DNA of 64,000 nucleotides from Microbacterium maritypicum (GTDB lineage: Bacteria > Actinomycetota > Actinomycetes > Actinomycetales > Microbacteriaceae): the NCBI RefSeq assembly GCF_041529975.1, contig NZ_CP168030.1:3534001-3598000 (forward strand), in the 5' to 3' direction. Shown here piece by piece: positions 1 to 64,000 of the stretch. Both the position numbers and the translations under genes were made by a program. The first letter of the stretch is position 1. Each line of letters starts with the position of its first letter. Under the pieces are notes generated by a model that saw nothing but the letters and a program-made list of their open reading frames with translations, had not been told where the DNA came from and did not search any database.

Positions 1-1159
1 TGTAACGGGGGTCGAGCGAGGCGTAGGGGTTCTGGAACACCGGCTGCACACGGCGGCGCAGCGCGAACAGCTCCTTACGGCGGAGCGTGGTCAGGTCGAG
101 CCCGTCGAACAGGATCGATCCCGACGTGGCGTCCTCGAGTCCGAGCACCATGTTCGCCGTGGTCGACTTGCCCGACCCCGACTCGCCCACGATCGAGACG
201 GTCGTGCCGCGACGGATCTCGAAGCTCACCCCGTCGACCGCGGTGAACGTCTCGGGCTCGCCCGCCTTGGGAGACCGGAGGGCGAACTCCTTGCGGAGGT
301 CGCGGATCTCGACGAACGGCGTCCCGGCGGCGGCCTCGCGCTGCGGCAGGGCTTCGCGGCGGGAGGCGAGGCTCGGTGCCGCGGCGAGCAGCTGCTTCGT
401 GTACTCGTGCTGCGGGTTGCCGAGCACCTCGGCCGAGGTGCCCTCCTCCACGATGTGACCGCGGAACATCACGACGATGCGGTCGGCGCGCTCGGCAGCG
501 AGGGCGAGGTCGTGCGTGATGAGGAACACGGCGGTGCCGAGGTCATCGGTGAGCGCATCGAGCTGGTCCAGGATGCGCCGCTGCACGGTCACGTCGAGGG
601 CCGAGGTGGGCTCGTCGGCGATCAGCAGGCGCGGCTTGCAGGCGAGCCCCATCGCGATCAGCACGCGCTGGCGCATACCGCCCGAGAACTCGTGCGGGTA
701 CTGGTGCGCCCGCTGCGCGGCATCCGCGATCCCCACCATCTCGAGCAGCTCGACGACCCGCGCCTTCGTGGCATCGCCGTGGGTGTGGCCGTGCACCTCG
801 AGCGCCTCGCCGATCTGCTCGCCCACGCGCATGAGCGGGTTGAGGTTCGACATCGGGTCCTGCGGCACGAGGCCGATCCCGGCACCGCGCAGGGAGACCA
901 TCGCGTTCTCGGGCAGATCGGTCAGCTCGCGCCCGTCGAAGCGGATGCTGCCGGCCGTGATCACCCCGTTCTCGGGCAGCAGACGGTTGACCGCGGCGGC
1001 GGTGGTCGACTTGCCCGACCCGGACTCCCCGACGATCGCGACGGTCTCACCGGCGGCGACGTCGATGCTGATGTCGCTGATGGCGGTGATCAGTTCGGAA
1101 CCGGTTCGGAAGGCGACGGCGAGGCCGCTGATGCTCAGCACGGGCTCGGTGGTGCTCAT
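1..1159 (-). CDS. Dpp-type ABC importer ATPase, two fused ATP-binding halves (3' end outside window)
   Basis: Cytoplasmic ATPase expected to power the permease pair encoded upstream in the same operon. From the ATG at 1159 about 386 residues are visible before the window edge. They hold two ABC halves in tandem: Walker A GESGSGKST near residue 44 and again near residue 325, with signature SGGMRQR and Walker B LLIADEP in the first half. This is the DppD-DppF fusion layout common in actinobacteria. The start overlaps the stop of the serine hydrolase gene by ATGA, implying translational coupling. The second half is cut before its signature motif, so completeness cannot be judged. The substrate is inferred only from context (muropeptides or amino-sugar peptides). 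Confidence 0.9.
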   Translation of the reverse strand, partial: MSTTEPVLSISGLAVAFRTGSELITAISDISIDVAAGETVAIVGESGSGKSTTAAAVNRLLPENGVITAGSIRFDGRELTDLPENAMVSLRGAGIGLVPQDPMSNLNPLMRVGEQIGEALEVHGHTHGDATKARVVELLEMVGIADAAQRAHQYPHEFSGGMRQRVLIAMGLACKPRLLIADEPTSALDVTVQRRILDQLDALTDDLGTAVFLITHDLALAAERADRIVVMFRGHIVEEGTSAEVLGNPQHEYTKQLLAAAPSLASRREALPQREAAAGTPFVEIRDLRKEFALRSPKAGEPETFTAVDGVSFEIRRGTTVSIVGESGSGKSTTANMVLGLEDATSGSILFDGLDLTTLRRKELFALRRRVQPVFQNPYASLDPRY

Positions 1160-2271
1160 GGTGTTCTCGTTCCTTCGTTGTCGTCCAGGTCGTTGCCGCC
1201 CAGATCGTTGTCACCCAGGAGTGCGGGGAGCGCCGTGCGCCACAGCGCCTCGGTCGGCGCGGGTTCGGGGGCGAAGAGGCGGTTGCTCAACAGGACCGCG
1301 GCGGTGCCGGTGCCCGGCACCAATCCCAGCGCGCAGCCCGTGAAGCCCGGGTGCCAGAGCATCCGGGTCGGTCGGCCGCCGACCGCGACCATGTCGCTGC
1401 GCCAGCCCAGCGCCTGCCCGGCGTCGGGTCCGTCGCGGAACAGGTCGGCTGTCACATCCGGATGCCACAGCTCGGGATGCCGTTCGGGAGCGGCGAGCGC
1501 AGCACCCAGGGTGAGCAGCTCGTCGGCGGTGCTGAAGAGTCCGGCGTGGCCAGAGATGCCACCGGCGGCGTGGAAGCTGTTGCCGTCGTTCACGCTGCCT
1601 GTGATCTCGTCTTCGCGCCAGGCGAATGTGCGGTCGGCGGCGAGGATCGGATAGGGCTCACCGGTTGCGACCATGCGGCGTTCGGCGGCGTCACCGAGCG
1701 ACGATGAGGCGACCGGCGCAGCGAAGGGGCCGTATCCGGTACGGCTGAGCCCGAGGGGTGCGGTCACGAGCTCGCGGACGGCGGCATCCAGAGGCCGTCC
1801 GGCGATGGCGGCGATGATGCGGCCGAGCAGGAGGAATCCGAGGTCCGAGTAGTGACGGCCCTCGTCGAGGCCGTAGCGGAGCGGGATCGCGTCGGCCGCG
1901 GCCGCGGGGTCGCCGGCGTGCGCGTGATCGAGGTAGAGCGGCTGCCACTCCCACAGACCCGCGCGATGCTGCAGCAGGTGGCGCACGGTCGTTCCCGGCG
2001 CACAGGACGTGCCGGGGACGAAGCGGTCGACCGGATCGTCGAAGCCCACCTCACCACGGCTGACGAGTCGCAGGATCGCGGTCGTGGTCGCGGCGACCTT
2101 CGATACCGAGGCGATGTCGAACGCGGTCTCGGTCGTCATCGGCGTTCCGGCGAGGTCGGCCAGACCGCCCGCGGCGATGTCGCGCCCGGCATCGGTGACG
2201 ACACCCGCGACGGCGCCCCGCGGGGCGGAGTCCGTGGCGAGGACGGCCGCGACGGCGGCGGCGGCACTCAT
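1156..2271 (-). CDS. Serine hydrolase of the beta-lactamase/penicillin-binding family (YbbE-like)
   Basis: 371 residues, class C beta-lactamase fold. S-x-x-K is SVSK at residues 55-58, a YSD tripeptide stands in the Y-x-N position, and HPG sits where HxG or KTG is expected. There is no signal peptide, so it is predicted cytosolic. In Bacillus subtilis a beta-lactamase-like gene (ybbE) also sits in the murQ-murR cluster, which supports a role in muropeptide trimming rather than resistance; that role is inference. I use the ATG at 2271 because it overlaps the preceding stop as ATGA; a GTG at 2277 is the alternative. It could instead be an esterase. Confidence 0.8.
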   Translation of the reverse strand: MSAAAAVAAVLATDSAPRGAVAGVVTDAGRDIAAGGLADLAGTPMTTETAFDIASVSKVAATTTAILRLVSRGEVGFDDPVDRFVPGTSCAPGTTVRHLLQHRAGLWEWQPLYLDHAHAGDPAAAADAIPLRYGLDEGRHYSDLGFLLLGRIIAAIAGRPLDAAVRELVTAPLGLSRTGYGPFAAPVASSSLGDAAERRMVATGEPYPILAADRTFAWREDEITGSVNDGNSFHAAGGISGHAGLFSTADELLTLGAALAAPERHPELWHPDVTADLFRDGPDAGQALGWRSDMVAVGGRPTRMLWHPGFTGCALGLVPGTGTAAVLLSNRLFAPEPAPTEALWRTALPALLGDNDLGGNDLDDNEGTRTP

Positions 2272-2771
2272 GTCCACTCCCTGCGCATGCGCTGTTCGGG
2301 TTCACCGAACTCCGGCTGGGTGCGGGTGGCTCCGTCGGGGTGCCATCCCTTGGCCTCGTAGAACCCGATCGACGGCAGGTTCGCCGCGAACACCCACAGC
2401 GTCGCGGCCTCGGCCCCGGCATCCTGCAACTCCGCGGACGCCTGCGCCAGCAGCGCTCCGCCGATCCCGCCCCCGTGAGCACGAGGCGAGACGTACAGAG
2501 AGTGCACGGCGCCGTCGATGCGGCCACCCGCACCGGGGGTCGCGGCATACCGGGTGATCCCGACGATCTCGCCGTCGCGCTCGGCGACGAGCACGACGCC
2601 CACCGGATCGGCGAGCACCCGGCGCCACAGCGCCTCTGCCCGCTCATCCGTCATCGCGTCGATCGCCGCGTCGGGGAGCAGACCCCGGTAGCTCTCCCGC
2701 CAGCACGCGAGGAACACCTCGAGCACCCCGGACAGGTCGTCCGGGGTGGCGGGGCGCACCTGCAGGCTCAC
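2268..2771 (-). CDS. GNAT-family N-acetyltransferase
   Basis: 167 residues, single acetyltransferase domain. The acetyl-CoA pyrophosphate loop appears as RAHGGGIGGALL in the middle of the protein, and the C-terminal half carries the usual ANLPSIGFYEAKGW pattern. The GTG start at 2771 overlaps the anmK stop as GTGA. The open frame runs further upstream but that part lies inside anmK and has no homology-like character. A GNAT gene (ybbJ) accompanies murQ in the B. subtilis cluster as well, so the association with MurNAc metabolism is probably not accidental. The substrate is unknown; an amino sugar or a peptide amine is plausible. Confidence 0.82.
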   Translation of the reverse strand: MSLQVRPATPDDLSGVLEVFLACWRESYRGLLPDAAIDAMTDERAEALWRRVLADPVGVVLVAERDGEIVGITRYAATPGAGGRIDGAVHSLYVSPRAHGGGIGGALLAQASAELQDAGAEAATLWVFAANLPSIGFYEAKGWHPDGATRTQPEFGEPEQRMRREWT

Positions 2772-3958
2772 GATGCCGAGGCCTCCGTGAGCACGAGGGA
2801 GTCGATGGAGGCGACGGGCTCGGGCATCTGCAGCGGGCCGACGCCCGGGGTGATGGTGCCGAGGATGCGCGGCTCGCGCGCACCGGTGCCGCCGGGGACG
2901 ATCGCGGGAACGCCGTGCATCGTGGACCAGCCGATGAGCGCGAGGAGGATCGCCTCCTTGCTGTCGGCCGCGGCCCCCAGCTCGTCGGCGAGCACGACCT
3001 CGGTCGCCGGCAGAGCGGCGCGCAGTCCGTCGAGGATCAGCGGGTTGCGGCATCCGCCGCCCGACACGGCGAGGAACCCGATGCCGGCGGCCTCCACGTC
3101 GCGCGCCACAGTGCGGACCGTGAGCTCGGTCAGGGTGCGCACCACATCGGCGACGGAGATCTCCCGCCCCTGTGCGGCGAGGTGCTCGTGCACGTAGCCG
3201 AGGTGGAAATGCTCCTTGCCCGTGCTCTTGGGCGGGGTGAGGGCGTAGTACGGGTCTTCGAGCAGTGCCGCCAGCAGCGCCTCATCGACCTGTCCGGTGC
3301 GGGCGATCGCGGCGTCGTCGTCGTAGCCGAGCGGGTTGAGGCCGCGCTCCACGATGACCGCGTCGACCAGGGCGTTCGCCGGGCCGATGTCGTACGCGAC
3401 GAGGCCGTCCTGCCGCACCACGGTCATGTTCGAGATGCCGCCCAGATTCAGGGCCGCCGAGATACCGGCGCGCGAACGCAGCAGCAGCTCGTCGAGGAAC
3501 GACACCAGCGGGGCGCCGTGACCGCCGACCGTGATGTCGCGGATGCGGATGTCGGACACCACCGGGGCGCCGACCTTCTCGGCGATCCAGGCCGGCTGCC
3601 CGATCTGCAGGGTGCCCAGCGCGCGGGCGCCGTCGACCCAGTGGTAGACGGTCTGTCCATGAGAGCACACCGCGTCGACGCCGCCGACCTCGGCCGCGAT
3701 GTCGGCCGCGACCTCGGCGAACGCCTGTCCGATCAGGGTGTCGAGCTCGGCCACCTCGGCGAGCGTCGTCTGCGCGGGCGGGAGCGCCGCGATCAGTCGC
3801 GCCCGAAGTTCGGGGGCGTAGGGCACGCTCATCGCCGCGAGCACGGTGCCGTGCAGATCCACACCGTGCGCGGTGAAACCGCCGCTGGTCGTGAAATCGA
3901 CGACGGCGGCATCGATCCCGTCGTGCGAGGTGCCGGAGATCAGTCCGAGGACGCGCAT
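2768..3958 (-). CDS. anmK: Anhydro-N-acetylmuramic acid kinase
   Basis: 396 residues. AnmK hydrolyses the 1,6-anhydro bond of anhMurNAc and phosphorylates it to MurNAc-6-phosphate, the substrate of MurQ next door. The N-terminal GTSHDGIDA (residues 9-17) is the family phosphate-binding signature. GGISNMTVV and GPANALVDA in the middle are further family blocks, and a GGGCRNP motif lies near residue 300. Length matches the family. The start overlaps the murQ stop by one base (TGATG). Presence of AnmK rather than a MurNAc phosphotransferase suggests that anhydro-sugars are a real substrate of this cell. Confidence 0.95.
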   Translation of the reverse strand: MRVLGLISGTSHDGIDAAVVDFTTSGGFTAHGVDLHGTVLAAMSVPYAPELRARLIAALPPAQTTLAEVAELDTLIGQAFAEVAADIAAEVGGVDAVCSHGQTVYHWVDGARALGTLQIGQPAWIAEKVGAPVVSDIRIRDITVGGHGAPLVSFLDELLLRSRAGISAALNLGGISNMTVVRQDGLVAYDIGPANALVDAVIVERGLNPLGYDDDAAIARTGQVDEALLAALLEDPYYALTPPKSTGKEHFHLGYVHEHLAAQGREISVADVVRTLTELTVRTVARDVEAAGIGFLAVSGGGCRNPLILDGLRAALPATEVVLADELGAAADSKEAILLALIGWSTMHGVPAIVPGGTGAREPRILGTITPGVGPLQMPEPVASIDSLVLTEASAS

Positions 3959-4863
3959 CAGTTCTCCTCCAGTGCGGTGCGCAGCCGTCCGTCGGCGGCG
4001 CCCAGTCGTGCGGTGGCCGCGGCGAGGTCCTCACCGCGGCGGATCATGATCGACGCGAGCTTCACGTCGTAGGCGGCGGTCTCCAGCGCCGCCACCGCCG
4101 TGTCGCGGTCGGCATCCGCGATGGTCTGCACCATCCGGATCGCCCGCTCGCGCAGCTTGTGGTTGGTGGCCTTCACATCCACCATCAGGTTGCCGTAGGC
4201 CTTGCCGTTCCGGACCATCGAGATGGTCGAGAACATGTTGAGCACGAGCTTCTGCGCCGTACCCGACTTGAGCCGGGTCGATCCGGAGAGCACCTCGGGT
4301 CCGACCTCGACCTCGATGCCGTGCTCGGCCGCCGCGCTGAGTGCTGTGCCGACGTTGCACGACAGGCCGATGCTGAGCGCTCCGAGCTCGCGCGCCCGGC
4401 GGACGGCGGCGATCACATACGGCGTGCGTCCACTCGAGGCGATGCCGATCACGGTGTCGAGCGGGCCGATGCCGGCGGCGTCGATGGCCGCAGCCCCCGC
4501 CTCCGCGTCGTCCTCCGCGCCTTCGACGGGGTTCACGATCGCACCGGGCCCTCCGGCCATGATCGCGAACACCAGTTCGGGCGGAGTGCTGAAGGTGGGC
4601 GGGCACTCCGAGGCGTCGAGCACGCCGATACGGCCGGGGGTTCCGGCGCCGACGTAGACCAGGCGACCGCCCTGCGCCATGCGGGCGGCCGTGGCCTCGA
4701 TCGCGGGGACGATCTGTCCGAGGGCGCGCTGCACGGCAACCGGCACCGTGGCATCCGCCTCGTTCATGGTCTGCGCGAGTTCCGCCACGCTCATCAGGTC
4801 GAGCTCCGCGTAGCGGGGATCGCTGGCCTCCGTGGCGAGTCCGCCGAGGTCCTCCGTGGTCAT
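3958..4863 (-). CDS. murQ: N-acetylmuramic acid 6-phosphate etherase
   Basis: 301 residues, SIS-fold enzyme that removes D-lactate from MurNAc-6-phosphate to give GlcNAc-6-phosphate. The family signature YVGAGTPGRIGVLDASECPP runs from about residue 70, with the catalytic acid Glu86 in DASECPP. The sugar-binding block SSGRTPYV and the C-terminal LKSGTAQKLVLNM and KATNHKLRERA blocks are intact. I place the start at the ATG at 4863, which overlaps the dppC-like stop as ATGA; the longer open frame upstream lies within the permease gene. It acts downstream of AnmK in the same operon. Confidence 0.96.
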   Translation of the reverse strand: MTTEDLGGLATEASDPRYAELDLMSVAELAQTMNEADATVPVAVQRALGQIVPAIEATAARMAQGGRLVYVGAGTPGRIGVLDASECPPTFSTPPELVFAIMAGGPGAIVNPVEGAEDDAEAGAAAIDAAGIGPLDTVIGIASSGRTPYVIAAVRRARELGALSIGLSCNVGTALSAAAEHGIEVEVGPEVLSGSTRLKSGTAQKLVLNMFSTISMVRNGKAYGNLMVDVKATNHKLRERAIRMVQTIADADRDTAVAALETAAYDVKLASIMIRRGEDLAAATARLGAADGRLRTALEEN

Positions 4864-5747
4864 CGCTTTCCTCTGTTCCGGGGGTCGAGACTGTCGCGGA
4901 GGCCGTCGCCGAGCAGGTTCAGCCCGACCACGAGCAGCACCACGATCACACCGGGCGCGATCATCGTCCACGGGGCGATCGTGACGAGCGTGCGCGCCTC
5001 GAAGATCATCGAACCGAGCGAGGGTGCGGGCGGCGGGGTGCCGAGCCCGAGGAAGCTCAGCGAGGCCTCGGTGAGCACGGCCCAGGACAGCGAGAGCGTG
5101 ACCTGCACGATGATGATCGACGTGATGTTCGGCAGCACGTGTCGGAACATGGTCGCCATGCGGCTCTGACCGGTGCTCTTGGCGGCCTTGACGTATTCGA
5201 CCTCGCGCAGCGAGAGCACGGGGCCTCGGGTCACGCGGATGAAGATCGGCACGTAGACGATCGCGATGGCCACGGCGATGGTGAACCAGTTGCGCTCGAA
5301 CACCGACGCCAGCGAGAGCGCGAGCAGCAGCGGCGGGAAGGCGAACAGCACGTTCGTGACGGCCGTGATCGCGCCGTCGGAGAAGCCGCGGTAGAAGCCG
5401 GCGATGAGTCCGCACACGGTGCCGACCACGGTGGCGAAGGCGACCGCGACGACGGAGATCAGCGCCGAGTTGGCGACGCCCGCAGCGACGCGGGAGAACA
5501 CGTCGCGACCGAACTGGTCCGTCCCGAACCAGTGCACGGCCGAGGGCGGCTGCAGGCGCGACGGCGGATCCTGGGCGAGCGGGTCGAAGGGCAGCAGCCC
5601 GAACGCCGAGACGAGGCTGAGCACCGCGAGCAGCACGACGATGATGAGGCCGGTGAGCCCGCTACGGCTGCGCAGCAGGAGGCGCACGCGCTCCATGGTG
5701 CGCCCGCCGCCGGGGGCGAGGGCCGAGGTCTGAGAGATGTCGGTCAT
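4860..5747 (-). CDS. Dpp-type ABC importer permease, DppC-like
   Basis: 295 residues, inner-membrane permease with an N-terminal OppC_N-type segment (one membrane helix near residues 30-55), then the periplasmic stretch HWFGTDQFGRDVFSRV typical of DppC/OppC. The BPD_transp_1 domain has about five more helices. The coupling-helix EAA region reads EYVKAAKSTGQSRMATMFRHV-like, contacting the ATPase. It is translationally coupled on both sides (ATGA overlaps with the DppB-like gene and murQ). It belongs with the binding protein at 8329 and the ATPase at 1159. Peptide-type permeases also carry oligosaccharides and muropeptides in other species, so specificity is open. Confidence 0.92.
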   Translation of the reverse strand: MTDISQTSALAPGGGRTMERVRLLLRSRSGLTGLIIVVLLAVLSLVSAFGLLPFDPLAQDPPSRLQPPSAVHWFGTDQFGRDVFSRVAAGVANSALISVVAVAFATVVGTVCGLIAGFYRGFSDGAITAVTNVLFAFPPLLLALSLASVFERNWFTIAVAIAIVYVPIFIRVTRGPVLSLREVEYVKAAKSTGQSRMATMFRHVLPNITSIIIVQVTLSLSWAVLTEASLSFLGLGTPPPAPSLGSMIFEARTLVTIAPWTMIAPGVIVVLLVVGLNLLGDGLRDSLDPRNRGKR

Positions 5748-6715
5748 GCGGCACGCACCCGAGGATCGATGACCCGGTAGAGCAGGTCGGTGAGCAGGTT
5801 GACGATGACGAAGGCGAGTGCGATCACGAGGACGGTGCTCTGCACGAGCGCGTACTCCTTCTGCTGGATGCCGAGCAGCACCTGTCGTCCGATGCCGGGG
5901 AGCGAGAAGATCTGCTCCACCACCACGGCGCCGCCGAGGAGGTACCCGAACTGCAGGCCGGTCATCGTGACGATGGGGACCAGCGCGTTGCCGAGCACGT
6001 GCCGCACCTGCAGGCGGCGCGGCGGGACGCCCTTCGCCTTCGCGGTGCGGATGAAGTCGTTGGCGCGGATCTCGAGCACCGCGGTGCGGGTCGTGCGCAT
6101 GATCGGCGCGGCGATGCCGAACCCGAGCACGATCGACGGCAGCAGCATCTGCTGGAGGTTGAGCAGCGGGTCCTCGAAGAGCGTGGCGTAGGCCTGACCG
6201 TTGGGGTTGAAGCCGAACGACGAGGCGAGCACCGCCAGCAGTGCGGTGCCGAGCAGGAACGCGGGGATCGAGAGTCCGGCGAGACCGACCACCTGGCCGA
6301 AGCCATCGCGGACCGAGTCGGGCTTCGACGCCGAGAGCATGCCGAGCGGGATGCCGATGGCGAGGGCGATCACGATCGAGAAGATCGCGAGCTCGAACGT
6401 GACGGGGAGGGCGGCGGCGGTCAGGTCGAGCACGCTGGTCTGCGCCCGGGACGAGAAGCCGAGGTTGCCGGTGAAGATGTTGCCGAGCCACGAGAAGAAC
6501 TGCACGAAGAGCGGCTGGTCCAGGCCGTAGTAGGCCTCGAGGGCCGCGCGCTGCGAAGGCGTGAGGGCGGCTGCCTCGGTGCCGAGGCCGGAGCTGATCT
6601 GGTCGCCGGGGATGGCGCGCAGCATCAGGAAGACGAAGATGGCGACGCCGAGGAGCGTGCCGAGTGCTGCGAGGATGCGTCGCAGCACGCTGTTGCGGAG
6701 GAGCTGTCTGAACAT
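5744..6715 (-). CDS. Dpp-type ABC importer permease, DppB-like
   Basis: 323 residues. An N-terminal hydrophobic helix (about residues 13-33) is followed by the DppB motif LRAIPGDQI, an extracytoplasmic loop with YYGLDQPLFVQFFSWL, and a five-helix BPD_transp_1 core. The coupling region contains RTAKAKGVPPRRLQVRHVLGN-type residues ahead of the final helices. It ends with the usual LLYRVIDPRVR tail. It lies 66 bases downstream of the binding-protein gene and overlaps the DppC-like gene by ATGA. The partner and substrate assignment follow from the operon, not from this protein. Confidence 0.93.
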   Translation of the reverse strand: MFRQLLRNSVLRRILAALGTLLGVAIFVFLMLRAIPGDQISSGLGTEAAALTPSQRAALEAYYGLDQPLFVQFFSWLGNIFTGNLGFSSRAQTSVLDLTAAALPVTFELAIFSIVIALAIGIPLGMLSASKPDSVRDGFGQVVGLAGLSIPAFLLGTALLAVLASSFGFNPNGQAYATLFEDPLLNLQQMLLPSIVLGFGIAAPIMRTTRTAVLEIRANDFIRTAKAKGVPPRRLQVRHVLGNALVPIVTMTGLQFGYLLGGAVVVEQIFSLPGIGRQVLLGIQQKEYALVQSTVLVIALAFVIVNLLTDLLYRVIDPRVRAA

Positions 6716-6781
6716 GCGCGTGTGGGGGTGCCTGTCGTCGGGGAGGGAGGGGGCGCGGGCGTGCCGCGCCCCCTCGATCCG

Positions 6782-8329
6782 CTACTTGATGGAGGTGGTC
6801 CGCAGGTACTGCAGCGAGCCGTTCACCATGGGGACGAAGCCGTCGACGGTCGAGGCCGTCGCCGTGTAGGTGTAGCTCGTGAACAGCCAGATCCACGCGG
6901 CGTTGTCCTCGAGGTTCTCGGAGACCTGCGCGTAGATGTCCTTGCGCTTCTCCGGGTCGGCCGTCTGGCGTCCCTCGGCGAACAGCGCGTCGAGCTCGGG
7001 CGAGGAGTAGCCGGCGACCTTGTTCAGGTTTCCGGTGCTGGTGAAGTAGCGGCCGTACATGCCGTCGGGGTCGGGACGACCGCCGTTGAGCGCGACAGCG
7101 GCGTCGAAGTCGGCCGCGATCCAGCGGTCGACGAAGGCACCGGACTCGAGGACCTCGATGTCGAGCGTGATCTTCGCATCGGCGAGCTGGGCCTTGAGGT
7201 TCTGCGCCTCGTTCACCGAGGTGGCGTACTCGCCCTGCGAGACGATCGTCTTGATGGTGACGCCGTCTTCCTTGCCCGCCTTCTTGAGGTAGTCGGCGGC
7301 CTTGTCGAGGTCACGCTCGGGGCACGGACGCGCCTCGGGGTCGGACTTGTACGCCGGAGAGGTGATCGGGCCGGTGACCTCGCCCTCGCCGAGGGCGGCG
7401 GTGTCGAGCACCTCCTGGCGGTCGATCGCGCACTGGATGGCGAGGCGCACGTTGACGTCGGCGAGGTCGCCGCGCGTGGCGTTCAGCTGCAGGGCGTGGT
7501 AGCTCAGCTGCGGGGTCGTGGCGACCTCGACGTTGGCACCCTCAGCGGTCTGCGCGACCAGCGGGTCGTCGAACACCGCGAGCTGCACGTTGCCGGACTG
7601 CATCGCCGAGACGATCGACGATTCGTCGGGGATCACCCGGAATTCGACGGTGTCGAGCAGTGCGGCGTCGCCCCAGTAGTCCTCGTTCTTGGCGAGCGTG
7701 ATCGACTGGCTGGCCTTGCGGCTGTCGAGGATGAAGGGACCGGTGCCGTTCGGGGTCGTGTTGAGCGCCTCTTCGGTGTCGTCGGACGACAGCATGGCCA
7801 TGTTGATCACGGCGAGGTTGGCGGGGAGAGCGGCGTCGGGAGCGCTCAGAGTGAGGGTGACGGTCGTCTCGTCCGTGGCCTCGACCGCGGTGACGGAGGC
7901 GAGGGAGCTGCTCGCGACGGCGGCGGTGGCCTCGGCGGCGATCGCGTCGAGCGAGTACTTGACGTCTTCGGAGCCGAACGTGGTGCCGTCGGCGAAGGTG
8001 ACGCCCTCCCGCAGGTGGAAGGTCACGGTGAGGCCGTCGTCGGAGACGTCCCAGGACTCGGCGAGGCCGGGGACGACGTTGAGGTCCTCGTCGAACTCGG
8101 TCAGCGTGCCGTACAGGTTCTGCAGCACGTTGACGGCCTGGAACTGCGTGGCCTTCCAGGGGAACAGGGTGTCCGGGTCGCTGGTGACGCCGATGACGAG
8201 GTCGCCGCCCGCCGCGCCCTCAGAGGACTCGGAGTTCGATGCCGGTGCGGAACAACCGGTGATCACGAGCGCCAATGCGGCGGCCGTGGCGGTGAGAGCG
8301 CCGAATGACGCTCGCCGTGCTGTGCTCAT
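6782..8329 (-). CDS. Extracellular solute-binding lipoprotein, family 5 (DppA/OppA type)
   Basis: 515 residues. The signal sequence ends in a lipobox ITGC with Cys26 as the lipidation site, followed by a Ser/Glu-rich linker. The remainder is an SBP_bac_5 domain (FPWKATQFQAVNVLQNLYGTL start; ATAYLxxAGY-like LDKAADYLKKAG near residue 350). It is the first gene of the operon, with RBS AGGAGG nine bases before the ATG. In this context it probably captures peptidoglycan fragments (anhMurNAc-peptides, muropeptides), which no sequence feature here proves. MppA of E. coli is a precedent for an OppA relative that binds murein peptide. Confidence 0.92.
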   Translation of the reverse strand: MSTARRASFGALTATAAALALVITGCSAPASNSESSEGAAGGDLVIGVTSDPDTLFPWKATQFQAVNVLQNLYGTLTEFDEDLNVVPGLAESWDVSDDGLTVTFHLREGVTFADGTTFGSEDVKYSLDAIAAEATAAVASSSLASVTAVEATDETTVTLTLSAPDAALPANLAVINMAMLSSDDTEEALNTTPNGTGPFILDSRKASQSITLAKNEDYWGDAALLDTVEFRVIPDESSIVSAMQSGNVQLAVFDDPLVAQTAEGANVEVATTPQLSYHALQLNATRGDLADVNVRLAIQCAIDRQEVLDTAALGEGEVTGPITSPAYKSDPEARPCPERDLDKAADYLKKAGKEDGVTIKTIVSQGEYATSVNEAQNLKAQLADAKITLDIEVLESGAFVDRWIAADFDAAVALNGGRPDPDGMYGRYFTSTGNLNKVAGYSSPELDALFAEGRQTADPEKRKDIYAQVSENLEDNAAWIWLFTSYTYTATASTVDGFVPMVNGSLQYLRTTSIK

Positions 8330-8415
8330 TGCAGATTCCTCCTGGCTGGGACGCGTCGCCGTGGCGTCGGGTCAGGCGCTGTTGCCTGCCGCCCCGTGAA
8401 CGTCGTCGGTCTTGG

Positions 8416-8425
8416 TTGGTACCAA
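8416..8425. promoter_or_regulatory. Perfect 10-bp palindrome in the divergent murQ-operon/RpiR control region
   Basis: TTGGTACCAA reads identically on both strands. It lies 87 bases upstream of the binding-protein ATG and 70 bases upstream of the regulator ATG. It could be a second operator or a promoter element. No family consensus was available for comparison, so its function is inference. Confidence 0.4.
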
Positions 8426-8450
8426 AAGTACACGAAGGTCACTACAGATG

Positions 8451-8473
8451 TAACAGAAGTTCCTCTACTGTTA
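8451..8473. promoter_or_regulatory. Candidate operator of the RpiR/MurR-type regulator
   Basis: Inverted repeat TAACAG (8451-8456), 11-base spacer, CTGTTA (8468-8473). The arms match perfectly. The site ends 22 bases before the regulator start codon, so it can control the regulator directly and the divergent murQ operon by distance. SIS-domain RpiR proteins are dimeric HTH regulators, which fits two arms one turn-plus apart. Confidence 0.5.
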
Positions 8474-8495
8474 TGAACAGCGATCGGAGACCGCC

Positions 8496-9398
8496 ATGTC
8501 CAATGAAGCTGCCCGCGAAGAAGCCGGCGCACACCCCGTCCTCGTCCGCATGCGCGCGATCCGTCCCGAGCTGCGTCCGAGCGAGCAGCGCATCGCCGAC
8601 CTCTTCCTCGCCGATCCCGCGGGCACCGCGGGACTCTCGGTCGCCGAGCTCGCGCAGCGCTGCGACACCTCCACCACCTCGGTCGTGCGATTCTGCAAGC
8701 GGCTCGGCTACGAGCACGTGCGGGAGCTGCGCAACCACGTCCTGCGCGATGTGGAACGCGAGACCTTCGACACGGCAGCCCTCCCCGCCGTCTCCGGCGA
8801 CATCGACCGCAACGACACCCTGGCCGACATCGTCGCCAAGGTCTCGCTCGCCGAGACGCTCTCCCTCGCCGACACCGCGAAGGTACTCGACACCGAATCG
8901 TTGCGCGCCTCGGTGGAAGCCATCACGTCGTCGACCAGGGTCGACATCTTCGGCGTGGGCGCGAGTTCCATCGTCGGGCTCGACCTGCAGCGCAAGCTCA
9001 CCCGTATCGGTCGCACGGCGCTGGACTGGTCCGACCCGCATGCCGCCTGGACCTCGGCGGCGACCCTCGGACCGGGGAACGTCGCGATCGCGGTGTCGCA
9101 CAGCGGCGCCACCACCGACACGATCGAGTTCCTCCTGCTCGCCCGTCGGGCAGGCGCCACGACCATCGCGATCACCAACCACGCCGGGGCACCGCTGGCC
9201 GATCAGGCCGACATCGTGCTCACGACGGCCGCCCGCGAGACGGGGTTCCGCTCGGGTGCACTCGGCAGCCGGATCGCGCAGCTCATGGTGGTCGACTGCA
9301 TCTTCATCGGCGTCGCCCAGTCGAACTACGACCGCTCGATGGAGGCGCTGCGCGACACGTTCGCCGCCGTGCACCGCGTGCGGGCGGCTGGGGCGTGA
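8496..9398 (+). CDS. RpiR-family transcriptional regulator with SIS domain (MurR-like)
   Basis: 300 residues. The N-terminal HTH_6 domain (about residues 15-90) carries the RpiR block SVAELAQRCDTSTTSVVRFCKRLGY. The C-terminal SIS sugar-phosphate isomerase-fold domain (about 130-260) has GVGASSIVGLDLQRKL and SHSGATTDTIEF. MurR, the MurNAc-6-phosphate-responsive repressor of E. coli, has this architecture. Here the gene diverges from the murQ/anmK operon, so MurNAc-6-phosphate is the likely ligand (inference). RBS GGAG lies five bases before the ATG. The stop overlaps the MFS gene start as GTGA. Confidence 0.9.
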   Translation: MSNEAAREEAGAHPVLVRMRAIRPELRPSEQRIADLFLADPAGTAGLSVAELAQRCDTSTTSVVRFCKRLGYEHVRELRNHVLRDVERETFDTAALPAVSGDIDRNDTLADIVAKVSLAETLSLADTAKVLDTESLRASVEAITSSTRVDIFGVGASSIVGLDLQRKLTRIGRTALDWSDPHAAWTSAATLGPGNVAIAVSHSGATTDTIEFLLLARRAGATTIAITNHAGAPLADQADIVLTTAARETGFRSGALGSRIAQLMVVDCIFIGVAQSNYDRSMEALRDTFAAVHRVRAAGA

Positions 9399-10540
9399 CG
9401 AACGCGGGGCGCGCACGGGCGGGGCTGTTCACCGCATTCGCGGGGCTCGGTGTCACGGCGGCCTTCGTCCCGGCGATACTCCCCCGCGCCGAGGGGGCGA
9501 TCGGGGCCGACCTCAGCGCCGCCGTGCCCGCCCTGTTCGCGGGGCTGCTGGTGGGCGTGCTGGTCTCCGGTCCGCTCCTGATCCGCCGACCGCCCCAGAC
9601 CACGCTCATCCTCGGCAGCGCGCTTCAGGCTGCCGCCGTCATCGCTGTGGCGGCGGCGAGCACGCCCGGGGTGTTCATCGCCGCGGCGATCGTCGCCGGT
9701 TTCGGGTTCGGGCTGGTCGAGGCCTCGGGCTCGGTGGCGGCGAAGTCCCTGGCTGTCGGCAGCGCGACGGGACTGCTGAGCGCACTGCTGGGGACGGTCG
9801 CGGTGTGCGCTGCCGTCACGCCGCTGCTCGTCGCCCTCGGGTCGGACGTGCGCCCGGCTCTCGGCATCCTCGCGGTGGTGCCCCTCGTCACGATCGTGAT
9901 GCTCGCCGGCCCGACTCCTGCGGCCTCCCTTGCCGAAGCTCCTGCGCATCGCGACGTGCGCGGGCTCCTCGTGCTGCTGCCGTTCGCGGCGGCGCTGCCG
10001 CTCTACGTCGGCGTCGAGACCGTGCTGTCGGGCTGGTCGGCCGTGATCCCGGAGCGGATCCTCGATGTCGATCCGGCTCTCGCCGCGCTCGGAACCTCGG
10101 CGTTCTGGACCCTGATGGCCATCGGACGCTTCGGCGCGGCGGCCCTGCGTCGGGCCTCCGTCTCGCCGATCGTGATCCTCGCCACCGCGACGAGCGGAGC
10201 GGCCGTCCTGATGGCCGCGGCCGGGATGCTCGTGAGGTCCGCGCCGGTGGGCGCACTCATCGCGTTGGCCGCGGTGGTCGTGCTCCTCGCTCCCAGCTAC
10301 GGACTCATCCTGGGGCTCGCCCTCGACCGCCTCGATCCGGCTCGCAGCGCTGCCGTGACCGGTGCGCTCGTGGCCTGCGGCGCGGTCGGCGGCACGTTCG
10401 TCCCCACGTTGATCCTGCTGGTCGGCCGCGACCCGGCATCGAGCACGACGTTCTTCGTGTCTGCTGCCCTCTGTGCGCTCGTGCCGGTGCTGGTGCTGAT
10501 CGCGGCGCGATCCCGCGTCACGGCACCGACGACCGACTGA
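9395..10540 (+). CDS. MFS transporter coupled to the RpiR regulator
   Basis: 381 residues, about 12 membrane helices and almost no soluble domain. The GTG start overlaps the regulator stop (GTGA), so both are translated from one message. Recognisable MFS features are modest: a conserved glycine-rich helix 4-5 region GFGFGLVEASGSVAAK and a central loop with LAEAPAHRDVRG. I cannot name the substrate. Its position suggests export or import of an amino sugar or muropeptide breakdown product under MurR-type control. AmpG, the anhMurNAc-disaccharide permease of proteobacteria, is also an MFS protein, but I see no specific AmpG motif. Confidence 0.8.
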   Translation: MTNAGRARAGLFTAFAGLGVTAAFVPAILPRAEGAIGADLSAAVPALFAGLLVGVLVSGPLLIRRPPQTTLILGSALQAAAVIAVAAASTPGVFIAAAIVAGFGFGLVEASGSVAAKSLAVGSATGLLSALLGTVAVCAAVTPLLVALGSDVRPALGILAVVPLVTIVMLAGPTPAASLAEAPAHRDVRGLLVLLPFAAALPLYVGVETVLSGWSAVIPERILDVDPALAALGTSAFWTLMAIGRFGAAALRRASVSPIVILATATSGAAVLMAAAGMLVRSAPVGALIALAAVVVLLAPSYGLILGLALDRLDPARSAAVTGALVACGAVGGTFVPTLILLVGRDPASSTTFFVSAALCALVPVLVLIAARSRVTAPTTD

Positions 10541-10585
10541 CTTCCCCTCCCCCCTTTCCGGGTATCGAAGACCTTTCCACGGATG

Positions 10586-10596
10586 CCGGAATACCG
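10586..10596 (+). promoter_or_regulatory. 11-mer shared by the upstream regions of both coiled-coil membrane protein loci
   Basis: CCGGAATACCG occurs here, 75 bases before the TTG start at 10661, and again at 55842-55852, 45 bases before the related gene at 55887. An exact 11-mer match between two short intergenic regions is unlikely by chance, so a shared regulator or sigma factor element is possible. Confidence 0.35.
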
Positions 10597-10660
10597 CAGG
10601 TCGCCTCGGCAGATGCGGCGTAACGTCGATTCTGAACCCGCCCGCGTCAAGGGGAGCCCG

Positions 10661-10867
10661 TTGTCCACTGAAGTCCTCGCGATCATCATCAGCGCCGTCG
10701 GCGTCGTACTCACCCTCGGCACCAGCCTCTTCGCCGCCGGCGCCTGGTTGATCCGCCGCTTCGACGACCGCATCGACGCGATCGCCGCCGACGTCACCGA
10801 CCTGAAGATCTCCGTCGCGCGCCTCGAAGGCCCGCCGCGGCACCTCATCACCGCGGGAAGAGGATGA
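10661..10867 (+). CDS. Small membrane protein, hendecad family, copy 1 (no expanded repeats)
   Basis: 68 residues. One N-terminal membrane helix (about residues 5-27, VLAIIISAVGVVLTLGTSLFA type) is followed by a basic-acidic amphipathic segment RRFDDRIDAIAADVTDLK and a short tail LEGPPRHLITAGRG shared with the two downstream genes. The TTG start is chosen because GGGGAG lies five bases upstream and because the reading then aligns residue for residue with the paralogues; an ATG 26 codons upstream is the alternative. It lacks the extra DEKLS repeat units of copies 2 and 3. Function unknown. Confidence 0.7.
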   Translation: MSTEVLAIIISAVGVVLTLGTSLFAAGAWLIRRFDDRIDAIAADVTDLKISVARLEGPPRHLITAGRG

Positions 10868-10871
10868 CCCC

Positions 10872-11144
10872 GTGACCACGGAGACCCTCACCATCGTCAT
10901 CAGCGCGATCGGCATCGTGCTCACCCTCGGCGCGAGCCTTTTCGCCGCCGGCGCGTGGATGATTCGCCGCATCGACGACCGCATCGACGCCGTCGACGAG
11001 AAACTCAGCACCCGCATCGATGCGGTCGACGAGAAGCTCAGCTCTCGGATCGACGCGGTCGCCGCCGACGTCACCGACCTGAAGATCTCGGTGGCGCGCC
11101 TCGAAGGACCGCCACGGCACCTGCTCACGGCAGGGAGGGGATAA
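10872..11144 (+). CDS. Small membrane protein, hendecad family, copy 2 (two full repeats)
   Basis: 90 residues. N-terminal helix (about 7-31) followed by the 11-residue unit RIDAVDEKLST at 37-47 and RIDAVDEKLSS at 48-58, then a degenerate unit and the common tail. Spacing of hydrophobic residues (I, V, L at 2/5/9 of each unit) indicates a continuous amphipathic coiled coil on the cytoplasmic side, probably oligomerising. GTG start with AGAGG eight bases upstream. It lies four bases after copy 1 and four before copy 3, so one transcript is likely. Function unknown. Confidence 0.78.
   Translation: MTTETLTIVISAIGIVLTLGASLFAAGAWMIRRIDDRIDAVDEKLSTRIDAVDEKLSSRIDAVAADVTDLKISVARLEGPPRHLLTAGRG
10980..11078 (+). 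repeat. 33-bp coding tandem repeats in copy 2
   Basis: Three in-frame 33-base units (two well conserved, one diverged) encode the 11-residue hendecads. The unit is identical in type to the one in the next gene at 11257-11388, where there are three conserved plus one diverged. Confidence 0.8.
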
Positions 11145-11148
11145 CACC

Positions 11149-11451
11149 GTGACCACGGAGACTTGGACCATCGTCGTCAGCGCGATCGGCATCGTACTCA
11201 CCCTCGGCGCGAGCCTTTTCGCCGCCGGCGCGTGGATGATCCGCCGCATCGGCGACCGCATCGACGCCGTCGACGAGAAGCTCAGCACCCGTATCGATGC
11301 CGTCGACGAGAAGCTCAGCACCCGTATCGATGCCGTCGACGAGAAGCTCAGCTCTCGGATCGACGCGGTCGCCGCCGACGTCACCGACCTGAAGATCTCC
11401 GTCGCCCGCCTCGAAGGACCGCCGCGGCACCTGCTCACGGCGAGTCGCTGA
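11149..11451 (+). CDS. Small membrane protein, hendecad family, copy 3 (three full repeats)
   Basis: 100 residues, near-identical to copy 2 at DNA level over most of its length, which indicates a recent tandem duplication of a roughly 280-base block. The difference is one extra 33-base unit: RIDAVDEKLST twice, then RIDAVDEKLSS, then the diverged unit and tail. One membrane helix spans about residues 7-31. GTG start with GGGAGGGG upstream. The tail ends LLTASR instead of LLTAGRG. Function unknown; topology suggests a membrane-anchored coiled-coil scaffold or adaptor. Confidence 0.78.
   Translation: MTTETWTIVVSAIGIVLTLGASLFAAGAWMIRRIGDRIDAVDEKLSTRIDAVDEKLSTRIDAVDEKLSSRIDAVAADVTDLKISVARLEGPPRHLLTASR
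11257..11388 (+). repeat. 33-bp coding tandem repeats in copy 3
   Basis: Four in-frame 33-base units, three well conserved and the last diverged. Units two and three start with almost the same DNA, as expected of slippage or unequal exchange changing copy number. Confidence 0.8.
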
Positions 11452-11469
11452 GCAGCGTTCCGGTACGAC

Positions 11470-12372
11470 CTACCGCAGCACGAGGGCGGCGGCGCCGATA
11501 AGGGGCCCTTCGTCACCCAGCCCCGAGCGCACCACGCGGGTGCGCCGGGAGTATTCGTGCACCGCACTGGCGGTGAGCGCCTGCTGCACGAGGTCGATGT
11601 AGTCCGCAGACACCCGCGAGAAACCGCCGCCGATGGCGACCACGTCGAGGTCGACCAGGGTCGCGGCGTCCGCCAGCGCCTCTCCCACCGCTCGGGCCGA
11701 GCGCTCGATCGCCGAGCGAGCGACGGTGTCGCCGGCCGCTGCGTCGCGCGCGAGGTCTTCGCCCGTGGTGCCGGTCCAGCCCTGCTCCTGCGCCCAGGAC
11801 GCACTCGCCGGCCCGGAGGCGATCTCCTCGAGGGTCAGCCCGCCCTCACGGCGCACCTGTCCGAGGTGTCCGGCGTTGCCTGTCGCACCGGGGATGTACG
11901 ACCCGTTCGCGACGAAGCCGCCGCCGACGCCGGTCGAGACGACGATCGACAACGACGCACCGGCACCCTGCGTCGCCCCGAGCCAGGATTCGGCGAGCGC
12001 GAGTGCACCGCCATCGTGGCCGAGGACGGTGCGCACGTCGCGCCCCATGACCGTGGATGCTGCGGCGCGAACCGCCTCAGCGAGCGCGAAGCCGCGCGCG
12101 AGCGGCATGTTGACCGGCATGATCGTGCCGAGGGTCCGGTCGACGGGGCCGGCGCTCCCCGCGCCCGCGCCGACGAGCTCGGCATCCGCGGGCAGGGCGG
12201 CGAGCGCGTGCTCGACGATCGCGATGACGGCGGCGTTCAAAGACTCGACCGTGGCTTCACGCCCGGTCGCCTGCCGGCTGCGGCTGCCCGTGCCGAGCAC
12301 ACCGTCCTCCGCGACGAGCGCGGCCTCCATCTTCGTGCCGCCGACGTCGACGGCCAGTGCGTAGCGCGTCAC
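11470..12372 (-). CDS. ROK-family sugar kinase or ROK-fold protein without the zinc motif
   Basis: 300 residues. The N-terminal ATP phosphate motif DVGGTKMEAAL (residues 8-18) and GHDGGALALAESWLG with the catalytic-type Asp are typical of ROK kinases. STGVGGGFVANG and ATGNAGHLG follow. After GHLG the usual CxCGxxGCxE zinc cluster is absent and replaced by a cysteine-free REGGLTLEEIASG. ROK enzymes without the cluster exist, so it may still phosphorylate a hexose or N-acetylhexosamine, but specificity is uncertain. The GTG start overlaps the pyrE stop as GTGA; the frame extending further upstream belongs to pyrE antisense. Confidence 0.85.
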   Translation of the reverse strand: MTRYALAVDVGGTKMEAALVAEDGVLGTGSRSRQATGREATVESLNAAVIAIVEHALAALPADAELVGAGAGSAGPVDRTLGTIMPVNMPLARGFALAEAVRAAASTVMGRDVRTVLGHDGGALALAESWLGATQGAGASLSIVVSTGVGGGFVANGSYIPGATGNAGHLGQVRREGGLTLEEIASGPASASWAQEQGWTGTTGEDLARDAAAGDTVARSAIERSARAVGEALADAATLVDLDVVAIGGGFSRVSADYIDLVQQALTASAVHEYSRRTRVVRSGLGDEGPLIGAAALVLR

Positions 12373-12929
12373 TGGGGGTCGAGCCCGAGGTCGTCGAGGT
12401 CGAAGGCGGCGCGCCATTCGAGCCCCTCGGCTTCGATGGCGGCCTGCGCGCCGGTCTTGCGGTCGACGATCACGGCGACGGCGACGATCTCGGCGCCTTC
12501 CTTGCGCAGAGCTTCGACGGCCTTGAGCGCCGACTGGCCGGTGGTCGAAGTGTCTTCGAGCACGACGACCCGCTTGCCCTTGACGTCGGCCCCTTCGATC
12601 TGGCGGCCGCGGCCGTGGTCCTTCGGCTCCTTGCGCACGACGAACGCGTCGAGCGGGCGATCGGTGGCGACCGAGGCGTGCAGCACGGAGTTCGCGATCG
12701 GGTCGGCGCCGAGCGTGAGGCCTCCGACGGCCACGACGTCGAGGTCGCCGATCAGGTCGAGCATGATCCGGCCGATCGCGGGGGCGGCGCGGTGGTCCAG
12801 GGTGAGCTTGCGCATGTCGACGTAGTACGTCGCCTTCTTGCCGCTGGAGAGGGTGAAGTCGCCGTGGAACACCGCCTCGTCCTTGATCAGGTCGAGGAGG
12901 GTCTGGCGGTCTGCGTCGAGTGCGGTCAC
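12369..12929 (-). CDS. pyrE: Orotate phosphoribosyltransferase
   Basis: 186 residues. PyrE joins orotate and PRPP to form OMP in pyrimidine synthesis. The PRPP-binding loop VVVLEDTSTTGQSA (near residue 118) is intact, and the N-terminal FTLSSGKKATYYVDMRK block matches the orotate-binding region. The GTG start at 12929 is supported by a leaderless-type -10 hexamer TACACT ending seven bases upstream. It is coupled by GTGA to the ROK gene. Divergent from xthA with only 37 bases between start codons. Confidence 0.96.
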   Translation of the reverse strand: MTALDADRQTLLDLIKDEAVFHGDFTLSSGKKATYYVDMRKLTLDHRAAPAIGRIMLDLIGDLDVVAVGGLTLGADPIANSVLHASVATDRPLDAFVVRKEPKDHGRGRQIEGADVKGKRVVVLEDTSTTGQSALKAVEALRKEGAEIVAVAVIVDRKTGAQAAIEAEGLEWRAAFDLDDLGLDPQ

Positions 12930-12936
12930 GGCATCC

Positions 12937-12942
12937 AGTGTA
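12937..12942 (-). promoter_or_regulatory. -10 hexamer TACACT of pyrE, leaderless type
   Basis: Read on the minus strand, TACACT ends seven bases before the pyrE GTG. This spacing puts the transcription start at or next to the start codon. Confidence 0.55.
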
Positions 12943-12954
12943 GGAGGTGGGCTC

Positions 12955-12960
12955 TAGGCT
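12955..12960 (+). promoter_or_regulatory. -10 hexamer TAGGCT of xthA, leaderless type
   Basis: TAGGCT ends six bases before the ATG at 12967. The GGAGG-like sequence further upstream is too far to act as a ribosome site. Confidence 0.55.
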
Positions 12961-12966
12961 GGATGC

Positions 12967-13812
12967 ATGCGCTTGGCTACCTGGAACGTCAACTCCATCC
13001 GCACCCGCGTCACCCGCACCGTCGAGTTCGCCGTCCGTGAAGACATCGACGTGCTGGCGATGCAGGAGATCAAGTGCAAGCCCGAGCAGTTCCCCTACGG
13101 ACCGTTCGAAGAGGCCGGGTACCACGTCGAGGTGCACGGCCTGAACCAGTGGAACGGCGTCGCGATCGCGAGCCGCCTGCCGATCACCGACGTGCGCACG
13201 GCGTTCGACGGGATGCCGGGGTTCGCGAAGGGACATGAGGGACCGGATGCTCCGCTCGAGGCCCGCGCGCTCGGCGTGATGGTCGACGGGGTTCGGGTGT
13301 GGAGCCTGTACGTGCCGAACGGCCGTTCGCTCGACGACCCGCACTACCTCTACAAGCTGCACTGGCTGGAGCAGCTGAAGAAGTCGACGGCGGCCGAGCT
13401 CTCGGCGAACCCCGACCTGCCGCTCGCTCTGGTCGGCGACTTCAACATCATCCCGTTCGACCACGACAACGGCGATCCCGACATCGTCGTCGGTCGGTCG
13501 ACGCATGTCTCACAGCCCGAGCGCGATGCGTTCTTCGCCTTCGCCGATGCCGGGGTCACCGACGTGGTGCGCCCGCTGCTGCCGGAGGGATTCACCTACT
13601 GGGACTACCAGCGCCTGAAGTTCCCGCGCAACGAGGGAATCCGCATCGACTTCGTCCTGGGTTCGCGCACGCTCGCCGAGGCGGTGACCGGCGCATCGAT
13701 CCACCGGAACGAGCGCAAGGGCGAGCAGCCCAGCGATCACGTGCCTGTGGTCGTCGACCTCGATTTCGGCGGGTCTGCAGAAGACGACGACCTTCCGATG
13801 ATCTTCTCCTGA
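12967..13812 (+). CDS. xthA: Exodeoxyribonuclease III
   Basis: 281 residues, Mg-dependent AP endonuclease/3'-5' exonuclease of base-excision repair. The exonuclease-endonuclease-phosphatase fold is complete: TWNVNSIR at the N terminus, MQEIKC with the metal-binding Glu, the SLYVPNG block, LVGDFNI with catalytic Asp and Asn, and the C-terminal SDHVPVV with the catalytic His. Length is normal. It has its own leaderless-type promoter. The HAD gene follows after 11 bases and may be co-transcribed. Confidence 0.96.
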   Translation: MRLATWNVNSIRTRVTRTVEFAVREDIDVLAMQEIKCKPEQFPYGPFEEAGYHVEVHGLNQWNGVAIASRLPITDVRTAFDGMPGFAKGHEGPDAPLEARALGVMVDGVRVWSLYVPNGRSLDDPHYLYKLHWLEQLKKSTAAELSANPDLPLALVGDFNIIPFDHDNGDPDIVVGRSTHVSQPERDAFFAFADAGVTDVVRPLLPEGFTYWDYQRLKFPRNEGIRIDFVLGSRTLAEAVTGASIHRNERKGEQPSDHVPVVVDLDFGGSAEDDDLPMIFS

Positions 13813-13823
13813 CGGCTGCTTCC

Positions 13824-14633
13824 GTGACCGTGCGGCTGATCGCCACCGATCTCGACGGCACGCTGCTCGACTCCTCATCCGCGGTCACGCCGCGCACCCG
13901 CGCTGCGCTCGACGCGGCTCGCGAACGCGGCATCCACGTCATTCCCGTCACCGCACGCCAGCCGATCGGACTGCGGGCGATCGCGGCCGGTGCGGGTTTC
14001 GACGGCTGGGCGCTGTGCAGCAACGGCGCCTATGCCGTGCGTCTGGACGACGGGCGGATGCTGTTCGCCGAAGAGCTTCCACCGGACACGATCCGCACGC
14101 TGGTCGAGACGCTGCGCGCCAGCATTCCCGGCCTGCTCTTCGCGAGTGTGCGGGAGGCCGGCGAGACCTTCGTGGCGCAGGACGGCTACGCCGAGATCGC
14201 GCAGCTCTCCGACCACAAGCGCGACCCTCGAACGATGGGTGGCGTGCCGCTCGAGCAGGTGCTCGCGGCGCCGAGTCTGAAGCTCGTCATCCGGCATCCG
14301 GAACTCGCCCCTGCCGCTCTCTTCGACACGCTGCGCAACCTCGGGCTGACCGGGTTCGAGGCGACCCTGTCGGGCGCTCCGTTCGTCGAGGTGATGGCCG
14401 AGGGCGTCACGAAGGCCACCGGCCTCGCCCGTCTGTGCGAGCACCTCGGCATCGACCGCGCCGATGTCGTGGCGTTCGGCGACGCGCTCAACGACGTCGA
14501 GATGCTGCGCTGGGCCGGGCGCGGTGTCGCCATGGCCCATGCGGAACCCGTGGTTCAGGACGCGGCCGACGAGACGACCTCTTCGAACGACGACGACGGC
14601 GTGGCACAGGTGATCGAGCGGCTGCTCGGCTGA
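13824..14633 (+). CDS. Cof-type HAD phosphatase
   Basis: 269 residues. HAD motif I is DLDGTLLDS (Asp nucleophile near residue 8), motif II falls around VIPVTARQP, and the C-terminal GDALNDVEML is motif IV, all as in the Cof/YbiV subclass with a C2 cap (about residues 85-190). Such proteins dephosphorylate sugar phosphates, FMN or PLP with broad specificity. The GTG at 13824 is taken as start; a second GTG two codons on is equally possible. It converges on the surface-protein gene with two bases between the stops. Confidence 0.9.
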   Translation: MTVRLIATDLDGTLLDSSSAVTPRTRAALDAARERGIHVIPVTARQPIGLRAIAAGAGFDGWALCSNGAYAVRLDDGRMLFAEELPPDTIRTLVETLRASIPGLLFASVREAGETFVAQDGYAEIAQLSDHKRDPRTMGGVPLEQVLAAPSLKLVIRHPELAPAALFDTLRNLGLTGFEATLSGAPFVEVMAEGVTKATGLARLCEHLGIDRADVVAFGDALNDVEMLRWAGRGVAMAHAEPVVQDAADETTSSNDDDGVAQVIERLLG

Positions 14634-14635
14634 GT

Positions 14636-16459
14636 TCAGCTCTCGACGCGGCGCCGACGCACGAGCAGTCCACCCAGGACGGCGAGCATGACACCGAGCG
14701 CGATGATCGCGGTCGGCGTTTCCGCCCCGGTGGCCGCCAGTCGCGGTCCCGGAGTCACCGCAGCGCTACCGCTGGCCTCAGCCGCCGCTGTCACCACGAG
14801 CGTCGCGCTCGCGATCACGGCGCCGCCCGACAGCGCGACGAGACTGTGCGTGCCTGCTGGCGCGCTGGCCGGAATCCGCAGGGATCCCCGGAGGACACCA
14901 TCCGCGTCGGCGGTGAGGGTACCGAGCGCGATCGGGTCGGAGCGCAGCTCGAACGCGATGGTCGCTCCCGGCGCGAAGCCGGTGCCGGAGACGGTGATGT
15001 CCTTGCCCGCCTGGATCGAGCCCACCGAGAGCTCCAGCGTCGGCATCGGCTGGGGCTGCACCTCCACGGGGACGAGCGTGAAGTCGACTCCGTTCACCGG
15101 CGTACCGACGACTGCGGCGACGGGCGTCGCTTCTGCAGCGGTCGTCACACCGTCGAAGTACTGCGGCTTCGCCGTGAGCGTGGATCCGTCGCGGAACTCT
15201 GCCGATGCCTTGAGGATGTACGCCCCCGGCACCAGGCGCAGCGTGTACTCGCCCGTGAGATAGTCGGCCTGTGCGGAACCGACGAGTCGGTCGCCCTGCC
15301 ACGCTTCGACGAGGATCCCCCACACGTCGCCACTGTCGATCGATACGGTCCCGGAGATGAGGCCGGCGCGGTCCATCACGGCATCGATGGCCGTGACACG
15401 CTGGCCCGAACCCACCACGACCGGAGTCGCTTCCTCGATGGTGCGCGCGTCCTCCCAGTACTCATCCGCGTGTTCGTCGCTGAAAGAGCGGAATTCGACG
15501 ACGTAGGTTCCCGGCGGGAGCGCTGCCGAATAGGTCCCGTCGCCTTCGACGGAGTGACCGGAGATGTATCCGTCGCCGTTCGTCGATCTGATCCATACCG
15601 TCGCCATGGGGACCTCCCGGCCCTCCTGCGTCACCGTGCCTTCGATGTGGCCGACCGCGTCGAGGGCCGCGTCGATGCCGGCCGCTGTCTCGGTGCCCGT
15701 CACGGAGACCGCAGTCGCCGCGTCGTACCCGTACACGTTCTGCCAGTACTCCGTGGCGAGCTGTTCCCCGTCCGGCGAGAGGAACTGCACGACGTACTCC
15801 CCCTCGCTCAGCCCTTCGATGCGGTATGAGCCGTCGCCTCCCGTCTGAGCTGCGCCGACGATCTCATGCTGGTCGAGGGCGTTCACCGTCACGCCGGCGA
15901 GTGCCGAGCCGTCGCTGGCGGTCGTCACGACACCGGAGATGGTCGCGCCGCGCTTCAACGACGCATCGATGCCGGTGACTGCCGTCCCCTCACCGATGAC
16001 GACCAACGTGCCGTCGCTCCAGATGGCGGTGTCCTTCCAATACTCGCGCTGGAGGTCGGTGCCTACCGGGAAGAACGACACGAGATAGGAGCCGGGGGCC
16101 AGCCCCGTCAGGGAGTACGCACCGGACTCGTCCGTGTAGTCCTCCACCCAGGGCGTCCCCTCACCACCGGTCGACACCAGCACCCCGGCGAGCGGAGTGC
16201 CGTCGTCCTCCTGGGTGACCACGCCGCTGATCGATCCCGTCGAGACGCCCGCGGGCGCGGCGGGCGCGCTCACCGCGGGCGCGCTCACCGCGGGCACGCT
16301 GATGTCCACCGCGCCCGTTCCTTCGGCGCTCCACGTCACCGCCTCTGACACCGAGTCGCCTGAATCGGCAGCCATCGCTGATGTGGCACCGCCGAAGGCC
16401 AAGGCGAGAGCCGCGACCCCACCGATGACAGCCTGAATGAATGCGCGACGTCGCGCCAT
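14636..16459 (-). CDS. Sortase-anchored surface protein with tandem carboxypeptidase-regulatory-like domains
   Basis: 607 residues. A signal peptide (MARRRAF start, cleavage likely after SAMAA near residue 30) leads into an Ala/Pro/Val linker. About four beta-sandwich repeats of 90-100 residues follow, each opening ISGVVT-like, containing YSLTGLAPGSYLV-like strands, and bearing an aromatic EYW or QYF motif. An Ig-like SVGSIQAGKDITVSGTGFAPGA domain comes next. The C terminus has LAATGAE at 574-580, a hydrophobic helix and RRRR, a cell-wall sorting signal. LAxTG is the preference of class E sortases in high-GC Gram-positives. The ATG at 16459 has GGAGGG upstream and starts the signal peptide; longer starts do not. 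Confidence 0.88.
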   Translation of the reverse strand: MARRRAFIQAVIGGVAALALAFGGATSAMAADSGDSVSEAVTWSAEGTGAVDISVPAVSAPAVSAPAAPAGVSTGSISGVVTQEDDGTPLAGVLVSTGGEGTPWVEDYTDESGAYSLTGLAPGSYLVSFFPVGTDLQREYWKDTAIWSDGTLVVIGEGTAVTGIDASLKRGATISGVVTTASDGSALAGVTVNALDQHEIVGAAQTGGDGSYRIEGLSEGEYVVQFLSPDGEQLATEYWQNVYGYDAATAVSVTGTETAAGIDAALDAVGHIEGTVTQEGREVPMATVWIRSTNGDGYISGHSVEGDGTYSAALPPGTYVVEFRSFSDEHADEYWEDARTIEEATPVVVGSGQRVTAIDAVMDRAGLISGTVSIDSGDVWGILVEAWQGDRLVGSAQADYLTGEYTLRLVPGAYILKASAEFRDGSTLTAKPQYFDGVTTAAEATPVAAVVGTPVNGVDFTLVPVEVQPQPMPTLELSVGSIQAGKDITVSGTGFAPGATIAFELRSDPIALGTLTADADGVLRGSLRIPASAPAGTHSLVALSGGAVIASATLVVTAAAEASGSAAVTPGPRLAATGAETPTAIIALGVMLAVLGGLLVRRRRVES

Positions 16460-16615
16460 GTTCCCCACCCTCCGAAGCGAGGTGGCGCGCGGCACCGTGC
16501 CGTCGCGTTCGACCTCGAAAAGCCGCCGATCGCTCGGCAGCATCTGCCCTGAATCTACCGGCTCAGGGCAACGGAGCGGAATAGTCGATTCGCATGATCA
16601 ACCCTGCGTTCGTGT

Positions 16616-17263
16616 TTACCCGAAGGTCCCGACCTCCGGCACGCGATCGGTCCGGCCGTAGCGGAGGAACATCACGCCGGCCTCGTCGGTGATCGGCGGC
16701 TGCAAGAGCCGCAGTACGGACGGCAGCGCGTCGTCGTCGAAGACCTTCTTGCCGGTGCCGAGCAGGATCGGATAGACCCAGAGGTTCAGCTCGTCGAAGA
16801 GCCCCTCGGCGAGCAGCGTGTGCACGAAGTCGATGCTGCCGATCACGTGCACCTTGCGATGAGCGGCCCGCAGCGCCGCGACCTCTGCCGCGAGGTCATC
16901 CCCGACCCGGCTGCTGCCCTGCCAGTCGAGCGCGAGATCGGCATCTCTCGTCGCCACATACTTCGGGACGCGGTCGAACAGCCTGCCGATGTGCCCCTCG
17001 GGGCCATCGGTGTGCTGCGGCCAGTACGACGCGAAGATGTCGTACGTCCGGCGACCGAGCAGCAGAGCATCGAGGCCCCGCATCCCGTCGTCCACCTCGG
17101 CGCCCATACCGGGTGACGGGTATCCCGCCTGCCAGCCGCTGAAGCGGAAACCACCCGACGTGTCTTCGCCGACGCCGCCCGGTCCTTGCGCGACACCGTC
17201 GAGGGTCATGAAGAGGTCGATCAGGATGCGGCCGGATGCGTCTTCGGTCTTGTCAGCGCTCAT
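16616..17263 (-). CDS. Dihydrofolate reductase-fold protein (RibD C-terminal family)
   Basis: 215 residues. A single RibD_C/DHFR-like domain starts LIDLFMTLDGVAQGP and contains DALLLGRRTYDIFASYW, then VHVIGSIDFVHTLLAEGLFDELNLWVYPILLG, the usual NADPH-fold pattern of the YyaP/YwjB group. These proteins are widespread reductases of unknown substrate, not the housekeeping FolA, which is shorter and has different active-site residues. Monocistronic; upstream is the divergent two-component system. The first 16 residues are extra compared with the core fold, so the true start may be internal. Confidence 0.83.
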   Translation of the reverse strand: MSADKTEDASGRILIDLFMTLDGVAQGPGGVGEDTSGGFRFSGWQAGYPSPGMGAEVDDGMRGLDALLLGRRTYDIFASYWPQHTDGPEGHIGRLFDRVPKYVATRDADLALDWQGSSRVGDDLAAEVAALRAAHRKVHVIGSIDFVHTLLAEGLFDELNLWVYPILLGTGKKVFDDDALPSVLRLLQPPITDEAGVMFLRYGRTDRVPEVGTFG

Positions 17264-17349
17264 GTCAGTCAGTCAATAACAAGCGAATCTCGCCTACCAG
17301 CCCCTCTCCGATCCGCCGCTCGGGGGATGCCGGGAGGCGGTCGCCGCTC

Positions 17350-17355
17350 TACGGT
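17350..17355 (+). promoter_or_regulatory. -10 hexamer TACGGT of the histidine kinase gene, leaderless type
   Basis: TACGGT ends six bases before the ATG at 17362. The GGAGGG between them abuts the start codon too closely for normal ribosome binding, which supports a leaderless message. Confidence 0.5.
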
Positions 17356-17361
17356 GGAGGG

Positions 17362-18624
17362 ATGCCTGCCCCTGCGTTCACCCGCACGCCGACCGCGCGC
17401 GAACGACGAGCCGATGTCATCCTCGCCGCCGTCATGTTCGTCGGCGCGGTGCTGAGCGCGGGGCTCTCCTCGATCGCAGAGATCTACGGCGACGAGCAGG
17501 CACCCCTGTGGTGGGCGCTCGTCTACGCCGTCGTCGCCACCGCTCCCCTGGCGTTCCGCCGCCGCTGGCCCGGGACCGCCGCCGTGATCGTGGCCGCGGC
17601 CTATTTCACGGCCGTCACCATCCGCGTCCCCGAGATCTACGTCGGCAACATCGTGATGTTCCTCACGCTGTACACGGTCGGCGCGTGGATGAACGACCGT
17701 CGTCGCGCGATGCTGGTGCGGGTCGGGATCATCGTCGGCATGTTCGTGTGGCTGATCATCACGATGTACCGCGACGCGATCAGCGAGGCCGACAAGGCCG
17801 ATGTCGCCGCCGGAGCCATGTCGCCGTACGTCGCCTTCATGCTCATCCAACTGCTGCTGAACGTGCTCTACTTCGGCGGTGCCTACTACTTCGGCGAGCG
17901 CTCCTGGGCGGCAGCTGCGCAGCTGGCCGTGCTCGAGCAGCGCACCGTCGAACTGGAGCGCGAGCGCGAGGTCACCGCGGCGCAGGCCGTCGCCCTCGAC
18001 CGGGTGCGCATCGCCCGCGAGCTGCACGACGTCGTCGCCCACCACGTGTCGGTGATGGGCGTGCAAGCCGGCGCCGCGCGTCTCGTGCTCGAGCGCGATC
18101 CCGCGGAAGCCGCCCGCATCCTCTCCGGCGTCGAGGGCTCGGCGCGCGACGCGATCCATGAGCTGCGCCAGTTGTTGGAGACTCTGCGCACACCGGGCGG
18201 CGAGACGACGGATGCGGCATCCACCCTTGCCCTGGACGACATCGCCGAGCTCGTGGAGGCGTCGACCGAGGCCGGGCTGCCCACGGACTACACGGTGATC
18301 GGCGAACCCGTGCCCGTGCCGTCACTGGTCGCGGTGAACCTGTACCGGATCGCCCAGGAGTCGCTCACGAACGCCCGCCGTCACGCCGGCAGCGGAGCGA
18401 CCGCCGACGTCCGCGTGCGGTACGACGACGACGGCGTGGAGGTCGAGATCGTCAACACCGGGCGTACGGTCGCCCACCTCCGTCCGGGGCTCGGGCAGCT
18501 GGGGATGCGGGAGCGCGCCGCGGCATCCGGAGGCACGCTCGAGGTGACGTCTCGACCGCTGGGCGGGATGCGTGTGCGCGCCCGCGTGCCACTCCCGACA
18601 CCGACCGGATCGAGCGTGCGATGA
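17362..18624 (+). CDS. Sensor histidine kinase, NarL/DesK class
   Basis: 420 residues. The N-terminal half has about six hydrophobic helices (residues 20-190) with short loops and no large sensory domain. A linker coiled coil follows, then HisKA_3 with phospho-acceptor His222 in IARELHDVVAHHVSVMG. The HATPase region has LYRIAQESLTNARRHA (N box) and GLGQLGMRERAAASGG (G box). It would phosphorylate the response regulator encoded next, with which it overlaps by ATGA. Membrane-embedded kinases of this kind often sense membrane or cell-wall perturbation and sit by ABC exporters, as here three genes on. Confidence 0.93.
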   Translation: MPAPAFTRTPTARERRADVILAAVMFVGAVLSAGLSSIAEIYGDEQAPLWWALVYAVVATAPLAFRRRWPGTAAVIVAAAYFTAVTIRVPEIYVGNIVMFLTLYTVGAWMNDRRRAMLVRVGIIVGMFVWLIITMYRDAISEADKADVAAGAMSPYVAFMLIQLLLNVLYFGGAYYFGERSWAAAAQLAVLEQRTVELEREREVTAAQAVALDRVRIARELHDVVAHHVSVMGVQAGAARLVLERDPAEAARILSGVEGSARDAIHELRQLLETLRTPGGETTDAASTLALDDIAELVEASTEAGLPTDYTVIGEPVPVPSLVAVNLYRIAQESLTNARRHAGSGATADVRVRYDDDGVEVEIVNTGRTVAHLRPGLGQLGMRERAAASGGTLEVTSRPLGGMRVRARVPLPTPTGSSVR

Positions 18625-19307
18625 GCGAACCGATCCGCGTGCTGCTGGTCGACGACCACGCGCTGCTGCGCGCCGGCTTCCGCACCATCCTCGACACCCA
18701 GCCCGACATCACGGTGGTCGGCGAGGCCTCATCGGGAGCAGACGCCGTGGCGCAGGCATCCGCGCTCCGCCCCGACGTGATCACGATGGACGTGCAGATG
18801 CCGGACATGGACGGCATAGAGGCGACCCGTCGCATCGTCGCCGACCCCGCGGTCGAAGCCGCCATCGCGATCGTCACGACATTCGACAGGGACGACTACC
18901 TGTATCAGGCGCTGGATGCCGGAGCCAGCGGATTCCTGCTCAAGAACGCCGGCGCCGAGGATCTGATCGCCGCCGTCCGCGCTCTGGCGGCCGGCGACGG
19001 GATGCTCGCCCCCGAGGTGACCCGGCGAGTCCTCGCGCGGTTCGCCGCGACTCCCGCACCGACACGGACGGCTGTTCCGATCGACAGCGGCGCGACCCCG
19101 AAGGCCACGCTCATCGAGCCGCTCACCGACCGCGAGGCGGAGGTGCTGACACTGCTCGCCGATGCGCGGAGCAATGCCGAGATCGCGCGCGCGCTGTACA
19201 TCGGCGAGGCCACGGTCAAGACGCACGTCTCCCGCATCCTGCAGAAGCTCGGTGCCCGCGATCGTGTGCAGGCCGTCGTGCTCGCGCACCGCATGGGGCT
19301 CGCGTAG
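18621..19307 (+). CDS. NarL/LuxR-type response regulator
   Basis: 228 residues. The receiver domain has the acidic pocket DDH (11-13), phosphorylatable Asp57 in ITMDVQMPDMDG, and conserved Thr and Lys (FLLKNAGA). The C-terminal LuxR HTH reads LTDREAEVLTLLADARSNAEIARALYIGEATVKTHVSRILQKL. Between them is a Pro/Thr-rich linker of about 25 residues. It is coupled to the kinase gene. Likely targets are its own operon or the BenE-like carrier and ABC exporter downstream; no operator was identified. Confidence 0.95.
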   Translation: MSEPIRVLLVDDHALLRAGFRTILDTQPDITVVGEASSGADAVAQASALRPDVITMDVQMPDMDGIEATRRIVADPAVEAAIAIVTTFDRDDYLYQALDAGASGFLLKNAGAEDLIAAVRALAAGDGMLAPEVTRRVLARFAATPAPTRTAVPIDSGATPKATLIEPLTDREAEVLTLLADARSNAEIARALYIGEATVKTHVSRILQKLGARDRVQAVVLAHRMGLA

Positions 19308-19333
19308 GCGCCCGGTACACCGACGCTCCGCGA

Positions 19334-19339
19334 TAACCT
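19334..19339 (+). promoter_or_regulatory. -10 hexamer TAACCT of the BenE-like gene, leaderless type
   Basis: TAACCT ends seven bases before the ATG at 19347, the same geometry as at ten other genes in the window. Confidence 0.5.
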
Positions 19340-19346
19340 CGGAGCC

Positions 19347-20534
19347 ATGCCCGAAACCGCACCCCTGTCCCGCCCGATCCTGGCGGGGGTGGTGACGGCA
19401 CTCGTCGGATTCACCAGCTCGTTCGCGGTCGTGCTGACGGGTCTGGATGCGGTCGGGGCGGATGCGGCCCAAGCGGCGAGCGGACTGCTCGCCGTGAGCC
19501 TGATGATGGGCCTCGCGTGCGTCGTGCTCGCGTGGCGGTATCGGATGCCGATCACGGTCGCGTGGTCCACTCCCGGTGCCGCGTTGCTGGTGGCGACGGG
19601 CACCGTCGAGGGCGGCTGGCCGGCGGCGGTCGGGGCCTTCCTCGTGGCCGCCGCACTCATCCTGCTCACGGCACTGTGGCCGGCACTCGGAGCTCTCATC
19701 GCCCGCATCCCGCCGTCGATCGCGCAGGCGATGCTGGCCGGCGTGCTGCTCCCGCTGTGCCTGGCGCCGATCACGGGCATCGTCGCGAACCCCTGGGGCG
19801 TCATCCCGGTCGTGCTCACCTGGCTGGTGTTCGCCCGGCTCGCGCCGCGGTGGGCGGTTCCGCTCGCGTTCGTCGCGGCGGCCGTGGTCGTGGCGGTGTC
19901 GCTGATCGGCGCTTCCCTGGTGGACGGCGGGGCGCCGTTCGACCCCGCCGTCCTGCTGCCTCGCCTCGAGTTCACGGCGCCGACGTTCACGGTCGGGGCG
20001 CTGGTGGGGCTCGCGCTGCCGCTGTTCATCGTGACCATGGCCTCGCAGAACGTGCCGGGCATCGCCATCATGCGCAGCTTCGGCTACGAGGTGCCGTGGC
20101 GTCCGGCCATGCTCGTCACCGGCCTCGGCACCGCGCTCGGGGCGACGGCGGGCGGTCATGCCATCAACCTCGCAGCGATCAGCGCGGCCCTCGCCGCCTC
20201 ACCGGATGCCGACCCCGACCCGAAGCGACGGTGGGTCGCCGGCGTCTCGACCGGGGCGTCGTACCTGGTGCTCGCGGTGTTCTCCGCTGCCTTCGCCGCT
20301 CTCGTGGTGCTCGCGCCCACCGCCGTGATCCCCGCGGTCGCCGGCCTCGCACTGTTCGCGGCGTTCGGCTCATCCGTGCAGCAGGCCATCGACGATCCGG
20401 GCGAGCGCATCCCCGCGGTCGTGACCTTCCTGGTCGCGGCATCCGGCATCGCCGTCTTCGGCGTCAGCGCCGCGTTCTGGGCCCTCGTCGCCGGTCTCGT
20501 CGTGCGCACGGTGCTGCACACCGGTCGTCGCTAG
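19347..20534 (+). CDS. BenE-family (benzoate/proton symporter-like) transporter
   Basis: 395 residues, about 12 helices. Family blocks are visible: SRPILAGVVTALVGFTSSFA at the start, ITVAWSTPGAALL, the IPPSIAQAMLAGVLLPLCL helix, and a conserved region at ASQNVPGIAIMRSFGYE. The name BenE comes from an Acinetobacter benzoate gene. No aromatic catabolic genes are near, so transport of an aromatic or other carboxylate is only a family-based suggestion. It starts 39 bases after the response regulator and probably has its own leaderless promoter. A GC-rich stem (GGCGGAC at 20561, GTCCGCC at 20576) follows the stop and may weakly terminate. Confidence 0.87.
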   Translation: MPETAPLSRPILAGVVTALVGFTSSFAVVLTGLDAVGADAAQAASGLLAVSLMMGLACVVLAWRYRMPITVAWSTPGAALLVATGTVEGGWPAAVGAFLVAAALILLTALWPALGALIARIPPSIAQAMLAGVLLPLCLAPITGIVANPWGVIPVVLTWLVFARLAPRWAVPLAFVAAAVVVAVSLIGASLVDGGAPFDPAVLLPRLEFTAPTFTVGALVGLALPLFIVTMASQNVPGIAIMRSFGYEVPWRPAMLVTGLGTALGATAGGHAINLAAISAALAASPDADPDPKRRWVAGVSTGASYLVLAVFSAAFAALVVLAPTAVIPAVAGLALFAAFGSSVQQAIDDPGERIPAVVTFLVAASGIAVFGVSAAFWALVAGLVVRTVLHTGRR

Positions 20535-20615
20535 CCCGGGGTCACCCGCGGGGCGGACGGGGCGGACGGGGGCGGGTCCGCCACAGGGGGGATGCCCCGG
20601 GATGCCTGCGCTCCG

Positions 20616-20621
20616 TAGCGT
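20616..20621 (+). promoter_or_regulatory. -10 hexamer TAGCGT of the ABC exporter operon, leaderless type
   Basis: TAGCGT ends six bases before the ATG at 20628. The same hexamer occurs at the same distance before the starts at 27970 and 42555, and one base further from the start at 38422. Confidence 0.52.
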
Positions 20622-20627
20622 GAGGGT

Positions 20628-21524
20628 ATGACGACAGGAATGCTCGAACTCTCCGGCATCACCAAGAGCTACGGCTCTCGGCGCGTGCTCGACGATGTGT
20701 CCTTCACGGTGGCCCCCGGCCGCCTGACGGGCTTCGTCGGCGGCAACGGCGCCGGCAAGACCACCACCATGCGCATCGTCCTGGGACTGTTGTCCTCCGA
20801 CGGCGGCACGGTCAACCTCGATGGCGCTCCGCTCACGACGGCGGACCGCCGCCGCTTCGGCTACATGCCCGAGGAGCGTGGCCTCTACCCGAAGATGAAG
20901 GTGCTCGAGCAGATCGTGTACCTCGCCCGCCTGCACGGCTTCGGCAAGCAGGATGCGACCGACCGGGCGACGGAGCTCCTCACCGAGCTCGGCCTCGGCG
21001 AACGACTGAACGACACGATCGAGTCGCTGTCGCTCGGCAACCAGCAGCGTGCGCAGATCGCTGCCTCGCTCGTGCACGACCCCGAGGTGCTGATCCTCGA
21101 CGAGCCGTTCTCCGGCCTCGACCCGCTCGCGGTCGATGTGGTCGCCGGCGTGCTGCAGTCCAGCGCCGCGAAGGGCGCATCGATCCTGTTCTCCTCCCAC
21201 CAGCTCGACGTGGTCGAGCGCCTGTGCGACGACCTCGTCATCCTCGCCGGCGGCACGATCCGCGCCTCCGGCTCGCGCGATGCGCTGCGCGCCGAGCATG
21301 CCCGTGACCGCTACGAGCTCGTCTCCGCCGGAGACGCCGGATGGCTGCGCACCGAGCCCGGTGTGACGGTCGTCGACTTCGAGGGCGGCTATGCCCTGTT
21401 CGACGCCGACGGCCCTGAGACGGCGCAGCGGGTGCTGCACTCCGCCGTGCAGCGCGGCGACGTCGCGAGCTTCGCGCCGAAGCATCCGTCCCTCGCCCAG
21501 ATCTTCAAGGAGGTCATCCAGTGA
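20628..21524 (+). CDS. ABC-2 exporter ATP-binding protein
   Basis: 298 residues. Walker A GGNGAGKTT (near residue 39), signature SLGNQQRAQIA, Walker B VLILDEPFSGLD and the switch His (FSSHQLD) are all present in the first 220 residues. A C-terminal extension of the DUF4162 type follows, common in NatA-like ATPases. The partner permease gene overlaps by GTGA. NatAB-type systems export sodium or, in other bacteria, antimicrobial compounds; the proximity of a two-component system suggests an envelope-stress response. The substrate cannot be read from sequence. Confidence 0.93.
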   Translation: MTTGMLELSGITKSYGSRRVLDDVSFTVAPGRLTGFVGGNGAGKTTTMRIVLGLLSSDGGTVNLDGAPLTTADRRRFGYMPEERGLYPKMKVLEQIVYLARLHGFGKQDATDRATELLTELGLGERLNDTIESLSLGNQQRAQIAASLVHDPEVLILDEPFSGLDPLAVDVVAGVLQSSAAKGASILFSSHQLDVVERLCDDLVILAGGTIRASGSRDALRAEHARDRYELVSAGDAGWLRTEPGVTVVDFEGGYALFDADGPETAQRVLHSAVQRGDVASFAPKHPSLAQIFKEVIQ

Positions 21525-22609
21525 GCACCCCTGCCCCCGTCCGCAGCACCAACGGCATCTGGCTCGTCGCCGAGCGCGAGATCGGATCGAAGCTGCGCAG
21601 CAAGGCCTTCCTGATCTCGACCGGCATCCTGCTGGTGCTCGCCCTCGCCGGCATCATCCTCGGTGGCTTCGCGAGCAAGAACACCGAGACGACGCCGATC
21701 GCCGCGACCGCGGAGACCGCCGCCGCCGTCTCCGCCATCCCGGGCTTCGAAGTCACCGAGGTGGCCGACCAGGCCGCCGCCGAGGAACTCGTGCGCGACG
21801 ACAAGGTCGACGCCGCGGTGCTGCCCGGCGACGGGCCCTCGGGGTACACGATCATCGCGCTGCAGGATGCGCCGAGCTCGCTGGTCTCAGCACTGTCCCA
21901 GTCGCCCGACGTCGTGATCCTCGAGCCGGTCACGACGAACCCGCTCCTGCGCTACTTCATCGCGATCGCGTTCGGTCTCGTGTTCATGATGGCCGCCGCG
22001 ACGTTCGGCGGCACCATCGCGCAGAGCGTCGTGGAAGAGAAGCAGACCCGCGTGGTCGAGGTGCTGCTGTCGGCGATCCCGGCGCGCACACTGCTGGCCG
22101 GCAAGGTCATCGGCAACACGGTGCTCGCGATGGGGCAGATCCTCGCCCTCGCGGCCGTCGCCACGATCGGGCTGATCGTCACCGGTCAACGCGAGGTGCT
22201 CACGACGCTCGGAGCGCCGATCATCTGGTTCGCCGTGTTCTTCCTGTTCGGCTTCATCCTGCTGGCGGCGATGTTCGCGGCCGCGGCGTCGATGGTCTCC
22301 CGCCAGGAAGACATCGGGTCGACGACCACGCCGATCACGATGCTGATCATGGCGCCGTACATCCTGGTCATCGTGTTCAACGACAACCCGCTGGTGCTGA
22401 CGATCATGTCGTACGTGCCGTTCTCGGCCCCGGTCGGCATGCCGATGCGCCTGTTCGTCGGCGAAGCGCAGTGGTGGGAGCCGCTGCTGAGCCTGGTGAT
22501 CCTGCTCGCGAGCTGCGTGGCCGCGATCGCCATCGGCGCGAAGATCTACGAGAACTCGCTGCTGCGCATGGGTTCGCGGGTCAAGCTCAGGGACGCACTG
22601 CGCGCCTGA
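21521..22609 (+). CDS. ABC-2 exporter permease, NatB/YhaP-like
   Basis: 362 residues. The N terminus has EREIGSKLRSKAFLIS and a first helix (about residues 28-48). A large extracytoplasmic domain (about 50-140) is followed by five further helices, the ABC2_membrane_3 layout. QSVVEEKQTRVVEVLLSAIPA is the conserved cytoplasmic loop that contacts the ATPase. GTG start overlapping the ATPase stop. A long rho-independent-type hairpin begins 12 bases after the stop codon, ending the operon. Confidence 0.92.
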   Translation: MSTPAPVRSTNGIWLVAEREIGSKLRSKAFLISTGILLVLALAGIILGGFASKNTETTPIAATAETAAAVSAIPGFEVTEVADQAAAEELVRDDKVDAAVLPGDGPSGYTIIALQDAPSSLVSALSQSPDVVILEPVTTNPLLRYFIAIAFGLVFMMAAATFGGTIAQSVVEEKQTRVVEVLLSAIPARTLLAGKVIGNTVLAMGQILALAAVATIGLIVTGQREVLTTLGAPIIWFAVFFLFGFILLAAMFAAAASMVSRQEDIGSTTTPITMLIMAPYILVIVFNDNPLVLTIMSYVPFSAPVGMPMRLFVGEAQWWEPLLSLVILLASCVAAIAIGAKIYENSLLRMGSRVKLRDALRA

Positions 22610-22620
22610 GACTGCGCAAC

Positions 22621-22665
22621 AGAGAAGCCCCCTGCTCCGCAACGCGCGGGGCAGGGGGCTTCTCT
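22621..22665. terminator. Bidirectional hairpin terminator between exporter permease and putA
   Basis: 20-base arms (22621-22640 and 22646-22665) with one G-T wobble and a five-base loop AACGC. The stem starts AGAGAAGCCCCC and its partner ends TCTCT followed by GTTGTG. There is no long T run, as usual in actinobacteria. It lies between convergent genes and can serve both strands. Confidence 0.85.
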
Positions 22666-22701
22666 GTTGTGCGTCTCTGTTGTGCTGCGGGTCAGCCCGG
22701 G

Positions 22702-25700
22702 TCAGATCACGCCGTCGGCGAGCGTGGTCGGGTTGCCGAAGCGGTGGTTCGTGATCGAGACGGCCTGCTCGTGCAGGAACGGCAGCATCTCGACGCGGCC
22801 GGCACCGGTCACGGCGTGCGACCAGACCGCCACATCGGGGCTGCCGTCGAGTGCCTGATGCAGCGCTGCGGCGTCGCCGCCGACCAGACGCACGCGGTGC
22901 CACGAGTTCGCGGCCTTGGCGTAGCGCTTGGTCCAGGCCGCATCCGATTCGTGCTTCACCGTGACGCCGTGCGCGCGAAGCGCCTTCTCGACGCGCGAGG
23001 GCAGGGCCGGAGCCGACACCGTGAACGGGCTGCCGCTGCGCAGGGCGGCGGCGAGCACACGGATGCCGTCGACGAGCGGGGAGTTCTCGGCGATGCGCAC
23101 GTCGATCGCGACCGGACGGTAGCGGAACAGGTTGCGCTCGACCCCGAGGCCGGACTTGTCGCTCACGGCTCCGAACTCGTCGACCCAGGCGCGCTCGTCG
23201 GATGCCGCGGCCCGCTGCAACCAGTCCGCCTCGACGGCGTCGAGCTCGGCACCCGCCGCGTCGAGCAGCGCGCCGACCGCGGGGACGACGGCAGCGCCGG
23301 GCGCGACCGCCGGAAGCTCCGCCGGGGTCCACTCGCCGAGGCCGAAGAGGTAGTTCGGCCCGCCGGCCTTGGCTCCGGCGCCGACGGCCGAGCGCTTCCA
23401 GCCGCCGAACGGCTGCCGCTGCACGATCGCGCCGGTGATGCCGCGGTTCACGTACAGGTTGCCGGCCTCGACCCGGTCGAGCCAGGTGGCGACCTCATCG
23501 GAATCGAGCGAGTGGATGCCGGCGGTCAGGCCGTAGTCGACCGCGTTCTGCAGGCGCAGGGCCTCGTCCAGGTCCTTGGCGTGCATGATGCCGAGCACCG
23601 GGCCGAAGAACTCGGTCAGGTGGAAGTAGGAGCCCTCACGCACGCCGGTCTTGACGCCAGGAGTCCACTGCTTCCCCTCGTCGTCGAGCTTGCGCGGCTT
23701 CACGAGCCAGTGCTCGCCCTTCTCCAGCTTCGTGAGCGCGGTGAGGAGCTTGCCGTTCGCGGGCTCGATGATCGGGCCCATCTGCGTAGCCGGGTCGTCG
23801 GGCAGTCCGACGCGCATCGAGGTCACGGCATCCACCAGCTGACGCTCGAACCGCTTGGAGTCGGCGACCGATCCCACGAGGATCGCCAGTGATGCGGCGG
23901 AGCACTTCTGCCCGGCGTGACCGAACGCGCTGCGGGCCACATCGGCGGCCGCGAGGTCGAGGTCGGCGGAGGGGGTGACGATGATCGCGTTCTTGCCACT
24001 GGTCTCGGCGAGCAGCGGCAGGTCGGAGCGGAACGAGCGGAACAGCTGCGCCGTCTCGTACGCACCCGTGAGGATCACACGGTCCACCGCGGGCCCGGCG
24101 ACGAGGCGCGTGCCCAGGTCGCGGGAGGCGAGGTCGACGAGCGCGAGCAGGTCGCGCGGCACGCCGGCGGCCCACAGCGCCTCGACCATCACGGCACCGC
24201 AGCGCTGGGTGAGCTTGGCCGGCTTGATGATCACGGCCGATCCCGAGGCCAGACCCGCGAGCACACCACCGGCGGGGATCGCGACCGGGAAGTTCCACGG
24301 CGGCGTGACCACGGTGACCTTCGACGGCATGAACTCGGCGCCCGAGACGGTCTCGAGGTCCTTGGCGCGCTCGGCGTAGTAGTGCGCGAAGTCGATGGCC
24401 TCGCTGATCTCGGGGTCGGACTCGGCGATGGTCTTGCCCGCCTCATGGGCCATGATCTCGATGAGCTGTCCACGGCGCGCGGCGAGCTCGTCTCCGGCAC
24501 GGTGCAGCACGGCGGCGCGGTCGGCGGCGGGCAGGGCGGCCCACTTCTCAGCGGCCGCGGTCGCGGCGTCGAAGATGCCGTCGAGCTCGGCATCCGTCTC
24601 GACCTTGGCGATCGCGATGGTGTCGAGGCCCAGCCTCGACCCGACCGAACGGCCGAGGATCTCGCGGCCCCACGCACGATTCGCGGCGATGGCCGGGTCG
24701 GTGTCGGCCTGGTTCTCGAAGCCCACGGTCGTGCCGGCGGGAGCTTCCGCGGTACGGTCCTGCACGCGGTGGGGTGCCGGGACGAACTCCGGCTCGTCGG
24801 TGGCGAGGGCGGCGAGCGAGCGCTCGAAGCGCTCCCGCTCCCGGGTGAGGAGCGTCGGGTTGGAGGCCAGCTCGAACACCGCCGACATGAAGTTCTCGGG
24901 GCTGGCGTTCTCCTCGAGACGGCGCACCAGGTACGCGATCGCCACGTCGAACTCGGCCGGGTTGACGACCGGTGTGTAGAGCAGCAGGCGGCCGACGTCC
25001 TTGCGGACGGCCTCGGCCTGACCCGTCGCCATGCCCAGCAGCATCTCGTATTCGACGAGCGGGTCGGCACTGTCAGGGTCAGCGACCCCGCGAGCCTGCG
25101 CGAGCAGCCAGGTGTAGGCGATGTCGAACAGGTTGTGCCCCGCGACGCCGATACGCACGGCATCCAGTCGCTCGGGGGTCATCGCCCAGTCGAGCACCCG
25201 CTTGTAGTTGGTGTCGGAGTCCTGCTTGGTGCCGTAGGTCGCGAGCGGCCAGCCGTGGATCGCCGCGTCGACCTCTTCCATCGCGAGGTTCGCGCCCTTG
25301 ACGACGCGCACCTTGATCGGCGCCCCGCCCTTCGCGCGGCGGGCCGTAGCCCACTCCTGCAGGTGCTGCATGGCGCCGAGGGCGTCGGGCAGGTAGGCCT
25401 GCAGCACGATGCCGGCCTCGAGGTTCGCCAGCCCCGGCTGGTCGAGGATGCTCGTGAAGGCCGCGATCGTGAGGTCGAGGTCGCGGTACTCCTCCATGTC
25501 GAGGTTGATGAACTTGGCCTTGCCTTTGGCTTCGGCCTTCGCGGCGAGTTCGTAGAGCGGGGTCAGCTTCTCGACGACATCCGCCACGGCCTCGTCGAAC
25601 GACCACATCGACAGCTGGCTCACGACGCTGGAGACCTTGATCGAGACGTAGTCGACGTCGTCGCGGGCCAGGAAGTCGCGCGTGCCCTGCAGGCGGTGCC

Positions 25701-26172
25701 CGGCTTCGCGCTCGCCGAGCACGGCCTCCCCGAGCAGGTTGAGGTTCAGGCGATTTCCGCTCTTGCGCAGCTTCGCGATCGCGGGCCCGAGCTTGGCCGG
25801 GGTGGCATCGAGCACGAGGTGCCCGACCATGGCCCGCAGCACGCGGCGCGAGATCGGCACGACGACACCGGGGAGCTTCGGCGCCCAGAAGCCGCCGGTC
25901 TTGATCGCGGCCCGCAGGTAGCCGGGCAGGAGGGTCGGGGTGATCTCCGAGATCTCGGCGAGCTTGCGACCCGCCACGCGCAGGTCTTCCGGACGCATCA
26001 CGCCGTCGACGAAGCCGACCGTGAACGCGAGCCCGTTCGGGTCCTTGAGCACCTCCGACAGGCGCTGCGCGGCCGGCTCGACGGGGTGGGTCTCGCTCTC
26101 GACGAGCCAGCGCTGCACGAGGGCGGCGACGTCTTCGGTACGGGGAATGGTGGTGTCGGCGGCGACAGGCAT
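22702..26172 (-). CDS. putA: Bifunctional proline dehydrogenase / L-glutamate-gamma-semialdehyde dehydrogenase
   Basis: 1156 residues. The FAD-dependent proline dehydrogenase domain (about 80-450) includes the barrel strands with GIVLQAYLPDAL and KVRVVKGANLAMEE. The NAD-dependent P5C dehydrogenase domain (about 500-960) includes PPWNFPVAIPAGGV, ETSGKNA and the catalytic Cys757 in AGQKCSAAS. A C-terminal region of about 190 residues follows, as in longer PutA forms. It converts proline to glutamate with intramolecular channeling. There is no N-terminal DNA-binding domain, so it is not an autoregulator. The ATG at 26172 is preceded by GGAAGGT; the frame continues nine codons upstream without a better ribosome site. 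Confidence 0.96.
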   Translation of the reverse strand: MPVAADTTIPRTEDVAALVQRWLVESETHPVEPAAQRLSEVLKDPNGLAFTVGFVDGVMRPEDLRVAGRKLAEISEITPTLLPGYLRAAIKTGGFWAPKLPGVVVPISRRVLRAMVGHLVLDATPAKLGPAIAKLRKSGNRLNLNLLGEAVLGEREAGHRLQGTRDFLARDDVDYVSIKVSSVVSQLSMWSFDEAVADVVEKLTPLYELAAKAEAKGKAKFINLDMEEYRDLDLTIAAFTSILDQPGLANLEAGIVLQAYLPDALGAMQHLQEWATARRAKGGAPIKVRVVKGANLAMEEVDAAIHGWPLATYGTKQDSDTNYKRVLDWAMTPERLDAVRIGVAGHNLFDIAYTWLLAQARGVADPDSADPLVEYEMLLGMATGQAEAVRKDVGRLLLYTPVVNPAEFDVAIAYLVRRLEENASPENFMSAVFELASNPTLLTRERERFERSLAALATDEPEFVPAPHRVQDRTAEAPAGTTVGFENQADTDPAIAANRAWGREILGRSVGSRLGLDTIAIAKVETDAELDGIFDAATAAAEKWAALPAADRAAVLHRAGDELAARRGQLIEIMAHEAGKTIAESDPEISEAIDFAHYYAERAKDLETVSGAEFMPSKVTVVTPPWNFPVAIPAGGVLAGLASGSAVIIKPAKLTQRCGAVMVEALWAAGVPRDLLALVDLASRDLGTRLVAGPAVDRVILTGAYETAQLFRSFRSDLPLLAETSGKNAIIVTPSADLDLAAADVARSAFGHAGQKCSAASLAILVGSVADSKRFERQLVDAVTSMRVGLPDDPATQMGPIIEPANGKLLTALTKLEKGEHWLVKPRKLDDEGKQWTPGVKTGVREGSYFHLTEFFGPVLGIMHAKDLDEALRLQNAVDYGLTAGIHSLDSDEVATWLDRVEAGNLYVNRGITGAIVQRQPFGGWKRSAVGAGAKAGGPNYLFGLGEWTPAELPAVAPGAAVVPAVGALLDAAGAELDAVEADWLQRAAASDERAWVDEFGAVSDKSGLGVERNLFRYRPVAIDVRIAENSPLVDGIRVLAAALRSGSPFTVSAPALPSRVEKALRAHGVTVKHESDAAWTKRYAKAANSWHRVRLVGGDAAALHQALDGSPDVAVWSHAVTGAGRVEMLPFLHEQAVSITNHRFGNPTTLADGVI

Positions 26173-26275
26173 CGGTGGACCTTCCAAGAGAGCGCACACC
26201 GGGGTTTCGTGTGCGGCTGGATCATTGTCCTGCCGCTCGGTAGGCTCCGTCTATCAACCGATTTGCGTGGATTCT

Positions 26276-26292
26276 GTTCACTCAAGCTGAAC
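26276..26292. promoter_or_regulatory. Candidate LysR-type operator in the putA/lysR divergent region
   Basis: GTTCA, seven-base spacer CTCAAGC, TGAAC. It contains the LysR core T-N11-A and lies 13 bases before the LysR-type ATG, a position typical of autoregulation and divergent control. Confidence 0.55.
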
Positions 26293-26305
26293 GAAGGAAA
26301 CGGCC

Positions 26306-27214
26306 ATGCTGGACGTGAACCGACTGCGGATGCTCGTGGAGCTGTCGCGCCGCGGCACGCTCTCCGCCGTGGCCGACGCGCTCTCGTACAGCAAGGCCTC
26401 GGTGTCGCAGCAGCTGAGCGCACTGGAGCGCGACGTGGGCGTGCCGCTGCTGCGTCGAGTCGGCCGCGGGGTGCAGTTCACGCCGCAGGGAAACGTGCTG
26501 GTCACGCAGGCCATCGGCATCCTCGATCAGCTCGAGCACGCCGAGGTCGCGGTCGCCGAGTCGCTCACCGAGGTGACGGGCACCGCGCGCATCGCCGTGT
26601 TCCAGTCGACCGCGCACTCCCTGCTGCCGCGCGCCCTCGATGCCCTCAAAGAGAGGCATCCGGCGCTGCGAGTCGAGGTCACCGAGTGCGACCCGGAGAC
26701 CGGGCTGGTCGGAGTGTCCAGCCGCGACTTCGACCTGATCCTCGCCGAGCAGTATCCGGGGCGCACGCGCCCGATCCACGCCGACCTCGACCGGGTGGTG
26801 CTCGCCCACGACGCGATCGCCCTCGCCCGTCGACCCGGAGCACCTCGGCATGCGGATGCCCTCGCGGAGCTGTGGTCGACCCGCGACGAGCCGTGGGTGC
26901 TCGAGCCTGCCGGCACGGCATCCCGCGCCTGGGCCGAGGAGCTCTGCCGCACCGCGGGGTTCGAGCCCGACGTACGCTTCGAGATCGCCGACCTCACGGC
27001 GCACGTGCGCCTGATCCACGCCGGGCTCGCGGTCGGGCTGCTGCCCGAGCTCGTGTGGGCCGGCGACACCCCGACCGTTGACCTGGCGCCGCTTCCCCAC
27101 GAGCCGCGCCGCGAGATCTTCTCCTCGGCACGGAAGGTCTCCGCCGCCGCCCCGTCCATCCGGGCGGTGCGCAGCGCGCTCGCGGACGCCGCGTCGCACA
27201 ACCTGCCCGTCTAG
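26306..27214 (+). CDS. LysR-type transcriptional regulator, probably of putA
   Basis: 302 residues. The N-terminal winged HTH (residues 1-60) has MLVELSRRGTLSAVADALSYSKASVSQQLSALERDVGVPLL; a LysR_substrate domain covers 90-295. RBS GAAGGA precedes the ATG. The gene is divergent from putA with 133 bases between starts and a T-N11-A inverted repeat in between. By analogy with divergent regulator/proline catabolism pairs elsewhere, it likely responds to proline or P5C; this is inference. Its C terminus ends just before the region carrying a second palindrome. Confidence 0.92.
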   Translation: MLDVNRLRMLVELSRRGTLSAVADALSYSKASVSQQLSALERDVGVPLLRRVGRGVQFTPQGNVLVTQAIGILDQLEHAEVAVAESLTEVTGTARIAVFQSTAHSLLPRALDALKERHPALRVEVTECDPETGLVGVSSRDFDLILAEQYPGRTRPIHADLDRVVLAHDAIALARRPGAPRHADALAELWSTRDEPWVLEPAGTASRAWAEELCRTAGFEPDVRFEIADLTAHVRLIHAGLAVGLLPELVWAGDTPTVDLAPLPHEPRREIFSSARKVSAAAPSIRAVRSALADAASHNLPV

Positions 27215-27245
27215 CGGCACGCAGAACACCACAGCATTCGGGAAT

Positions 27246-27261
27246 ATGCATGCACATGCAT
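27246..27261. promoter_or_regulatory. 16-bp near-perfect palindrome upstream of the nitroreductase gene
   Basis: ATGCATG, two-base centre CA, CATGCAT. Arms of seven match exactly. It ends 61 bases before the nitroreductase GTG, a plausible operator position for a MarR- or TetR-like repressor encoded elsewhere. No such regulator is adjacent. Confidence 0.4.
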
Positions 27262-27322
27262 CTGTTCTGTCCCGTGTACCCGGACGAAGGAGTCCGATCC
27301 ACTCCTTCTGAAAGGCACTTCC

Positions 27323-27910
27323 GTGAGCACTCCCGTGATCGACCGCACCGCCCCGACCGAGCACCCCGTCCTCGACGTCCTCGCCGGCCGCTGGAGCCCC
27401 CGCGCCTTCGACGCGCAGAACTCGATCGACGAGGCCAAGCTCGCCACCGCCCTCGAGGCCGCTCGCTGGAGCCCGTCCGCCAACAACACGCAGCCGTGGC
27501 GCTTCATCGTCGCCCGCCGCGGCACCGCCCTGCACGCCCAGGTCACCGGCGCACTGATGGGCTTCAACCAGGCATGGGCCGGTAACGCCGCCGTGCTCGT
27601 GGTCGCGATCGCCGAGACGGCAGCGGCCGATGGCACCCCCATCACCCACGCCCTCTACGACCTCGGTCAGGCCGTCGCGCACTTCTCGGTGCAGGCCCAC
27701 CACGACGGACTCGTCGTGCACCAGATGAGCGGCTTCGACCCGGAGGTCGTCCGGGAGTTCGCCGACCTCGAGGCCCGCTTCGTCCCCACCACGGTCTTCG
27801 CCGTCGGCGAGTTCGGTGACATCGAGGCGCTTCCCGAGGTGCTGCAGGAGCGCGAGGTCGCTCCGCGCGTGCGTCGCCCGATCAACGAGACGGTCGTCCT
27901 CAGCGCCTGA
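27323..27910 (+). CDS. Nitroreductase-family flavoprotein
   Basis: 195 residues, FMN-dependent nitroreductase fold. RWSPRAFD at about residue 25 and ARWSPSANNTQPWRF at about 50 are the FMN-binding blocks. The C-terminal half is short, as in the malonic semialdehyde-reductase/YdjA-like branch. Electron donor is probably NAD(P)H. The GTG start has GAAAGG upstream. It is monocistronic, with a strong hairpin 15 bases after the stop. The natural substrate cannot be told; quinone or nitroaromatic reduction and redox-stress roles are known in the family. Confidence 0.9.
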   Translation: MSTPVIDRTAPTEHPVLDVLAGRWSPRAFDAQNSIDEAKLATALEAARWSPSANNTQPWRFIVARRGTALHAQVTGALMGFNQAWAGNAAVLVVAIAETAAADGTPITHALYDLGQAVAHFSVQAHHDGLVVHQMSGFDPEVVREFADLEARFVPTTVFAVGEFGDIEALPEVLQEREVAPRVRRPINETVVLSA

Positions 27911-27925
27911 CCTACGCTCTCTCTG

Positions 27926-27958
27926 AACGGGGCCTCCGGATTGTCCGGGGGCCCCGTT
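27926..27958 (+). terminator. Hairpin terminator after the nitroreductase gene
   Basis: 15-base arms (27926-27940 and 27944-27958, one T-G wobble) around a three-base loop TTG. The last base of the stem is also the first base of the -10 hexamer of the next gene, so terminator and promoter overlap. Confidence 0.85.
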
Positions 27959-27963
27959 AGCGT
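27958..27963 (+). promoter_or_regulatory. -10 hexamer TAGCGT of the UvrA-like gene, leaderless type
   Basis: TAGCGT ends six bases before the ATG at 27970. Its -35 region would fall inside the preceding terminator stem. Confidence 0.5.
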
Positions 27964-27969
27964 TTCGGG

Positions 27970-30240
27970 ATGGACTCCCTCCGCATCACCGGGGCGCGGA
28001 CGAACAACCTCCGCGACGTCTCGCTCGACGTCCCCAAGAAACTGCTGACCGTCTTCACCGGCGTCTCCGGATCGGGCAAGTCGTCGCTGGTGCTCGACAC
28101 GATCGCCGCCGAGGCGCAGCGGCTCGTCAACGACTCGTACTCGACCTTCATCCGTTCGCGGCTGCCGCAGATGCCGGCGCCAGACGTGCAGTCCATGGAC
28201 GGTCTGACCTTCACGGTGCTGATCGACCAGCGCCGGTTCACGGGCAATGCGCGCTCGACCGTGGCGACCGCGACCGACCTGGCCTCGCTCGTGCGCCTGG
28301 TGTTCTCCCGCGTCGCCGAGCCGTCGGCCGGGTACTCCCCCGCCTATTCGTTCAACGATCCGTCCGGCATGTGCCCGACCTGCGAGGGGCTCGGCACGGT
28401 GTACGACATCGACATCGACGCCCTGATCGATCCCGAGAAGAACATCGATGAAGGGCCGGTGCGGTTCAGCCTGTTCCGTCCGGGTGTGTATCGGTGGAAG
28501 CGGTTCGCGTACTGCGGGCTGTTCGACCGCCAGAAGCCGCTGAAGGACTATACGGCCGAGGAGATGGATCAGTTCCTCTACGCCGACAAGCTCAAGCTCG
28601 ACGACCCGGATCCGCGTTTCCCGCAGAGCGCCCGGTTCGACGGGGTGATCACCCGCATGCGCGACGTGTTCCTGAAGCAGCGCCCGGTGAAGATGTCGGC
28701 GCAGGTGCGCGAAGAGCTCGACCGGCTCGTGACCCACCACACCTGCCCGGACTGCCACGGCGCGCGGGTGAACGAAGCGGCGCGGGCGAGCCTCATCGAC
28801 GGGCGATCGATCGTGGACTGGATGCGGATGCCGGTGGCCGAACTGCATGCGCTACTCGACGCCTTCGACGACCCTCGGGTGGCGCCGGCGGTCGAGGGCG
28901 TCCGTCATGTGCTCGATGCCCTGCTCTCCGTCGGGCTGGGCTATCTCACGCTCGACCGCGAATCCTCGACCCTGTCCGGCGGCGAGGCGCAGCGCGTCAA
29001 GATCGTGCGCCACCTCGGCAGCGCCCTGACCGACGTGACCTACGTGTTCGACGAGCCGAGCACCGGGCTGCACCCCGCCGACATCCAGCGCCTCGTCGCC
29101 CTGCTGCAGCGGCTGCGCGACGCGGGCAACACGATCCTCGTGGTCGAGCACCACCCGCAGGTGATCGCGGTCGCCGACCATGTGGTCGACCTCGGGCCGG
29201 GCGCGGGCTCCGCCGGCGGCAGTGTGCAGTTCGAGGGCACGCCCGCAGCGCTGCGCGGCAGCGACACCCTCACCGGACGAGTGCTCGCCGAGCCGTTGGC
29301 GATCCGCGAAAAGACCCGGCAGCCCTCGGGTCGCATCACCGTGAAGGATGCACGCTCGCACAACCTGCGCGGGTTCGACGTCGATGTCCCGCTCGGCGTG
29401 CTCACCGCGATCACGGGGGTCGCGGGTTCGGGCAAGAGCTCCTTCGCCACCGTGGAGCTGCCGCGCCAGCATCCGGAGTTCACGGTCGTCGGGCAAGACG
29501 CGCTGCGTGGCGGAGCGCGGTCGACGACGCTGAGCATCCTGCGCATCGCCGACACGGTGCGCGAGGTGTTCGCCGCCGCGTCGGGCCTCGACCCGTCGTG
29601 GTTCAGCTTCAACTCGCGCGGAGCCTGCCCCACCTGCCGTGGGCGCGGACACATCACGACCGAGCTCGCGTTCCTCGACGACGTCTCGCTGCCCTGCGAC
29701 GCGTGCGGCGGCCTGCGTTTCAACCCGACCGCTCTCGGGGTGCAGGTCGACGGCGCCTCGATCGCCGATGTGCTGGCATCCACGCCCGCCGAGGTCAGCA
29801 GGCTGTTCTCCGCGCATCCCGATGTGGTCTCGGCCCTGGACTGGGTACAGCGCACCGGGCTGCACTACATCCCGGTCGGACGTTCGCTCGACACCCTCTC
29901 GGGAGGTGAGAAGCAGCGGCTGCTCCTCGCCCGGCATCTCAGTGATCCGCGGCGCGACTCCGCCGACCGGATCATCCTCGACGAGCCCACTTCGGGACTG
30001 CACCCCACCGACGTCGACACGATCAACACCCTCTTCGACGACCTGCTCGACGACGGTGCGACCCTGGTGGTCGTCGAACACAACCTGCGGGTGGTCGCGC
30101 GCGCGGATCATGTCATCGACATCGGCCCCGGCGCCGGATCGGACGGCGGCCGGCTGGTCTTCGCCGGCAGCCCGGCGCAGCTCGTGCGCGATGGCGACTC
30201 GCTCACCGGCCGAGCCCTCGCGACGGCCTCCCGCGCCTGA
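27970..30240 (+). CDS. UvrA-like ABC ATPase, short form (drug-resistance/UvrA2-like)
   Basis: 756 residues, about 200 shorter than housekeeping UvrA. Two ATPase halves: Walker A GVSGSGKSS at 31-39 and GVAGSGKSS in the second half, each with its own LSGGE signature and Walker B (VFDEPSTGL, IILDEPTSGL). Zinc-type cysteine pairs are CPTCEGLG, CPDCHGAR, CPTCRGRG and CDACGG. The region that in UvrA binds UvrB appears reduced, as in UvrA2/DrrC-type proteins linked to tolerance of DNA-intercalating drugs. It may act on DNA-bound compounds. It is followed after 18 bases by an 83-bp structured repeat. Confidence 0.88.
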   Translation: MDSLRITGARTNNLRDVSLDVPKKLLTVFTGVSGSGKSSLVLDTIAAEAQRLVNDSYSTFIRSRLPQMPAPDVQSMDGLTFTVLIDQRRFTGNARSTVATATDLASLVRLVFSRVAEPSAGYSPAYSFNDPSGMCPTCEGLGTVYDIDIDALIDPEKNIDEGPVRFSLFRPGVYRWKRFAYCGLFDRQKPLKDYTAEEMDQFLYADKLKLDDPDPRFPQSARFDGVITRMRDVFLKQRPVKMSAQVREELDRLVTHHTCPDCHGARVNEAARASLIDGRSIVDWMRMPVAELHALLDAFDDPRVAPAVEGVRHVLDALLSVGLGYLTLDRESSTLSGGEAQRVKIVRHLGSALTDVTYVFDEPSTGLHPADIQRLVALLQRLRDAGNTILVVEHHPQVIAVADHVVDLGPGAGSAGGSVQFEGTPAALRGSDTLTGRVLAEPLAIREKTRQPSGRITVKDARSHNLRGFDVDVPLGVLTAITGVAGSGKSSFATVELPRQHPEFTVVGQDALRGGARSTTLSILRIADTVREVFAAASGLDPSWFSFNSRGACPTCRGRGHITTELAFLDDVSLPCDACGGLRFNPTALGVQVDGASIADVLASTPAEVSRLFSAHPDVVSALDWVQRTGLHYIPVGRSLDTLSGGEKQRLLLARHLSDPRRDSADRIILDEPTSGLHPTDVDTINTLFDDLLDDGATLVVVEHNLRVVARADHVIDIGPGAGSDGGRLVFAGSPAQLVRDGDSLTGRALATASRA

Positions 30241-30258
30241 TCGCAGCGCGACGACTCT

Positions 30259-30341
30259 CCCGAAATGAAGGAGAACTCACGCCGGGAAGGATGCTCCGCA
30301 GCATCCGCTCCTTCATTGCGTGAGTTCTCCTTCAGAACGTG
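30259..30341. repeat. 83-bp structured repeat, copy A
   Basis: Matches copy B (31793-31875) at 80 of 83 positions in the same orientation. It contains perfect 17-base inverted arms starting TGAAGGAGAACTCACGC (30266-30282) and their complement (30318-30334), enclosing a second small hairpin GGATGCT/AGCATCC. The two copies bracket one membrane-protein gene. Confidence 0.85.
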
Positions 30342-30506
30342 AGGCCGGACTCGCAACTCATCCGCCGGTGCTGACAAGCAGTACCGCCGCCGATACACCG
30401 GCACTCTCGTGCGACAGAGCTCGCGACGGTGTCTGTCTGGTTTCTATCGTCGTATAAGCGCGGATCTACAGCGTTCGCCGGTGACGCATTCCGCACGGAG
30501 GACGAG

Positions 30507-31802
30507 ATGACCGCATTCCCCGAGTGGACGCAGGACATGTCCCGCGTGCTGAAACACGCGACGCCCATGATGCTGGCGCAGGTCATCCCTCTCGGCACGT
30601 CGTTCATCCTGCTGGCAGTGGCTCTCGCGACAGGAAGAACCGACTTCGCCGCCATCATCGGCACGACGGCGACCATCAGCGGGCTCGGCACGCTCATCAA
30701 CGTCGGCGTGGGGATCGGCACTCTGCGTGATCTGGGTCAGGCCCGCACCGATCCCGTCCGGATCGCGGATGCCATCGCCGGCAACCTTCGCCTCGCCTCG
30801 GCGGTGTCTGTCATCGTCGTCGCGATCAGCGCCGCAGCGGGCGTCGCACTCACCTATGCCTCACCCTCCGGCTCGGTCCTCGCGGTCGCACTGTGGGTGG
30901 CGCTAGTCGTGCAGCTTCCGGCGAACATCCTGTCGTCGCATACCAGCGTTCTCGCTGCCGCTTTCCAGCACCTCGGCCGCGAGAAGGACAACCTGACGAT
31001 CACCCTCACCCGATCGCTGATCGGTCTGGCGCTCGGCCTGGCCGTCGTCCTGCTCATCCCGAGTCCGATCCTCGCCATCGCGCTGCAGTCGGCGCTCGCC
31101 TCGCTCATGGTCATCGCCATGCTCTGGGAACGTCGGCGGCGACTACTCCGAGCCGGAATCCGGGTTCGCATTCTCCGCGCCCCCGATTTCTCGCTTCGCC
31201 GCATCGGGGATCGAGTTCTCAACTCTCTCGACGGCGCGGTCTTCATGGTGCTCTTCATGGTCGCGCAACTGGTCGCAGCCAGCATCTCCGTCGAAGTCGC
31301 CGCACAGGTCGCCGCCGGCGTCGCGCTGTGCCGCACCATCATCATCCCGCTGAAGATGATCGGCCAGACCGCCGGAAGGATGACCCTGCAGGATCGCGCT
31401 CGGGAGCCGAGGTACCGGGTGGCGTCGTACGGCGTCGTCGGCATCTTCGTCGTCCCCCTCGCGCTGTCCCTCATCCTGCTCTCCGCGTTCAGCCTGAGCC
31501 CGGTGGGCGATCCGGTGCTGGGGCTCCTCATCGCTCTGCAGCTGCTGCTGGAGCCGTTCTCCGGATCCCTGTTCGCCTACATGAAGGTCACCTTCGGCTC
31601 CACAGCCGGACTGCTCGGGCTGATCCTCACCTATCTGGTGCTCGCACCCGCCACGCTGATCATCGGCCGGTTCGCAGCCCCGAGCGCGGTGGGCCTATGG
31701 GCCGCCCTGCTTCTCGTCAGGCTCCTCTTCAGCGTGGCGAACCTGGCTGCGCTTCGGACGCTCCTTCGCTCACAGGACACCGTGACCACCCGCCCGAAAT
31801 GA
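30507..31802 (+). CDS. MATE/polysaccharide-flippase-like membrane protein
   Basis: 431 residues, about 12-14 hydrophobic helices spread evenly, MOP-superfamily look (MLAQVIPLGTSFILLAVALA at the start, repeated FxxIIGTTATISG-like glycine-containing helices). I place the start at the ATG at 30507 because GGAGG lies five bases upstream; a GTG at 30429 is possible. The stop codon TGA belongs to repeat copy B (AAATGA), so the reading frame runs into the repeat. No glycan biosynthesis genes adjoin, so the substrate is open: lipid-linked saccharide, drug or other. The flanking repeats suggest it arrived or moved as a cassette. Confidence 0.72.
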   Translation: MTAFPEWTQDMSRVLKHATPMMLAQVIPLGTSFILLAVALATGRTDFAAIIGTTATISGLGTLINVGVGIGTLRDLGQARTDPVRIADAIAGNLRLASAVSVIVVAISAAAGVALTYASPSGSVLAVALWVALVVQLPANILSSHTSVLAAAFQHLGREKDNLTITLTRSLIGLALGLAVVLLIPSPILAIALQSALASLMVIAMLWERRRRLLRAGIRVRILRAPDFSLRRIGDRVLNSLDGAVFMVLFMVAQLVAASISVEVAAQVAAGVALCRTIIIPLKMIGQTAGRMTLQDRAREPRYRVASYGVVGIFVVPLALSLILLSAFSLSPVGDPVLGLLIALQLLLEPFSGSLFAYMKVTFGSTAGLLGLILTYLVLAPATLIIGRFAAPSAVGLWAALLLVRLLFSVANLAALRTLLRSQDTVTTRPK

Positions 31803-31875
31803 AGGAGAACTCACGCCGGGAAGGATGCTCTGCAGCATCCGCTCCTTCGTAGCGTGAGTTCTCCTTCAGAACGTG
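31793..31875. repeat. 83-bp structured repeat, copy B
   Basis: Direct repeat of copy A with three substitutions, in two of which stem pairing or loop sequence changes slightly. It overlaps the last three codons and stop of the flippase-like gene and lies 31 bases from the end of convergent clpB, where its hairpin could also terminate both transcripts. Confidence 0.85.
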
Positions 31876-31906
31876 CGGCGGTCGCGCGGCTCCGGAAGGG
31901 AACGAC

Positions 31907-34126
31907 TCAGTCGTCGAGCAGCTCCGCCTCGATCACGTCGTCATCATCGTCGTCCTCGGGCGCGGGCTCGGGCGTCGTCGACGTGAGCACGAGGCCCGCA
32001 CCGTCGGCACCGACATCCACCCGCACGGTGTCGCCGTCGCGCACACCGCCGGAGAGCAGTGCGGTCGCCAGCTTGTTCTGCACCTCGCTCTGGATGAGGC
32101 GGCGCAGCGGCCGCGCACCGAACATCGGGTCGTACCCGCGCTCGGCGAGCCACGACCGGGCATCCGGCGTCACGGCGAGCGTGAGTCGACGATCCTTCAG
32201 GCGGTCGTGCAGCTGGTCGACCGAGAGTTCGACGATCTGCGCGAGGTCGTCTTCACTCAGGGCCGAGAACATCACGATGTCGTCGAGACGGTTCAGGAAC
32301 TCCGGACGGAACGCCTGGCGCACGAGCGCCATCACCTGCTCGCGCTTGGCCTCCGGCGACAGCACCGGATCGATGAGGATCGGCGAGCCGAGGTTCGACG
32401 TGAGGATCAGGATGACGTTCGAGAAGTCGACCGTGCGACCCTGGCCATCGGTGAGGCGACCGTCGTCGAGCACCTGCAGCAGCACGTCGAATACCTCGGG
32501 GTGCGCCTTCTCGACCTCGTCGAGCAGGATCACGCTGTACGGACGACGCCGCACGGCCTCGGTCAGCTGACCACCCTGTTCGTAGCCGATGTATCCCGGA
32601 GGGGCACCGACGAGCCGCGACACCGAGTGCTTCTCGCCGTACTCCGACATGTCGATGCGCACCATGGAGTGCTCGTCGTCGAACAGGAACTCCGCCAGCG
32701 CCTTGGCCAGCTCGGTCTTACCGACACCGGTCGGTCCGAGAAACAGGAACGACCCGGTCGGACGCCCGGGGTCGCTGATGCCGGCACGAGAGCGCCGAAC
32801 AGCATCCGACACCGCCTTGACCGCATCCTTCTGTCCGATCAGGCGCTTGCCGAGCTCACTCTCGAGGTGCAGCAGCTTCTCGCTCTCACCCTGCAGCAGA
32901 CGACCCACGGGGATGCCGGTCCACGCGGCGATGACCGCGGCGATGTCCTCTTCGGTGACCTGCTCGTTGACCATGCGCGGTTCGGCAGGGGTCGCGGCCT
33001 CGGCCTGCTCGGCTTCGGCGATGTCGCGCTCCAGGCGCTTGATGGTCTCGTACTCCAGCTTCGAGGCCTTGGTGTAGTCGGCGTTGCGCATGGCGAGGTC
33101 GCGCTGCGTGATCGCGTCGTCGAGCTGCTTCTTGAGCTCGCCGACCCGGTTCAGCCCCTGACGCTCACGCGCCCACCGGGCCTCCAGCTCCGCGAGTTCC
33201 TTCTCCATGCCGACGAGCTGCTCGCGCAGAGCGCCGAGGCGCTCCTTCGATGCGGCATCCTTCTCACGCTTGAGGGCCAACTCCTCCAGCTTCAGCCGGT
33301 CGACCTGACGCTTGAGCTGGTCGATCTCGACCGGCGAGGAGTCGATCTCCATCTTGAGCCGAGACATCGACTCGTCGATCAGGTCGATGGCCTTGTCGGG
33401 GAGCTGACGCGCAGGAAGGTACCGGTTCGAGAGCGCGGCAGCGGCGACGAGGGCGCTGTCCGAGATCGTGACTCCGTGGTGCGCCTCGTAGCGCCCCTTG
33501 AGCCCGCGGAGGATCGCGATGGTGTCCTCGACCGTGGGCTCGCCGACGTACACCTGCTGGAAGCGACGCTCGAGCGCGGCATCCTTCTCGATGAACTCGC
33601 GGTACTCGTTGAGCGTCGTCGCACCGATCAGCCGTAGCTCGCCGCGGGCCAGCATGGGCTTGAGCATGTTGGAGGCCGCGACCGATCCCTCGCCGCCGCC
33701 CGCGCCCATCAGCACGTGCAGCTCGTCGATGAACGTGATGACCTGACCCTCGGACTCGGTGATCTCCTTGAGGACCTGCTTCAGCCGCTCCTCGAACTGC
33801 CCGCGGTACATGGCGCCGGCCACGAGGGCGGAGATGTCGAGCGTGACCAGCTCCTTGTCCTTGAGCGACTCGGCCACGTCGCCCGCGACGATGCGCTGGG
33901 CGAGACCCTCGACGACGGCGGTCTTGCCGACGCCGGGCTCGCCGATCAGCACCGGGTTGTTCTTGGTGCGGCGGGTGAGCACCTGGCTCACGCGACGGAT
34001 CTCGCTGTCGCGTCCGATCACGGGGTCGAGCTTGCCCTCGCGGGCGCGGTCGGTCAGGTTGATGCCGAACTGCTCGAGGGCGGACTGCTGGTCTTGGTTC
34101 TGGTTGCCGGTCTGCGGGGTGGTCAT
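31907..34126 (-). CDS. clpB: ATP-dependent disaggregase ClpB lacking the N-terminal domain
   Basis: 739 residues. Two AAA+ modules: Walker A GEPGVGKT at 62-69 with FIDELH Walker B, and GPTGVGKT near residue 465 with [12 protein letters not shown]. Between them is the coiled-coil M domain (about 310-430) with the Leu/Glu/Arg-rich pattern needed for DnaK cooperation. The Clp_N domain (about 140 residues) is missing; the protein begins with a Gln/Asn-rich [14 protein letters not shown] leader. N-less ClpB forms occur naturally by internal initiation, but here no upstream coding region exists. The C terminus is rich in Asp/Glu. Controlled by a HAIR box; AGGAGGAG precedes the ATG. Confidence 0.95.
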
Positions 34127-34191
34127 GCGCTCCTCCTGGAGATGCTCCTTCTGGTCGTCTCCCGCCTTCCAGATCGGGAGACGGGGTAAAA

Positions 34192-34212
34192 GTTGAGTCT
34201 TGTTGACTCAAG
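34192..34212 (-). promoter_or_regulatory. HAIR element (HspR operator) upstream of clpB
   Basis: On the minus strand CTTGAGT, seven bases, ACTCAAC, matching the HspR consensus CTTGAGT-N7-ACTCAAG in 13 of 14 arm positions. It begins 66 bases before the clpB ATG, overlapping the likely promoter. HspR represses dnaK and clpB operons in Streptomyces and mycobacteria, so heat-shock control is a well-supported prediction. Confidence 0.9.
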
Positions 34213-34253
34213 TTTAGCACTCGCCGAGATTCTCCTCCAGCCCCAGCCTCCCG

Positions 34254-35453
34254 TCAGCGCTCCTGCGCGACGGCGTCCCAGATCGCGGCCGCGACCGCAC
34301 GTTTCGACCCGGAGGCCATGCCCGCTTCCGTCCCGCCCGGCCCGAAGATGTGCACGGTGTTCTCGGCGCTCTCGAACCCGCGCTCCCAGCCGACCTCGTT
34401 CACCACGAGCAGGTCCACGCCCTTGCTCTGCTGCTTGCGGCGAGCGCGGGCGAGGAGTTCCGCCTCATCTTCCGGGGTCTCCGCGGCGAAGGCGATGACG
34501 AGCTGCCCGGGCTTCCGCGCCGCCGCGAGTGCGGCGACGATGTCCTCGTTCTCGACCAGCTCGATGGTCGGCACTCCCCCCGCCTCCTTGGTGAGCTTGC
34601 GGTTCGAGACCTCCACCGGCCGATAGTCGGCCACGGCCGCCGCCATCACGACCACATCGGCCGCTGCGGCCTCGCGCTTCATCGCTTCGGCGAGCTCGGC
34701 GGCCGCACCGACGGAGACGACGCGGATGGACGGATGCCGCGCCTCGGCGAGCACGTCACCCGCGATGTTCGCCGCGACCAGGGTCACCTCGGCGCCACGT
34801 GCGGCGGCCTCGGCGGCGAGGGCCGCCCCCTGCCTGCCGCTGGACCGGTTGCCGAGGAAGCGTACGGGGTCGATGGGCTCGCGCGTGCCTCCGGCCGAGA
34901 CGACGACCCGCATCCCGGCGAGGTCGCCGGGCGCCAGCAGCGCTTGGGCTGCCGCGAAGATCTCCTCGGGCTCCGACATCCGCCCTGGTCCGCTGTCGCC
35001 GCCCGCGAGCTCGCCGTCGGCCGGGCCGACGATGTGCACGCCGCGCTCCCGCAGCGTCGCGATGTTCGCCTGCGTGGCCCTGTTCCGCCACATCTCGGCG
35101 TGCATGGCCGGCGCGATCAGCACCGGAGCCTCGGTGGCGAGCAGGGTCGTACCAAGGAGGTCGTCGGCGAGACCGGCGGTGATCTTGGCGATCGAGTTCG
35201 CGGTCGCCGGCGCCACGATCACGAGCTCGGCGGCCTGGCCGAGTGCGACGTGCCGCACCTTGGCCACGTCGTCGTGCACGCTCGTGGTGACCGGGTGGCG
35301 ACTGATCGCCTCCCACGTCGGCAGCCCGACGAAGCGCAGCGCATCCGCGGTGGGCACCACGGTCACGTCATGCCCGCCCTTCGTGAGCAGGCGCACGAGG
35401 TGCACCGTCTTGTACGCGGCGATGCCGCCCGTGACTCCGACGACGATGTTCAC
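34254..35453 (-). CDS. coaBC: Phosphopantothenoylcysteine decarboxylase / phosphopantothenate-cysteine ligase
   Basis: 399 residues, two steps of coenzyme A synthesis. The FMN-dependent CoaC domain (1-180) has GVTGGIAAYK, the active-site His in VRHVALGQAAELVIVAPATANSIAK, and PAMHAEMW where E. coli has PAMNxxMW. The CoaB domain (190-399) has SAGGTREPIDPVRFLGNRSSGRQG and MAAAVADYRP. In the CoaC clamp the stretch reads LAGGDSGPGRM; the E. coli enzyme has a catalytic Cys in ACGD here, so the Cys is Gly. Mycobacterial relatives seem to share this divergence, but I cannot verify. GTG start, with CAGAAT six bases upstream suggesting a leaderless message. Confidence 0.94.
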   Translation of the reverse strand: MNIVVGVTGGIAAYKTVHLVRLLTKGGHDVTVVPTADALRFVGLPTWEAISRHPVTTSVHDDVAKVRHVALGQAAELVIVAPATANSIAKITAGLADDLLGTTLLATEAPVLIAPAMHAEMWRNRATQANIATLRERGVHIVGPADGELAGGDSGPGRMSEPEEIFAAAQALLAPGDLAGMRVVVSAGGTREPIDPVRFLGNRSSGRQGAALAAEAAARGAEVTLVAANIAGDVLAEARHPSIRVVSVGAAAELAEAMKREAAAADVVVMAAAVADYRPVEVSNRKLTKEAGGVPTIELVENEDIVAALAAARKPGQLVIAFAAETPEDEAELLARARRKQQSKGVDLLVVNEVGWERGFESAENTVHIFGPGGTEAGMASGSKRAVAAAIWDAVAQER

Positions 35454-35509
35454 ATCTCGATTCTGCCCCAGCATGCGCCGCCGTGGGGCCGACGTCGTCG
35501 CCCTCGACC

Positions 35510-35515
35510 TAGACT
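35510..35515 (+). promoter_or_regulatory. -10 hexamer TAGACT of the TANGO2-like gene, leaderless type
   Basis: TAGACT ends seven bases before the GTG at 35523. Confidence 0.5.
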
Positions 35516-35522
35516 TGGACCC

Positions 35523-36224
35523 GTGTGCACGGTCGTGATCGATGTCGAGAATGCCGGTGTCGCGAGGCTCTTGGCGGTGCGTGACGAAGACCCGCAGCGG
35601 GAATGGGACGCCCTCGGCCCCTGGTGGCCGGAGCGGTATTCGGGCGTGATCGGGATCCGCGACCGGCGGGCCGGTGGGGCCTGGCTCGCCGCCAACCCCG
35701 CGGAACGGCGGCTGGCCGTGCTGCTGAACCGCGCCGACGTGCGCGACCTCCCCGATGCGCACGCCGTCTCCCGCGGATCCCTCGCACTGGAATCGGTCAT
35801 GGGCCGCTCCCCCGTCGCCCCGCTCCCCATGCACGGCTTCAACCTGCTGGAGGTCGGTCCCGAAGGTGCGCGCGTGCTGTCATGGGACGGCGTCGAGCTG
35901 CGCGAGACGCCCATCGATCCGGGCACGCACATGATCGCGCACGACGACCTCGACGACGAGACGACTCCGCGGATCGAGGCCTGGCTGCCGGAGTTCCGTG
36001 CTCTGGGTCCGACGGCCGACAGCCCGGACTGGACGGCCGAATGGACCGCGCTGCTGGCGTCCTCGACCGAACTGCCCCCCGAAGACGACCGCGCGATCAT
36101 CCGCGACAACCGCCCGCACGGGTACCCCACGCAGTCGCTCCTCTATGCGACGGCATCCGTCACCCCCACAGGCCTCGAGGTTCGCGATCACGCGCTCCCC
36201 ACACCGGCGCACTGGAGCATCTGA
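35523..36224 (+). CDS. NRDE/TANGO2-family protein
   Basis: 233 residues. The protein begins MCT with Cys2, as in this Ntn-hydrolase-like family, and VRDEDPQREW stands for the NRDE motif. GVIGIRDRRAGGAWLAAN and LAVLLNR are further family strands. The family is conserved from bacteria to human (TANGO2) with a proposed role in handling haem, acyl-CoA or lipids, not settled. The start is the GTG at 35523; the frame upstream overlaps coaBC antisense and is spurious. Divergent from coaBC with 69 bases between. Confidence 0.85.
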   Translation: MCTVVIDVENAGVARLLAVRDEDPQREWDALGPWWPERYSGVIGIRDRRAGGAWLAANPAERRLAVLLNRADVRDLPDAHAVSRGSLALESVMGRSPVAPLPMHGFNLLEVGPEGARVLSWDGVELRETPIDPGTHMIAHDDLDDETTPRIEAWLPEFRALGPTADSPDWTAEWTALLASSTELPPEDDRAIIRDNRPHGYPTQSLLYATASVTPTGLEVRDHALPTPAHWSI

Positions 36225-36343
36225 GCGCACGCCCCGCGCATCACCGGGTGCAGGCGACGGATGCGCCACGCCGAGGACTGCGTAGTCATTCCGCGCCTCC
36301 CCGCGGTCTAGCATGGGAAGCCCGGCACGGAAGAGGAGGGCCC

Positions 36344-37351
36344 ATGCCGCCGAAGTCCCGCGGTGTGACCAGCGTCGACGTCGCCCGAGCGGCAGGCGTG
36401 TCACAGACGACGGTGTCCCGCATCGTCAACGGCCATGAGGGCGTGTCGGAGCGAGTGCGCGCCAAGGTCGAGGCAGCCATCCAGCAGCTCGACTACCGCC
36501 CCAACCTCAGCGCCCGAAGCCTCGTCACCAGCCGCACCCAGACGATCGGCGTCGTGCTGGGCGACCCGCGCAACAGTTACTACGCCGAACTGCTGCACAC
36601 GATCAGCGATGATCTCAACCGAGCCGGATACCGCGCTCTCATCCTCAGCGGTCGCGCCGACACCACCGAGGACCTCGCGCGGACCCTGCGGGAGACGAAC
36701 GTGGACGGCGTCATCCTCACGACGACGCTGCTCTCGCCCGATGACGAGGGTCGCATCGTATCGCTCGGCGTTCCCGCGGTGACGATGGGCCCCGGCGCCG
36801 TGCCCGACAACGACTCGATCTCTCCCGACAACATCGACGGGGGTCGCATCGCGGGCCGTCACCTCGCATCCCTCGGACATCGACGCATCGGAGTGATCGC
36901 CGGCCCGCTCGGCACGACCTCCGTCCGCGACCGACACGAGGGGTTCCTCTCGGAGCTCGATGCCGCCGGGGTCGTGTTCGACCCGTCGCTGCTCGACGTC
37001 GCCGACCTCGACTACACGAGGGCGTTCGAGGCGGCGACTCGCCTGCTGCAGCTGCCGGAGCCCCCCACCGCGCTCTTCTGCCACAACGACCTCGTGGCCT
37101 TCGGCGCCCTGAACGCCGCGAAGGCGCTCGGAATCGGCGTGCCCGACGAGGTGTCGGTGCTCGGGTTCGACGATGTCGCGATGTCGTCGTGGCAGGCCTT
37201 CGATCTGACGACGGTGCGCCAGCCGATCCTCGACATGGCGCACGGCGCCGTCGAGCTGCTGCTCGCGCGTCTCGCCGCGCCCGAACAGGACGCCGCGCAC
37301 GTGCTGCTGCCCTGCTCACTGGTCGAGCGTTCGACCACCAGGGCGCTCTGA
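36344..37351 (+). CDS. LacI-family transcriptional regulator (orphan)
   Basis: 335 residues. HTH at residues 8-30 (VTSVDVARAAGVSQTTVSRIVNG) with hinge helix LSARSLVTSRT, then a periplasmic-binding-fold effector domain with GVVLGDPRNSYYAELL and SVLGFDDVAMSSW. AGGAGGG lies four bases before the ATG. Neither neighbour is a sugar gene, so its regulon cannot be deduced from this window. It ends 13 bases before the convergent AraC-type gene. Confidence 0.93.
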   Translation: MPPKSRGVTSVDVARAAGVSQTTVSRIVNGHEGVSERVRAKVEAAIQQLDYRPNLSARSLVTSRTQTIGVVLGDPRNSYYAELLHTISDDLNRAGYRALILSGRADTTEDLARTLRETNVDGVILTTTLLSPDDEGRIVSLGVPAVTMGPGAVPDNDSISPDNIDGGRIAGRHLASLGHRRIGVIAGPLGTTSVRDRHEGFLSELDAAGVVFDPSLLDVADLDYTRAFEAATRLLQLPEPPTALFCHNDLVAFGALNAAKALGIGVPDEVSVLGFDDVAMSSWQAFDLTTVRQPILDMAHGAVELLLARLAAPEQDAAHVLLPCSLVERSTTRAL

Positions 37352-37364
37352 CCGGAGCGCCCGC

Positions 37365-38336
37365 TCACGCCGCCGAAGACTCGTCCGACGCGCAGGAGAA
37401 CCGCGCGCGGTAGGCCGTGGGGGTGAGTCCGAGGACCCGTGCGAAGTTCTGTCGGAGCACCGCCGCCGAGCCGAAGCCGCATTCGTCGGCGATGTGGTCG
37501 AGCGGAAGGTCGGTGCGCTCCAGCATCCGCTGCGCGTGGATGATGCGCTGGCGCGCGAGCCACGCGGCGGGCGTCGCCCCGTACTCGGCCTTGAAGCGCC
37601 GGGCGAAGGTTCGCGGTGACATCAGTGCCCTGGCCGCGAGCTGATCGACACCGAGGTCGTCGCGGAGGTGCTCGACGGCCCAGTCGGCGACCGCGGCGAG
37701 CGAGTCGGTGGCGACCACGGGGATCGGACGGTCGATGAACTGCGCCTGGCCGCCGTCACGCTGCGGCGGCACCACCATGCGGCGCGCGATGCGGTTCGTG
37801 AGCTCGGCTCCCACCTCCTGGCGGAGCAGATGCAGGCAGGCATCGATCCCGGCGGCGGTGCCGGCGCTGGTGATGATCTTCCCGTCCTGCACGAAGAGCA
37901 CGTCGGGGTCGATGTCGATCTGCGGGTACATGTCGGCCATCACGTGCGCGTACATCCAGTGCGTCGTCGCCCGACGTCCGTCGAGCACGCCGGCGGCGGC
38001 GAGGATGAACGACCCGCTGCAGACGCTCATCACCCAGGCGCCGCGGTCGACGGCGTGCCGGGCGACGTCGAGCAGGAGCGGATCGATGTCGCCCCAGCGC
38101 TCGCGAGGGAGCGGGCAGAACACCACGAGGTCGGCTTCGTACGCGAAGGCCAGGTCGTGCTCGACGTTGACCGAGAAGCCGATCTTCGACTGCACGACAC
38201 CCGCGCGCGGGGCGACGATGCGGAAGTCGAAGTTCGGCACGCCGTCGCTGGATCGATCGAGTCCGAACGCCTCGCAGGCGACGCCGAACTCGAACGGCGC
38301 GAAGCCATCTTGGATGACGCAGGCCACTGTCTTCAT
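37365..38336 (-). CDS. FtrA-like regulator: DJ-1/PfpI-type domain plus AraC HTH
   Basis: 323 residues. The N-terminal GATase1/DJ-1-like domain (about 1-170) has FAPFEFGVACEAFGLDR and the nucleophile-elbow VMSVCSGSFILAAAG with Cys in place. The C-terminal AraC HTH (about 220-315) has LAARALMSPRTFARRFKAEYGATPAAWL and IADECGFGSAAVLRQNFARVLGLTPTAYR. It may sense a small metabolite or aldehyde through the DJ-1 domain. GGGAGT precedes the ATG at 38336. Divergent from the 53-residue membrane protein gene and the LysE gene, which may be its targets. Confidence 0.9.
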   Translation of the reverse strand: MKTVACVIQDGFAPFEFGVACEAFGLDRSSDGVPNFDFRIVAPRAGVVQSKIGFSVNVEHDLAFAYEADLVVFCPLPRERWGDIDPLLLDVARHAVDRGAWVMSVCSGSFILAAAGVLDGRRATTHWMYAHVMADMYPQIDIDPDVLFVQDGKIITSAGTAAGIDACLHLLRQEVGAELTNRIARRMVVPPQRDGGQAQFIDRPIPVVATDSLAAVADWAVEHLRDDLGVDQLAARALMSPRTFARRFKAEYGATPAAWLARQRIIHAQRMLERTDLPLDHIADECGFGSAAVLRQNFARVLGLTPTAYRARFSCASDESSAA

Positions 38337-38408
38337 ACACACTCCCGATTGGCAGTTTTCATACGATGGTAGTCGATTCTGCCACTCGTGACAGTTCGGC
38401 ATCGAACG

Positions 38409-38414
38409 TAGCGT
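38409..38414 (+). promoter_or_regulatory. -10 hexamer TAGCGT of the 53-residue protein gene, leaderless type
   Basis: TAGCGT ends seven bases before the ATG at 38422, supporting this short gene as real. Confidence 0.5.
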
Positions 38415-38421
38415 TTCTGCC

Positions 38422-38583
38422 ATGATACTCGTCATCGCACTCCTCGCTCTGGTCGCATGGGCGACTATCGCCACCGTCATCGAACTCCGTCGCGACGGCT
38501 ACCACCCCACGCCGACGGACTGGAATCGCGTCGGCGGCCGCGACGTCCACCAGAGGGCCGAGTCCGGACACGGCTACCGCTGA
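38422..38583 (+). CDS. Small single-helix membrane protein, 53 residues
   Basis: MILVIALLALVAWATIATVIEL forms one N-terminal membrane helix; the cytoplasmic tail is RRDGYHPTPTDW then NRVGGRDVHQRAESGHGYR. The positive-inside pattern is clear. It has a leaderless-type -10 box, no frame competitor, and ends 33 bases before the LysE-family start. The GYHPTPTDWNRVG segment looks like a conserved motif of small actinobacterial proteins but I cannot name a family. Function unknown. Confidence 0.65.
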   Translation: MILVIALLALVAWATIATVIELRRDGYHPTPTDWNRVGGRDVHQRAESGHGYR

Positions 38584-38604
38584 ACCGAGCTCGACCCCCC
38601 GGTG

Positions 38605-38610
38605 TATGGT
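38605..38610 (+). promoter_or_regulatory. -10 hexamer TATGGT of the LysE gene, leaderless type
   Basis: TATGGT ends six bases before the ATG at 38617, which decides that start over the GTG at 38602. Confidence 0.5.
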
Positions 38611-38616
38611 CGGCTC

Positions 38617-39249
38617 ATGATCCCGCTCGACAGCCTCGTCGCCTTCGCCGTCGCCTCCATCGTGATCATCGCCATCCCCGGTCCGAGCGTGCTGTTCGTG
38701 ATCGGCCGCTCTCTCTCGCTCGGTCGCCGTGCCGGCGTGCTCAGCGTCGTCGGCAACGCCCTCGGCACCGTACCGGCCGTTCTCGCCGTGGCCTTCGGGG
38801 TCGGCGCCATCGTCGCGTCTTCCGTGGTGGCGTTCACCCTCATCAAGATCGTCGGCGCCGCCTACCTGGTCTGGCTCGGCGTACAGGCGATCCGCCACCG
38901 TCACGACCACGTCCCTGATGCGGATCGAGCGCCGGCCTCCGCCGCGAAGCTGCTGCGCCAGGGCTTCATCGTCGGTCTGACCAACCCGAAGACGATCGCG
39001 TTCTTCGTGGCCGTGCTCCCGCAGTTCGTCGTCCCGGCGGCCGGCCCGGTCTGGGCCCAGCTTCTTCTGCTCGGTCTCACCTTCCAGACGCTCGCACTGG
39101 TCTGCGACAGCGTGTGGGCCCTCGCCGCCGGAACCGCGCGCGCCTGGTTCGCCCACTCGCCGCGTCGCATGTCGACGCTCTCCGGCACCGGCGGCGTGAT
39201 GATGATCGGGCTCGGCGGCACGCTGGCCCTGACCGGCGCGAAGAGCTGA
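38617..39249 (+). CDS. LysE/RhtB-family exporter
   Basis: 210 residues, six helices. Family marks: AIPGPSVLFVIGRSLSLGRRAGVLSVVGNALG in the first two helices, KIVGAAYLVWLGVQAIR, and FIVGLTNPKTIAFFVAVLPQF. These proteins export amino acids or homoserine lactones. A central linker (RHDHVPDADRAP) is hydrophilic. The start is chosen from the -10 box. No amino-acid pathway gene adjoins, so the exported compound is unknown. Confidence 0.93.
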   Translation: MIPLDSLVAFAVASIVIIAIPGPSVLFVIGRSLSLGRRAGVLSVVGNALGTVPAVLAVAFGVGAIVASSVVAFTLIKIVGAAYLVWLGVQAIRHRHDHVPDADRAPASAAKLLRQGFIVGLTNPKTIAFFVAVLPQFVVPAAGPVWAQLLLLGLTFQTLALVCDSVWALAAGTARAWFAHSPRRMSTLSGTGGVMMIGLGGTLALTGAKS

Positions 39250-39283
39250 ATCCCCTCCCCGTGCGAATCGCGGGCGCCACGGC

Positions 39284-39289
39284 TACGCT
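39284..39289 (+). promoter_or_regulatory. -10 hexamer TACGCT of the Pro/Ala-rich protein gene, leaderless type
   Basis: TACGCT ends seven bases before the ATG at 39297. Confidence 0.5.
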
Positions 39290-39296
39290 CGTCGTC

Positions 39297-39869
39297 ATGA
39301 GCGAGCCCCAGCAGCCTCCCGCGCACCTGCCCGCCGATCCGCAATACCCCGGCACGCATACGTTCCCGACCCACGCGTCCAGTGCGCCGCCATCGACCCC
39401 CGCTGCTCCCGCTGCTCCCGCTGCTCCCGCTGCTCCCACGCATCCGACCGCCGCCCCCGCGCATCCGACGGCCTACCCGACCGCTGCTGCGGCCTACCCG
39501 GCCGGGGCTTCGGGCCAGCCCGCGTCGTGGCCGGCCGCGGCGGCAGCTCCCGCCGCCCCGGCCGGCAGCGCGCTCGGGCGGACCGCCTTCGTGATCGCCG
39601 TCATCACACTCGCGGTCAATCTCATCTCCTCGATCGTGCGACTCCTGATCTACACGTCGAACTTCGGATACGGATCCGCCTACGCGATCGATGAGGCGAT
39701 CGGCGTGATCTCCTTCTTCGCCTACCTCGTGGCGCTCGTGCTGGGCATCATCGCCGCGCGTCGCCCGGGTCCGCGCCTTCTCGCCGGCGTCGCGATCGGC
39801 ATCGCGGGCGCCGGTGCCCTCGGGATGATCTTCAGCTGGGTCGGCATCGCGTTCCTGGGATTCGTCTGA
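39297..39869 (+). CDS. Membrane protein with Pro/Ala-rich N-terminal tail (DUF4190-like)
   Basis: 190 residues. The first 95 residues are low-complexity Pro/Ala/Thr with a run of APA repeats encoded by a nine-base unit near 39408-39443. The C-terminal half has three helices (about 98-118, 135-155, 162-187) with LGIIAARRPGPRLLAGVAIGIAGAG, resembling DUF4190-type small membrane proteins of actinobacteria. The tail is probably cytoplasmic and unstructured. It converges with the first glycosyltransferase gene. Function unknown. Confidence 0.75.
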   Translation: MSEPQQPPAHLPADPQYPGTHTFPTHASSAPPSTPAAPAAPAAPAAPTHPTAAPAHPTAYPTAAAAYPAGASGQPASWPAAAAAPAAPAGSALGRTAFVIAVITLAVNLISSIVRLLIYTSNFGYGSAYAIDEAIGVISFFAYLVALVLGIIAARRPGPRLLAGVAIGIAGAGALGMIFSWVGIAFLGFV

Positions 39870-39893
39870 TCGCGGGCGCCCCACCTCCCCGCA

Positions 39894-41123
39894 TCAGCGC
39901 CGGGCGAGCACCCGCTCGTAGACCTCGACCATGGCGGCCGTGCGCGATGACTGGCGGAATGCCTCGGCGACCTCGGGAACCGGCGTCGGTGCGGTGCCTG
40001 CGGCGATGTCGGATGCGGCCAACCGCAGGGTCTCCGTGAGCGCAGCGAGTCGTCGGGCCTCGAGCTCCCGGCCCGATGCGGTGGCGCCGGCATCCGGAAC
40101 CGCCCACAGCCCCCCGCCGAGCTCCGCCGCGATGTCGGGGTCACAGATCACGGAGGGCGTGCCGAGCGTGGCCGCCTCGAACGGCGTCATCCCCTGGGTC
40201 TCGAAGCCGATCGACGTCTGCACGAGCGCGTCGGCGGCGGCGATCCGCTCCAGGGTCTGCGGGTAGGTCAGTCGTCCGGCGAAGCGCACGCCGTCGTGGC
40301 CGCGCACGATCTTCTCGGCCGCGGCGCGCTGCCCTCCGCCGCCGATGATCTCGAGTTCCGCGTCGATGCCGGCGGCGACGAACGCGTCGAGGAACGGCAG
40401 CAGGCGCTTCTCGGGGCTCATCCGTCCGAGCCAGAGGAAGCGGGGGCGTCCGGGCTCCCGGGCCGCCGGTCGCGCAGCGAGCGTCTGTGCGCGCAGGTCA
40501 TCGTCGATGCCGTTCCAGATCACGTCGACCCGCGGGAACACGTCGTGCTGCTCGAGGCGTCGCGCGAAATGCGTCGACGGCGCGGTCACGGCGGATGCTC
40601 CGGCGGCGAGGCCGCGCAGGAACGCCCAGCCGTCGGCACCCCGCACGGGTTCGCCGATCCCGCGCATCGCGCCGCCGCGCCAGGCGTTCAACACGGCGAG
40701 CACGGGGCGGTGCAGCGGAGTGACGGCCGCGATCCCGACATCGACGCGGTTGTGCATGGTGTGCACGACCGGGACGCCGTGACGCTGGGCGTAGCGATGC
40801 CCGATGAACGCGCCCCAGAAATCGGCCTGCACATGCACCAGATCCACCGGGGGGCGACGGGTCATCGCCCTGTCGAGGAAGCGGTCGGTCGCGCGCCCCG
40901 GCCACGTCATCGAGTACTCGCGGTCGAGCGTGATCGGCGTCGAGGGGAGGTCGACGTACGCCCCGCCGTGGGTGCCCGTCGACGAGCGCGAGCCGTGCAT
41001 CTTCGGCGCGACGACCGTGACGGTGTGTCCGGCGCGTTCGAGGAACTCCCGCTGGAGCCGCATCGACACCTGCGCTCCGCCGAGGGAGTCGAGGTGCTGA
41101 TCGCCGAAGAAGACGATGTGCAT
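39894..41123 (-). CDS. GT4-family glycosyltransferase
   Basis: 409 residues, GT-B fold, retaining. The N-terminal acceptor half has GGAQVSMRLQREFLERAGHTVTVVAP and HVQADFWGAFIGHRYAQRHGVPVVHTMHN. The C-terminal nucleotide-sugar half has LWLGRMSPEKRLLPFLDAF and the E-x7-E element in GFETQGMTPFEAATLGTPSVI. Similar pairs make cell-wall or membrane glycolipids in actinobacteria. It lies downstream of a second GT4 gene on the same strand, 73 bases apart, with a 19-base duplication of its start region in the gap. Donor and acceptor unknown. Confidence 0.88.
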   Translation of the reverse strand: MHIVFFGDQHLDSLGGAQVSMRLQREFLERAGHTVTVVAPKMHGSRSSTGTHGGAYVDLPSTPITLDREYSMTWPGRATDRFLDRAMTRRPPVDLVHVQADFWGAFIGHRYAQRHGVPVVHTMHNRVDVGIAAVTPLHRPVLAVLNAWRGGAMRGIGEPVRGADGWAFLRGLAAGASAVTAPSTHFARRLEQHDVFPRVDVIWNGIDDDLRAQTLAARPAAREPGRPRFLWLGRMSPEKRLLPFLDAFVAAGIDAELEIIGGGGQRAAAEKIVRGHDGVRFAGRLTYPQTLERIAAADALVQTSIGFETQGMTPFEAATLGTPSVICDPDIAAELGGGLWAVPDAGATASGRELEARRLAALTETLRLAASDIAAGTAPTPVPEVAEAFRQSSRTAAMVEVYERVLARR

Positions 41124-41135
41124 GGCGGGCTACTC
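41117..41135. repeat. 19-bp direct repeat spanning a GT4 start codon, copy 1
   Basis: TGTGCATGGCGGGCTACTC. On the minus strand it contains the ATG of the downstream GT4 gene. An identical copy lies exactly 60 bases away at 41177-41195. Confidence 0.75.
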
Positions 41136-41183
41136 CGCCGCTGACGCGTCGCGGCGCCGTGATCCGAGGGGGACACTGTGCAT
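41130..41183 (-). other. 17-codon mini-ORF created by the duplicated start region
   Basis: From the duplicated ATG at 41183 the frame reads MHSVPLGSRRRDASAAE and stops at a TAG six bases before the GT4 ATG at 41123, in the same frame. It may be a relic of the duplication or a short leader that couples translation. No homology is expected. Confidence 0.3.
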
Positions 41184-41195
41184 GGCGGGCTACTC
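41177..41195. repeat. 19-bp direct repeat, copy 2, abutting the upstream GT4 stop
   Basis: Identical to 41117-41135. It begins directly beside the stop codon of the upstream GT4 gene (41197-41199). Confidence 0.75.
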
Positions 41196-41196
41196 G

Positions 41197-42429
41197 CTAC
41201 TCGGGCAGCGGCTCGTCGCGGTACAGCGCCTCGAAGGTGTCGAGGGTGCGGTTGATGTCGTGGATCGCGACACCGTCGAGCGACGCGCGCTGCATCCGCT
41301 CGTACTCTGCGGGTTCCGCGGTGAGCACGTCGGTCAGGCGCGCGGCGAGCTCATCGACGTTGCCCGGTTCGAACAGGTAGCCGTTCTCGCCGTCGTGCAC
41401 GAGGTGCGGGAGGGCGACGGCATCCGCCGCGACGATCGGCAGCGCCGACGCCATGGCCTCCATCGTCGCGATGGACTGCAGCTCGGCGATCGACGCGATC
41501 ACGAAGAGACTCGCCCGGGACAGCAGCGCCCGGAGCTCCTCGTCGGTGGTGCGCCCGTGGAACGTGACCCGGTCGGCGAGACCGAGCTGCGCGGCCAGGT
41601 GCTCCAGCTGCTTGCGCTGGTCGCCGCCGCCGACGATGTCGAACGTGGTCTCGAGCGCCGGGTCGAGCTTCGTCATCGCCTTGAGGATGACCTCGACCTG
41701 CTTCTCGGCGGTGAGTCGGCCGACGAAGACGATGCGGTTCTTGTCGCGCGGGGCGATCACCGGCGTGTACTGCGTGCGGTCGATGCCGCAGCTGACGGGG
41801 ATCACACCCTCCACCTCGACGGTCTTCTCGAGGAAGTCGGCGGCGCGACGCGTCGGGGTCGTGATCGCACGAGTCAGGTCGAACGTGCGCTTGGCATCGG
41901 CCCAGGCGAACTTCAGGACCAGGTCATCGATGAACTTCGGCATGGTCGTGTGATCGAGGATGTTCTCGGCCATGACGTGGTTGGTGGCGACGACCGGGAT
42001 GCCGCGCTCATGGGCGACGTAGGCGAGGCCGCGGCCGATCACGATGTGCGACTGGATGTGCACGATGTCCGGCTGCACCCGGTCGATGACCTGGCGGGCG
42101 TAGTGCTTCGAGCGCCAGGGCCACACGAACCGGAGCCAGTCGTGGGGAGCCCAGCGCACCGACGGCAGCCGGTGCAGGGTCATCGGCTCACCCTCGATGA
42201 CCTCGGTGCGCGGCTGCGCGCGACGGTAGGCCTGGTTCGGGGCGACGACGTGCACGTCGTGTCCGCGCTGCACGAGACCGGCGGCGAGGCGCTCGGCGAA
42301 GCGTGCGGCGCCGTTGATGTCGGGGGCGAAAGTGTCGCAGCCGATCACGATCTTCAACGGGCGGGGCGCGGGTTCGGCGGCGGGGCCGCTCGACGGATCG
42401 ATCGGATCGTCGGAGGGAGTCACAGACAT
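41197..42429 (-). CDS. GT4-family glycosyltransferase
   Basis: 410 residues. After a 25-residue Pro-rich leader, the GT-B fold starts KIVIGCDTFAPDINGAARFAERLAAGLVQRGHDVHVVAP. The Rossmann C-terminal half has VFVGRLTAEKQVEVILKAM, GRTTDEELRALLSRASLFVIAS and the E-x7-E motif near ELQSIATMEAMASALPIVAADAVALPHLV. The overall pattern resembles PimB/mannosyltransferase-like or digalactosyldiacylglycerol synthase-like actinobacterial enzymes. It is the first gene of a two-gene GT operon. Predicted cytoplasmic or membrane-peripheral; substrate not determinable. Confidence 0.88.
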   Translation of the reverse strand: MSVTPSDDPIDPSSGPAAEPAPRPLKIVIGCDTFAPDINGAARFAERLAAGLVQRGHDVHVVAPNQAYRRAQPRTEVIEGEPMTLHRLPSVRWAPHDWLRFVWPWRSKHYARQVIDRVQPDIVHIQSHIVIGRGLAYVAHERGIPVVATNHVMAENILDHTTMPKFIDDLVLKFAWADAKRTFDLTRAITTPTRRAADFLEKTVEVEGVIPVSCGIDRTQYTPVIAPRDKNRIVFVGRLTAEKQVEVILKAMTKLDPALETTFDIVGGGDQRKQLEHLAAQLGLADRVTFHGRTTDEELRALLSRASLFVIASIAELQSIATMEAMASALPIVAADAVALPHLVHDGENGYLFEPGNVDELAARLTDVLTAEPAEYERMQRASLDGVAIHDINRTLDTFEALYRDEPLPE

Positions 42430-42542
42430 GCAGCCTTACGATGTGGCGGCCAAGGGAAAGCCCTGGTCGGGCGCTGGCCACTCTACCCGAGCGCCCTGCG
42501 CGGACGGCCGAGGCGTACCGGGCATCCCTCAGCCTCAGCCGT

Positions 42543-42548
42543 TAGCGT
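42543..42548 (+). promoter_or_regulatory. -10 hexamer TAGCGT of the 195-residue hypothetical gene, leaderless type
   Basis: TAGCGT ends six bases before the ATG at 42555. Confidence 0.5.
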
Positions 42549-42554
42549 GGAGCC

Positions 42555-43142
42555 ATGCGACTGACTGCCGACGCCGATCCCCAGCTGTGGATTCCCGTGA
42601 CGGACTCGCTCGGGTGGAGGGGCCGTCGACACCGCAAGGCGGCGATCCGCATGCTGCTGGGTCAGGTCAACGCCGCTGTGGGCGCGACCGAGCGCCCGGG
42701 GTCCCGGTTCGGTGCGTGGGCGATGAGCCAGGCGGCGCCGATGCTGATGAAGCGGGCGGACGGCCGCGTGCTCGTGTGGACCTGGAAGGCCGAACCGGAG
42801 CTGATCGTGGCGATGGCGACCGCGCAGGTCCTGACGCCCGACGTGCGGATCGCCCGAGCCTCGATGCCGATGGACTACGACGACACGGAGTCCTTCCCCA
42901 CCCGGCTCGGTGTGGGCGAGAAGCTGCTCGTGCCGATGCCGCCCTCGCCGGCGTCGCCGCCCTTCGCGACCTACACCTGGGACACGGGTACGCATCTGGT
43001 GACGCTGACCGCGGTGTGCAGCGACAAGGAGCGGTTCGGCACGCTGGTCGGCGCGCTCGACGATCTGGCGCGCAGCATCCGTATCGCCGACGACCTCGCC
43101 GGCGGGGAGGCACCGGACGTGCTGCGACTCGATCCCGCCTGA
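42555..43142 (+). CDS. Conserved-looking hypothetical protein, 195 residues
   Basis: No family recognised. Globular, without signal peptide or membrane helix. Two Trp-rich stretches (LWIPVTDSLGW, LVWTWKAEPEL) and an acidic-proline region (PMDYDDTESFPT, LVPMPPSPASPPFATYTWDTG) are notable. The C-terminal LVGALDDLARSIRIADDL is probably helical. Codon use matches neighbours and a leaderless-type promoter supports expression. It lies between GT and YjbR genes, convergent with the latter. Function unknown. Confidence 0.72.
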   Translation: MRLTADADPQLWIPVTDSLGWRGRRHRKAAIRMLLGQVNAAVGATERPGSRFGAWAMSQAAPMLMKRADGRVLVWTWKAEPELIVAMATAQVLTPDVRIARASMPMDYDDTESFPTRLGVGEKLLVPMPPSPASPPFATYTWDTGTHLVTLTAVCSDKERFGTLVGALDDLARSIRIADDLAGGEAPDVLRLDPA

Positions 43143-43166
43143 GCAGCCCTCGAGGCGGCACGCCGC

Positions 43167-43577
43167 TCAGCCGAGCCCGCGCTCCGCGAGCCACTCCTTC
43201 GCCACCCCGGCGGGTGCCCGCACCAGCCAGGCATCGGTGACGATCTCGTCCAGGCGATCGCGGTCGACGGCGTGGAGGCGAACGAGCAGCCCGGGGTAGC
43301 CGTCGAAGTGCGGGATCGTGAAGAGCACGTCGGGCTCCGCGGCGAGCAGGGCCTCCTTCTCCTCGAGGTCGGCGACGCGCACGGCGAGCACCTCTCCCGC
43401 GGGCCACTCGCGCCCGTGGTCGGAGAGCTGCCGCAGGTCGGTCGCGCTAGGGCCGCGGAGCCAGGCGAACTGCCCGGTCTTGACGCGCCACGCGGCCTCG
43501 CCGGTGTGGCCGCTCACCACCTCTTCAACTCCGGGGAGCGCAAGGGCGATCGCCCGCACGTCGTCGATGCTCGCCAT
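43167..43577 (-). CDS. YjbR/MmcQ-family protein
   Basis: 136 residues. Starts MASIDDVRAIALALPGVEEV, the family opening, and contains VLFTIPHFDGYPGLLVRLHAVDRDRLDEIVTDAWLVRAP, the CyaY-like fold pattern with its conserved aromatic and Asp. The family is annotated as DNA-binding from structure but its function is not established. The ATG at 43577 gives the family-standard N terminus; an in-frame start 11 codons upstream is less likely. Confidence 0.87.
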   Translation of the reverse strand: MASIDDVRAIALALPGVEEVVSGHTGEAAWRVKTGQFAWLRGPSATDLRQLSDHGREWPAGEVLAVRVADLEEKEALLAAEPDVLFTIPHFDGYPGLLVRLHAVDRDRLDEIVTDAWLVRAPAGVAKEWLAERGLG

Positions 43578-43625
43578 CCCGCCATCGTCGCGCACTCGCC
43601 CGGCGACCACAACGGGAACCGAGCC

Positions 43626-46600
43626 TCAGCGCACGATGCGCAGCGTCCGCACCTCGAACGGTCGCAGTCGCAGCTCGCCGCCGACCCGCGCGTCGTCGAT
43701 GTCGTCTTCGATCAGGCTCACCTCGCGCACCTCACGGTGCTCAAAACCGACCGACAGCTCACCGATCGCACGCCGACCGAGTGCCTCGTACACGCGCACG
43801 ATCACGTCGCCGGAGCCGTCGTCGGCCAGCTTGACCGCCGACACCACGATGCCCTCGCCTTGCGCGGACACCAGCGGCTCGACCTCGCGCGCACCGCGCA
43901 CGACGCTCGGGAGCGCGTTGATGCGGATTCCCTCGGCCGTGGCGATCGCGGCGTCCGCTCCGATCACGAAGCCGACCTCGATCTCGTGGTGGCCGTGGTC
44001 GGTGTCGGGGTCGGGGAAGCGCGGGGCCCGCAGCAGCGACAGCCGCACGGTCGTCGTCACCGCGTCGTCAGACACCTCGCGCGAGGTGTCGTACCCGTAG
44101 ATCGAGTCGTTGACGAGGGCGACGCCGAAATCCTGCTCGCGCACGAGCACGAAGCGGTGCATCGAGGTCTCGAACTTCGCCGCCTCCCAGCTGGTGTTCG
44201 TGTGCGTGACGCGTGACTGGTAGCCGAACTGGGTCTCGGCCTCGGTGTGCGCGGCCTGGATGTCGAGCGGGAACGCGAGCTTGAGCAGCTTCTCGGTCTC
44301 GTGCCAGTCGATCTCGTTGCGCAGCAGCACGGTGCGCGACTCGGGGTGGAGGATGATCGTCTGCTCGATCGTGGACTCCGAGAACGGACGCACGACCACG
44401 ATCCGCGCGGCCCTGCCGACCATCGACGCTTCGATCGACGTGACCGCGGTGAGGTCGTCGACGCTGTTGCGGTAGTACCGGTCGATGTCCCACGCGTCCC
44501 ACATGTTCGGGAAGTCCTGGTGCAGCTGGAAGAGGTTCGCGGCCTTGCCCTCGGCCACCGCCTCGCGACCGCTGGCCTTGTCGATGGCGGACACGATCAG
44601 GCCCTCGGCCGACACCAGCACGGAGACGAGCTCGTTCTCGAGTCGCCACCCGCCGTTCTCCTCGGTGAGTGAGACCGGCGCCGCGGTCGGCTCGGCGACG
44701 AACGCCGCCCCGAGCGCACGTCCGCGCCCGACCGATGTCGGCTCGAACTGCAGCTCGCGGTCGCCCTCGCCGGCGAGCGAACGGCGAGCGGCGAGGGAGA
44801 TGTCCTCGGCATCCGACAGCACGTCACTCAGCACGGCGACCGCCTCCCGATGCACCCACGCGATCGAGGTGCCGGGCAGGATGTCGTGGAACTCATGCAG
44901 CAGCACGGCCTGCCACAGCCGGTCGAATTCGGCCTGCGGATACGCGGCGCCGGTGCGCACCGCATCCGTCGCGGCCCACAGCTCGGCCTCGATCAGCGCA
45001 TGCTCGGCCCAGCGATGCAGCGCCTTGGTGGCGTGCTGGCTGGTGAGCGTGCCACGGTGCAGCTCGAGATACAGCTCACCGACCCAGACCGCCGGATGCG
45101 GCAGCTCGGCTTTGGCGGCATCGAAGAAGACGTCCGGGTGCTCCCACACGACCTGTGCACTGCCCTCGAGGTCGCGCAGGCGCTCGGCCTTGCCCGTCAT
45201 CTCGCGGGTCGTGCCGCCGCCGCCGTCGCCCCAGCCGACCGGTGCGATCGACCGCGAGCTGAGTCGGTTCTCCTTGAACTGGCGCGAGGCCTTCGCGACC
45301 TCCATGCCGCTCAGCTGCGAGTTGTAGGTGTCCATCGACGGGAAGTGCGTGAACACCTGCGAGCCGTCGATGCCCTCCCAGAGGAAGGAGTGATGCGGGA
45401 AGACGTTCTGCTGGTTCCAGGAGATCTTCTGCGTGAAGAACCACTCGAACCCGGCACGGCGCATCAGCTGCGGCAGGGCGGGCGAGTACCCGAAGCTGTC
45501 CGGCAGCCAGACGCCCTTCGACCGGATGCCGAACTCGCGCTCGAAGAACCGCTGCCCGTGCGAGAACTGCCGCACCAGCGACTCGCCCGTCGGCATCACG
45601 GTGTCGGACTCGACCCACATGCCACCGAGCGGCAGGAAACGCCCGGCGGCGACCGCGGCCTTGACCCGCTCCCACACCTCGGGGCGATGCTCCTTGATCC
45701 AGGCGTACTGCTGCGCGCTGGACATGCCGTACTGGAACTCGGGCTGCTCCTCGATGAGCGTCGTCATCGACGAGGTGGTGCGTGCGACCTTGCGGATCGT
45801 CTCGCGCACGGGCCAGAGCCACGCGGAATCGATGTGCGCGTGGCCGACGGCCGAGATGCGGTGCGCGCTGGCCTCGGCGGGCGCGGCGAGCACGTCGGCG
45901 AGGCGGGCGCGGGCGTCGGGTGCCGTCGCCACGATGCGCTGCAGATCGAGCACGTCGAGGGCGTCGTCCATCGCCTGCAGGATGCGCATGCGGCGCGGCG
46001 ACGTCGCCGGCAGCTCGGCCTGCAGCTCGAACAGCACCTCGAGGTCGAGCGACAGATCGAAGACCTCCTGCTCGAACACGGCCAGGTCCATCCGGCGCGC
46101 GCGGTAGAGGCGCTCCTTCGAGGAGGTGAGGATGTCGCCCTCCTGCGTCGGCAGGAAGGGGTGGTAGTCGAGCAGCACCGGGTTGGATGCCGCCTCGAGG
46201 TACAGCTCCACGGGCTCGTCGCCCGCGGCCGCCTCGGCGATCGGCACCCACTGGTTGCGGGGGTTGATGCTCTTCACCGGGATCGGGTCGGACCCTGCGG
46301 CGCTGCGACGGTACGCGAGCGCCTCGCACTGGAAGCCCGTCATGTTCACGTCGAATCCGAGGTCGATGAGCGCCTCGACGCGGCGTCCGGCCCATTCGGC
46401 GGGCACGCGCCCGGTGAGCTTGAACCAGGTGGTGCCCCAGGCGGGACCCCAGGGGGCTCCGACGACGCCGGGCTCGAAGGCGAGGGCGAGCCCCTCGGCC
46501 GGAGCGATCGGCTCGCCGGGCAGTTCGTGGATCGCGACGTCCAGCGGCACGGACGCCGAGTGGATGGCCGGGCGGATGCGCTCCTCGAGGACCCGCTTGA

Positions 46601-46634
46601 CGCGGCCGACGGTGAGCGAGGTGTCGTCATGCAT
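43626..46634 (-). CDS. GH38 alpha-mannosidase
   Basis: 1002 residues. The GH38 catalytic domain (about 255-560) has GHAHIDSAWLWPVRET with the zinc-binding His and Asp, and the nucleophile Asp379 in WLPDSFGYSP. Metal ligand His recurs in THFPSMDTYNSQ. Middle helical and C-terminal beta domains follow, as in bacterial alpha-mannosidases of this length. No signal peptide: it acts on imported oligosaccharides in the cytoplasm. Divergent from the LacI gene, with an operator-like palindrome 75 bases before its ATG. Together with GH92 and GH5-like enzymes it would remove alpha-mannose from N-glycan or yeast-mannan fragments. Confidence 0.94.
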   Translation of the reverse strand: MHDDTSLTVGRVKRVLEERIRPAIHSASVPLDVAIHELPGEPIAPAEGLALAFEPGVVGAPWGPAWGTTWFKLTGRVPAEWAGRRVEALIDLGFDVNMTGFQCEALAYRRSAAGSDPIPVKSINPRNQWVPIAEAAAGDEPVELYLEAASNPVLLDYHPFLPTQEGDILTSSKERLYRARRMDLAVFEQEVFDLSLDLEVLFELQAELPATSPRRMRILQAMDDALDVLDLQRIVATAPDARARLADVLAAPAEASAHRISAVGHAHIDSAWLWPVRETIRKVARTTSSMTTLIEEQPEFQYGMSSAQQYAWIKEHRPEVWERVKAAVAAGRFLPLGGMWVESDTVMPTGESLVRQFSHGQRFFEREFGIRSKGVWLPDSFGYSPALPQLMRRAGFEWFFTQKISWNQQNVFPHHSFLWEGIDGSQVFTHFPSMDTYNSQLSGMEVAKASRQFKENRLSSRSIAPVGWGDGGGGTTREMTGKAERLRDLEGSAQVVWEHPDVFFDAAKAELPHPAVWVGELYLELHRGTLTSQHATKALHRWAEHALIEAELWAATDAVRTGAAYPQAEFDRLWQAVLLHEFHDILPGTSIAWVHREAVAVLSDVLSDAEDISLAARRSLAGEGDRELQFEPTSVGRGRALGAAFVAEPTAAPVSLTEENGGWRLENELVSVLVSAEGLIVSAIDKASGREAVAEGKAANLFQLHQDFPNMWDAWDIDRYYRNSVDDLTAVTSIEASMVGRAARIVVVRPFSESTIEQTIILHPESRTVLLRNEIDWHETEKLLKLAFPLDIQAAHTEAETQFGYQSRVTHTNTSWEAAKFETSMHRFVLVREQDFGVALVNDSIYGYDTSREVSDDAVTTTVRLSLLRAPRFPDPDTDHGHHEIEVGFVIGADAAIATAEGIRINALPSVVRGAREVEPLVSAQGEGIVVSAVKLADDGSGDVIVRVYEALGRRAIGELSVGFEHREVREVSLIEDDIDDARVGGELRLRPFEVRTLRIVR

Positions 46635-46708
46635 GGGAATCTCCGGGCTCGACGGTGAGTGCTGGTCCGCGGCGCGACAGGCGACGCCGTGTTGATGCTA
46701 TCGGATTT

Positions 46709-46724
46709 ACTAAAACGATCTAGT
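46709..46724. promoter_or_regulatory. LacI-type operator O1 (GH38 side)
   Basis: ACTAAAACGATCTAGT, imperfect palindrome with CG centre as in LacI-family operators. The half-sites ACTA.A and T.TAGT are shared with O2, O3 and O4 in the same locus. It sits upstream of the GH38 gene. Confidence 0.65.
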
Positions 46725-46760
46725 AACCAAGTCTAAGCGCATCGTCTGTTCTTCCGCGAG

Positions 46761-46776
46761 ACTAAATCGATCAAGT
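46761..46776. promoter_or_regulatory. LacI-type operator O2 (lacI side)
   Basis: ACTAAATCGATCAAGT, 12 of 16 identical to O1, 52 bases from it (about five helical turns), ending 13 bases before the LacI ATG. The spacing would allow looping or cooperative binding and autoregulation. Confidence 0.65.
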
Positions 46777-46789
46777 ATGGTGAGGGACT

Positions 46790-47821
46790 ATGACCCCGGC
46801 GAAACGCGTCACCATCGCCGACATCGCGCGCATGGCAGGGGTCTCTCCCGGTGCCGTCTCCTTCGCGCTGAACGGCCGCCCCGGCGTGAGCGACGAGACC
46901 AGGCAGCGCATCCTCAGCATCGTCGAAGAGAACGGCTGGCAGCCGAGCTCGGCTGCTCGAGCGCTGGTCGGAGCGCGCGCCAACACCGTCGGCTTCGCCC
47001 TCGCCCGCCCGGCACGGTCGCTGGGATCCGAGGCGTTCTTCACCGACCTCATCGCCGGCATCGAGTCACGGCTGTCGGAGAGCAAGGTCAGCCTGCAGCT
47101 CCGCCTCGTCAGCGACATCGCCGAGGAGATGGAAGTGCACCGACAGTGGCGCTCCTCCAACCAGGTCGACGGCTTCATCTTCATCGACCCCCGCGAGGAC
47201 GATCCCCGCGTCGGGCGCATCGAAGCCCTCGACGCCCGGGCCGTGATGATCGGCTCCGAGCCCTCGCCGGAGGGCTCCGTACCGAGCGTCTGGATCGGCG
47301 ACGACACGGTGGCCGAGACGCTCTTCTCCTACCTGGTCGCCCTCGGGCACACCCGCATCGCCTACGTCGCCGGCCCGGCCGAACTCGAGCACACGCGCCT
47401 GCGTGCCGAGGTGCTCGGGCGCATGAGGACCGACGGCGTCGAGGGCGAGGTCATCATCACGGACTTCTCGCCCGCACGCGCATCGGCGGTCACGCGCTCG
47501 CTGCTCTCCGGTCGGCAGCAGCCGACCGCGATCGTCTACGACAACGACGTGATGGCGGTCGCAGGTCTCCGCGTCGCCCAGGAGATGGGCCGTGCCGTTC
47601 CGCGCGACGTCTCCCTCGCCTCGTTCGACGACTCCGTCATCGCCGGACTCATCAACCCGTCGATCACGGCGATGACCCGAGACACCTTCGAACTCGGCGA
47701 GCGCGCCGCCACTCTCCTGCTGCAGCAGATCGAGGCGGGAGTGAACCTGCCCAGCGTCGAGGGTCCGACGCCGGTGCTCACGGCACGCGAGAGCACCGCT
47801 CCGCCCGCGCGCCTCGCCTGA
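46790..47821 (+). CDS. LacI-family regulator of the mannoside locus
   Basis: 343 residues. HTH near residues 8-27 (VTIADIARMAGVSPGAVSFALNG), hinge PSSAARALVGARANT, then a periplasmic-binding-like effector domain with FIFIDPREDDPR and DVSLASFDDSVIAGLINPSITAM. Serine-Pro-Gly-Ala in the recognition helix (SPGAVSF) is a less common variant of the usual SxxTVSR and may explain the atypical A/T-rich operator halves. Divergent from GH38 and convergent with the GH5-like gene. Likely effector: a mannose oligosaccharide or mannose. Confidence 0.93.
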   Translation: MTPAKRVTIADIARMAGVSPGAVSFALNGRPGVSDETRQRILSIVEENGWQPSSAARALVGARANTVGFALARPARSLGSEAFFTDLIAGIESRLSESKVSLQLRLVSDIAEEMEVHRQWRSSNQVDGFIFIDPREDDPRVGRIEALDARAVMIGSEPSPEGSVPSVWIGDDTVAETLFSYLVALGHTRIAYVAGPAELEHTRLRAEVLGRMRTDGVEGEVIITDFSPARASAVTRSLLSGRQQPTAIVYDNDVMAVAGLRVAQEMGRAVPRDVSLASFDDSVIAGLINPSITAMTRDTFELGERAATLLLQQIEAGVNLPSVEGPTPVLTARESTAPPARLA

Positions 47822-47853
47822 ACGACCTCGTCCGGCCCGAACCGCGGTCGCGG

Positions 47854-49167
<1,314 letters not shown>

Positions 49168-49212
49168 TCAGACCTTTCGGACGTGCCCTTCGAGGAGGGC
49201 GGAGTTCGCACC

Positions 49213-49228
49213 ACTATAACGCTTGAGC
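49213..49228. promoter_or_regulatory. LacI-type operator O3 overlapping the GH5-like promoter
   Basis: ACTATAACGCTTGAGC, CG-centred, 11 of 16 identical to O1. On the minus strand it contains TATAGT, a good -10, 49 bases upstream of the GH5-like ATG. Repressor binding here would block that promoter. Confidence 0.5.
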
Positions 49229-49282
49229 AACGAACGGTGCGCACTCCTGCACTTGCAGGCAATGCGTCGCCCGACGAGTGCC

Positions 49283-49311
49283 TTGACAGGGAGGAAATCG
49301 GATGGTTTCAT
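49283..49311 (+). promoter_or_regulatory. Sigma-70-type promoter of the mannoside ABC operon
   Basis: -35 TTGACA at 49283-49288, spacer of exactly 17, -10 TTTCAT at 49306-49311. The full-consensus -35 with a four-of-six -10 is the clearest two-box promoter in the window. Operator O4 begins three bases downstream, covering the transcription start. Confidence 0.7.
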
Positions 49312-49313
49312 CT

Positions 49314-49329
49314 GCTAAAGCGCTGTAGT
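49314..49329. promoter_or_regulatory. LacI-type operator O4 at the transcription start of the ABC operon
   Basis: GCTAAAGCGCTGTAGT, CG-centred, 12 of 16 identical to O1. Position just after the -10 is classic for repression. Confidence 0.65.
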
Positions 49330-49379
49330 CCGTTCCTGCGGACTTCGCGCGGATTCGCCCGCCTCGAGGAAGAAGCACG

Positions 49380-50681
49380 ATGAAAGTTCGCACACGCATT
49401 GTCGCTCTGGCAGCATTCAGCATCGGCGTACTGGCGCTGACGAGTTGCACGGGAGGCGGCGGCACCTCCGACGCCTCGGGCCCCATCGACACATCGGGCG
49501 AGCTGAGCGGCACCATCCAGTTCCAGACGTGGTCGCTCAAGAACGAGAAGTTCACCCCGTATTTCGAGGACCTCATCGACGCGTTCGAGAAGGAGCACCC
49601 CGACGTGACGGTCGAGTGGCTCGACCAGCCGGGCGACGGCTACCAGGAGAAGATCCTGAGCCAGGCGAACGCCGACACCCTCCCCGACGTGCTGAACCTG
49701 CCGCCTGACATCGCGTACCCGCTGGTCGCCGCGGGCAAGCTGATCGACCTGGAGACCGCCGACCCCGACCTGAAGACCGCCTACAACACGGGCGCCTGGG
49801 AGGCCTACAGCCAGTACCCGGGCATGGAGGGCACGTACGGCCTGCCCTGGTACCTCTCCAGCGACGCCTCCTGGTGGAACCTCGCGCAACTCGCACCCTT
49901 CGGCGTCACCGAGGAGAACCTCCCGACCACGGTCGACGAGCTCCTCACGCTCGCGAAAGACGTGGCCACCGAATCCAACGGCAAGGTGCAGCTCCTCTCC
50001 TCGATCCCGGCCCTCGACACGTTCACGGCCGCCGGCATGGAGGTCATCGACGACGAGGGCGAGTTCGACTTCAACACCGACGAGGCCGCGGCGATCATCG
50101 AGAAGTACGCGGATGCGTACGCGGCCGGCGCGATGCCCGCGGAAGCCCTGACCGGTGACTACGGCGGAAACGCGGAGGCGTACATCCAGGAGAAGGTCGC
50201 CTTCACCACCGGCGGCACCGGCTTCACGACCGACCTGCAGAAGGACGCACCGGCGCTGCTCGAGAACACGGTGGCGACGCCGCGACTCGGTGTCGCACCG
50301 CTGTACGTGCAGGGGCTCAACGTCTCGGCGGACTCCGACAACAAGGAGGCCGCGCTCGCCTTCGCCGAGTTCGCGACGAACGAGGAGAACCAGGTGGCCT
50401 TCTCGTCTCTGGCCGTCGGCACCGCACCTGGCACGGCCGAGGGCGGAGACCAGGTCGTCGACAACATCGCCGCGACCGTCACCGACGAGAAGCAGCTGTC
50501 GGCGATCGACACCGTGTTCGGCGCGATGAAGGACGCCAAGGCGCTGCCGTTCCAGTGGACCTCCGACATGGCTACGTACATGACCCAGCAGATCGCCCTC
50601 GCGGTCAACGGCGAGGCGGACGCGAAGGCCCAGCTCGACAAGATCGTCGAGTACGCCAACGCCAACCGCGTGGACAAGTAA
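49380..50681 (+). CDS. Sugar ABC importer binding lipoprotein, family 1
   Basis: 433 residues. Signal peptide with lipobox LTSC, lipidated Cys23, Gly/Thr linker, then an SBP_bac_1 domain (FQTWSLKNEKFTPYFEDLIDAFEKEHPDVTV start). The aromatic-rich GTYGLPWYLSSDASWWNL segment is likely part of the sugar site. First gene of an operon of two permeases and GH92. RBS GAGGAAG before the ATG. In this context it probably binds mannose-containing oligosaccharides. Confidence 0.94.
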   Translation: MKVRTRIVALAAFSIGVLALTSCTGGGGTSDASGPIDTSGELSGTIQFQTWSLKNEKFTPYFEDLIDAFEKEHPDVTVEWLDQPGDGYQEKILSQANADTLPDVLNLPPDIAYPLVAAGKLIDLETADPDLKTAYNTGAWEAYSQYPGMEGTYGLPWYLSSDASWWNLAQLAPFGVTEENLPTTVDELLTLAKDVATESNGKVQLLSSIPALDTFTAAGMEVIDDEGEFDFNTDEAAAIIEKYADAYAAGAMPAEALTGDYGGNAEAYIQEKVAFTTGGTGFTTDLQKDAPALLENTVATPRLGVAPLYVQGLNVSADSDNKEAALAFAEFATNEENQVAFSSLAVGTAPGTAEGGDQVVDNIAATVTDEKQLSAIDTVFGAMKDAKALPFQWTSDMATYMTQQIALAVNGEADAKAQLDKIVEYANANRVDK

Positions 50682-50684
50682 GCC

Positions 50685-51611
50685 ATGCGCGCGGACACCG
50701 GCATCCCGGCCGGCAGGAAGACGATGAGATCCCACCGGTGGTTCACACCCTGGCTGCTCCTCGGGCCCGCCGTCGCCTGGGTGCTGGTGTTCGCGCTCTG
50801 GCCGTTCCTGAACACGGTCTTCCTCAGCTTCACCGACGCCAAGCCCCTGCGGACGCCCGAGTTCGTCGGCGGGGCGAACTACGAGCGCATGTTCGGCGAC
50901 GAGATGTTCTGGAACGCCCTGACGACGTGCCTCATCTATGTCGTCGTGTGCGTGCCGCTGCTCACGATCCTGCCGCTGCTGTTGGCCCTGCTCGTGCAGA
51001 AGAAGCTCCCCGGCATCTCGTTCTTCCGCACCACGTTCTACTTCCCCGTGATCGCCTCGGTGGTCGTGGTCGCCCTCATCTGGACCTGGTTGTTCGACAG
51101 CCGCGGCATCATCAACCAGACGCTCGAGTTCCTCGGGCTGGTCGACAAGCCGATGGCGTTCCTCGTCGACCGCTGGCTGCTGCTCGGCTGCGCCATCCTG
51201 CTCACGGTCTGGAAGGGCCTGGGCTACTACATGGTCGTGTACCTCGCGGCACTCGGGAACGTCGGCAAGGAGCTGCACGAGGCGGCGATGCTCGACGGCG
51301 CCGGCTCCTTCCGTCGCTTCCTGTCGGTGACGATCCCCTCCGTCCGCGGCGCGATGCTCCTCATCTCGGTGCTCATCGCGGTGTCCGCCATGAGGGTGTT
51401 CGCCGAGCTCGATGTGCTCTCGAAGAGCACGGGCGGCCCGGGCGGATACGACATGTCGCTCGTGATGCTCATCCGCCAGGTCGGCTCCGGCCTCAACGGG
51501 AACATCGGATACGCGTCCGCCATCAGCGTGGCGCTGTTCCTGCTCACCCTCATCCCGCTCGTCGCGATCGCCGTCATGAATCGCGAGAAGAAGGCGAAGG
51601 TCTCCGCATGA
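50685..51611 (+). CDS. Sugar ABC importer permease, MalF/UgpA-like
   Basis: 308 residues, six helices in the BPD_transp_1 arrangement. The start region is LLLGPAVAWVLVFALWPFLNTVFLSF and the coupling helix has GNVGKELHEAAMLDGAGSFRRF, with the conserved EAA-type Glu and Gly. ATG lies three bases after the binding-protein stop. An alternative ATG 13 codons downstream would remove a hydrophilic leader. It pairs with the next permease; no ATPase is encoded here, so a shared MsiK-type multisugar ATPase elsewhere in the genome is expected. Confidence 0.93.
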   Translation: MRADTGIPAGRKTMRSHRWFTPWLLLGPAVAWVLVFALWPFLNTVFLSFTDAKPLRTPEFVGGANYERMFGDEMFWNALTTCLIYVVVCVPLLTILPLLLALLVQKKLPGISFFRTTFYFPVIASVVVVALIWTWLFDSRGIINQTLEFLGLVDKPMAFLVDRWLLLGCAILLTVWKGLGYYMVVYLAALGNVGKELHEAAMLDGAGSFRRFLSVTIPSVRGAMLLISVLIAVSAMRVFAELDVLSKSTGGPGGYDMSLVMLIRQVGSGLNGNIGYASAISVALFLLTLIPLVAIAVMNREKKAKVSA

Positions 51612-52543
51612 GCACGCTCACGCCGCCCCGTTCGACAGAGGACGCCCGCCCCTCCGAGGAGCTGTCGGCGCCGACCCGCGAGCGCATGTTCCGCCGCCGC
51701 GGATCCGGCGATTTCAGCAAGCCGACCCTCGGCGGTCTGATCGGTCGATACGCCCTCCTCCTCTTCGTCCTGGTGCTCGTCATCGGGCCGTTCATCTGGC
51801 AGCTGTCGACATCCTTCAAGGGGCCCCAGGAGAACATCTACTCCTTCCCGCCCGAGCTCATCCCGCGCGAGCCGACGCTGCAGAACTACAGCAGGGTCGC
51901 CGACATCGTCCCGGTGTACCTCTACGCCTGGCACTCGCTGCTCGTCTCGGTCGGCACGGTCGTCAGCAACGTCGTCCTGGCCACGTTCGCGGGCTACGCG
52001 CTGGGCTGCATGAGGTTCCGCGGCAAGTGGATCGTGATGGCGATCCTGCTCTCCACGCTGCTCTTCCCCGGCGAGGTGACGGTGACGAGCAACTTCCTGA
52101 CGATCCGCGCCCTCGGGCTGGCCGACACCCTCTGGGGCGTCTTCCTCCCCGGCGCGATCAGCGCGATGAACGTGCTCCTGATCGCCACCGCCTGCCGCAT
52201 GATCCCGAAGGACGTGCTGGATGCCGCGACGGTCGACGGTGCGACCACCTGGCAGCGCATCCGCCACATCGTGTGGCCGAACATCCGCGGCATGGTCTCG
52301 GTGGTCGCGATCTTCGCATTCATCGGGGCCTGGGACGACTACCTGTGGCCGCTCATCGTGCTGTCCGACCCGTCGAAGTACACGCTGACCGTCGGCATGG
52401 CGTATCTGAACAGCAGCTTCTCGGTCGACCCGCGCTTGATCGCGGCCGGCACCATGATCGCTCTCGTGCCCATCGTCATCATGTTCTCGTTCACGCAGCG
52501 CTTCTTCTTCAAGGGCGTGCAGGAGGGCGCGATCAAGGGGTGA
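51608..52543 (+). CDS. Sugar ABC importer permease, MalG/UgpE-like
   Basis: 311 residues. A 40-residue hydrophilic Pro/Arg-rich N terminus precedes six helices. The coupling region is IPKDVLDAATVDGATTWQRIRHIVWPNI, and the C terminus ends FTQRFFFKGVQEGAIKG, the typical RyFvkGlt-aGavKG tail of this family. ATGA overlap with the first permease and GTGA overlap with GH92. Imports the same substrate as the lipoprotein upstream. Confidence 0.94.
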   Translation: MSTLTPPRSTEDARPSEELSAPTRERMFRRRGSGDFSKPTLGGLIGRYALLLFVLVLVIGPFIWQLSTSFKGPQENIYSFPPELIPREPTLQNYSRVADIVPVYLYAWHSLLVSVGTVVSNVVLATFAGYALGCMRFRGKWIVMAILLSTLLFPGEVTVTSNFLTIRALGLADTLWGVFLPGAISAMNVLLIATACRMIPKDVLDAATVDGATTWQRIRHIVWPNIRGMVSVVAIFAFIGAWDDYLWPLIVLSDPSKYTLTVGMAYLNSSFSVDPRLIAAGTMIALVPIVIMFSFTQRFFFKGVQEGAIKG

Positions 52544-55500
52544 GCGCCGCGCATCTCACGCCGGCGGACGGGCCGGCCGATCCTCCGTCGTCCCGTCCCC
52601 GAGCGGGCGTGCTGCCCGGCCCGGTGTTCGCCTTCGCTTTCGATCCCTCTGCCGGCGAGCAGCGGGTCGACGTGCCCGGGCTCACCGACCTCGAGATCTC
52701 CCCCGACACCGTGCTGCACTGGGCGTTCTACGCCGACGGTCCCGCGGCGACACTGTCTCCGCACGCAGCCCTCGCTGTGACGGTCGATGTGCGCTTCGCC
52801 GACGGCGCACGACTGAGCGACACGTCGGCCGTGCGCGATCGCTACGACTTCCCGCTCACCGCGCAGGCGCAGTTCGCCGCCCGCTGGAGTCTGCCCGAGC
52901 AGTGGAACGCCGACACCGTCTCCCTCGTCCCCTTCGCACGCCGCAGCGGCACGGTCGAGGTCGTGCTCTGCGCCGCATCCCTCCCCGGCACCGCCGACCT
53001 CCCCGCGCGGTGCACCGGGTTCGTGCAGGTCGTGGTCGAAGCGCAGGCCCCCGCCCGTGACCTCCCACCCGTCGAACGGGTCGACACCCGGCGCGGCTCG
53101 CATTCGGGTCCACGGTTCTCCCGCGGCAACACCATCCCGGCGGTGGCGATGCCGCACGGATTCACGTTCGTCACACCGGCGACCGACGCGGAAGACGCCC
53201 GCTGGCCGTACCGGCCGTTCGTGCATGACGACCCCCAGGGGCGACGGCTCGAAGCACTGCAGTTCTCCCATCAGCCGAGCCCGTGGATCGGCGATCGCTC
53301 GGTGCTGCAGTTGATGCCGTTCCTCGGCGCGCCCACCTCGCGCCGTGCCGGACGGCGGCGTTGGATCACCCCCGGCTCCGAACGGGCGCGTCCGCACGAA
53401 TACTCGGCTGATCTCGGCGACGGCCTGCAGGTCGAGATGACGGCGACGGCGCACGCAGCGGTGTTCCGAGTGCACAGCGCGGATGCCGCCGCCCCGGTCG
53501 GCTTCGTCATCGACCAGCTCACCGACGCGGGGCGTCTCTTCTGGACGGATGCCGGCGGATTCGAGGGGTGGATCCCGGAGGGGCCCGAGGACTGGGGCAA
53601 CGCTCCCCGTTGCTTCTTCGCCGGGACGGTCCGGCACCCCCGCGACGATGAGCGGACACTCGATCGCGGGCCCCTCGATGACGACGGCCGCGGGCGGGTC
53701 ACGGGATACGTGGGCGGACGTGGATCGCTCGAGGTGCGGATCGGCATCTCCTTCCTGTCGGTGGAGCAGGCCCGGCACGCTCTGGAGACGGAGGCTCCGC
53801 GGTCGAGCGCCTACGGAGAGCTGCGCGATGCGGCCGCCGCCTCGTGGAACCGACTGCTGGGGCGGGTGTCGATCCCACCGCTGCCGGACGCGGAGGCCCC
53901 TTATCGTGGGCTCGCCGACGAGGAGCATCGGTCCCGGATCGCGGCCGCGCTCCACCGGATGCACCTGTATCCCAACAGTGCCGCCGAGAACGCCGGGACC
54001 GCGGAGGCGCCGGTCTGGCGATTCGCCGACGTGTTCGCCGCGCGCGAGTCACACGACGAGAGCGGAGTCGCACCGGCCGTCGACGGCGAACTCGTCGTGA
54101 ACAACGGATTCTGGGACACGTACCGCACCGAGTGGCCGGCTCTCGCCCTGCTCGATCCCTCCCTCGCTGGGCGGCTCCTCGACGGGCAGCTCGAGCAGTA
54201 TCGCCGCGGAGGCTGGATGGCGCGATGGAGCGCACCCGGATACGTCGACAGCATGGTCGGCACCTCGAGCGACCAGATCTTCGCCGATGCCGCACGCTGG
54301 GGCGTGGACTTCGACCGCGTCACCGCGTTCGAGAGCGGATGGCGGAACGCGTGCGAGCCGGGGCCGGATGCGCGCCGCGGTCGCAAGGGCATCGCGCGGG
54401 GCCGGTTCACCGGATACATCCCCTCGGAAGTGCCGGAGGGCATGAGCTGGAGCATCGAGAACGCGGTGAGTGACGCTGCACTCGGGCGCCTCGCGGCGCA
54501 GCTCGCCACCGAGTCCGCCACGGCCGCGGACGCCGCGCGCTATCGATCCTTCGCCCGATACTTCGCGAATCGCGCCCGGTCGTATCGCACGCTGTTCGAC
54601 GACGACACCGGGTTCTTCCGCGGCCGGGACGATGAGGGCGCGTTCTCCGCATCCGGGTTCGATCCGCGATCCTGGGGCGGAGACAACGTCGAGACGAACG
54701 CCTGGGGCATGTCGGTCGGCGCCGTGCACGACGGTGCGGGCCTCGCCGACCTCTACGGCGGTCCCGCCGGTCTCGGACGCCACCTCGACGCCCTGTTCGC
54801 CGAACCCGAGACCGCCGATGAACGCTTCGGCGGCGCGTACGGCACCGTCATCCATGAGCAGCGCGAGGCGAGGGCGCTGCGTTCCGGGATGTGCGCGATC
54901 TCGAACCAGCCGGCGCACCACATCCCGTTCATGTACGCGTTCAGCGACCGACCGTGGCAGTCGGCGCCGCTCGTGCACGACCTCGCCGCGCGCCTGTTCG
55001 CCGGTGCGCACATCGGCCAGGGGTTCCCGGGCGATGAGGACAACGGCGAGATGAGCGCCTGGTGGCTGTGGGCCGCGCTCGGTCTCTACCCGCTGGAACT
55101 CGCCTCGGGCCGGCTGCGGATCGGGTCGCCTCTCTTCGACGACATCCGCGTGGATCGCGGAAACGGTTCCTCCCTGCGCATCCGGTCGCGTCGAGCCACC
55201 CCCTCGGCCCACATCCTGCAGGAGGCGCGACTCGACGGGGTGCCCCTGCCCTCGGCCGACCTGCCGATCGACGCGCTCTCCGGCGACGCGGTGCTGGAAC
55301 TGGAGTTCGGCCTCGACCCGGCCGCAGCGCTCGAAGCGGGCTCCTCCCTCCACGACCTCGCGATCTGGTGCCCTGACCTGACCTCCGGCGCCGGTGAGGT
55401 CGTCGCCTCCACCGACACCATCCGTCCGGATGCAGTCTTCGACGACGGTGTGCCGTCGGGGGATGCCGGTGTCGCGCTGCGTCGCGGGGAATGGGTGGGA

Positions 55501-55758
55501 TGGCGGTTCGAGGAGCCTCGCGGCGTGACCGACGTCAGCGTGACCGTGGCGGCGACGGCGTCGTCGTCGGCCCTCCGATGGGAGGCCGAGGGGACGGACG
55601 GCCTGTGGATGCCCGTCACGATGACACACCGGGCCGAGCTGCCGGCCGACCGCACGACGCCGTTCACCCTGACAGCCCGGACCGTGACCTCGGCGCTCCG
55701 CGTGCGCGCGGTGGCCGAGGTCACGCTCCGTCAACTCGAGATCTTCGACCTGGGCTGA
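52540..55758 (+). CDS. GH92 alpha-mannosidase
   Basis: 1072 residues. GH92 enzymes are calcium-dependent inverting alpha-mannosidases of N-glycans and fungal mannan. Marks: an N-terminal beta-sandwich with SHSGPRFSRGNTIPAVAMPHGF, then the (alpha/alpha)6 barrel with GFWDTYRTEWP, ENAVSDAALG, SNQPAHHIPFMY and GFPGDEDNGEMSAWW (Asp832-Glu833-Asp834), containing the catalytic carboxylates. A C-terminal extension of about 150 residues is beta-rich. No signal peptide, so intracellular, which is less usual than the surface or periplasmic GH92 of Bacteroidetes. GTG start overlaps the permease stop. Confidence 0.93.
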   Translation: MSAAHLTPADGPADPPSSRPRAGVLPGPVFAFAFDPSAGEQRVDVPGLTDLEISPDTVLHWAFYADGPAATLSPHAALAVTVDVRFADGARLSDTSAVRDRYDFPLTAQAQFAARWSLPEQWNADTVSLVPFARRSGTVEVVLCAASLPGTADLPARCTGFVQVVVEAQAPARDLPPVERVDTRRGSHSGPRFSRGNTIPAVAMPHGFTFVTPATDAEDARWPYRPFVHDDPQGRRLEALQFSHQPSPWIGDRSVLQLMPFLGAPTSRRAGRRRWITPGSERARPHEYSADLGDGLQVEMTATAHAAVFRVHSADAAAPVGFVIDQLTDAGRLFWTDAGGFEGWIPEGPEDWGNAPRCFFAGTVRHPRDDERTLDRGPLDDDGRGRVTGYVGGRGSLEVRIGISFLSVEQARHALETEAPRSSAYGELRDAAAASWNRLLGRVSIPPLPDAEAPYRGLADEEHRSRIAAALHRMHLYPNSAAENAGTAEAPVWRFADVFAARESHDESGVAPAVDGELVVNNGFWDTYRTEWPALALLDPSLAGRLLDGQLEQYRRGGWMARWSAPGYVDSMVGTSSDQIFADAARWGVDFDRVTAFESGWRNACEPGPDARRGRKGIARGRFTGYIPSEVPEGMSWSIENAVSDAALGRLAAQLATESATAADAARYRSFARYFANRARSYRTLFDDDTGFFRGRDDEGAFSASGFDPRSWGGDNVETNAWGMSVGAVHDGAGLADLYGGPAGLGRHLDALFAEPETADERFGGAYGTVIHEQREARALRSGMCAISNQPAHHIPFMYAFSDRPWQSAPLVHDLAARLFAGAHIGQGFPGDEDNGEMSAWWLWAALGLYPLELASGRLRIGSPLFDDIRVDRGNGSSLRIRSRRATPSAHILQEARLDGVPLPSADLPIDALSGDAVLELEFGLDPAAALEAGSSLHDLAIWCPDLTSGAGEVVASTDTIRPDAVFDDGVPSGDAGVALRRGEWVGWRFEEPRGVTDVSVTVAATASSSALRWEAEGTDGLWMPVTMTHRAELPADRTTPFTLTARTVTSALRVRAVAEVTLRQLEIFDLG

Positions 55759-55786
55759 TCCCTCCGGTCGGCCACTCCTTCTACAC

Positions 55787-55812
55787 GGGCACCTCGTCTC
55801 GGCGAGGTACCC
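55787..55812 (+). terminator. Weak hairpin after the GH92 operon
   Basis: Stem of ten pairs with one mismatch (GGGCACCTCG / CGAGGTACCC) around TCTCGG, 28 bases after the GH92 stop. There is no T run. Confidence 0.4.
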
Positions 55813-55841
55813 ACGACGACTGGGCTCGTGGCGCAGCGAGA

Positions 55842-55852
55842 CCGGAATACCG
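55842..55852 (+). promoter_or_regulatory. Second copy of the CCGGAATACCG 11-mer
   Basis: Exact copy of 10586-10596, 45 bases before the hendecad membrane protein gene at 55887. Confidence 0.35.
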
Positions 55853-55886
55853 TGACAACGTGGGCCTCCGAACTCAGACTGGAGGC

Positions 55887-56231
55887 ATGCGCTTGAACGA
55901 CCCTCAGGTATGGACGCTGCTCGGTATCTTCGCGGCTGTGATGCTCGGCGGCATGACGCTCATGACGACGCAGCTCAGCCGCGTGATCCGCGTCGAGGTC
56001 GATCGCATCGACGCCACCCTCTCGGCACGTATCGACGGCCTCGACACCGCTCTCTCGGCACGTATCGACGGCCTCGACACCGCTCTCTCGACACGTATCG
56101 ACGGCCTCGACACCGCTCTCTCGACACGTATCGACGGCCTCGACGCGCGCCTCGGGCGGATCGAGTCCAAGGTCGACGATCTCGACAAGGAGTTGACGAA
56201 CCTGGTGATGCGGTTCTGGCGGTCTCAGTAG
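55887..56231 (+). CDS. Small membrane protein with hendecad coiled coil, unlinked relative
   Basis: 114 residues. One N-terminal helix (about 8-28, VWTLLGIFAAVMLGGMTLM), then RIDGLDTALSA (48-58), RIDGLDTALST (59-69), the same again (70-80) and a diverged unit (81-91), then RIESKVDDLDKELTNLVMRFW. Same plan as the three genes at 10661-11451, with a different unit sequence but the same 11-residue period and Arg-Ile-Asp opening. GGAGG precedes the ATG by one base spacing of C, so the start is secure. Function unknown. Confidence 0.75.
   Translation: MRLNDPQVWTLLGIFAAVMLGGMTLMTTQLSRVIRVEVDRIDATLSARIDGLDTALSARIDGLDTALSTRIDGLDTALSTRIDGLDARLGRIESKVDDLDKELTNLVMRFWRSQ
56028..56159 (+). repeat. 33-bp coding tandem repeats, four units
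   Basis: Units start CGTATCGACGGCCTCGACAC; the first three differ by single bases, the fourth is diverged. The near-identity at silent positions points to recent expansion rather than selection on protein alone. Confidence 0.82.
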
Positions 56232-56255
56232 CCCTCCAGGCAGACGAGCGCCGGG

Positions 56256-57890
56256 TCAGACCGCCACGTCTCCCACCAGGTTGACCTTGATGCCCATTCC
56301 GTCGAACATCGCGGCCTTGGCGATCAGAGCCTTGTCCGCCGTCTCGGCATCCGGAGCGTAGACGAGCTGTGCGTGGTTGGCCTTGTGGCGGGCCATGAAC
56401 TGGTCGCGGGAGACGCCGTGCAGCACGACGTGGGCGATCGGCCACTCCGGGTTCGTAGCGTCCTTGCGGCGCTGGGTCTCCTCGGCCGGGAGCTCGACGA
56501 CCGACGCGCGGAAGATGTCCGCCTGCAGGATCCCGTCGGCGATGAACACACGCGACAGCACGATCTCGCCGGGCTTCGAGACGCCGTTGATCGTGGCTCC
56601 GCCCGCGGGGAAGAACACGTGCCCCTGCCGCCAGCCCTCGGCGTTCTGCCATCCGCCCAGGTGCGACGCCGGAACCGAGCCCGAGATCTCGTAGACCCAG
56701 ACGAACTGCCCGTCGTACTCCTCGCCCCAGCGCACGTCGTGCAGGGTGTTGTCGGGCACGAGGCCCATCGCACGCCAGACGCGATCGGTGACCAGCGCGT
56801 CCACGGCGACCCCCTCGTCGGCCTCGTTGAAGTGCGGGAACGCGCGGCCGTCGTGCAGCACCCGCGAACCGTCGCGTGAGGTCACCGGCGGACGCTGAGT
56901 CGAGTTCAGGATGCCCTCGGCGAGATCGGAGGCCGGAACCAGGTCCTTCAGCCCCTGCTGGTACTGGATGCCCACCGCGTCGAGCCCGAAGTCGTCGGCG
57001 ATGCGGAGCGCGGCGATGTACATCTTCAGCTGCCACTGCACCTGCTCGCGGGTGAGCTCGGTGGTGGCATCCTCGCCGTACCGGAAGGTCATGCCCGCGT
57101 CGATCAGCCAGTCATACGCGGCGTCCGCCTCGGCCTCGGTGACCTCGAGCATCTCGGCGTAGAGGGCCGACTGCGACAGGCGCTCCTTGTAGATGCCGGT
57201 CTGGTTGAGCAGCTCGTCGTCGAAGATGGCGTTGTACATGCCCATGCAGCCCTCGTCGAAGACGCCGATGATGGCCTTCTCCGCCAGGAGCTCCGCTGCG
57301 AGGGCCTCGCCCAACTGCTTCTCGGGGCTGTCGGGGAGGGCGGGGAGCACGCGCACGTGCGAGGCGTCATGGGTGATGGCGCCCGTCTCCGTCCACTCCT
57401 TGATGCCGGCCTTGAACCAGTCGTCCGAGAAGTCGACCGACCAGATCGTGGCGTAGGGCTTGTCCATCTTCGTCAGACCGGCGTTCAGGCCGAGCAGTCC
57501 GACGAGGCCGGGCCAGTCACCGGCGAAGTTCGCGACCGTGAGGATCGGCCCCTGGTGCGTGCGAAGGCCGGCGAGCACGTGGTGGGAGTACTGCCACACG
57601 GCCTCGGCGACGATGAGCGGGGCGTCGGTCGGGATGTTCTTGAAGACCTCGAGGCCCATGCGCTGGCTCGAGATGAAGCCGTGGCCCGTCTCGGGGTCGA
57701 CGTCGTTGGCGCGGACGACGGCCCATCCCAGGTCGTTGAAGACGCCGGTGACGCCGGCCTCGAGCTCGACCTGCACCGGCCAGCCGCCGGTGTTGGCGGC
57801 CTCGCGCAGGTCGCCCGACGCGATCAGGTAGGCGGTCTTCGGCGCGGATGCCGGGCGGGACACGGGGGCGGGAAGTGCGTAGGTGGTCAT
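56256..57890 (-). CDS. L-fucose/D-arabinose isomerase-like protein (FucI family)
   Basis: 544 residues. The FucI-like fold is suggested by an N-terminal Rossmann region with VFNDLGWAVVRANDVDPETGHGFISSQ, a middle domain with VFDEGCMGMYNAIFDDELLNQTGIYKERLSQSALYAEM, and the C-terminal AraA/FucI beta domain. DEGCMGMYNA and the Asp/Glu pattern are consistent with the Mn-binding acidic residues. It would isomerise an aldose to the ketose phosphorylated by the kinase next door. Exact substrate (L-fucose, D-arabinose, other) cannot be fixed. Overlaps the kinase stop as ATGA. Confidence 0.75.
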   Translation of the reverse strand: MTTYALPAPVSRPASAPKTAYLIASGDLREAANTGGWPVQVELEAGVTGVFNDLGWAVVRANDVDPETGHGFISSQRMGLEVFKNIPTDAPLIVAEAVWQYSHHVLAGLRTHQGPILTVANFAGDWPGLVGLLGLNAGLTKMDKPYATIWSVDFSDDWFKAGIKEWTETGAITHDASHVRVLPALPDSPEKQLGEALAAELLAEKAIIGVFDEGCMGMYNAIFDDELLNQTGIYKERLSQSALYAEMLEVTEAEADAAYDWLIDAGMTFRYGEDATTELTREQVQWQLKMYIAALRIADDFGLDAVGIQYQQGLKDLVPASDLAEGILNSTQRPPVTSRDGSRVLHDGRAFPHFNEADEGVAVDALVTDRVWRAMGLVPDNTLHDVRWGEEYDGQFVWVYEISGSVPASHLGGWQNAEGWRQGHVFFPAGGATINGVSKPGEIVLSRVFIADGILQADIFRASVVELPAEETQRRKDATNPEWPIAHVVLHGVSRDQFMARHKANHAQLVYAPDAETADKALIAKAAMFDGMGIKVNLVGDVAV

Positions 57891-59416
57891 GATTCCTCCG
57901 GGGTTGAGTGGGATGACGTGCCGCGCTGCTCGGCGGCGAGTTCGTGGACGACGCCCTTCGTTCCGTCGTACAGACGCACGTAGCGGTCGAACAGGGTGTC
58001 GTAGGCGGTGCGCAGCTCGGCGTTCGGGGTGATGCGCTCCGTGATGGGGTTCCAGTCGGTGATGAGCGGCGCCTCACCGTCGGCTGCCACGGCGACCGCG
58101 GCGAGGAAGGCGGCCCCGTAGCTCGCACCGATCGTCGTCTCCGGCACCTCCTGCACGAGACCGGTGACGTCGGAGACGATCTGCAGCCACAGTCGCCCCT
58201 GCGTACCGCCGCCGACCGCGACGATCCGGCGGATGTCGGCGCCGGCGGCCCGCATGGTCTCGACGTTGTGCCGCACGCCCAACGCGGTGGCCTCGAGCGC
58301 CGCCCGGTACAGGTCTCCCCTGGTGTGCTCGAGCGTCAGCCCGGCGATCACGCCTCGCGCGTCCGGGTCCTGGATGGGGGTGCGCTCTCCTGCGAAGTAC
58401 GGGAGCATCAGCACACCCCGGGCGCCGACCCCCGATGCCTCCGCCTCGGCGAGGAGCTGCGGGTAGTCGGCACCGGTCAGCTCCTTGAGCCACGCGGTCA
58501 GCGCGCCGGAGGTCGAGAGGCCTCCGGCGAGGTTCCGGGTACCGGGGAAGGCGCCGGCCGTGGTCCACATCGACGGCGTGCGCAGCGCGGGCTCCCCCGG
58601 CGTCACCGCGCTGGTGAAGACCATGAACATCGTCGTCCCGTACATCAGCATCAGGTCGGCGGTCTCGTGCGCGCCCACGCTGACGGCCTCGGTCCAGGCG
58701 TCGATCGTGCCCGTGATGACGGGCGTCCCTGCCGGGATTCCGGTCGATTCGGCTGCCTGCAGAGTGACGGTGCCGGCGATGTCGCCGGCCCACGCGAGGC
58801 GCGGCTGCACGATCGTGGTGGCGTAGCGACCCCAGAACGGGGCGTGCCACCGCTCGCTCTCGATGTCGTAGAGCGGAGAGACCTGGCTCGCGGACTGATG
58901 GTCGAAGACGTACGCGCCGGTGAGCCGACGGACGAGCCAGGATGCGGGCATGAACAGCCGTCGGGCGCGCGCCCAGGCCGCCGGCTCCTCCTCCGCGATC
59001 CAGGCGATCTTCGGCCCGCCGGCCTGCGACGTGAGCACCGAGCCTCCGATGCGGGTGATCTCGTCCACGCCGAGCTCGGCGGTGATCCTCTCGATCTGGG
59101 CGGAAGCGCGGGTGTCGACGCCGTAGAGGATCGCGGGTCGGACCGGCTGGTCGTTCTCGTCGGCGAGCAGGATGCAGGGACCCATCCCGCTGACGCCGAC
59201 GGCGACGACCTCGGCATCGGGGTGCGCGGCGAGCAGTTCGCGGGCGATGTCGACGAACTCGTCCCACCAGATCGAGGCATCCATCTCCACCCAGCCGGTG
59301 TGCGGCCGGGAGACGTCGTGCTCGCGGGCGGTGGTGGCGATGATGGTTCCGTCGGGCGCCACGAGCACGCCTTTGGTGCTCGATGTGCCGACATCCACCC
59401 CGAGGGTGCATCGCAT
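57887..59416 (-). CDS. FGGY-family carbohydrate kinase
   Basis: 509 residues. The N-terminal ATPase motif GVDVGTSSTKGVLV (residues 5-18), VAVGVSGMGP, and a second domain with ITGTIDAWTEAVSVGA and VAVGGGTQGRLWLQIVSDVTG define the FGGY family (xylulokinase/fuculokinase-like). AAGGAGGA lies before the ATG at 59416. The 14-bp palindrome at 59453-59466 lies 36 bases upstream. The product would be a ketose phosphate cleavable by an aldolase; no class II aldolase is in the window, so the downstream fate is open. Confidence 0.9.
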   Translation of the reverse strand: MRCTLGVDVGTSSTKGVLVAPDGTIIATTAREHDVSRPHTGWVEMDASIWWDEFVDIARELLAAHPDAEVVAVGVSGMGPCILLADENDQPVRPAILYGVDTRASAQIERITAELGVDEITRIGGSVLTSQAGGPKIAWIAEEEPAAWARARRLFMPASWLVRRLTGAYVFDHQSASQVSPLYDIESERWHAPFWGRYATTIVQPRLAWAGDIAGTVTLQAAESTGIPAGTPVITGTIDAWTEAVSVGAHETADLMLMYGTTMFMVFTSAVTPGEPALRTPSMWTTAGAFPGTRNLAGGLSTSGALTAWLKELTGADYPQLLAEAEASGVGARGVLMLPYFAGERTPIQDPDARGVIAGLTLEHTRGDLYRAALEATALGVRHNVETMRAAGADIRRIVAVGGGTQGRLWLQIVSDVTGLVQEVPETTIGASYGAAFLAAVAVAADGEAPLITDWNPITERITPNAELRTAYDTLFDRYVRLYDGTKGVVHELAAEQRGTSSHSTPEES

Positions 59417-59452
59417 GGTGTCCTCCTTGATCACGCCTGAGGAAAGCGTAGC

Positions 59453-59466
59453 TGAAATCGATTTCA
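59453..59466. promoter_or_regulatory. Perfect 14-bp LacI-type operator
   Basis: TGAAATCGATTTCA is fully palindromic with CG centre, lying between the adjacent LacI-family gene and the kinase/isomerase pair. It differs from the operators O1-O4 of the mannoside locus, so the two regulons should be separate. Confidence 0.75.
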
Positions 59467-59532
59467 CGATGCAAGCAGGAGATCGTGGTTACGCATGCAC
59501 CGTCCATCACCGAGGCGATGCGGGCCGAAGCC

Positions 59533-60522
59533 CTACGCGGAACGCCGGGCGGTCGCCTGCCGGGTCTCGCCCCGCAGCACGACCGTGCGCGCAGGGTGGG
59601 TGTCGCCGGCGATGCGCTCGAGGAGCATGCGCGCCGCCGTCACACCCATGTGGCGGGCGGGCAGCTGCACCATCGTGACGGCGGTCGGCGAGAGCGTCGT
59701 GAAGGGCAGCGACCCGACGACCGCGACCCCGACTGCCGGTGGGGTGAGTCCGTGTTCGGTGAGCACCTGGATCGCTCCGACGCCGATGAGGTTGTTTCCG
59801 GCGACGACGGCGTCCGGCGGGTCGGGCAGGGCGAGCAATTCCTCCATCGCCGCTCGCGCGCCGTCGACACGGAACGTCGCGAACCGTTGCAGCTCGTCGA
59901 TGTCGGCATCGCGTCCCGCCGCTGCGAGCGCCTCTCGCCAACCCGCGGCGCGTTCGGCAGCGGTGTCGATGTCCTCCGGACCGCCGATGTAGGCGATTCG
60001 CCGGTGGCCGGCGGCGATCAGGGACTCGGTCGCCGCGACGCCCGCCTCTCGGTTCGCCATCACGACGAGATCGAGCTCGTGACGGGTGGCGCGGTCGACC
60101 GCCACCACCGGTCGGCCGGTGGAGAGGATGCTGTCGAGATCCGTCGCCTTCGACGCCGCCGCGATGATGACGCCGGACATGTGCTCGGCGATCGCGATCT
60201 GCAGGTACGTCGCCTCCTTCTCGGTCTGCGAGTCGGAGTTGCAGAGCACCACCGAGTAACCGGCCTCGGAGGCCACATCCTCGACGCCACGGGCCATCTC
60301 CGTGAAGTAGGGGTTCTCGATGTCGGGGATGACGAGGGCGATGACCTCGGACGTCTGGGTGCGCAGCGTGCGGGCGGCGCGGTTCGGCGTGAAGTTCAAC
60401 TCTTCCGCCGCGGCGCGCACCGCCTCGATCTTCTCGGGCGAGACCCTGGTGCCGTTGAACACCCGCGAGACCGTCGCCGGCGAGACGCCTGCGCGCCTCG
60501 CGACGTCGTAGATCGTGGTCAT
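59533..60522 (-). CDS. LacI-family regulator of the second sugar locus
   Basis: 329 residues. HTH IYDVARRAGVSPATVSRVFNGT near residues 4-25, hinge NRAARTLRTQTSE, and a ribose-binding-like effector domain with LVIPDIENPYFTEMARGVEDVASEAGYSVVLCNSDS, close to canonical. GAGGGCGGGAA precedes the ATG. It lies between the transporter/lyase genes and the kinase/isomerase genes, all on the minus strand. The recognition helix SPATVSR is standard, consistent with the CG-centred palindrome at 59453. Confidence 0.94.
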   Translation of the reverse strand: MTTIYDVARRAGVSPATVSRVFNGTRVSPEKIEAVRAAAEELNFTPNRAARTLRTQTSEVIALVIPDIENPYFTEMARGVEDVASEAGYSVVLCNSDSQTEKEATYLQIAIAEHMSGVIIAAASKATDLDSILSTGRPVVAVDRATRHELDLVVMANREAGVAATESLIAAGHRRIAYIGGPEDIDTAAERAAGWREALAAAGRDADIDELQRFATFRVDGARAAMEELLALPDPPDAVVAGNNLIGVGAIQVLTEHGLTPPAVGVAVVGSLPFTTLSPTAVTMVQLPARHMGVTAARMLLERIAGDTHPARTVVLRGETRQATARRSA

Positions 60523-60589
60523 TTCCCGCCCTCTGCTGCCCGGATGCTTCACCCTACCGGCCTCTCCGGACGACGCTCGCGATCCCCCA

Positions 60590-61516
60590 TCACGAGACGT
60601 CGCGGGCATCCTCCTCGGCGGTGATCGCGATGTTCTCCTGTAGGCGTGCGAAGACGGCGTCCAGGCGCGCACGACCGTCGTCGTCGAGCGCCGGGAGCGG
60701 GGAGCGGCAGTCGCCGAGCGGCACCGACAGCTTGCCGCCGAGGTACTTGGCCGCGCCGAACACGCCGACCTCGACCATGCCCTCGACCGTGTCGTTGATG
60801 CGCACCTGCACGGCACGCGCTCCGGCGAGGTCGCCGGCGTCGAACCGTCGACGCAGCGACAGGAAGAGCTCGATCTGCAGGCTCACGGTGGTGCCGATCG
60901 CCCCGCGTGCGCCGATCGACAGCGCCGGCAGATAGAACTCGTCGAAGCCGTTGATCAGGGTCAGGTGCGGGTAGCGGCGGAGTATCCGCTCGGCCCCGTA
61001 CAGGTTGCGCGAGGTGTGCTTGACGCCGATCACCTGCGGCAGCGCGAGCAGCTCGTCGAAGCCGCCCTCGGAGATGTCGCGCCCAGTGAACTGCGGGATG
61101 TTGTAGAGGATGAAGGGCAGCTCGACCGCGTCGATCACGGTGCGGAGGTGCCGCACGACATCCGCCGTCGAATAGCCGTAGTACAGCGGCGGGATCATGG
61201 AGATCGCTGCGACACCCGTGTCTTTCGCTGCGGCGGCGATGCGCACCGCCTCCCCCGTCGACATCGCGCCGACGTGGGAGACCACGGGCACGCGCCCCGC
61301 GGCAGCCGTCACCGCGGTCTCGGCCACCGCGATGCGCTCGTCCTCGGAGAGCAGCACGCCCTCGCCGGACGACCCGCAGATGTAGAGGCCCTCGACGCCG
61401 CGCCGGATGTCGGTGTCGAGCATGGTCGCGAGCGCGCCGTGATCGACGCTCTCGTCGCGGCGCATCGGGGTGACCGCCGCTGTGAACAGGCGCGCACCGA
61501 GAAGATCGCTCACCAT
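60590..61516 (-). CDS. Dihydrodipicolinate synthase/N-acetylneuraminate lyase-family aldolase
   Basis: 308 residues, class I aldolase barrel. GSSGEGVLLSEDER (about 49-61) is the pyruvate carboxylate loop, Tyr138 in YNIPQFTG and Schiff-base Lys166 in GVKHTSR are the catalytic pair. It is not the lysine-pathway DapA by context; family members here cleave 2-keto-3-deoxy sugar acids such as 2-keto-3-deoxy-fuconate, or act as hydroxyproline-type enzymes. The start overlaps the SDR stop; ATG at 61516 is chosen, GTG at 61513 (GTGA) is an alternative. Substrate uncertain. Confidence 0.9.
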   Translation of the reverse strand: MVSDLLGARLFTAAVTPMRRDESVDHGALATMLDTDIRRGVEGLYICGSSGEGVLLSEDERIAVAETAVTAAAGRVPVVSHVGAMSTGEAVRIAAAAKDTGVAAISMIPPLYYGYSTADVVRHLRTVIDAVELPFILYNIPQFTGRDISEGGFDELLALPQVIGVKHTSRNLYGAERILRRYPHLTLINGFDEFYLPALSIGARGAIGTTVSLQIELFLSLRRRFDAGDLAGARAVQVRINDTVEGMVEVGVFGAAKYLGGKLSVPLGDCRSPLPALDDDGRARLDAVFARLQENIAITAEEDARDVS

Positions 61517-62343
61517 GCGGTCCACCCGCCGTCGACCACGAGGTTGGAGCCGGTCATGTACGTCGAGGCGTCGGAGGCGAGGAAGACCAGAGCACCGTTG
61601 TACTCGTCGGCCTCGGCCATGCGGCCGATCGGCATCCGGGCGATGTAGTTCGCCTGGAACTTCGCATCCTGCGTGTCCCGGCGGACGCCCGAGGGCGTGA
61701 GCGTGTTGACGCGGATGCCCGCGCGCCCCCAGTACGTGGCGCAGTAGCGGGTGAGGTTGTAGAGCCCCGACTTCGCCGCCGAGTACGCGACCGGCTTGAT
61801 GAAGGGGATGCCCGTGTCCTCGGCCTTGTAGGCGTAGATGTCCTGCACGGGCGACACCATCCCGTAGATGGATCCCACATTGACGATCGAGCCGCCGACG
61901 CCGGCATCGCGCATCCGCCGACCCGCCGCCTGCGTCACGAGGAACGTGCCGACGAGGTTGGTGTCGACGACCTCGCGGAACACGTCGACCGGGAACTCCT
62001 CGAACGGCCCGGAGACCTCCGGCGGCGCGCTGGGCTGCGTGTCGAGTCCGGCGTTGTTGACGACGACGGTCGGCACGCCCCAGGTCGCCGCGACCTGGTC
62101 GAGTCCTGCGTCCACGCTGGCCTGGTCGGTGATGTCCATCGCCACGGCGAGCAGGCGCCCATCCGGGTCGTCGATGCCGAGACGCGCGGCGGGATCGGCC
62201 ACCTCGCTGCGAGAGGTCACGGCGACGCGCGCGCCCCGCTGGTGCAGCGAGCGGACGAACTCCGCTCCGATCTGGCCGAAGCCGCCGGTCACGACGACCA
62301 CCTTGTCCCGCACCGAGAAGAGCGGGTCGAGTCCTTCAGACAT
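61510..62343 (-). CDS. Short-chain dehydrogenase/reductase
   Basis: 277 residues, classical SDR. NAD(P) motif TGGFGQIGAEFVRSL (TGxxxGxG with Phe inserted, about residues 19-33), NNAG at about 95, and the catalytic Tyr-Lys pair in AYSAAKSGLYNL. The loop between the catalytic Ser (NVGSIYG) and the Tyr carries an insertion of about ten residues (VSPVQDIYAYKAEDTG). It could oxidise a sugar or reduce a keto acid in the same pathway as the DapA-like enzyme. It starts 27 bases after the permease stop. Confidence 0.92.
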   Translation of the reverse strand: MSEGLDPLFSVRDKVVVVTGGFGQIGAEFVRSLHQRGARVAVTSRSEVADPAARLGIDDPDGRLLAVAMDITDQASVDAGLDQVAATWGVPTVVVNNAGLDTQPSAPPEVSGPFEEFPVDVFREVVDTNLVGTFLVTQAAGRRMRDAGVGGSIVNVGSIYGMVSPVQDIYAYKAEDTGIPFIKPVAYSAAKSGLYNLTRYCATYWGRAGIRVNTLTPSGVRRDTQDAKFQANYIARMPIGRMAEADEYNGALVFLASDASTYMTGSNLVVDGGWTAW

Positions 62344-62370
62344 GTATCGATACTCCAGATTGCAGGGCGG

Positions 62371-63243
62371 TCAGCCCTTGACGGATCCCGCGGTGAGCCC
62401 GGACACGATGCCGCGCTGCGCCCACAGGAAGAAGATGATCGCGGGCAGCGCGAAGAGCAGCGCGCACAGCATGACGATGTTCATCGGCGTGTAGAACTGC
62501 CCGAGGAACGACGACAGCCCCACGGATGCCGGCCACAGGTCGGACGACGAGATGAAGGTGTTCGCGAACATGAACTCGTTCCAGCCGTCGAAGAACGCGA
62601 TGACGGCCGCGGCCGCGATGCTCGGCATGATCAGCGGCAGGACGATCGTGGTGAGGATGCGCAGGCGCGAGCAGCCGTCGATGCGGGCCGACTCCTCGAT
62701 CTCGTACGGGATCTTGTCGATGCCGCTCTTGATGATGAACATGCTCACCGGCATCACGAACGCGGTGTCGGCGAGGACGAGCCCCCAGTGGCTGTTGAGC
62801 AGCCCGGCGCCGGCGAAGATCGCGTACAGCGGGACGATGATCAGCGCCTCCGGCAGCATCTGCGTGCTGAAGAAGATGAAGCCGGCGACGCCGCGGCCGT
62901 GGAACTTGTACCGGCTGAGCGCATAGGCGGCCATGGTCGCCAGCACGAGGCTGAGGATCGTGGTGCCGGCGGCGATCACGAACGAGTTGCCGAGCCAGCG
63001 CAGGATCGGGATGTCGGAGAGGAAGCCGCCCCACTGGCCGATGTTCTGCACCTCGGGGAGCAGCGGCTGGCTGCCACCGTAGAGCGAAGCTTCGGTGCCG
63101 AGCGAGGTCGCCAGCATCCAGTACACCGGGAATCCGGCGAAGACGACGAGCAGCGTGATGAGGACGGCCTTGCCGAGGCTGCCGAACTTGGCGCCGATCC
63201 CGCGGCGACGCGGAAGATCGGTGGGGATGCGCACGGTGGTCAT
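62371..63243 (-). CDS. Sugar ABC importer permease, MalG-like
   Basis: 290 residues, six helices. The coupling helix contains IPYEIEESARIDGCSRLRILTTIVLPLI, and the tail ends FLWAQRGIVSGLTAGSVKG, typical of CUT1 permeases. The ATG at 63243 overlaps the upstream permease stop as ATGA. The N terminus has Arg-rich PTDLPRRRGIG before helix 1. It shares its transport substrate with the locus enzymes; the binding protein would be encoded beyond the right edge. Confidence 0.93.
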   Translation of the reverse strand: MTTVRIPTDLPRRRGIGAKFGSLGKAVLITLLVVFAGFPVYWMLATSLGTEASLYGGSQPLLPEVQNIGQWGGFLSDIPILRWLGNSFVIAAGTTILSLVLATMAAYALSRYKFHGRGVAGFIFFSTQMLPEALIIVPLYAIFAGAGLLNSHWGLVLADTAFVMPVSMFIIKSGIDKIPYEIEESARIDGCSRLRILTTIVLPLIMPSIAAAAVIAFFDGWNEFMFANTFISSSDLWPASVGLSSFLGQFYTPMNIVMLCALLFALPAIIFFLWAQRGIVSGLTAGSVKG

Positions 63244-64000
63244 CGCTGGCTCTCCTGACGTTCTTGGATCTGCTCGACGATGAAGTAGACGACGGTGACC
63301 AGCAGCGACAGCACCAGGCCGAGGGCGCCGATGGCCGCGGCGCGTCCGAGGTTCTGATCCTGGAACGCGGTGCGGTAGACGTTCACGACGAGCGTGTTGG
63401 TGACGTCGAGCGGTCCCCCACCGGTGATCAGGAAGATGATCTCGAAGCGTCGGATCGACCAGATCGTCATGAGCAGCGTGATGACGCGCACGGTCGGCAT
63501 GATGTGGGGCAGGGTGACCGCGCGGAAGGACTGGAAGCGGGTGGCGCCGTCGACCCAGGTCGCTTCGCGGAGCTCGTGCGGCACGCTCTGCAGGGCGCTG
63601 AGCATGACCAGCATCACGAGCGGCGTGAGCTTCCAGACCGTCGCGAGCGTCACCGCGAACAGCCCGTACTTCGGATCGACGAGCCAGCCGTGCTCACCGA
63701 GGCCGAGAGCTGCGGTGGTGCGGTTCAGGATGCCCTGCTCGTTGTTGTAGATCCAGACGAAGATGAGGGCGGCGGCCACTGTCGGCACGGCCCACGGGAT
63801 CGTCGCGATGGCACGGATGATGCCGCGCCCCTTGAAGGCGGTGTTGAGCAGCAGCGCTCCGGCGGTTCCGATGCCGACCGAGAAGACCACCGTGAAGAGC
63901 GTGTAGAGGAGGGTCGTGATGACGGACGACCAGAACTTGTCGCTCGACAGCAGGTACTCGTAGTTCTCCATGCCGACCGGCCGTCCCCCGGCGGGGTTGA
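63240..64000 (-). CDS. Sugar ABC importer permease, MalF-like (5' end outside window)
   Basis: About 253 residues visible; the frame stays open to the right edge and reads NPAGGRPVGMENYEYL, so the ATG at 63971 is internal rather than the start. The GMENY motif marks the loop after helix 1 in CUT1 permeases, so only the N-terminal helix is missing. The coupling region is VPHELREATWVDGATRFQSFRAVTLP. It ends with an ATGA overlap to the second permease. Confidence 0.92.
   Translation of the reverse strand, partial: NPAGGRPVGMENYEYLLSSDKFWSSVITTLLYTLFTVVFSVGIGTAGALLLNTAFKGRGIIRAIATIPWAVPTVAAALIFVWIYNNEQGILNRTTAALGLGEHGWLVDPKYGLFAVTLATVWKLTPLVMLVMLSALQSVPHELREATWVDGATRFQSFRAVTLPHIMPTVRVITLLMTIWSIRRFEIIFLITGGGPLDVTNTLVVNVYRTAFQDQNLGRAAAIGALGLVLSLLVTVVYFIVEQIQERQESQR

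Follow-up and report, generated by a model that had tools for sequence, protein, structure and literature searches.

The window, a 64,000-nt stretch of the Microbacterium maritypicum genome (GCF_041529975.1, contig NZ_CP168030.1, positions 3,534,001 to 3,598,000 of the forward strand), opens with a gene cluster that, judged from its sequence, is probably (at roughly 0.7) an RpiR-controlled operon for the uptake and dismantling of peptidoglycan fragments containing (anhydro)MurNAc. An ABC-based system for scavenging muropeptides or anhMurNAc-peptides had been proposed in a sequence-only reading, and the support that this proposal received was comparative-genomic throughout: a conserved gene linkage, an epimerase in relatives, and a PBP4B-related hydrolase. 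The locus comprised the following features.

6782..8329, minus strand: SBP_bac_5 substrate-binding lipoprotein (SBP) of 515 aa (PF00496, 1.3e-86)
5744..6715, minus strand: DppB/GsiC-type permease (PF00528, PF19300), after a 66-base gap from the SBP gene
4860..5747, minus strand: DppC/GsiD-type permease (PF00528), ATG at 5747, 4-base overlap with the DppB stop
3958..4863, minus strand: MurQ, MurNAc-6-phosphate etherase (TIGR00274), 4-base overlap with DppC
2768..3958, minus strand: AnmK, anhydro-MurNAc kinase (NF007146; PF03702, 4.9e-101), 1-base overlap with MurQ
2268..2771, minus strand: GNAT acetyltransferase (PF00583), GTG start, 4-base overlap with AnmK
1156..2277, minus strand: serine hydrolase of the beta-lactamase fold, PBP4B/EstB-like (PF00144, 6.1e-47), starting at ATG 2271 (4-base overlap with GNAT) or GTG 2277
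1..1159, extending past the window, minus strand: fused DppD-DppF ATPase (DppDF), 4-base overlap with the hydrolase, ABC_tran in two stretches of the in-window part
8428..8453, minus strand: inverted repeat TTACAT-N14-GTGTAC in the intergenic region that separates operon and regulator, a candidate operator for RpiR
8496..9398, plus strand: divergent RpiR/MurR-family regulator with HTH_6 and SIS domains
9395..10540, plus strand: accessory MFS protein (PF07690, 1.8e-8), GTG at 9395, 4-base overlap with the RpiR gene

The gene calls, families, and shared strand given earlier for SBP-DppB-DppC-MurQ-AnmK-GNAT-hydrolase-DppDF were borne out, as was the divergent RpiR/SIS regulator. The junctions after the first, said to overlap by 1-4 bases, overlapped by 4, 4, 1, 4, 4, and 4 bases from DppB/DppC on, suggesting that the genes may be co-translated. 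The complete DppDF measured 542 aa in the M. maritypicum genome (L004:7531-9159). The MFS gene overlapping the RpiR gene was absent from the earlier reading.

The linkage of these genes was surveyed in 246 evenly drawn Actinomycetes genomes, with about six SBP candidates scored per genome. A profile search of the 246 genomes gave some match in 63, a match above the family cut-off in 43, and a long match in 39; the 39 were counted, the remaining matches being short and near the threshold. SBP orthologues were found in at least 12 of the 246 genomes, and all 12 had AnmK within 6 kb (5.4 kb, low end to low end) and MurQ within 10 kb. The complete gene content was inspected in M. maritypicum and eight others of the 12 operon genomes (all but G041, G200, and G209). 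Among the best 80 AnmK loci of at least 303 relatives, DppC was within 9 kb of AnmK in 61; these 61 operon loci included the SBP in 58, DppDF in 58, MurQ in 55, the hydrolase in 58, RpiR in 51, GNAT near AnmK in 40, and a similar MFS protein near AnmK in 26, while MurQ was missing from its slot in six. L111 and L022 seem to represent one strain, as do L115 and L056. The association of the Dpp genes with murQ/anmK, on which the sequence-only reading depended, was thus observed in 12/12 orthologues and in 61/80 of the nearest AnmK loci (best of at least 303), and its conservation excludes chance.

The operon occurred in Actinomycetota and in two Chloroflexota MAGs. In three of the 12 (loci L100-L102) the gene order differed, with the Dpp genes, MurQ, AnmK, GNAT, hydrolase, and RpiR all present. 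Additionally, 17 Microbacterium-type loci among the best 80 of at least 303 had a lone anmK at the same site without Dpp genes, and no MurQ match was found nearby in 16 of the 17, two of which (L033 and L039) were cut on the left. Since anmK can stand alone at this site, AnmK appears to be useful without the importer, and the two need not be coupled.

By ring opening and phosphorylation, AnmK converts anhMurNAc to MurNAc-6-phosphate, which MurQ splits into GlcNAc-6-phosphate and D-lactate. The MurQ of the operon scored 351.7 bits against TIGR00274 (passing the cut-off of 302), was 47% identical to E. coli MurQ, and kept the ASECPPT and EGAED segments. AnmK aligned with the solved AnmK 3qbw through the DxGP segment, which was found by a loose pattern in 87 of 95 AnmK sequences. 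The PTS transporter MurP was not found in the operon, whose transporter is a peptide-type ABC importer; because such an importer delivers its sugar unphosphorylated, a kinase is needed where E. coli uses a PTS, and the one present in the operon is AnmK. It is very improbable that AnmK acts on another anhydrosugar carried by the importer, such as levoglucosan: although the top-scoring solved sequences were levoglucosan kinases, slightly above bacterial AnmK, the protein scored 511 bits against the curated anhydro-MurNAc kinase profile NF007146 (cut-off 440), and the MurNAc-6-phosphate enzyme MurQ lay near AnmK in 55 of the 61 operons (among the best 80 of at least 303).

The earlier naming of the transporter as Dpp held at the level of the Dpp/Opp family, whereas no transporter model passed its cut-off among the matches listed (the 25 best for DppC and DppDF). 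The best NCBIfam models there were of the nickel, oligopeptide, glutathione, and YejF types, with YejF, under its cut-off, at the top for DppDF. Profile searches recovered a binding protein, two permeases, and a fused ATPase, the composition of a YejBEF-YepA-type importer, and YepA presumably belongs to SBP family 5. A lipobox-like pattern was present in 58 of 62 SBP orthologues, and the predicted SBP structure had a pLDDT of 89. Fold searches with the SBP and the hydrolase recovered the family folds and did not indicate substrates.

None of 36 aligned SBP orthologues had an aspartate at the position that we take to hold the free peptide N-terminus in DppA, OppA, and MppA (D436 of the DppA precursor and D445 of the OppA precursor, the column assignment varying with the alignment). 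The DppA column was a gap, the OppA column held Arg in 32 and Lys, Gln, Asn, and Ser in one each, and anchoring on the following [DE]P placed Gly417, invariant in the 36, at the Asp position. A D436 mutation is named in the title of structure 8z1z. Among the other SBP_bac_5 proteins of the M. maritypicum genome, the Asp occurred in four of 19 (the weak match L150 left out); as the other 15 equally lack it, its absence was rejected as strong proof, and it lends weak support to the proposed substrate. Although no Asp appeared in its alignment, YejA was dropped as a second case of a missing Asp, since the YejA structure paper describes Asp476 as lying at the ligand.

An importer for peptides in general, or for the free murein peptide L-Ala-D-Glu-diamino acid, might be merely co-regulated with the MurNAc enzymes, the sugar entering otherwise. 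The Dpp/Opp family membership would fit, as would the murein tripeptide binding by B. subtilis DppBCDE described in an excerpt of PMC10924461, and the second MurQ of the M. maritypicum genome adjoins an apparent sugar-type ABC importer. This alternative was nevertheless judged improbable, as the SBP does not have the N-terminus Asp retained in MppA, and as the association of the operon with AnmK and MurQ persists in different families and in rearranged versions, a constancy that would not be required for the import of peptides alone.

The serine hydrolase had PBP4B as its top NCBIfam match, below the cut-off (96.6 vs 385 bits), and was 28% identical to E. coli YfeW over 327 positions. Residues S57, K60, Y143, H309, and G311 were invariant in 34 sequences, and the names of homologues were generic (serine hydrolase, EstB, CubicO, and DD-carboxypeptidase, among 120 of 695). 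A signal-like N-terminal hydrophobicity was found in three of 50 hydrolases, compared with 62 of 62 SBPs, and the enzyme is probably cytoplasmic. It is a candidate MurNAc-peptide amidase or peptidase.

A probable dipeptide epimerase gene was found in addition in 14 of 19 close Microbacterium operons, in 22 of the 61 operon loci (among the best 80 AnmK loci of at least 303 relatives), and in the rearranged L100 and L101. Its nearest solved relative was the B. subtilis L-Ala-D/L-Glu epimerase (E 1.3e-67), and a KxK motif, an opposite lysine, and a DLD segment were invariant in 10 sequences; KxK, the opposite lysine, and a DxD segment are what we take to be the signature residues of L-Ala-D/L-Glu epimerases. 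The L009 protein was under all curated cut-offs (150.4 vs 343 and 159.7 vs 500 bits) and scored higher on DgcA, also under the cut-off (185.1 vs 400 bits). The gene was absent from the window's operon copy, and a location elsewhere in the M. maritypicum genome was rejected, a 317-residue piece of a sister strain's epimerase matching at best at 34% (41% over a shorter stretch).

The presence of the epimerase in relatives favors peptide-bearing fragments as the substrate over free anhMurNAc or an anhydro-disaccharide, whose import would leave the peptide to be removed outside the cell and the hydrolase, GNAT, and epimerase with side functions. Import of the free sugar would suit AnmK and MurQ, which as families act on the sugar alone, and the window's copy without an epimerase; the SBP Arg (32/36) beside the missing-Asp position could pair with the lactyl carboxylate of anhMurNAc, and proteins of the same fold bind sugar acids (sialic, agropinic, and mannopinic acid). 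It appears unlikely, however: 58 of 61 operons carry a hydrolase gene whose product in most cases has no signal-like N-terminus, and the epimerase occurs in 22 of the 61 (both among the best 80 of at least 303) as well as in L100 and L101, so that the peptide seems to enter too.

RpiR was 32% identical to E. coli MurR, and the pairing of MurQ with a divergent MurR/RpiR regulator is shared with the E. coli divergon. At least nine of the 12 positions of the inverted repeat were matched in 34 of the 50 intergenic regions compared (shuffle mean 1.21, maximum 5), and its only exact match in the M. maritypicum genome was at 8428..8453. A wider RpiR regulon was rejected, as the motif occurred exactly once in the M. 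maritypicum genome, plus one further site with one mismatch. A similar MFS gene sat within the operon in L056, L069, and L070; an AmpG-like identity of the MFS protein was not supported, as it matched no NCBIfam model, nor any protein of solved structure at E values up to 1. A defence role was set aside, since the four proteins compared with PADLOC gave no match.

We infer the substrate, the transport direction, the reactions of hydrolase and epimerase, and the RpiR effector as follows. Outside the membrane, the lipoprotein would capture the fragment, which DppBC-DppDF would import without phosphorylating it. Once the fragment is in the cytosol, the PBP4B-like hydrolase may part the sugar from the peptide or trim the peptide, AnmK would open and phosphorylate anhMurNAc, and MurQ would cleave the resulting MurNAc-6-phosphate. 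RpiR may sense this sugar phosphate and thereby derepress the operon. The dipeptide epimerase encoded in most close sister strains would make the D-Glu-containing dipeptide usable. A point against this reading is that, of three lytic-transglycosylase families sought in the M. maritypicum genome, PF06737 had no match, SLT one weak match, and YceG/MltG one. It seems an even call whether the operon encodes a dedicated anhydromuropeptide importer of monoderms, a Dpp-type ABC system equivalent to AmpG in function, in which sugar and peptide are imported together and dismantled in the cytosol by enzymes of the same operon, and which extends across Actinomycetota into Chloroflexota, has a changed gene order in small actinobacterial genomes of low GC content, and was reduced several times in Microbacterium to anmK alone.

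No description of the operon was found in the literature searched, which largely excluded subscription papers. In the parts of these papers available, a genome paper on a Pseudarthrobacter strain names murQ and anmK (PMC12025171), the actinomycete S. coelicolor, which has no MurP orthologue, is shown to recycle in a MurQ-dependent way (PMC5061867), and an unknown MurNAc transporter is invoked by the authors for mycobacteria (PMC13041923). The operon is a concrete candidate for an importer of cell-wall sugars in actinobacteria, and with kinase, etherase, hydrolase, and regulator in one unit that can be deleted or expressed, the question is directly testable. If the reading is true, anhydro ends, on which most work has dealt with Gram-negative bacteria, are taken up by monoderms, and these use wall debris as a nutrient under regulation.

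The B. subtilis dppABCDE-ykfABCD genes combine a Dpp-type importer with an L-Ala-D/L-Glu epimerase for free murein peptide, and AmiE of B. subtilis is presumably of the beta-lactamase fold. E. coli ycjG-mpaA-mppA likewise pairs a binding protein with an L-Ala-D/L-Glu epimerase (gene table), also for free murein peptide and with no AnmK or MurQ in the stretch inspected. The B. subtilis murQRP-amiE-nagZ-ybbC cluster, as outlined in excerpts of PMC5061867, groups MurQ, an RpiR-type regulator, and a MurNAc-L-alanine amidase gene, whereas that species breaks muropeptides down extracellularly and takes MurNAc up via a PTS; the present hydrolase looks cytoplasmic. The E. coli murR/murQP-yfeW system brings together a divergent RpiR-type MurR, MurQ, a dedicated transporter, and a PBP4B-type hydrolase, but its transporter is a phosphorylating PTS and its operon has no AnmK (excerpts of PMC5061867); the gene table annotates E. 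coli MurP also as an anhMurNAc transporter. The present operon instead has an ABC importer and AnmK, often GNAT and an epimerase, and a hydrolase that in most cases lacks a signal-like N-terminus. Agrobacterium YejBEF-YepA, a peptide-type ABC importer that works with a specialised binding protein, imports muropeptides in place of AmpG, but in a Gram-negative bacterium and with yejABEF, yepA, nagZ, and ampD at distant locus numbers (excerpts of PMC9790009), while the present importer and enzymes form one operon; YejF resembles DppDF in having two ATPase domains in one chain (excerpt of PMC10924461). The best reading is a variant of known peptidoglycan-recycling systems in which an ABC transporter would import (anhydro)muropeptides or anhMurNAc for a hydrolase, a kinase, and an etherase in the cytosol.

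The genome of M. maritypicum is a single contig of 3.9 Mb, in which the window occupies positions 3,534,001-3,598,000. Gene calls, family profiles, and codon reading recovered every operon gene that the sequence-only reading had claimed, with the same order, single strand, and overlaps. The DppDF gene is truncated at the window edge, and its full-length product in the genome is 542 amino acids long. The window AnmK is 95-98% identical to AnmK of Microbacterium oxydans, M. maritypicum, and M. paraoxydans strains. Beyond the divergent RpiR gene, two further genes were observed:

9395-10540, + strand: MFS gene, overlapping the RpiR gene by four bases
11149-11451, + strand: small gene between the MFS gene and a ROK kinase gene

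The MFS protein, for which no NCBIfam model or solved relative was found, accompanies the operon: its gene adjoins RpiR in the same direction in most close Microbacterium operons and in three of four Agromyces operons, and lies within the operon at L056:11200-12400, L069:6100-7300, and L070:11800-12900 (L-numbers denote fetched genome stretches around relatives' loci). It may be an exporter or a second permease. The small gene's product, which matched no Pfam family above the cut-off, has a single membrane segment and coiled-coil repeats of 11 residues (EKLSTRIDAVD). Antisense ORFs suggest that two similar copies probably lie between approximately 10600 and 11130, and resembling genes adjoin anmK in L018 and L027.

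The sequence-only reading depended on the Dpp genes being normally linked to murQ and anmK, and this linkage was found in an even draw of 246 genomes from the class Actinomycetes, made blind to gene context. A long AnmK match was present in 39 of these genomes, 18 of which had MurQ within 10 kb of AnmK. An orthologue of the SBP_bac_5 binding lipoprotein (SBP) was identified at E <= 1e-100 in 12 genomes, with both AnmK (at most 5.4 kb away, counted between the low ends) and MurQ (at most 10 kb away) on the same contig in all 12. Hence, the operon is absent from most sampled genomes, while this SBP, where found, is accompanied by MurNAc enzymes. Among the best 80 of at least 303 AnmK relatives in GTDB species genomes, a sample biased to close kin, DppC was within 9 kb of AnmK in 61. 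These 61 operon loci included matches to SBP (58), DppB (60), DppDF (58), MurQ (55), the hydrolase (58), RpiR (51), GNAT (40), MFS (26), and a dipeptide epimerase (22). All absent SBP, DppB, and DppDF matches and two of the three absent hydrolases fall at contig ends, and MurQ was absent from its slot in six loci. One additional operon (L050) is truncated by a contig end.

Gene order varied among some versions. In L100, L101, and L102, which represent one family with genomes of 1.4-2.2 Mb (44-51% GC in the fetched stretches), MurQ, SBP, DppB, DppC, two DppD/F-type ATPase matches, AnmK, GNAT, the hydrolase, and RpiR were all found, together with the epimerase in L100 and L101; MurQ lies beyond the transporter genes on the far side, and GNAT is inverted. 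Two loci from Chloroflexota MAGs (L078 and L079) include every gene of the set but the epimerase; their hydrolase is encoded on the opposite strand, and GNAT follows the ATPases. Because gene content stays as order varies, these sequence comparisons argue for a functional unit. A partial version was also observed: L103 (6222-10549) and L104 encode RpiR, a PBP4B-like hydrolase (30-32% identical to the window's), MurQ, and AnmK, with no Dpp transporter match within the fetched stretch. In L107 and L108, two genomes of one genus, MurQ is accompanied by a Dpp-type transporter that is more distant (29-47% identical), with AnmK 4-6 kb away.

Among the same best 80 of at least 303 relatives, the Dpp genes were missing from 17 Microbacterium-type loci. 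Sixteen of these had anmK and no MurQ match, and L016 retained RpiR-murQ-anmK. Both flanks (pyrE/ROK and YdeI/HAD, named by eye) were shared by 15 of the 17, the remaining two (L033 and L039) being truncated on the left. In a quickly built tree of 86 AnmK rows (seven near-copies and length outliers excluded, SH-aLRT support only, 28 forks open), at least four changes were needed between operon and solo states, where operon denotes any DppC match on the locus, including the distant ones in L107 and L108. Since solo rows are nested among operon rows, erosion in place is likelier than repeated assembly. The persistence of lone anmK also indicates that AnmK is useful without the Dpp-type importer.

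Of 50 script-extracted RpiR-SBP intergenic regions, 34 agreed with the inverted repeat TTACAT-N14-ATGTAA at no fewer than nine of its 12 positions, compared with a mean of 1.21 and a maximum of five in 100 shuffles, although the test is partly circular as the pattern was derived from some of the tested sequences. The matching regions comprised 20 from this genome and close Microbacterium kin and 14 from others; the 16 without a match included several from Nonomuraea. The only exact match to the related form TTACAT-N14-RTGTAC anywhere in the 3.9 Mb genome is the one between RpiR and the operon, and we infer that RpiR binds it. By analogy with MurR, whose effector is MurNAc-6-phosphate (PMC5061867), the same compound may be the effector of RpiR.

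The nature of the imported ligand was considered from three proteins. The SBP model (pLDDT 89) has the fold of DppA, GsiB, and opine- and sialic-acid-binding proteins. In DppA, OppA, and MppA, the Asp of the D-x-x-[DE]-P motif holds the free peptide N-terminus; D436 is one of two residues altered in PDB 8z1z. This Asp was found in none of 36 SBP orthologues, where one alignment put either a gap or an Arg (32 of the sequences), and anchoring on the following [DE]P placed an invariant Gly, then Arg in 32. As MppA, which binds free murein tripeptide, retains the Asp, an N-terminally blocked or sugar-acid ligand would be favoured, an argument weakened by the control, in which the Asp was present in only four of 19 further SBP_bac_5 proteins from the M. 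maritypicum genome.

The second protein is 375-399 aa long, and its gene is carried by 14 of the Microbacterium operon loci closest to the window (19 in all: those of L007-L026 and L057 that have DppC). The gene stands between those of AnmK and the hydrolase, usually following GNAT, and is missing from L007, L008, L019, L020, L057, and the window. The protein belongs to the enolase superfamily; its nearest solved relatives are 1jpm, the L-Ala-D/L-Glu epimerase of B. subtilis (E 1.3e-67), and 3jva, a dipeptide epimerase, and its KxK, opposite lysine, and DLD segment are invariant among 10 aligned sequences. Against NCBIfam, it scored under every listed cut-off, and in L009 the N-acetyl-D-Glu racemase DgcA outscored the epimerases. 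A D-Glu-containing product is its likely substrate, which fits a peptide-bearing muropeptide as the imported ligand, while the adjoining GNAT makes an acetyl-D-amino-acid route possible. A search of the M. maritypicum genome for the epimerase found nothing closer than 34-41%.

For the third, the hydrolase, signal-level N-terminal hydrophobicity was found in three of 50 orthologues, compared with 62 of 62 for the SBP (starts script-chosen), and the first helix of its predicted structure is part of the confident fold. Its N-terminus thus appears mostly not signal-like, in contrast to B. subtilis, where NagZ and AmiE work outside the cell (PMC5061867).

Other uptake arrangements were also encountered. 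RpiR, a sodium:solute symporter, and AnmK lie close together at L109:4368-8402, a candidate for another anhMurNAc system, and a distant AnmK (41%) adjoins SBP_bac_1-type ABC genes and RpiR at L106:2368-11299 and L119:6277-12931, L106 also encoding MurQ and a BadF-type kinase. The M. maritypicum genome itself has a second MurQ, 51% identical to the first (L005:5882-16164, a stretch covering 3334001-3352000 of its contig), overlapping a BadF/NagK-type kinase gene. This locus also includes a divergent RpiR, a double GNAT, a PIG-L deacetylase, and ABC permease genes with a binding protein judged by eye to be sugar-type, a putative sugar ABC system. It probably provides its own entry path for GlcNAc or reducing MurNAc, and a plausible division of labour would have anhydro fragments taken up by the Dpp-type operon and reducing MurNAc by the second locus.

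Regarding the source of anhydro ends, the genome had no match to PF06737, one weak SLT match, and one clear YceG/MltG match, and two GH3 proteins carry the NagZ-like motif KHFPGHG. Scavenging of foreign wall fragments seems equally likely as self recycling. A review describes 1,6-anhydromuropeptides as the molecules that diderm bacteria recycle efficiently (PMC11382707).

The operon is real and conserved, and its context points to peptidoglycan-fragment import. Our literature search for this operon found no prior description among the papers listed. One study describes MurQ-dependent MurNAc recycling in S. coelicolor with the MurP orthologue missing (PMC5061867), and in another the authors speculate on an as yet unknown mycobacterial MurNAc transporter (PMC13041923). 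In E. coli, MurR, MurQ, and YfeW/PBP4B are encoded in a single divergon together with MurP, a PTS transporter, and the window counterparts are 32% (regulator), 47% (etherase), and 28% (hydrolase) identical. The operon shares the logic of this murR-murQP-yfeW system, with AnmK replacing the PTS phosphorylation step, and its importer resembles YejBEF, which with YepA forms the muropeptide importer of Agrobacterium (PMC9790009). What appears new is the joining of the murR-murQP-yfeW logic to a YejBEF-like importer, with AnmK in the place of PTS phosphorylation.
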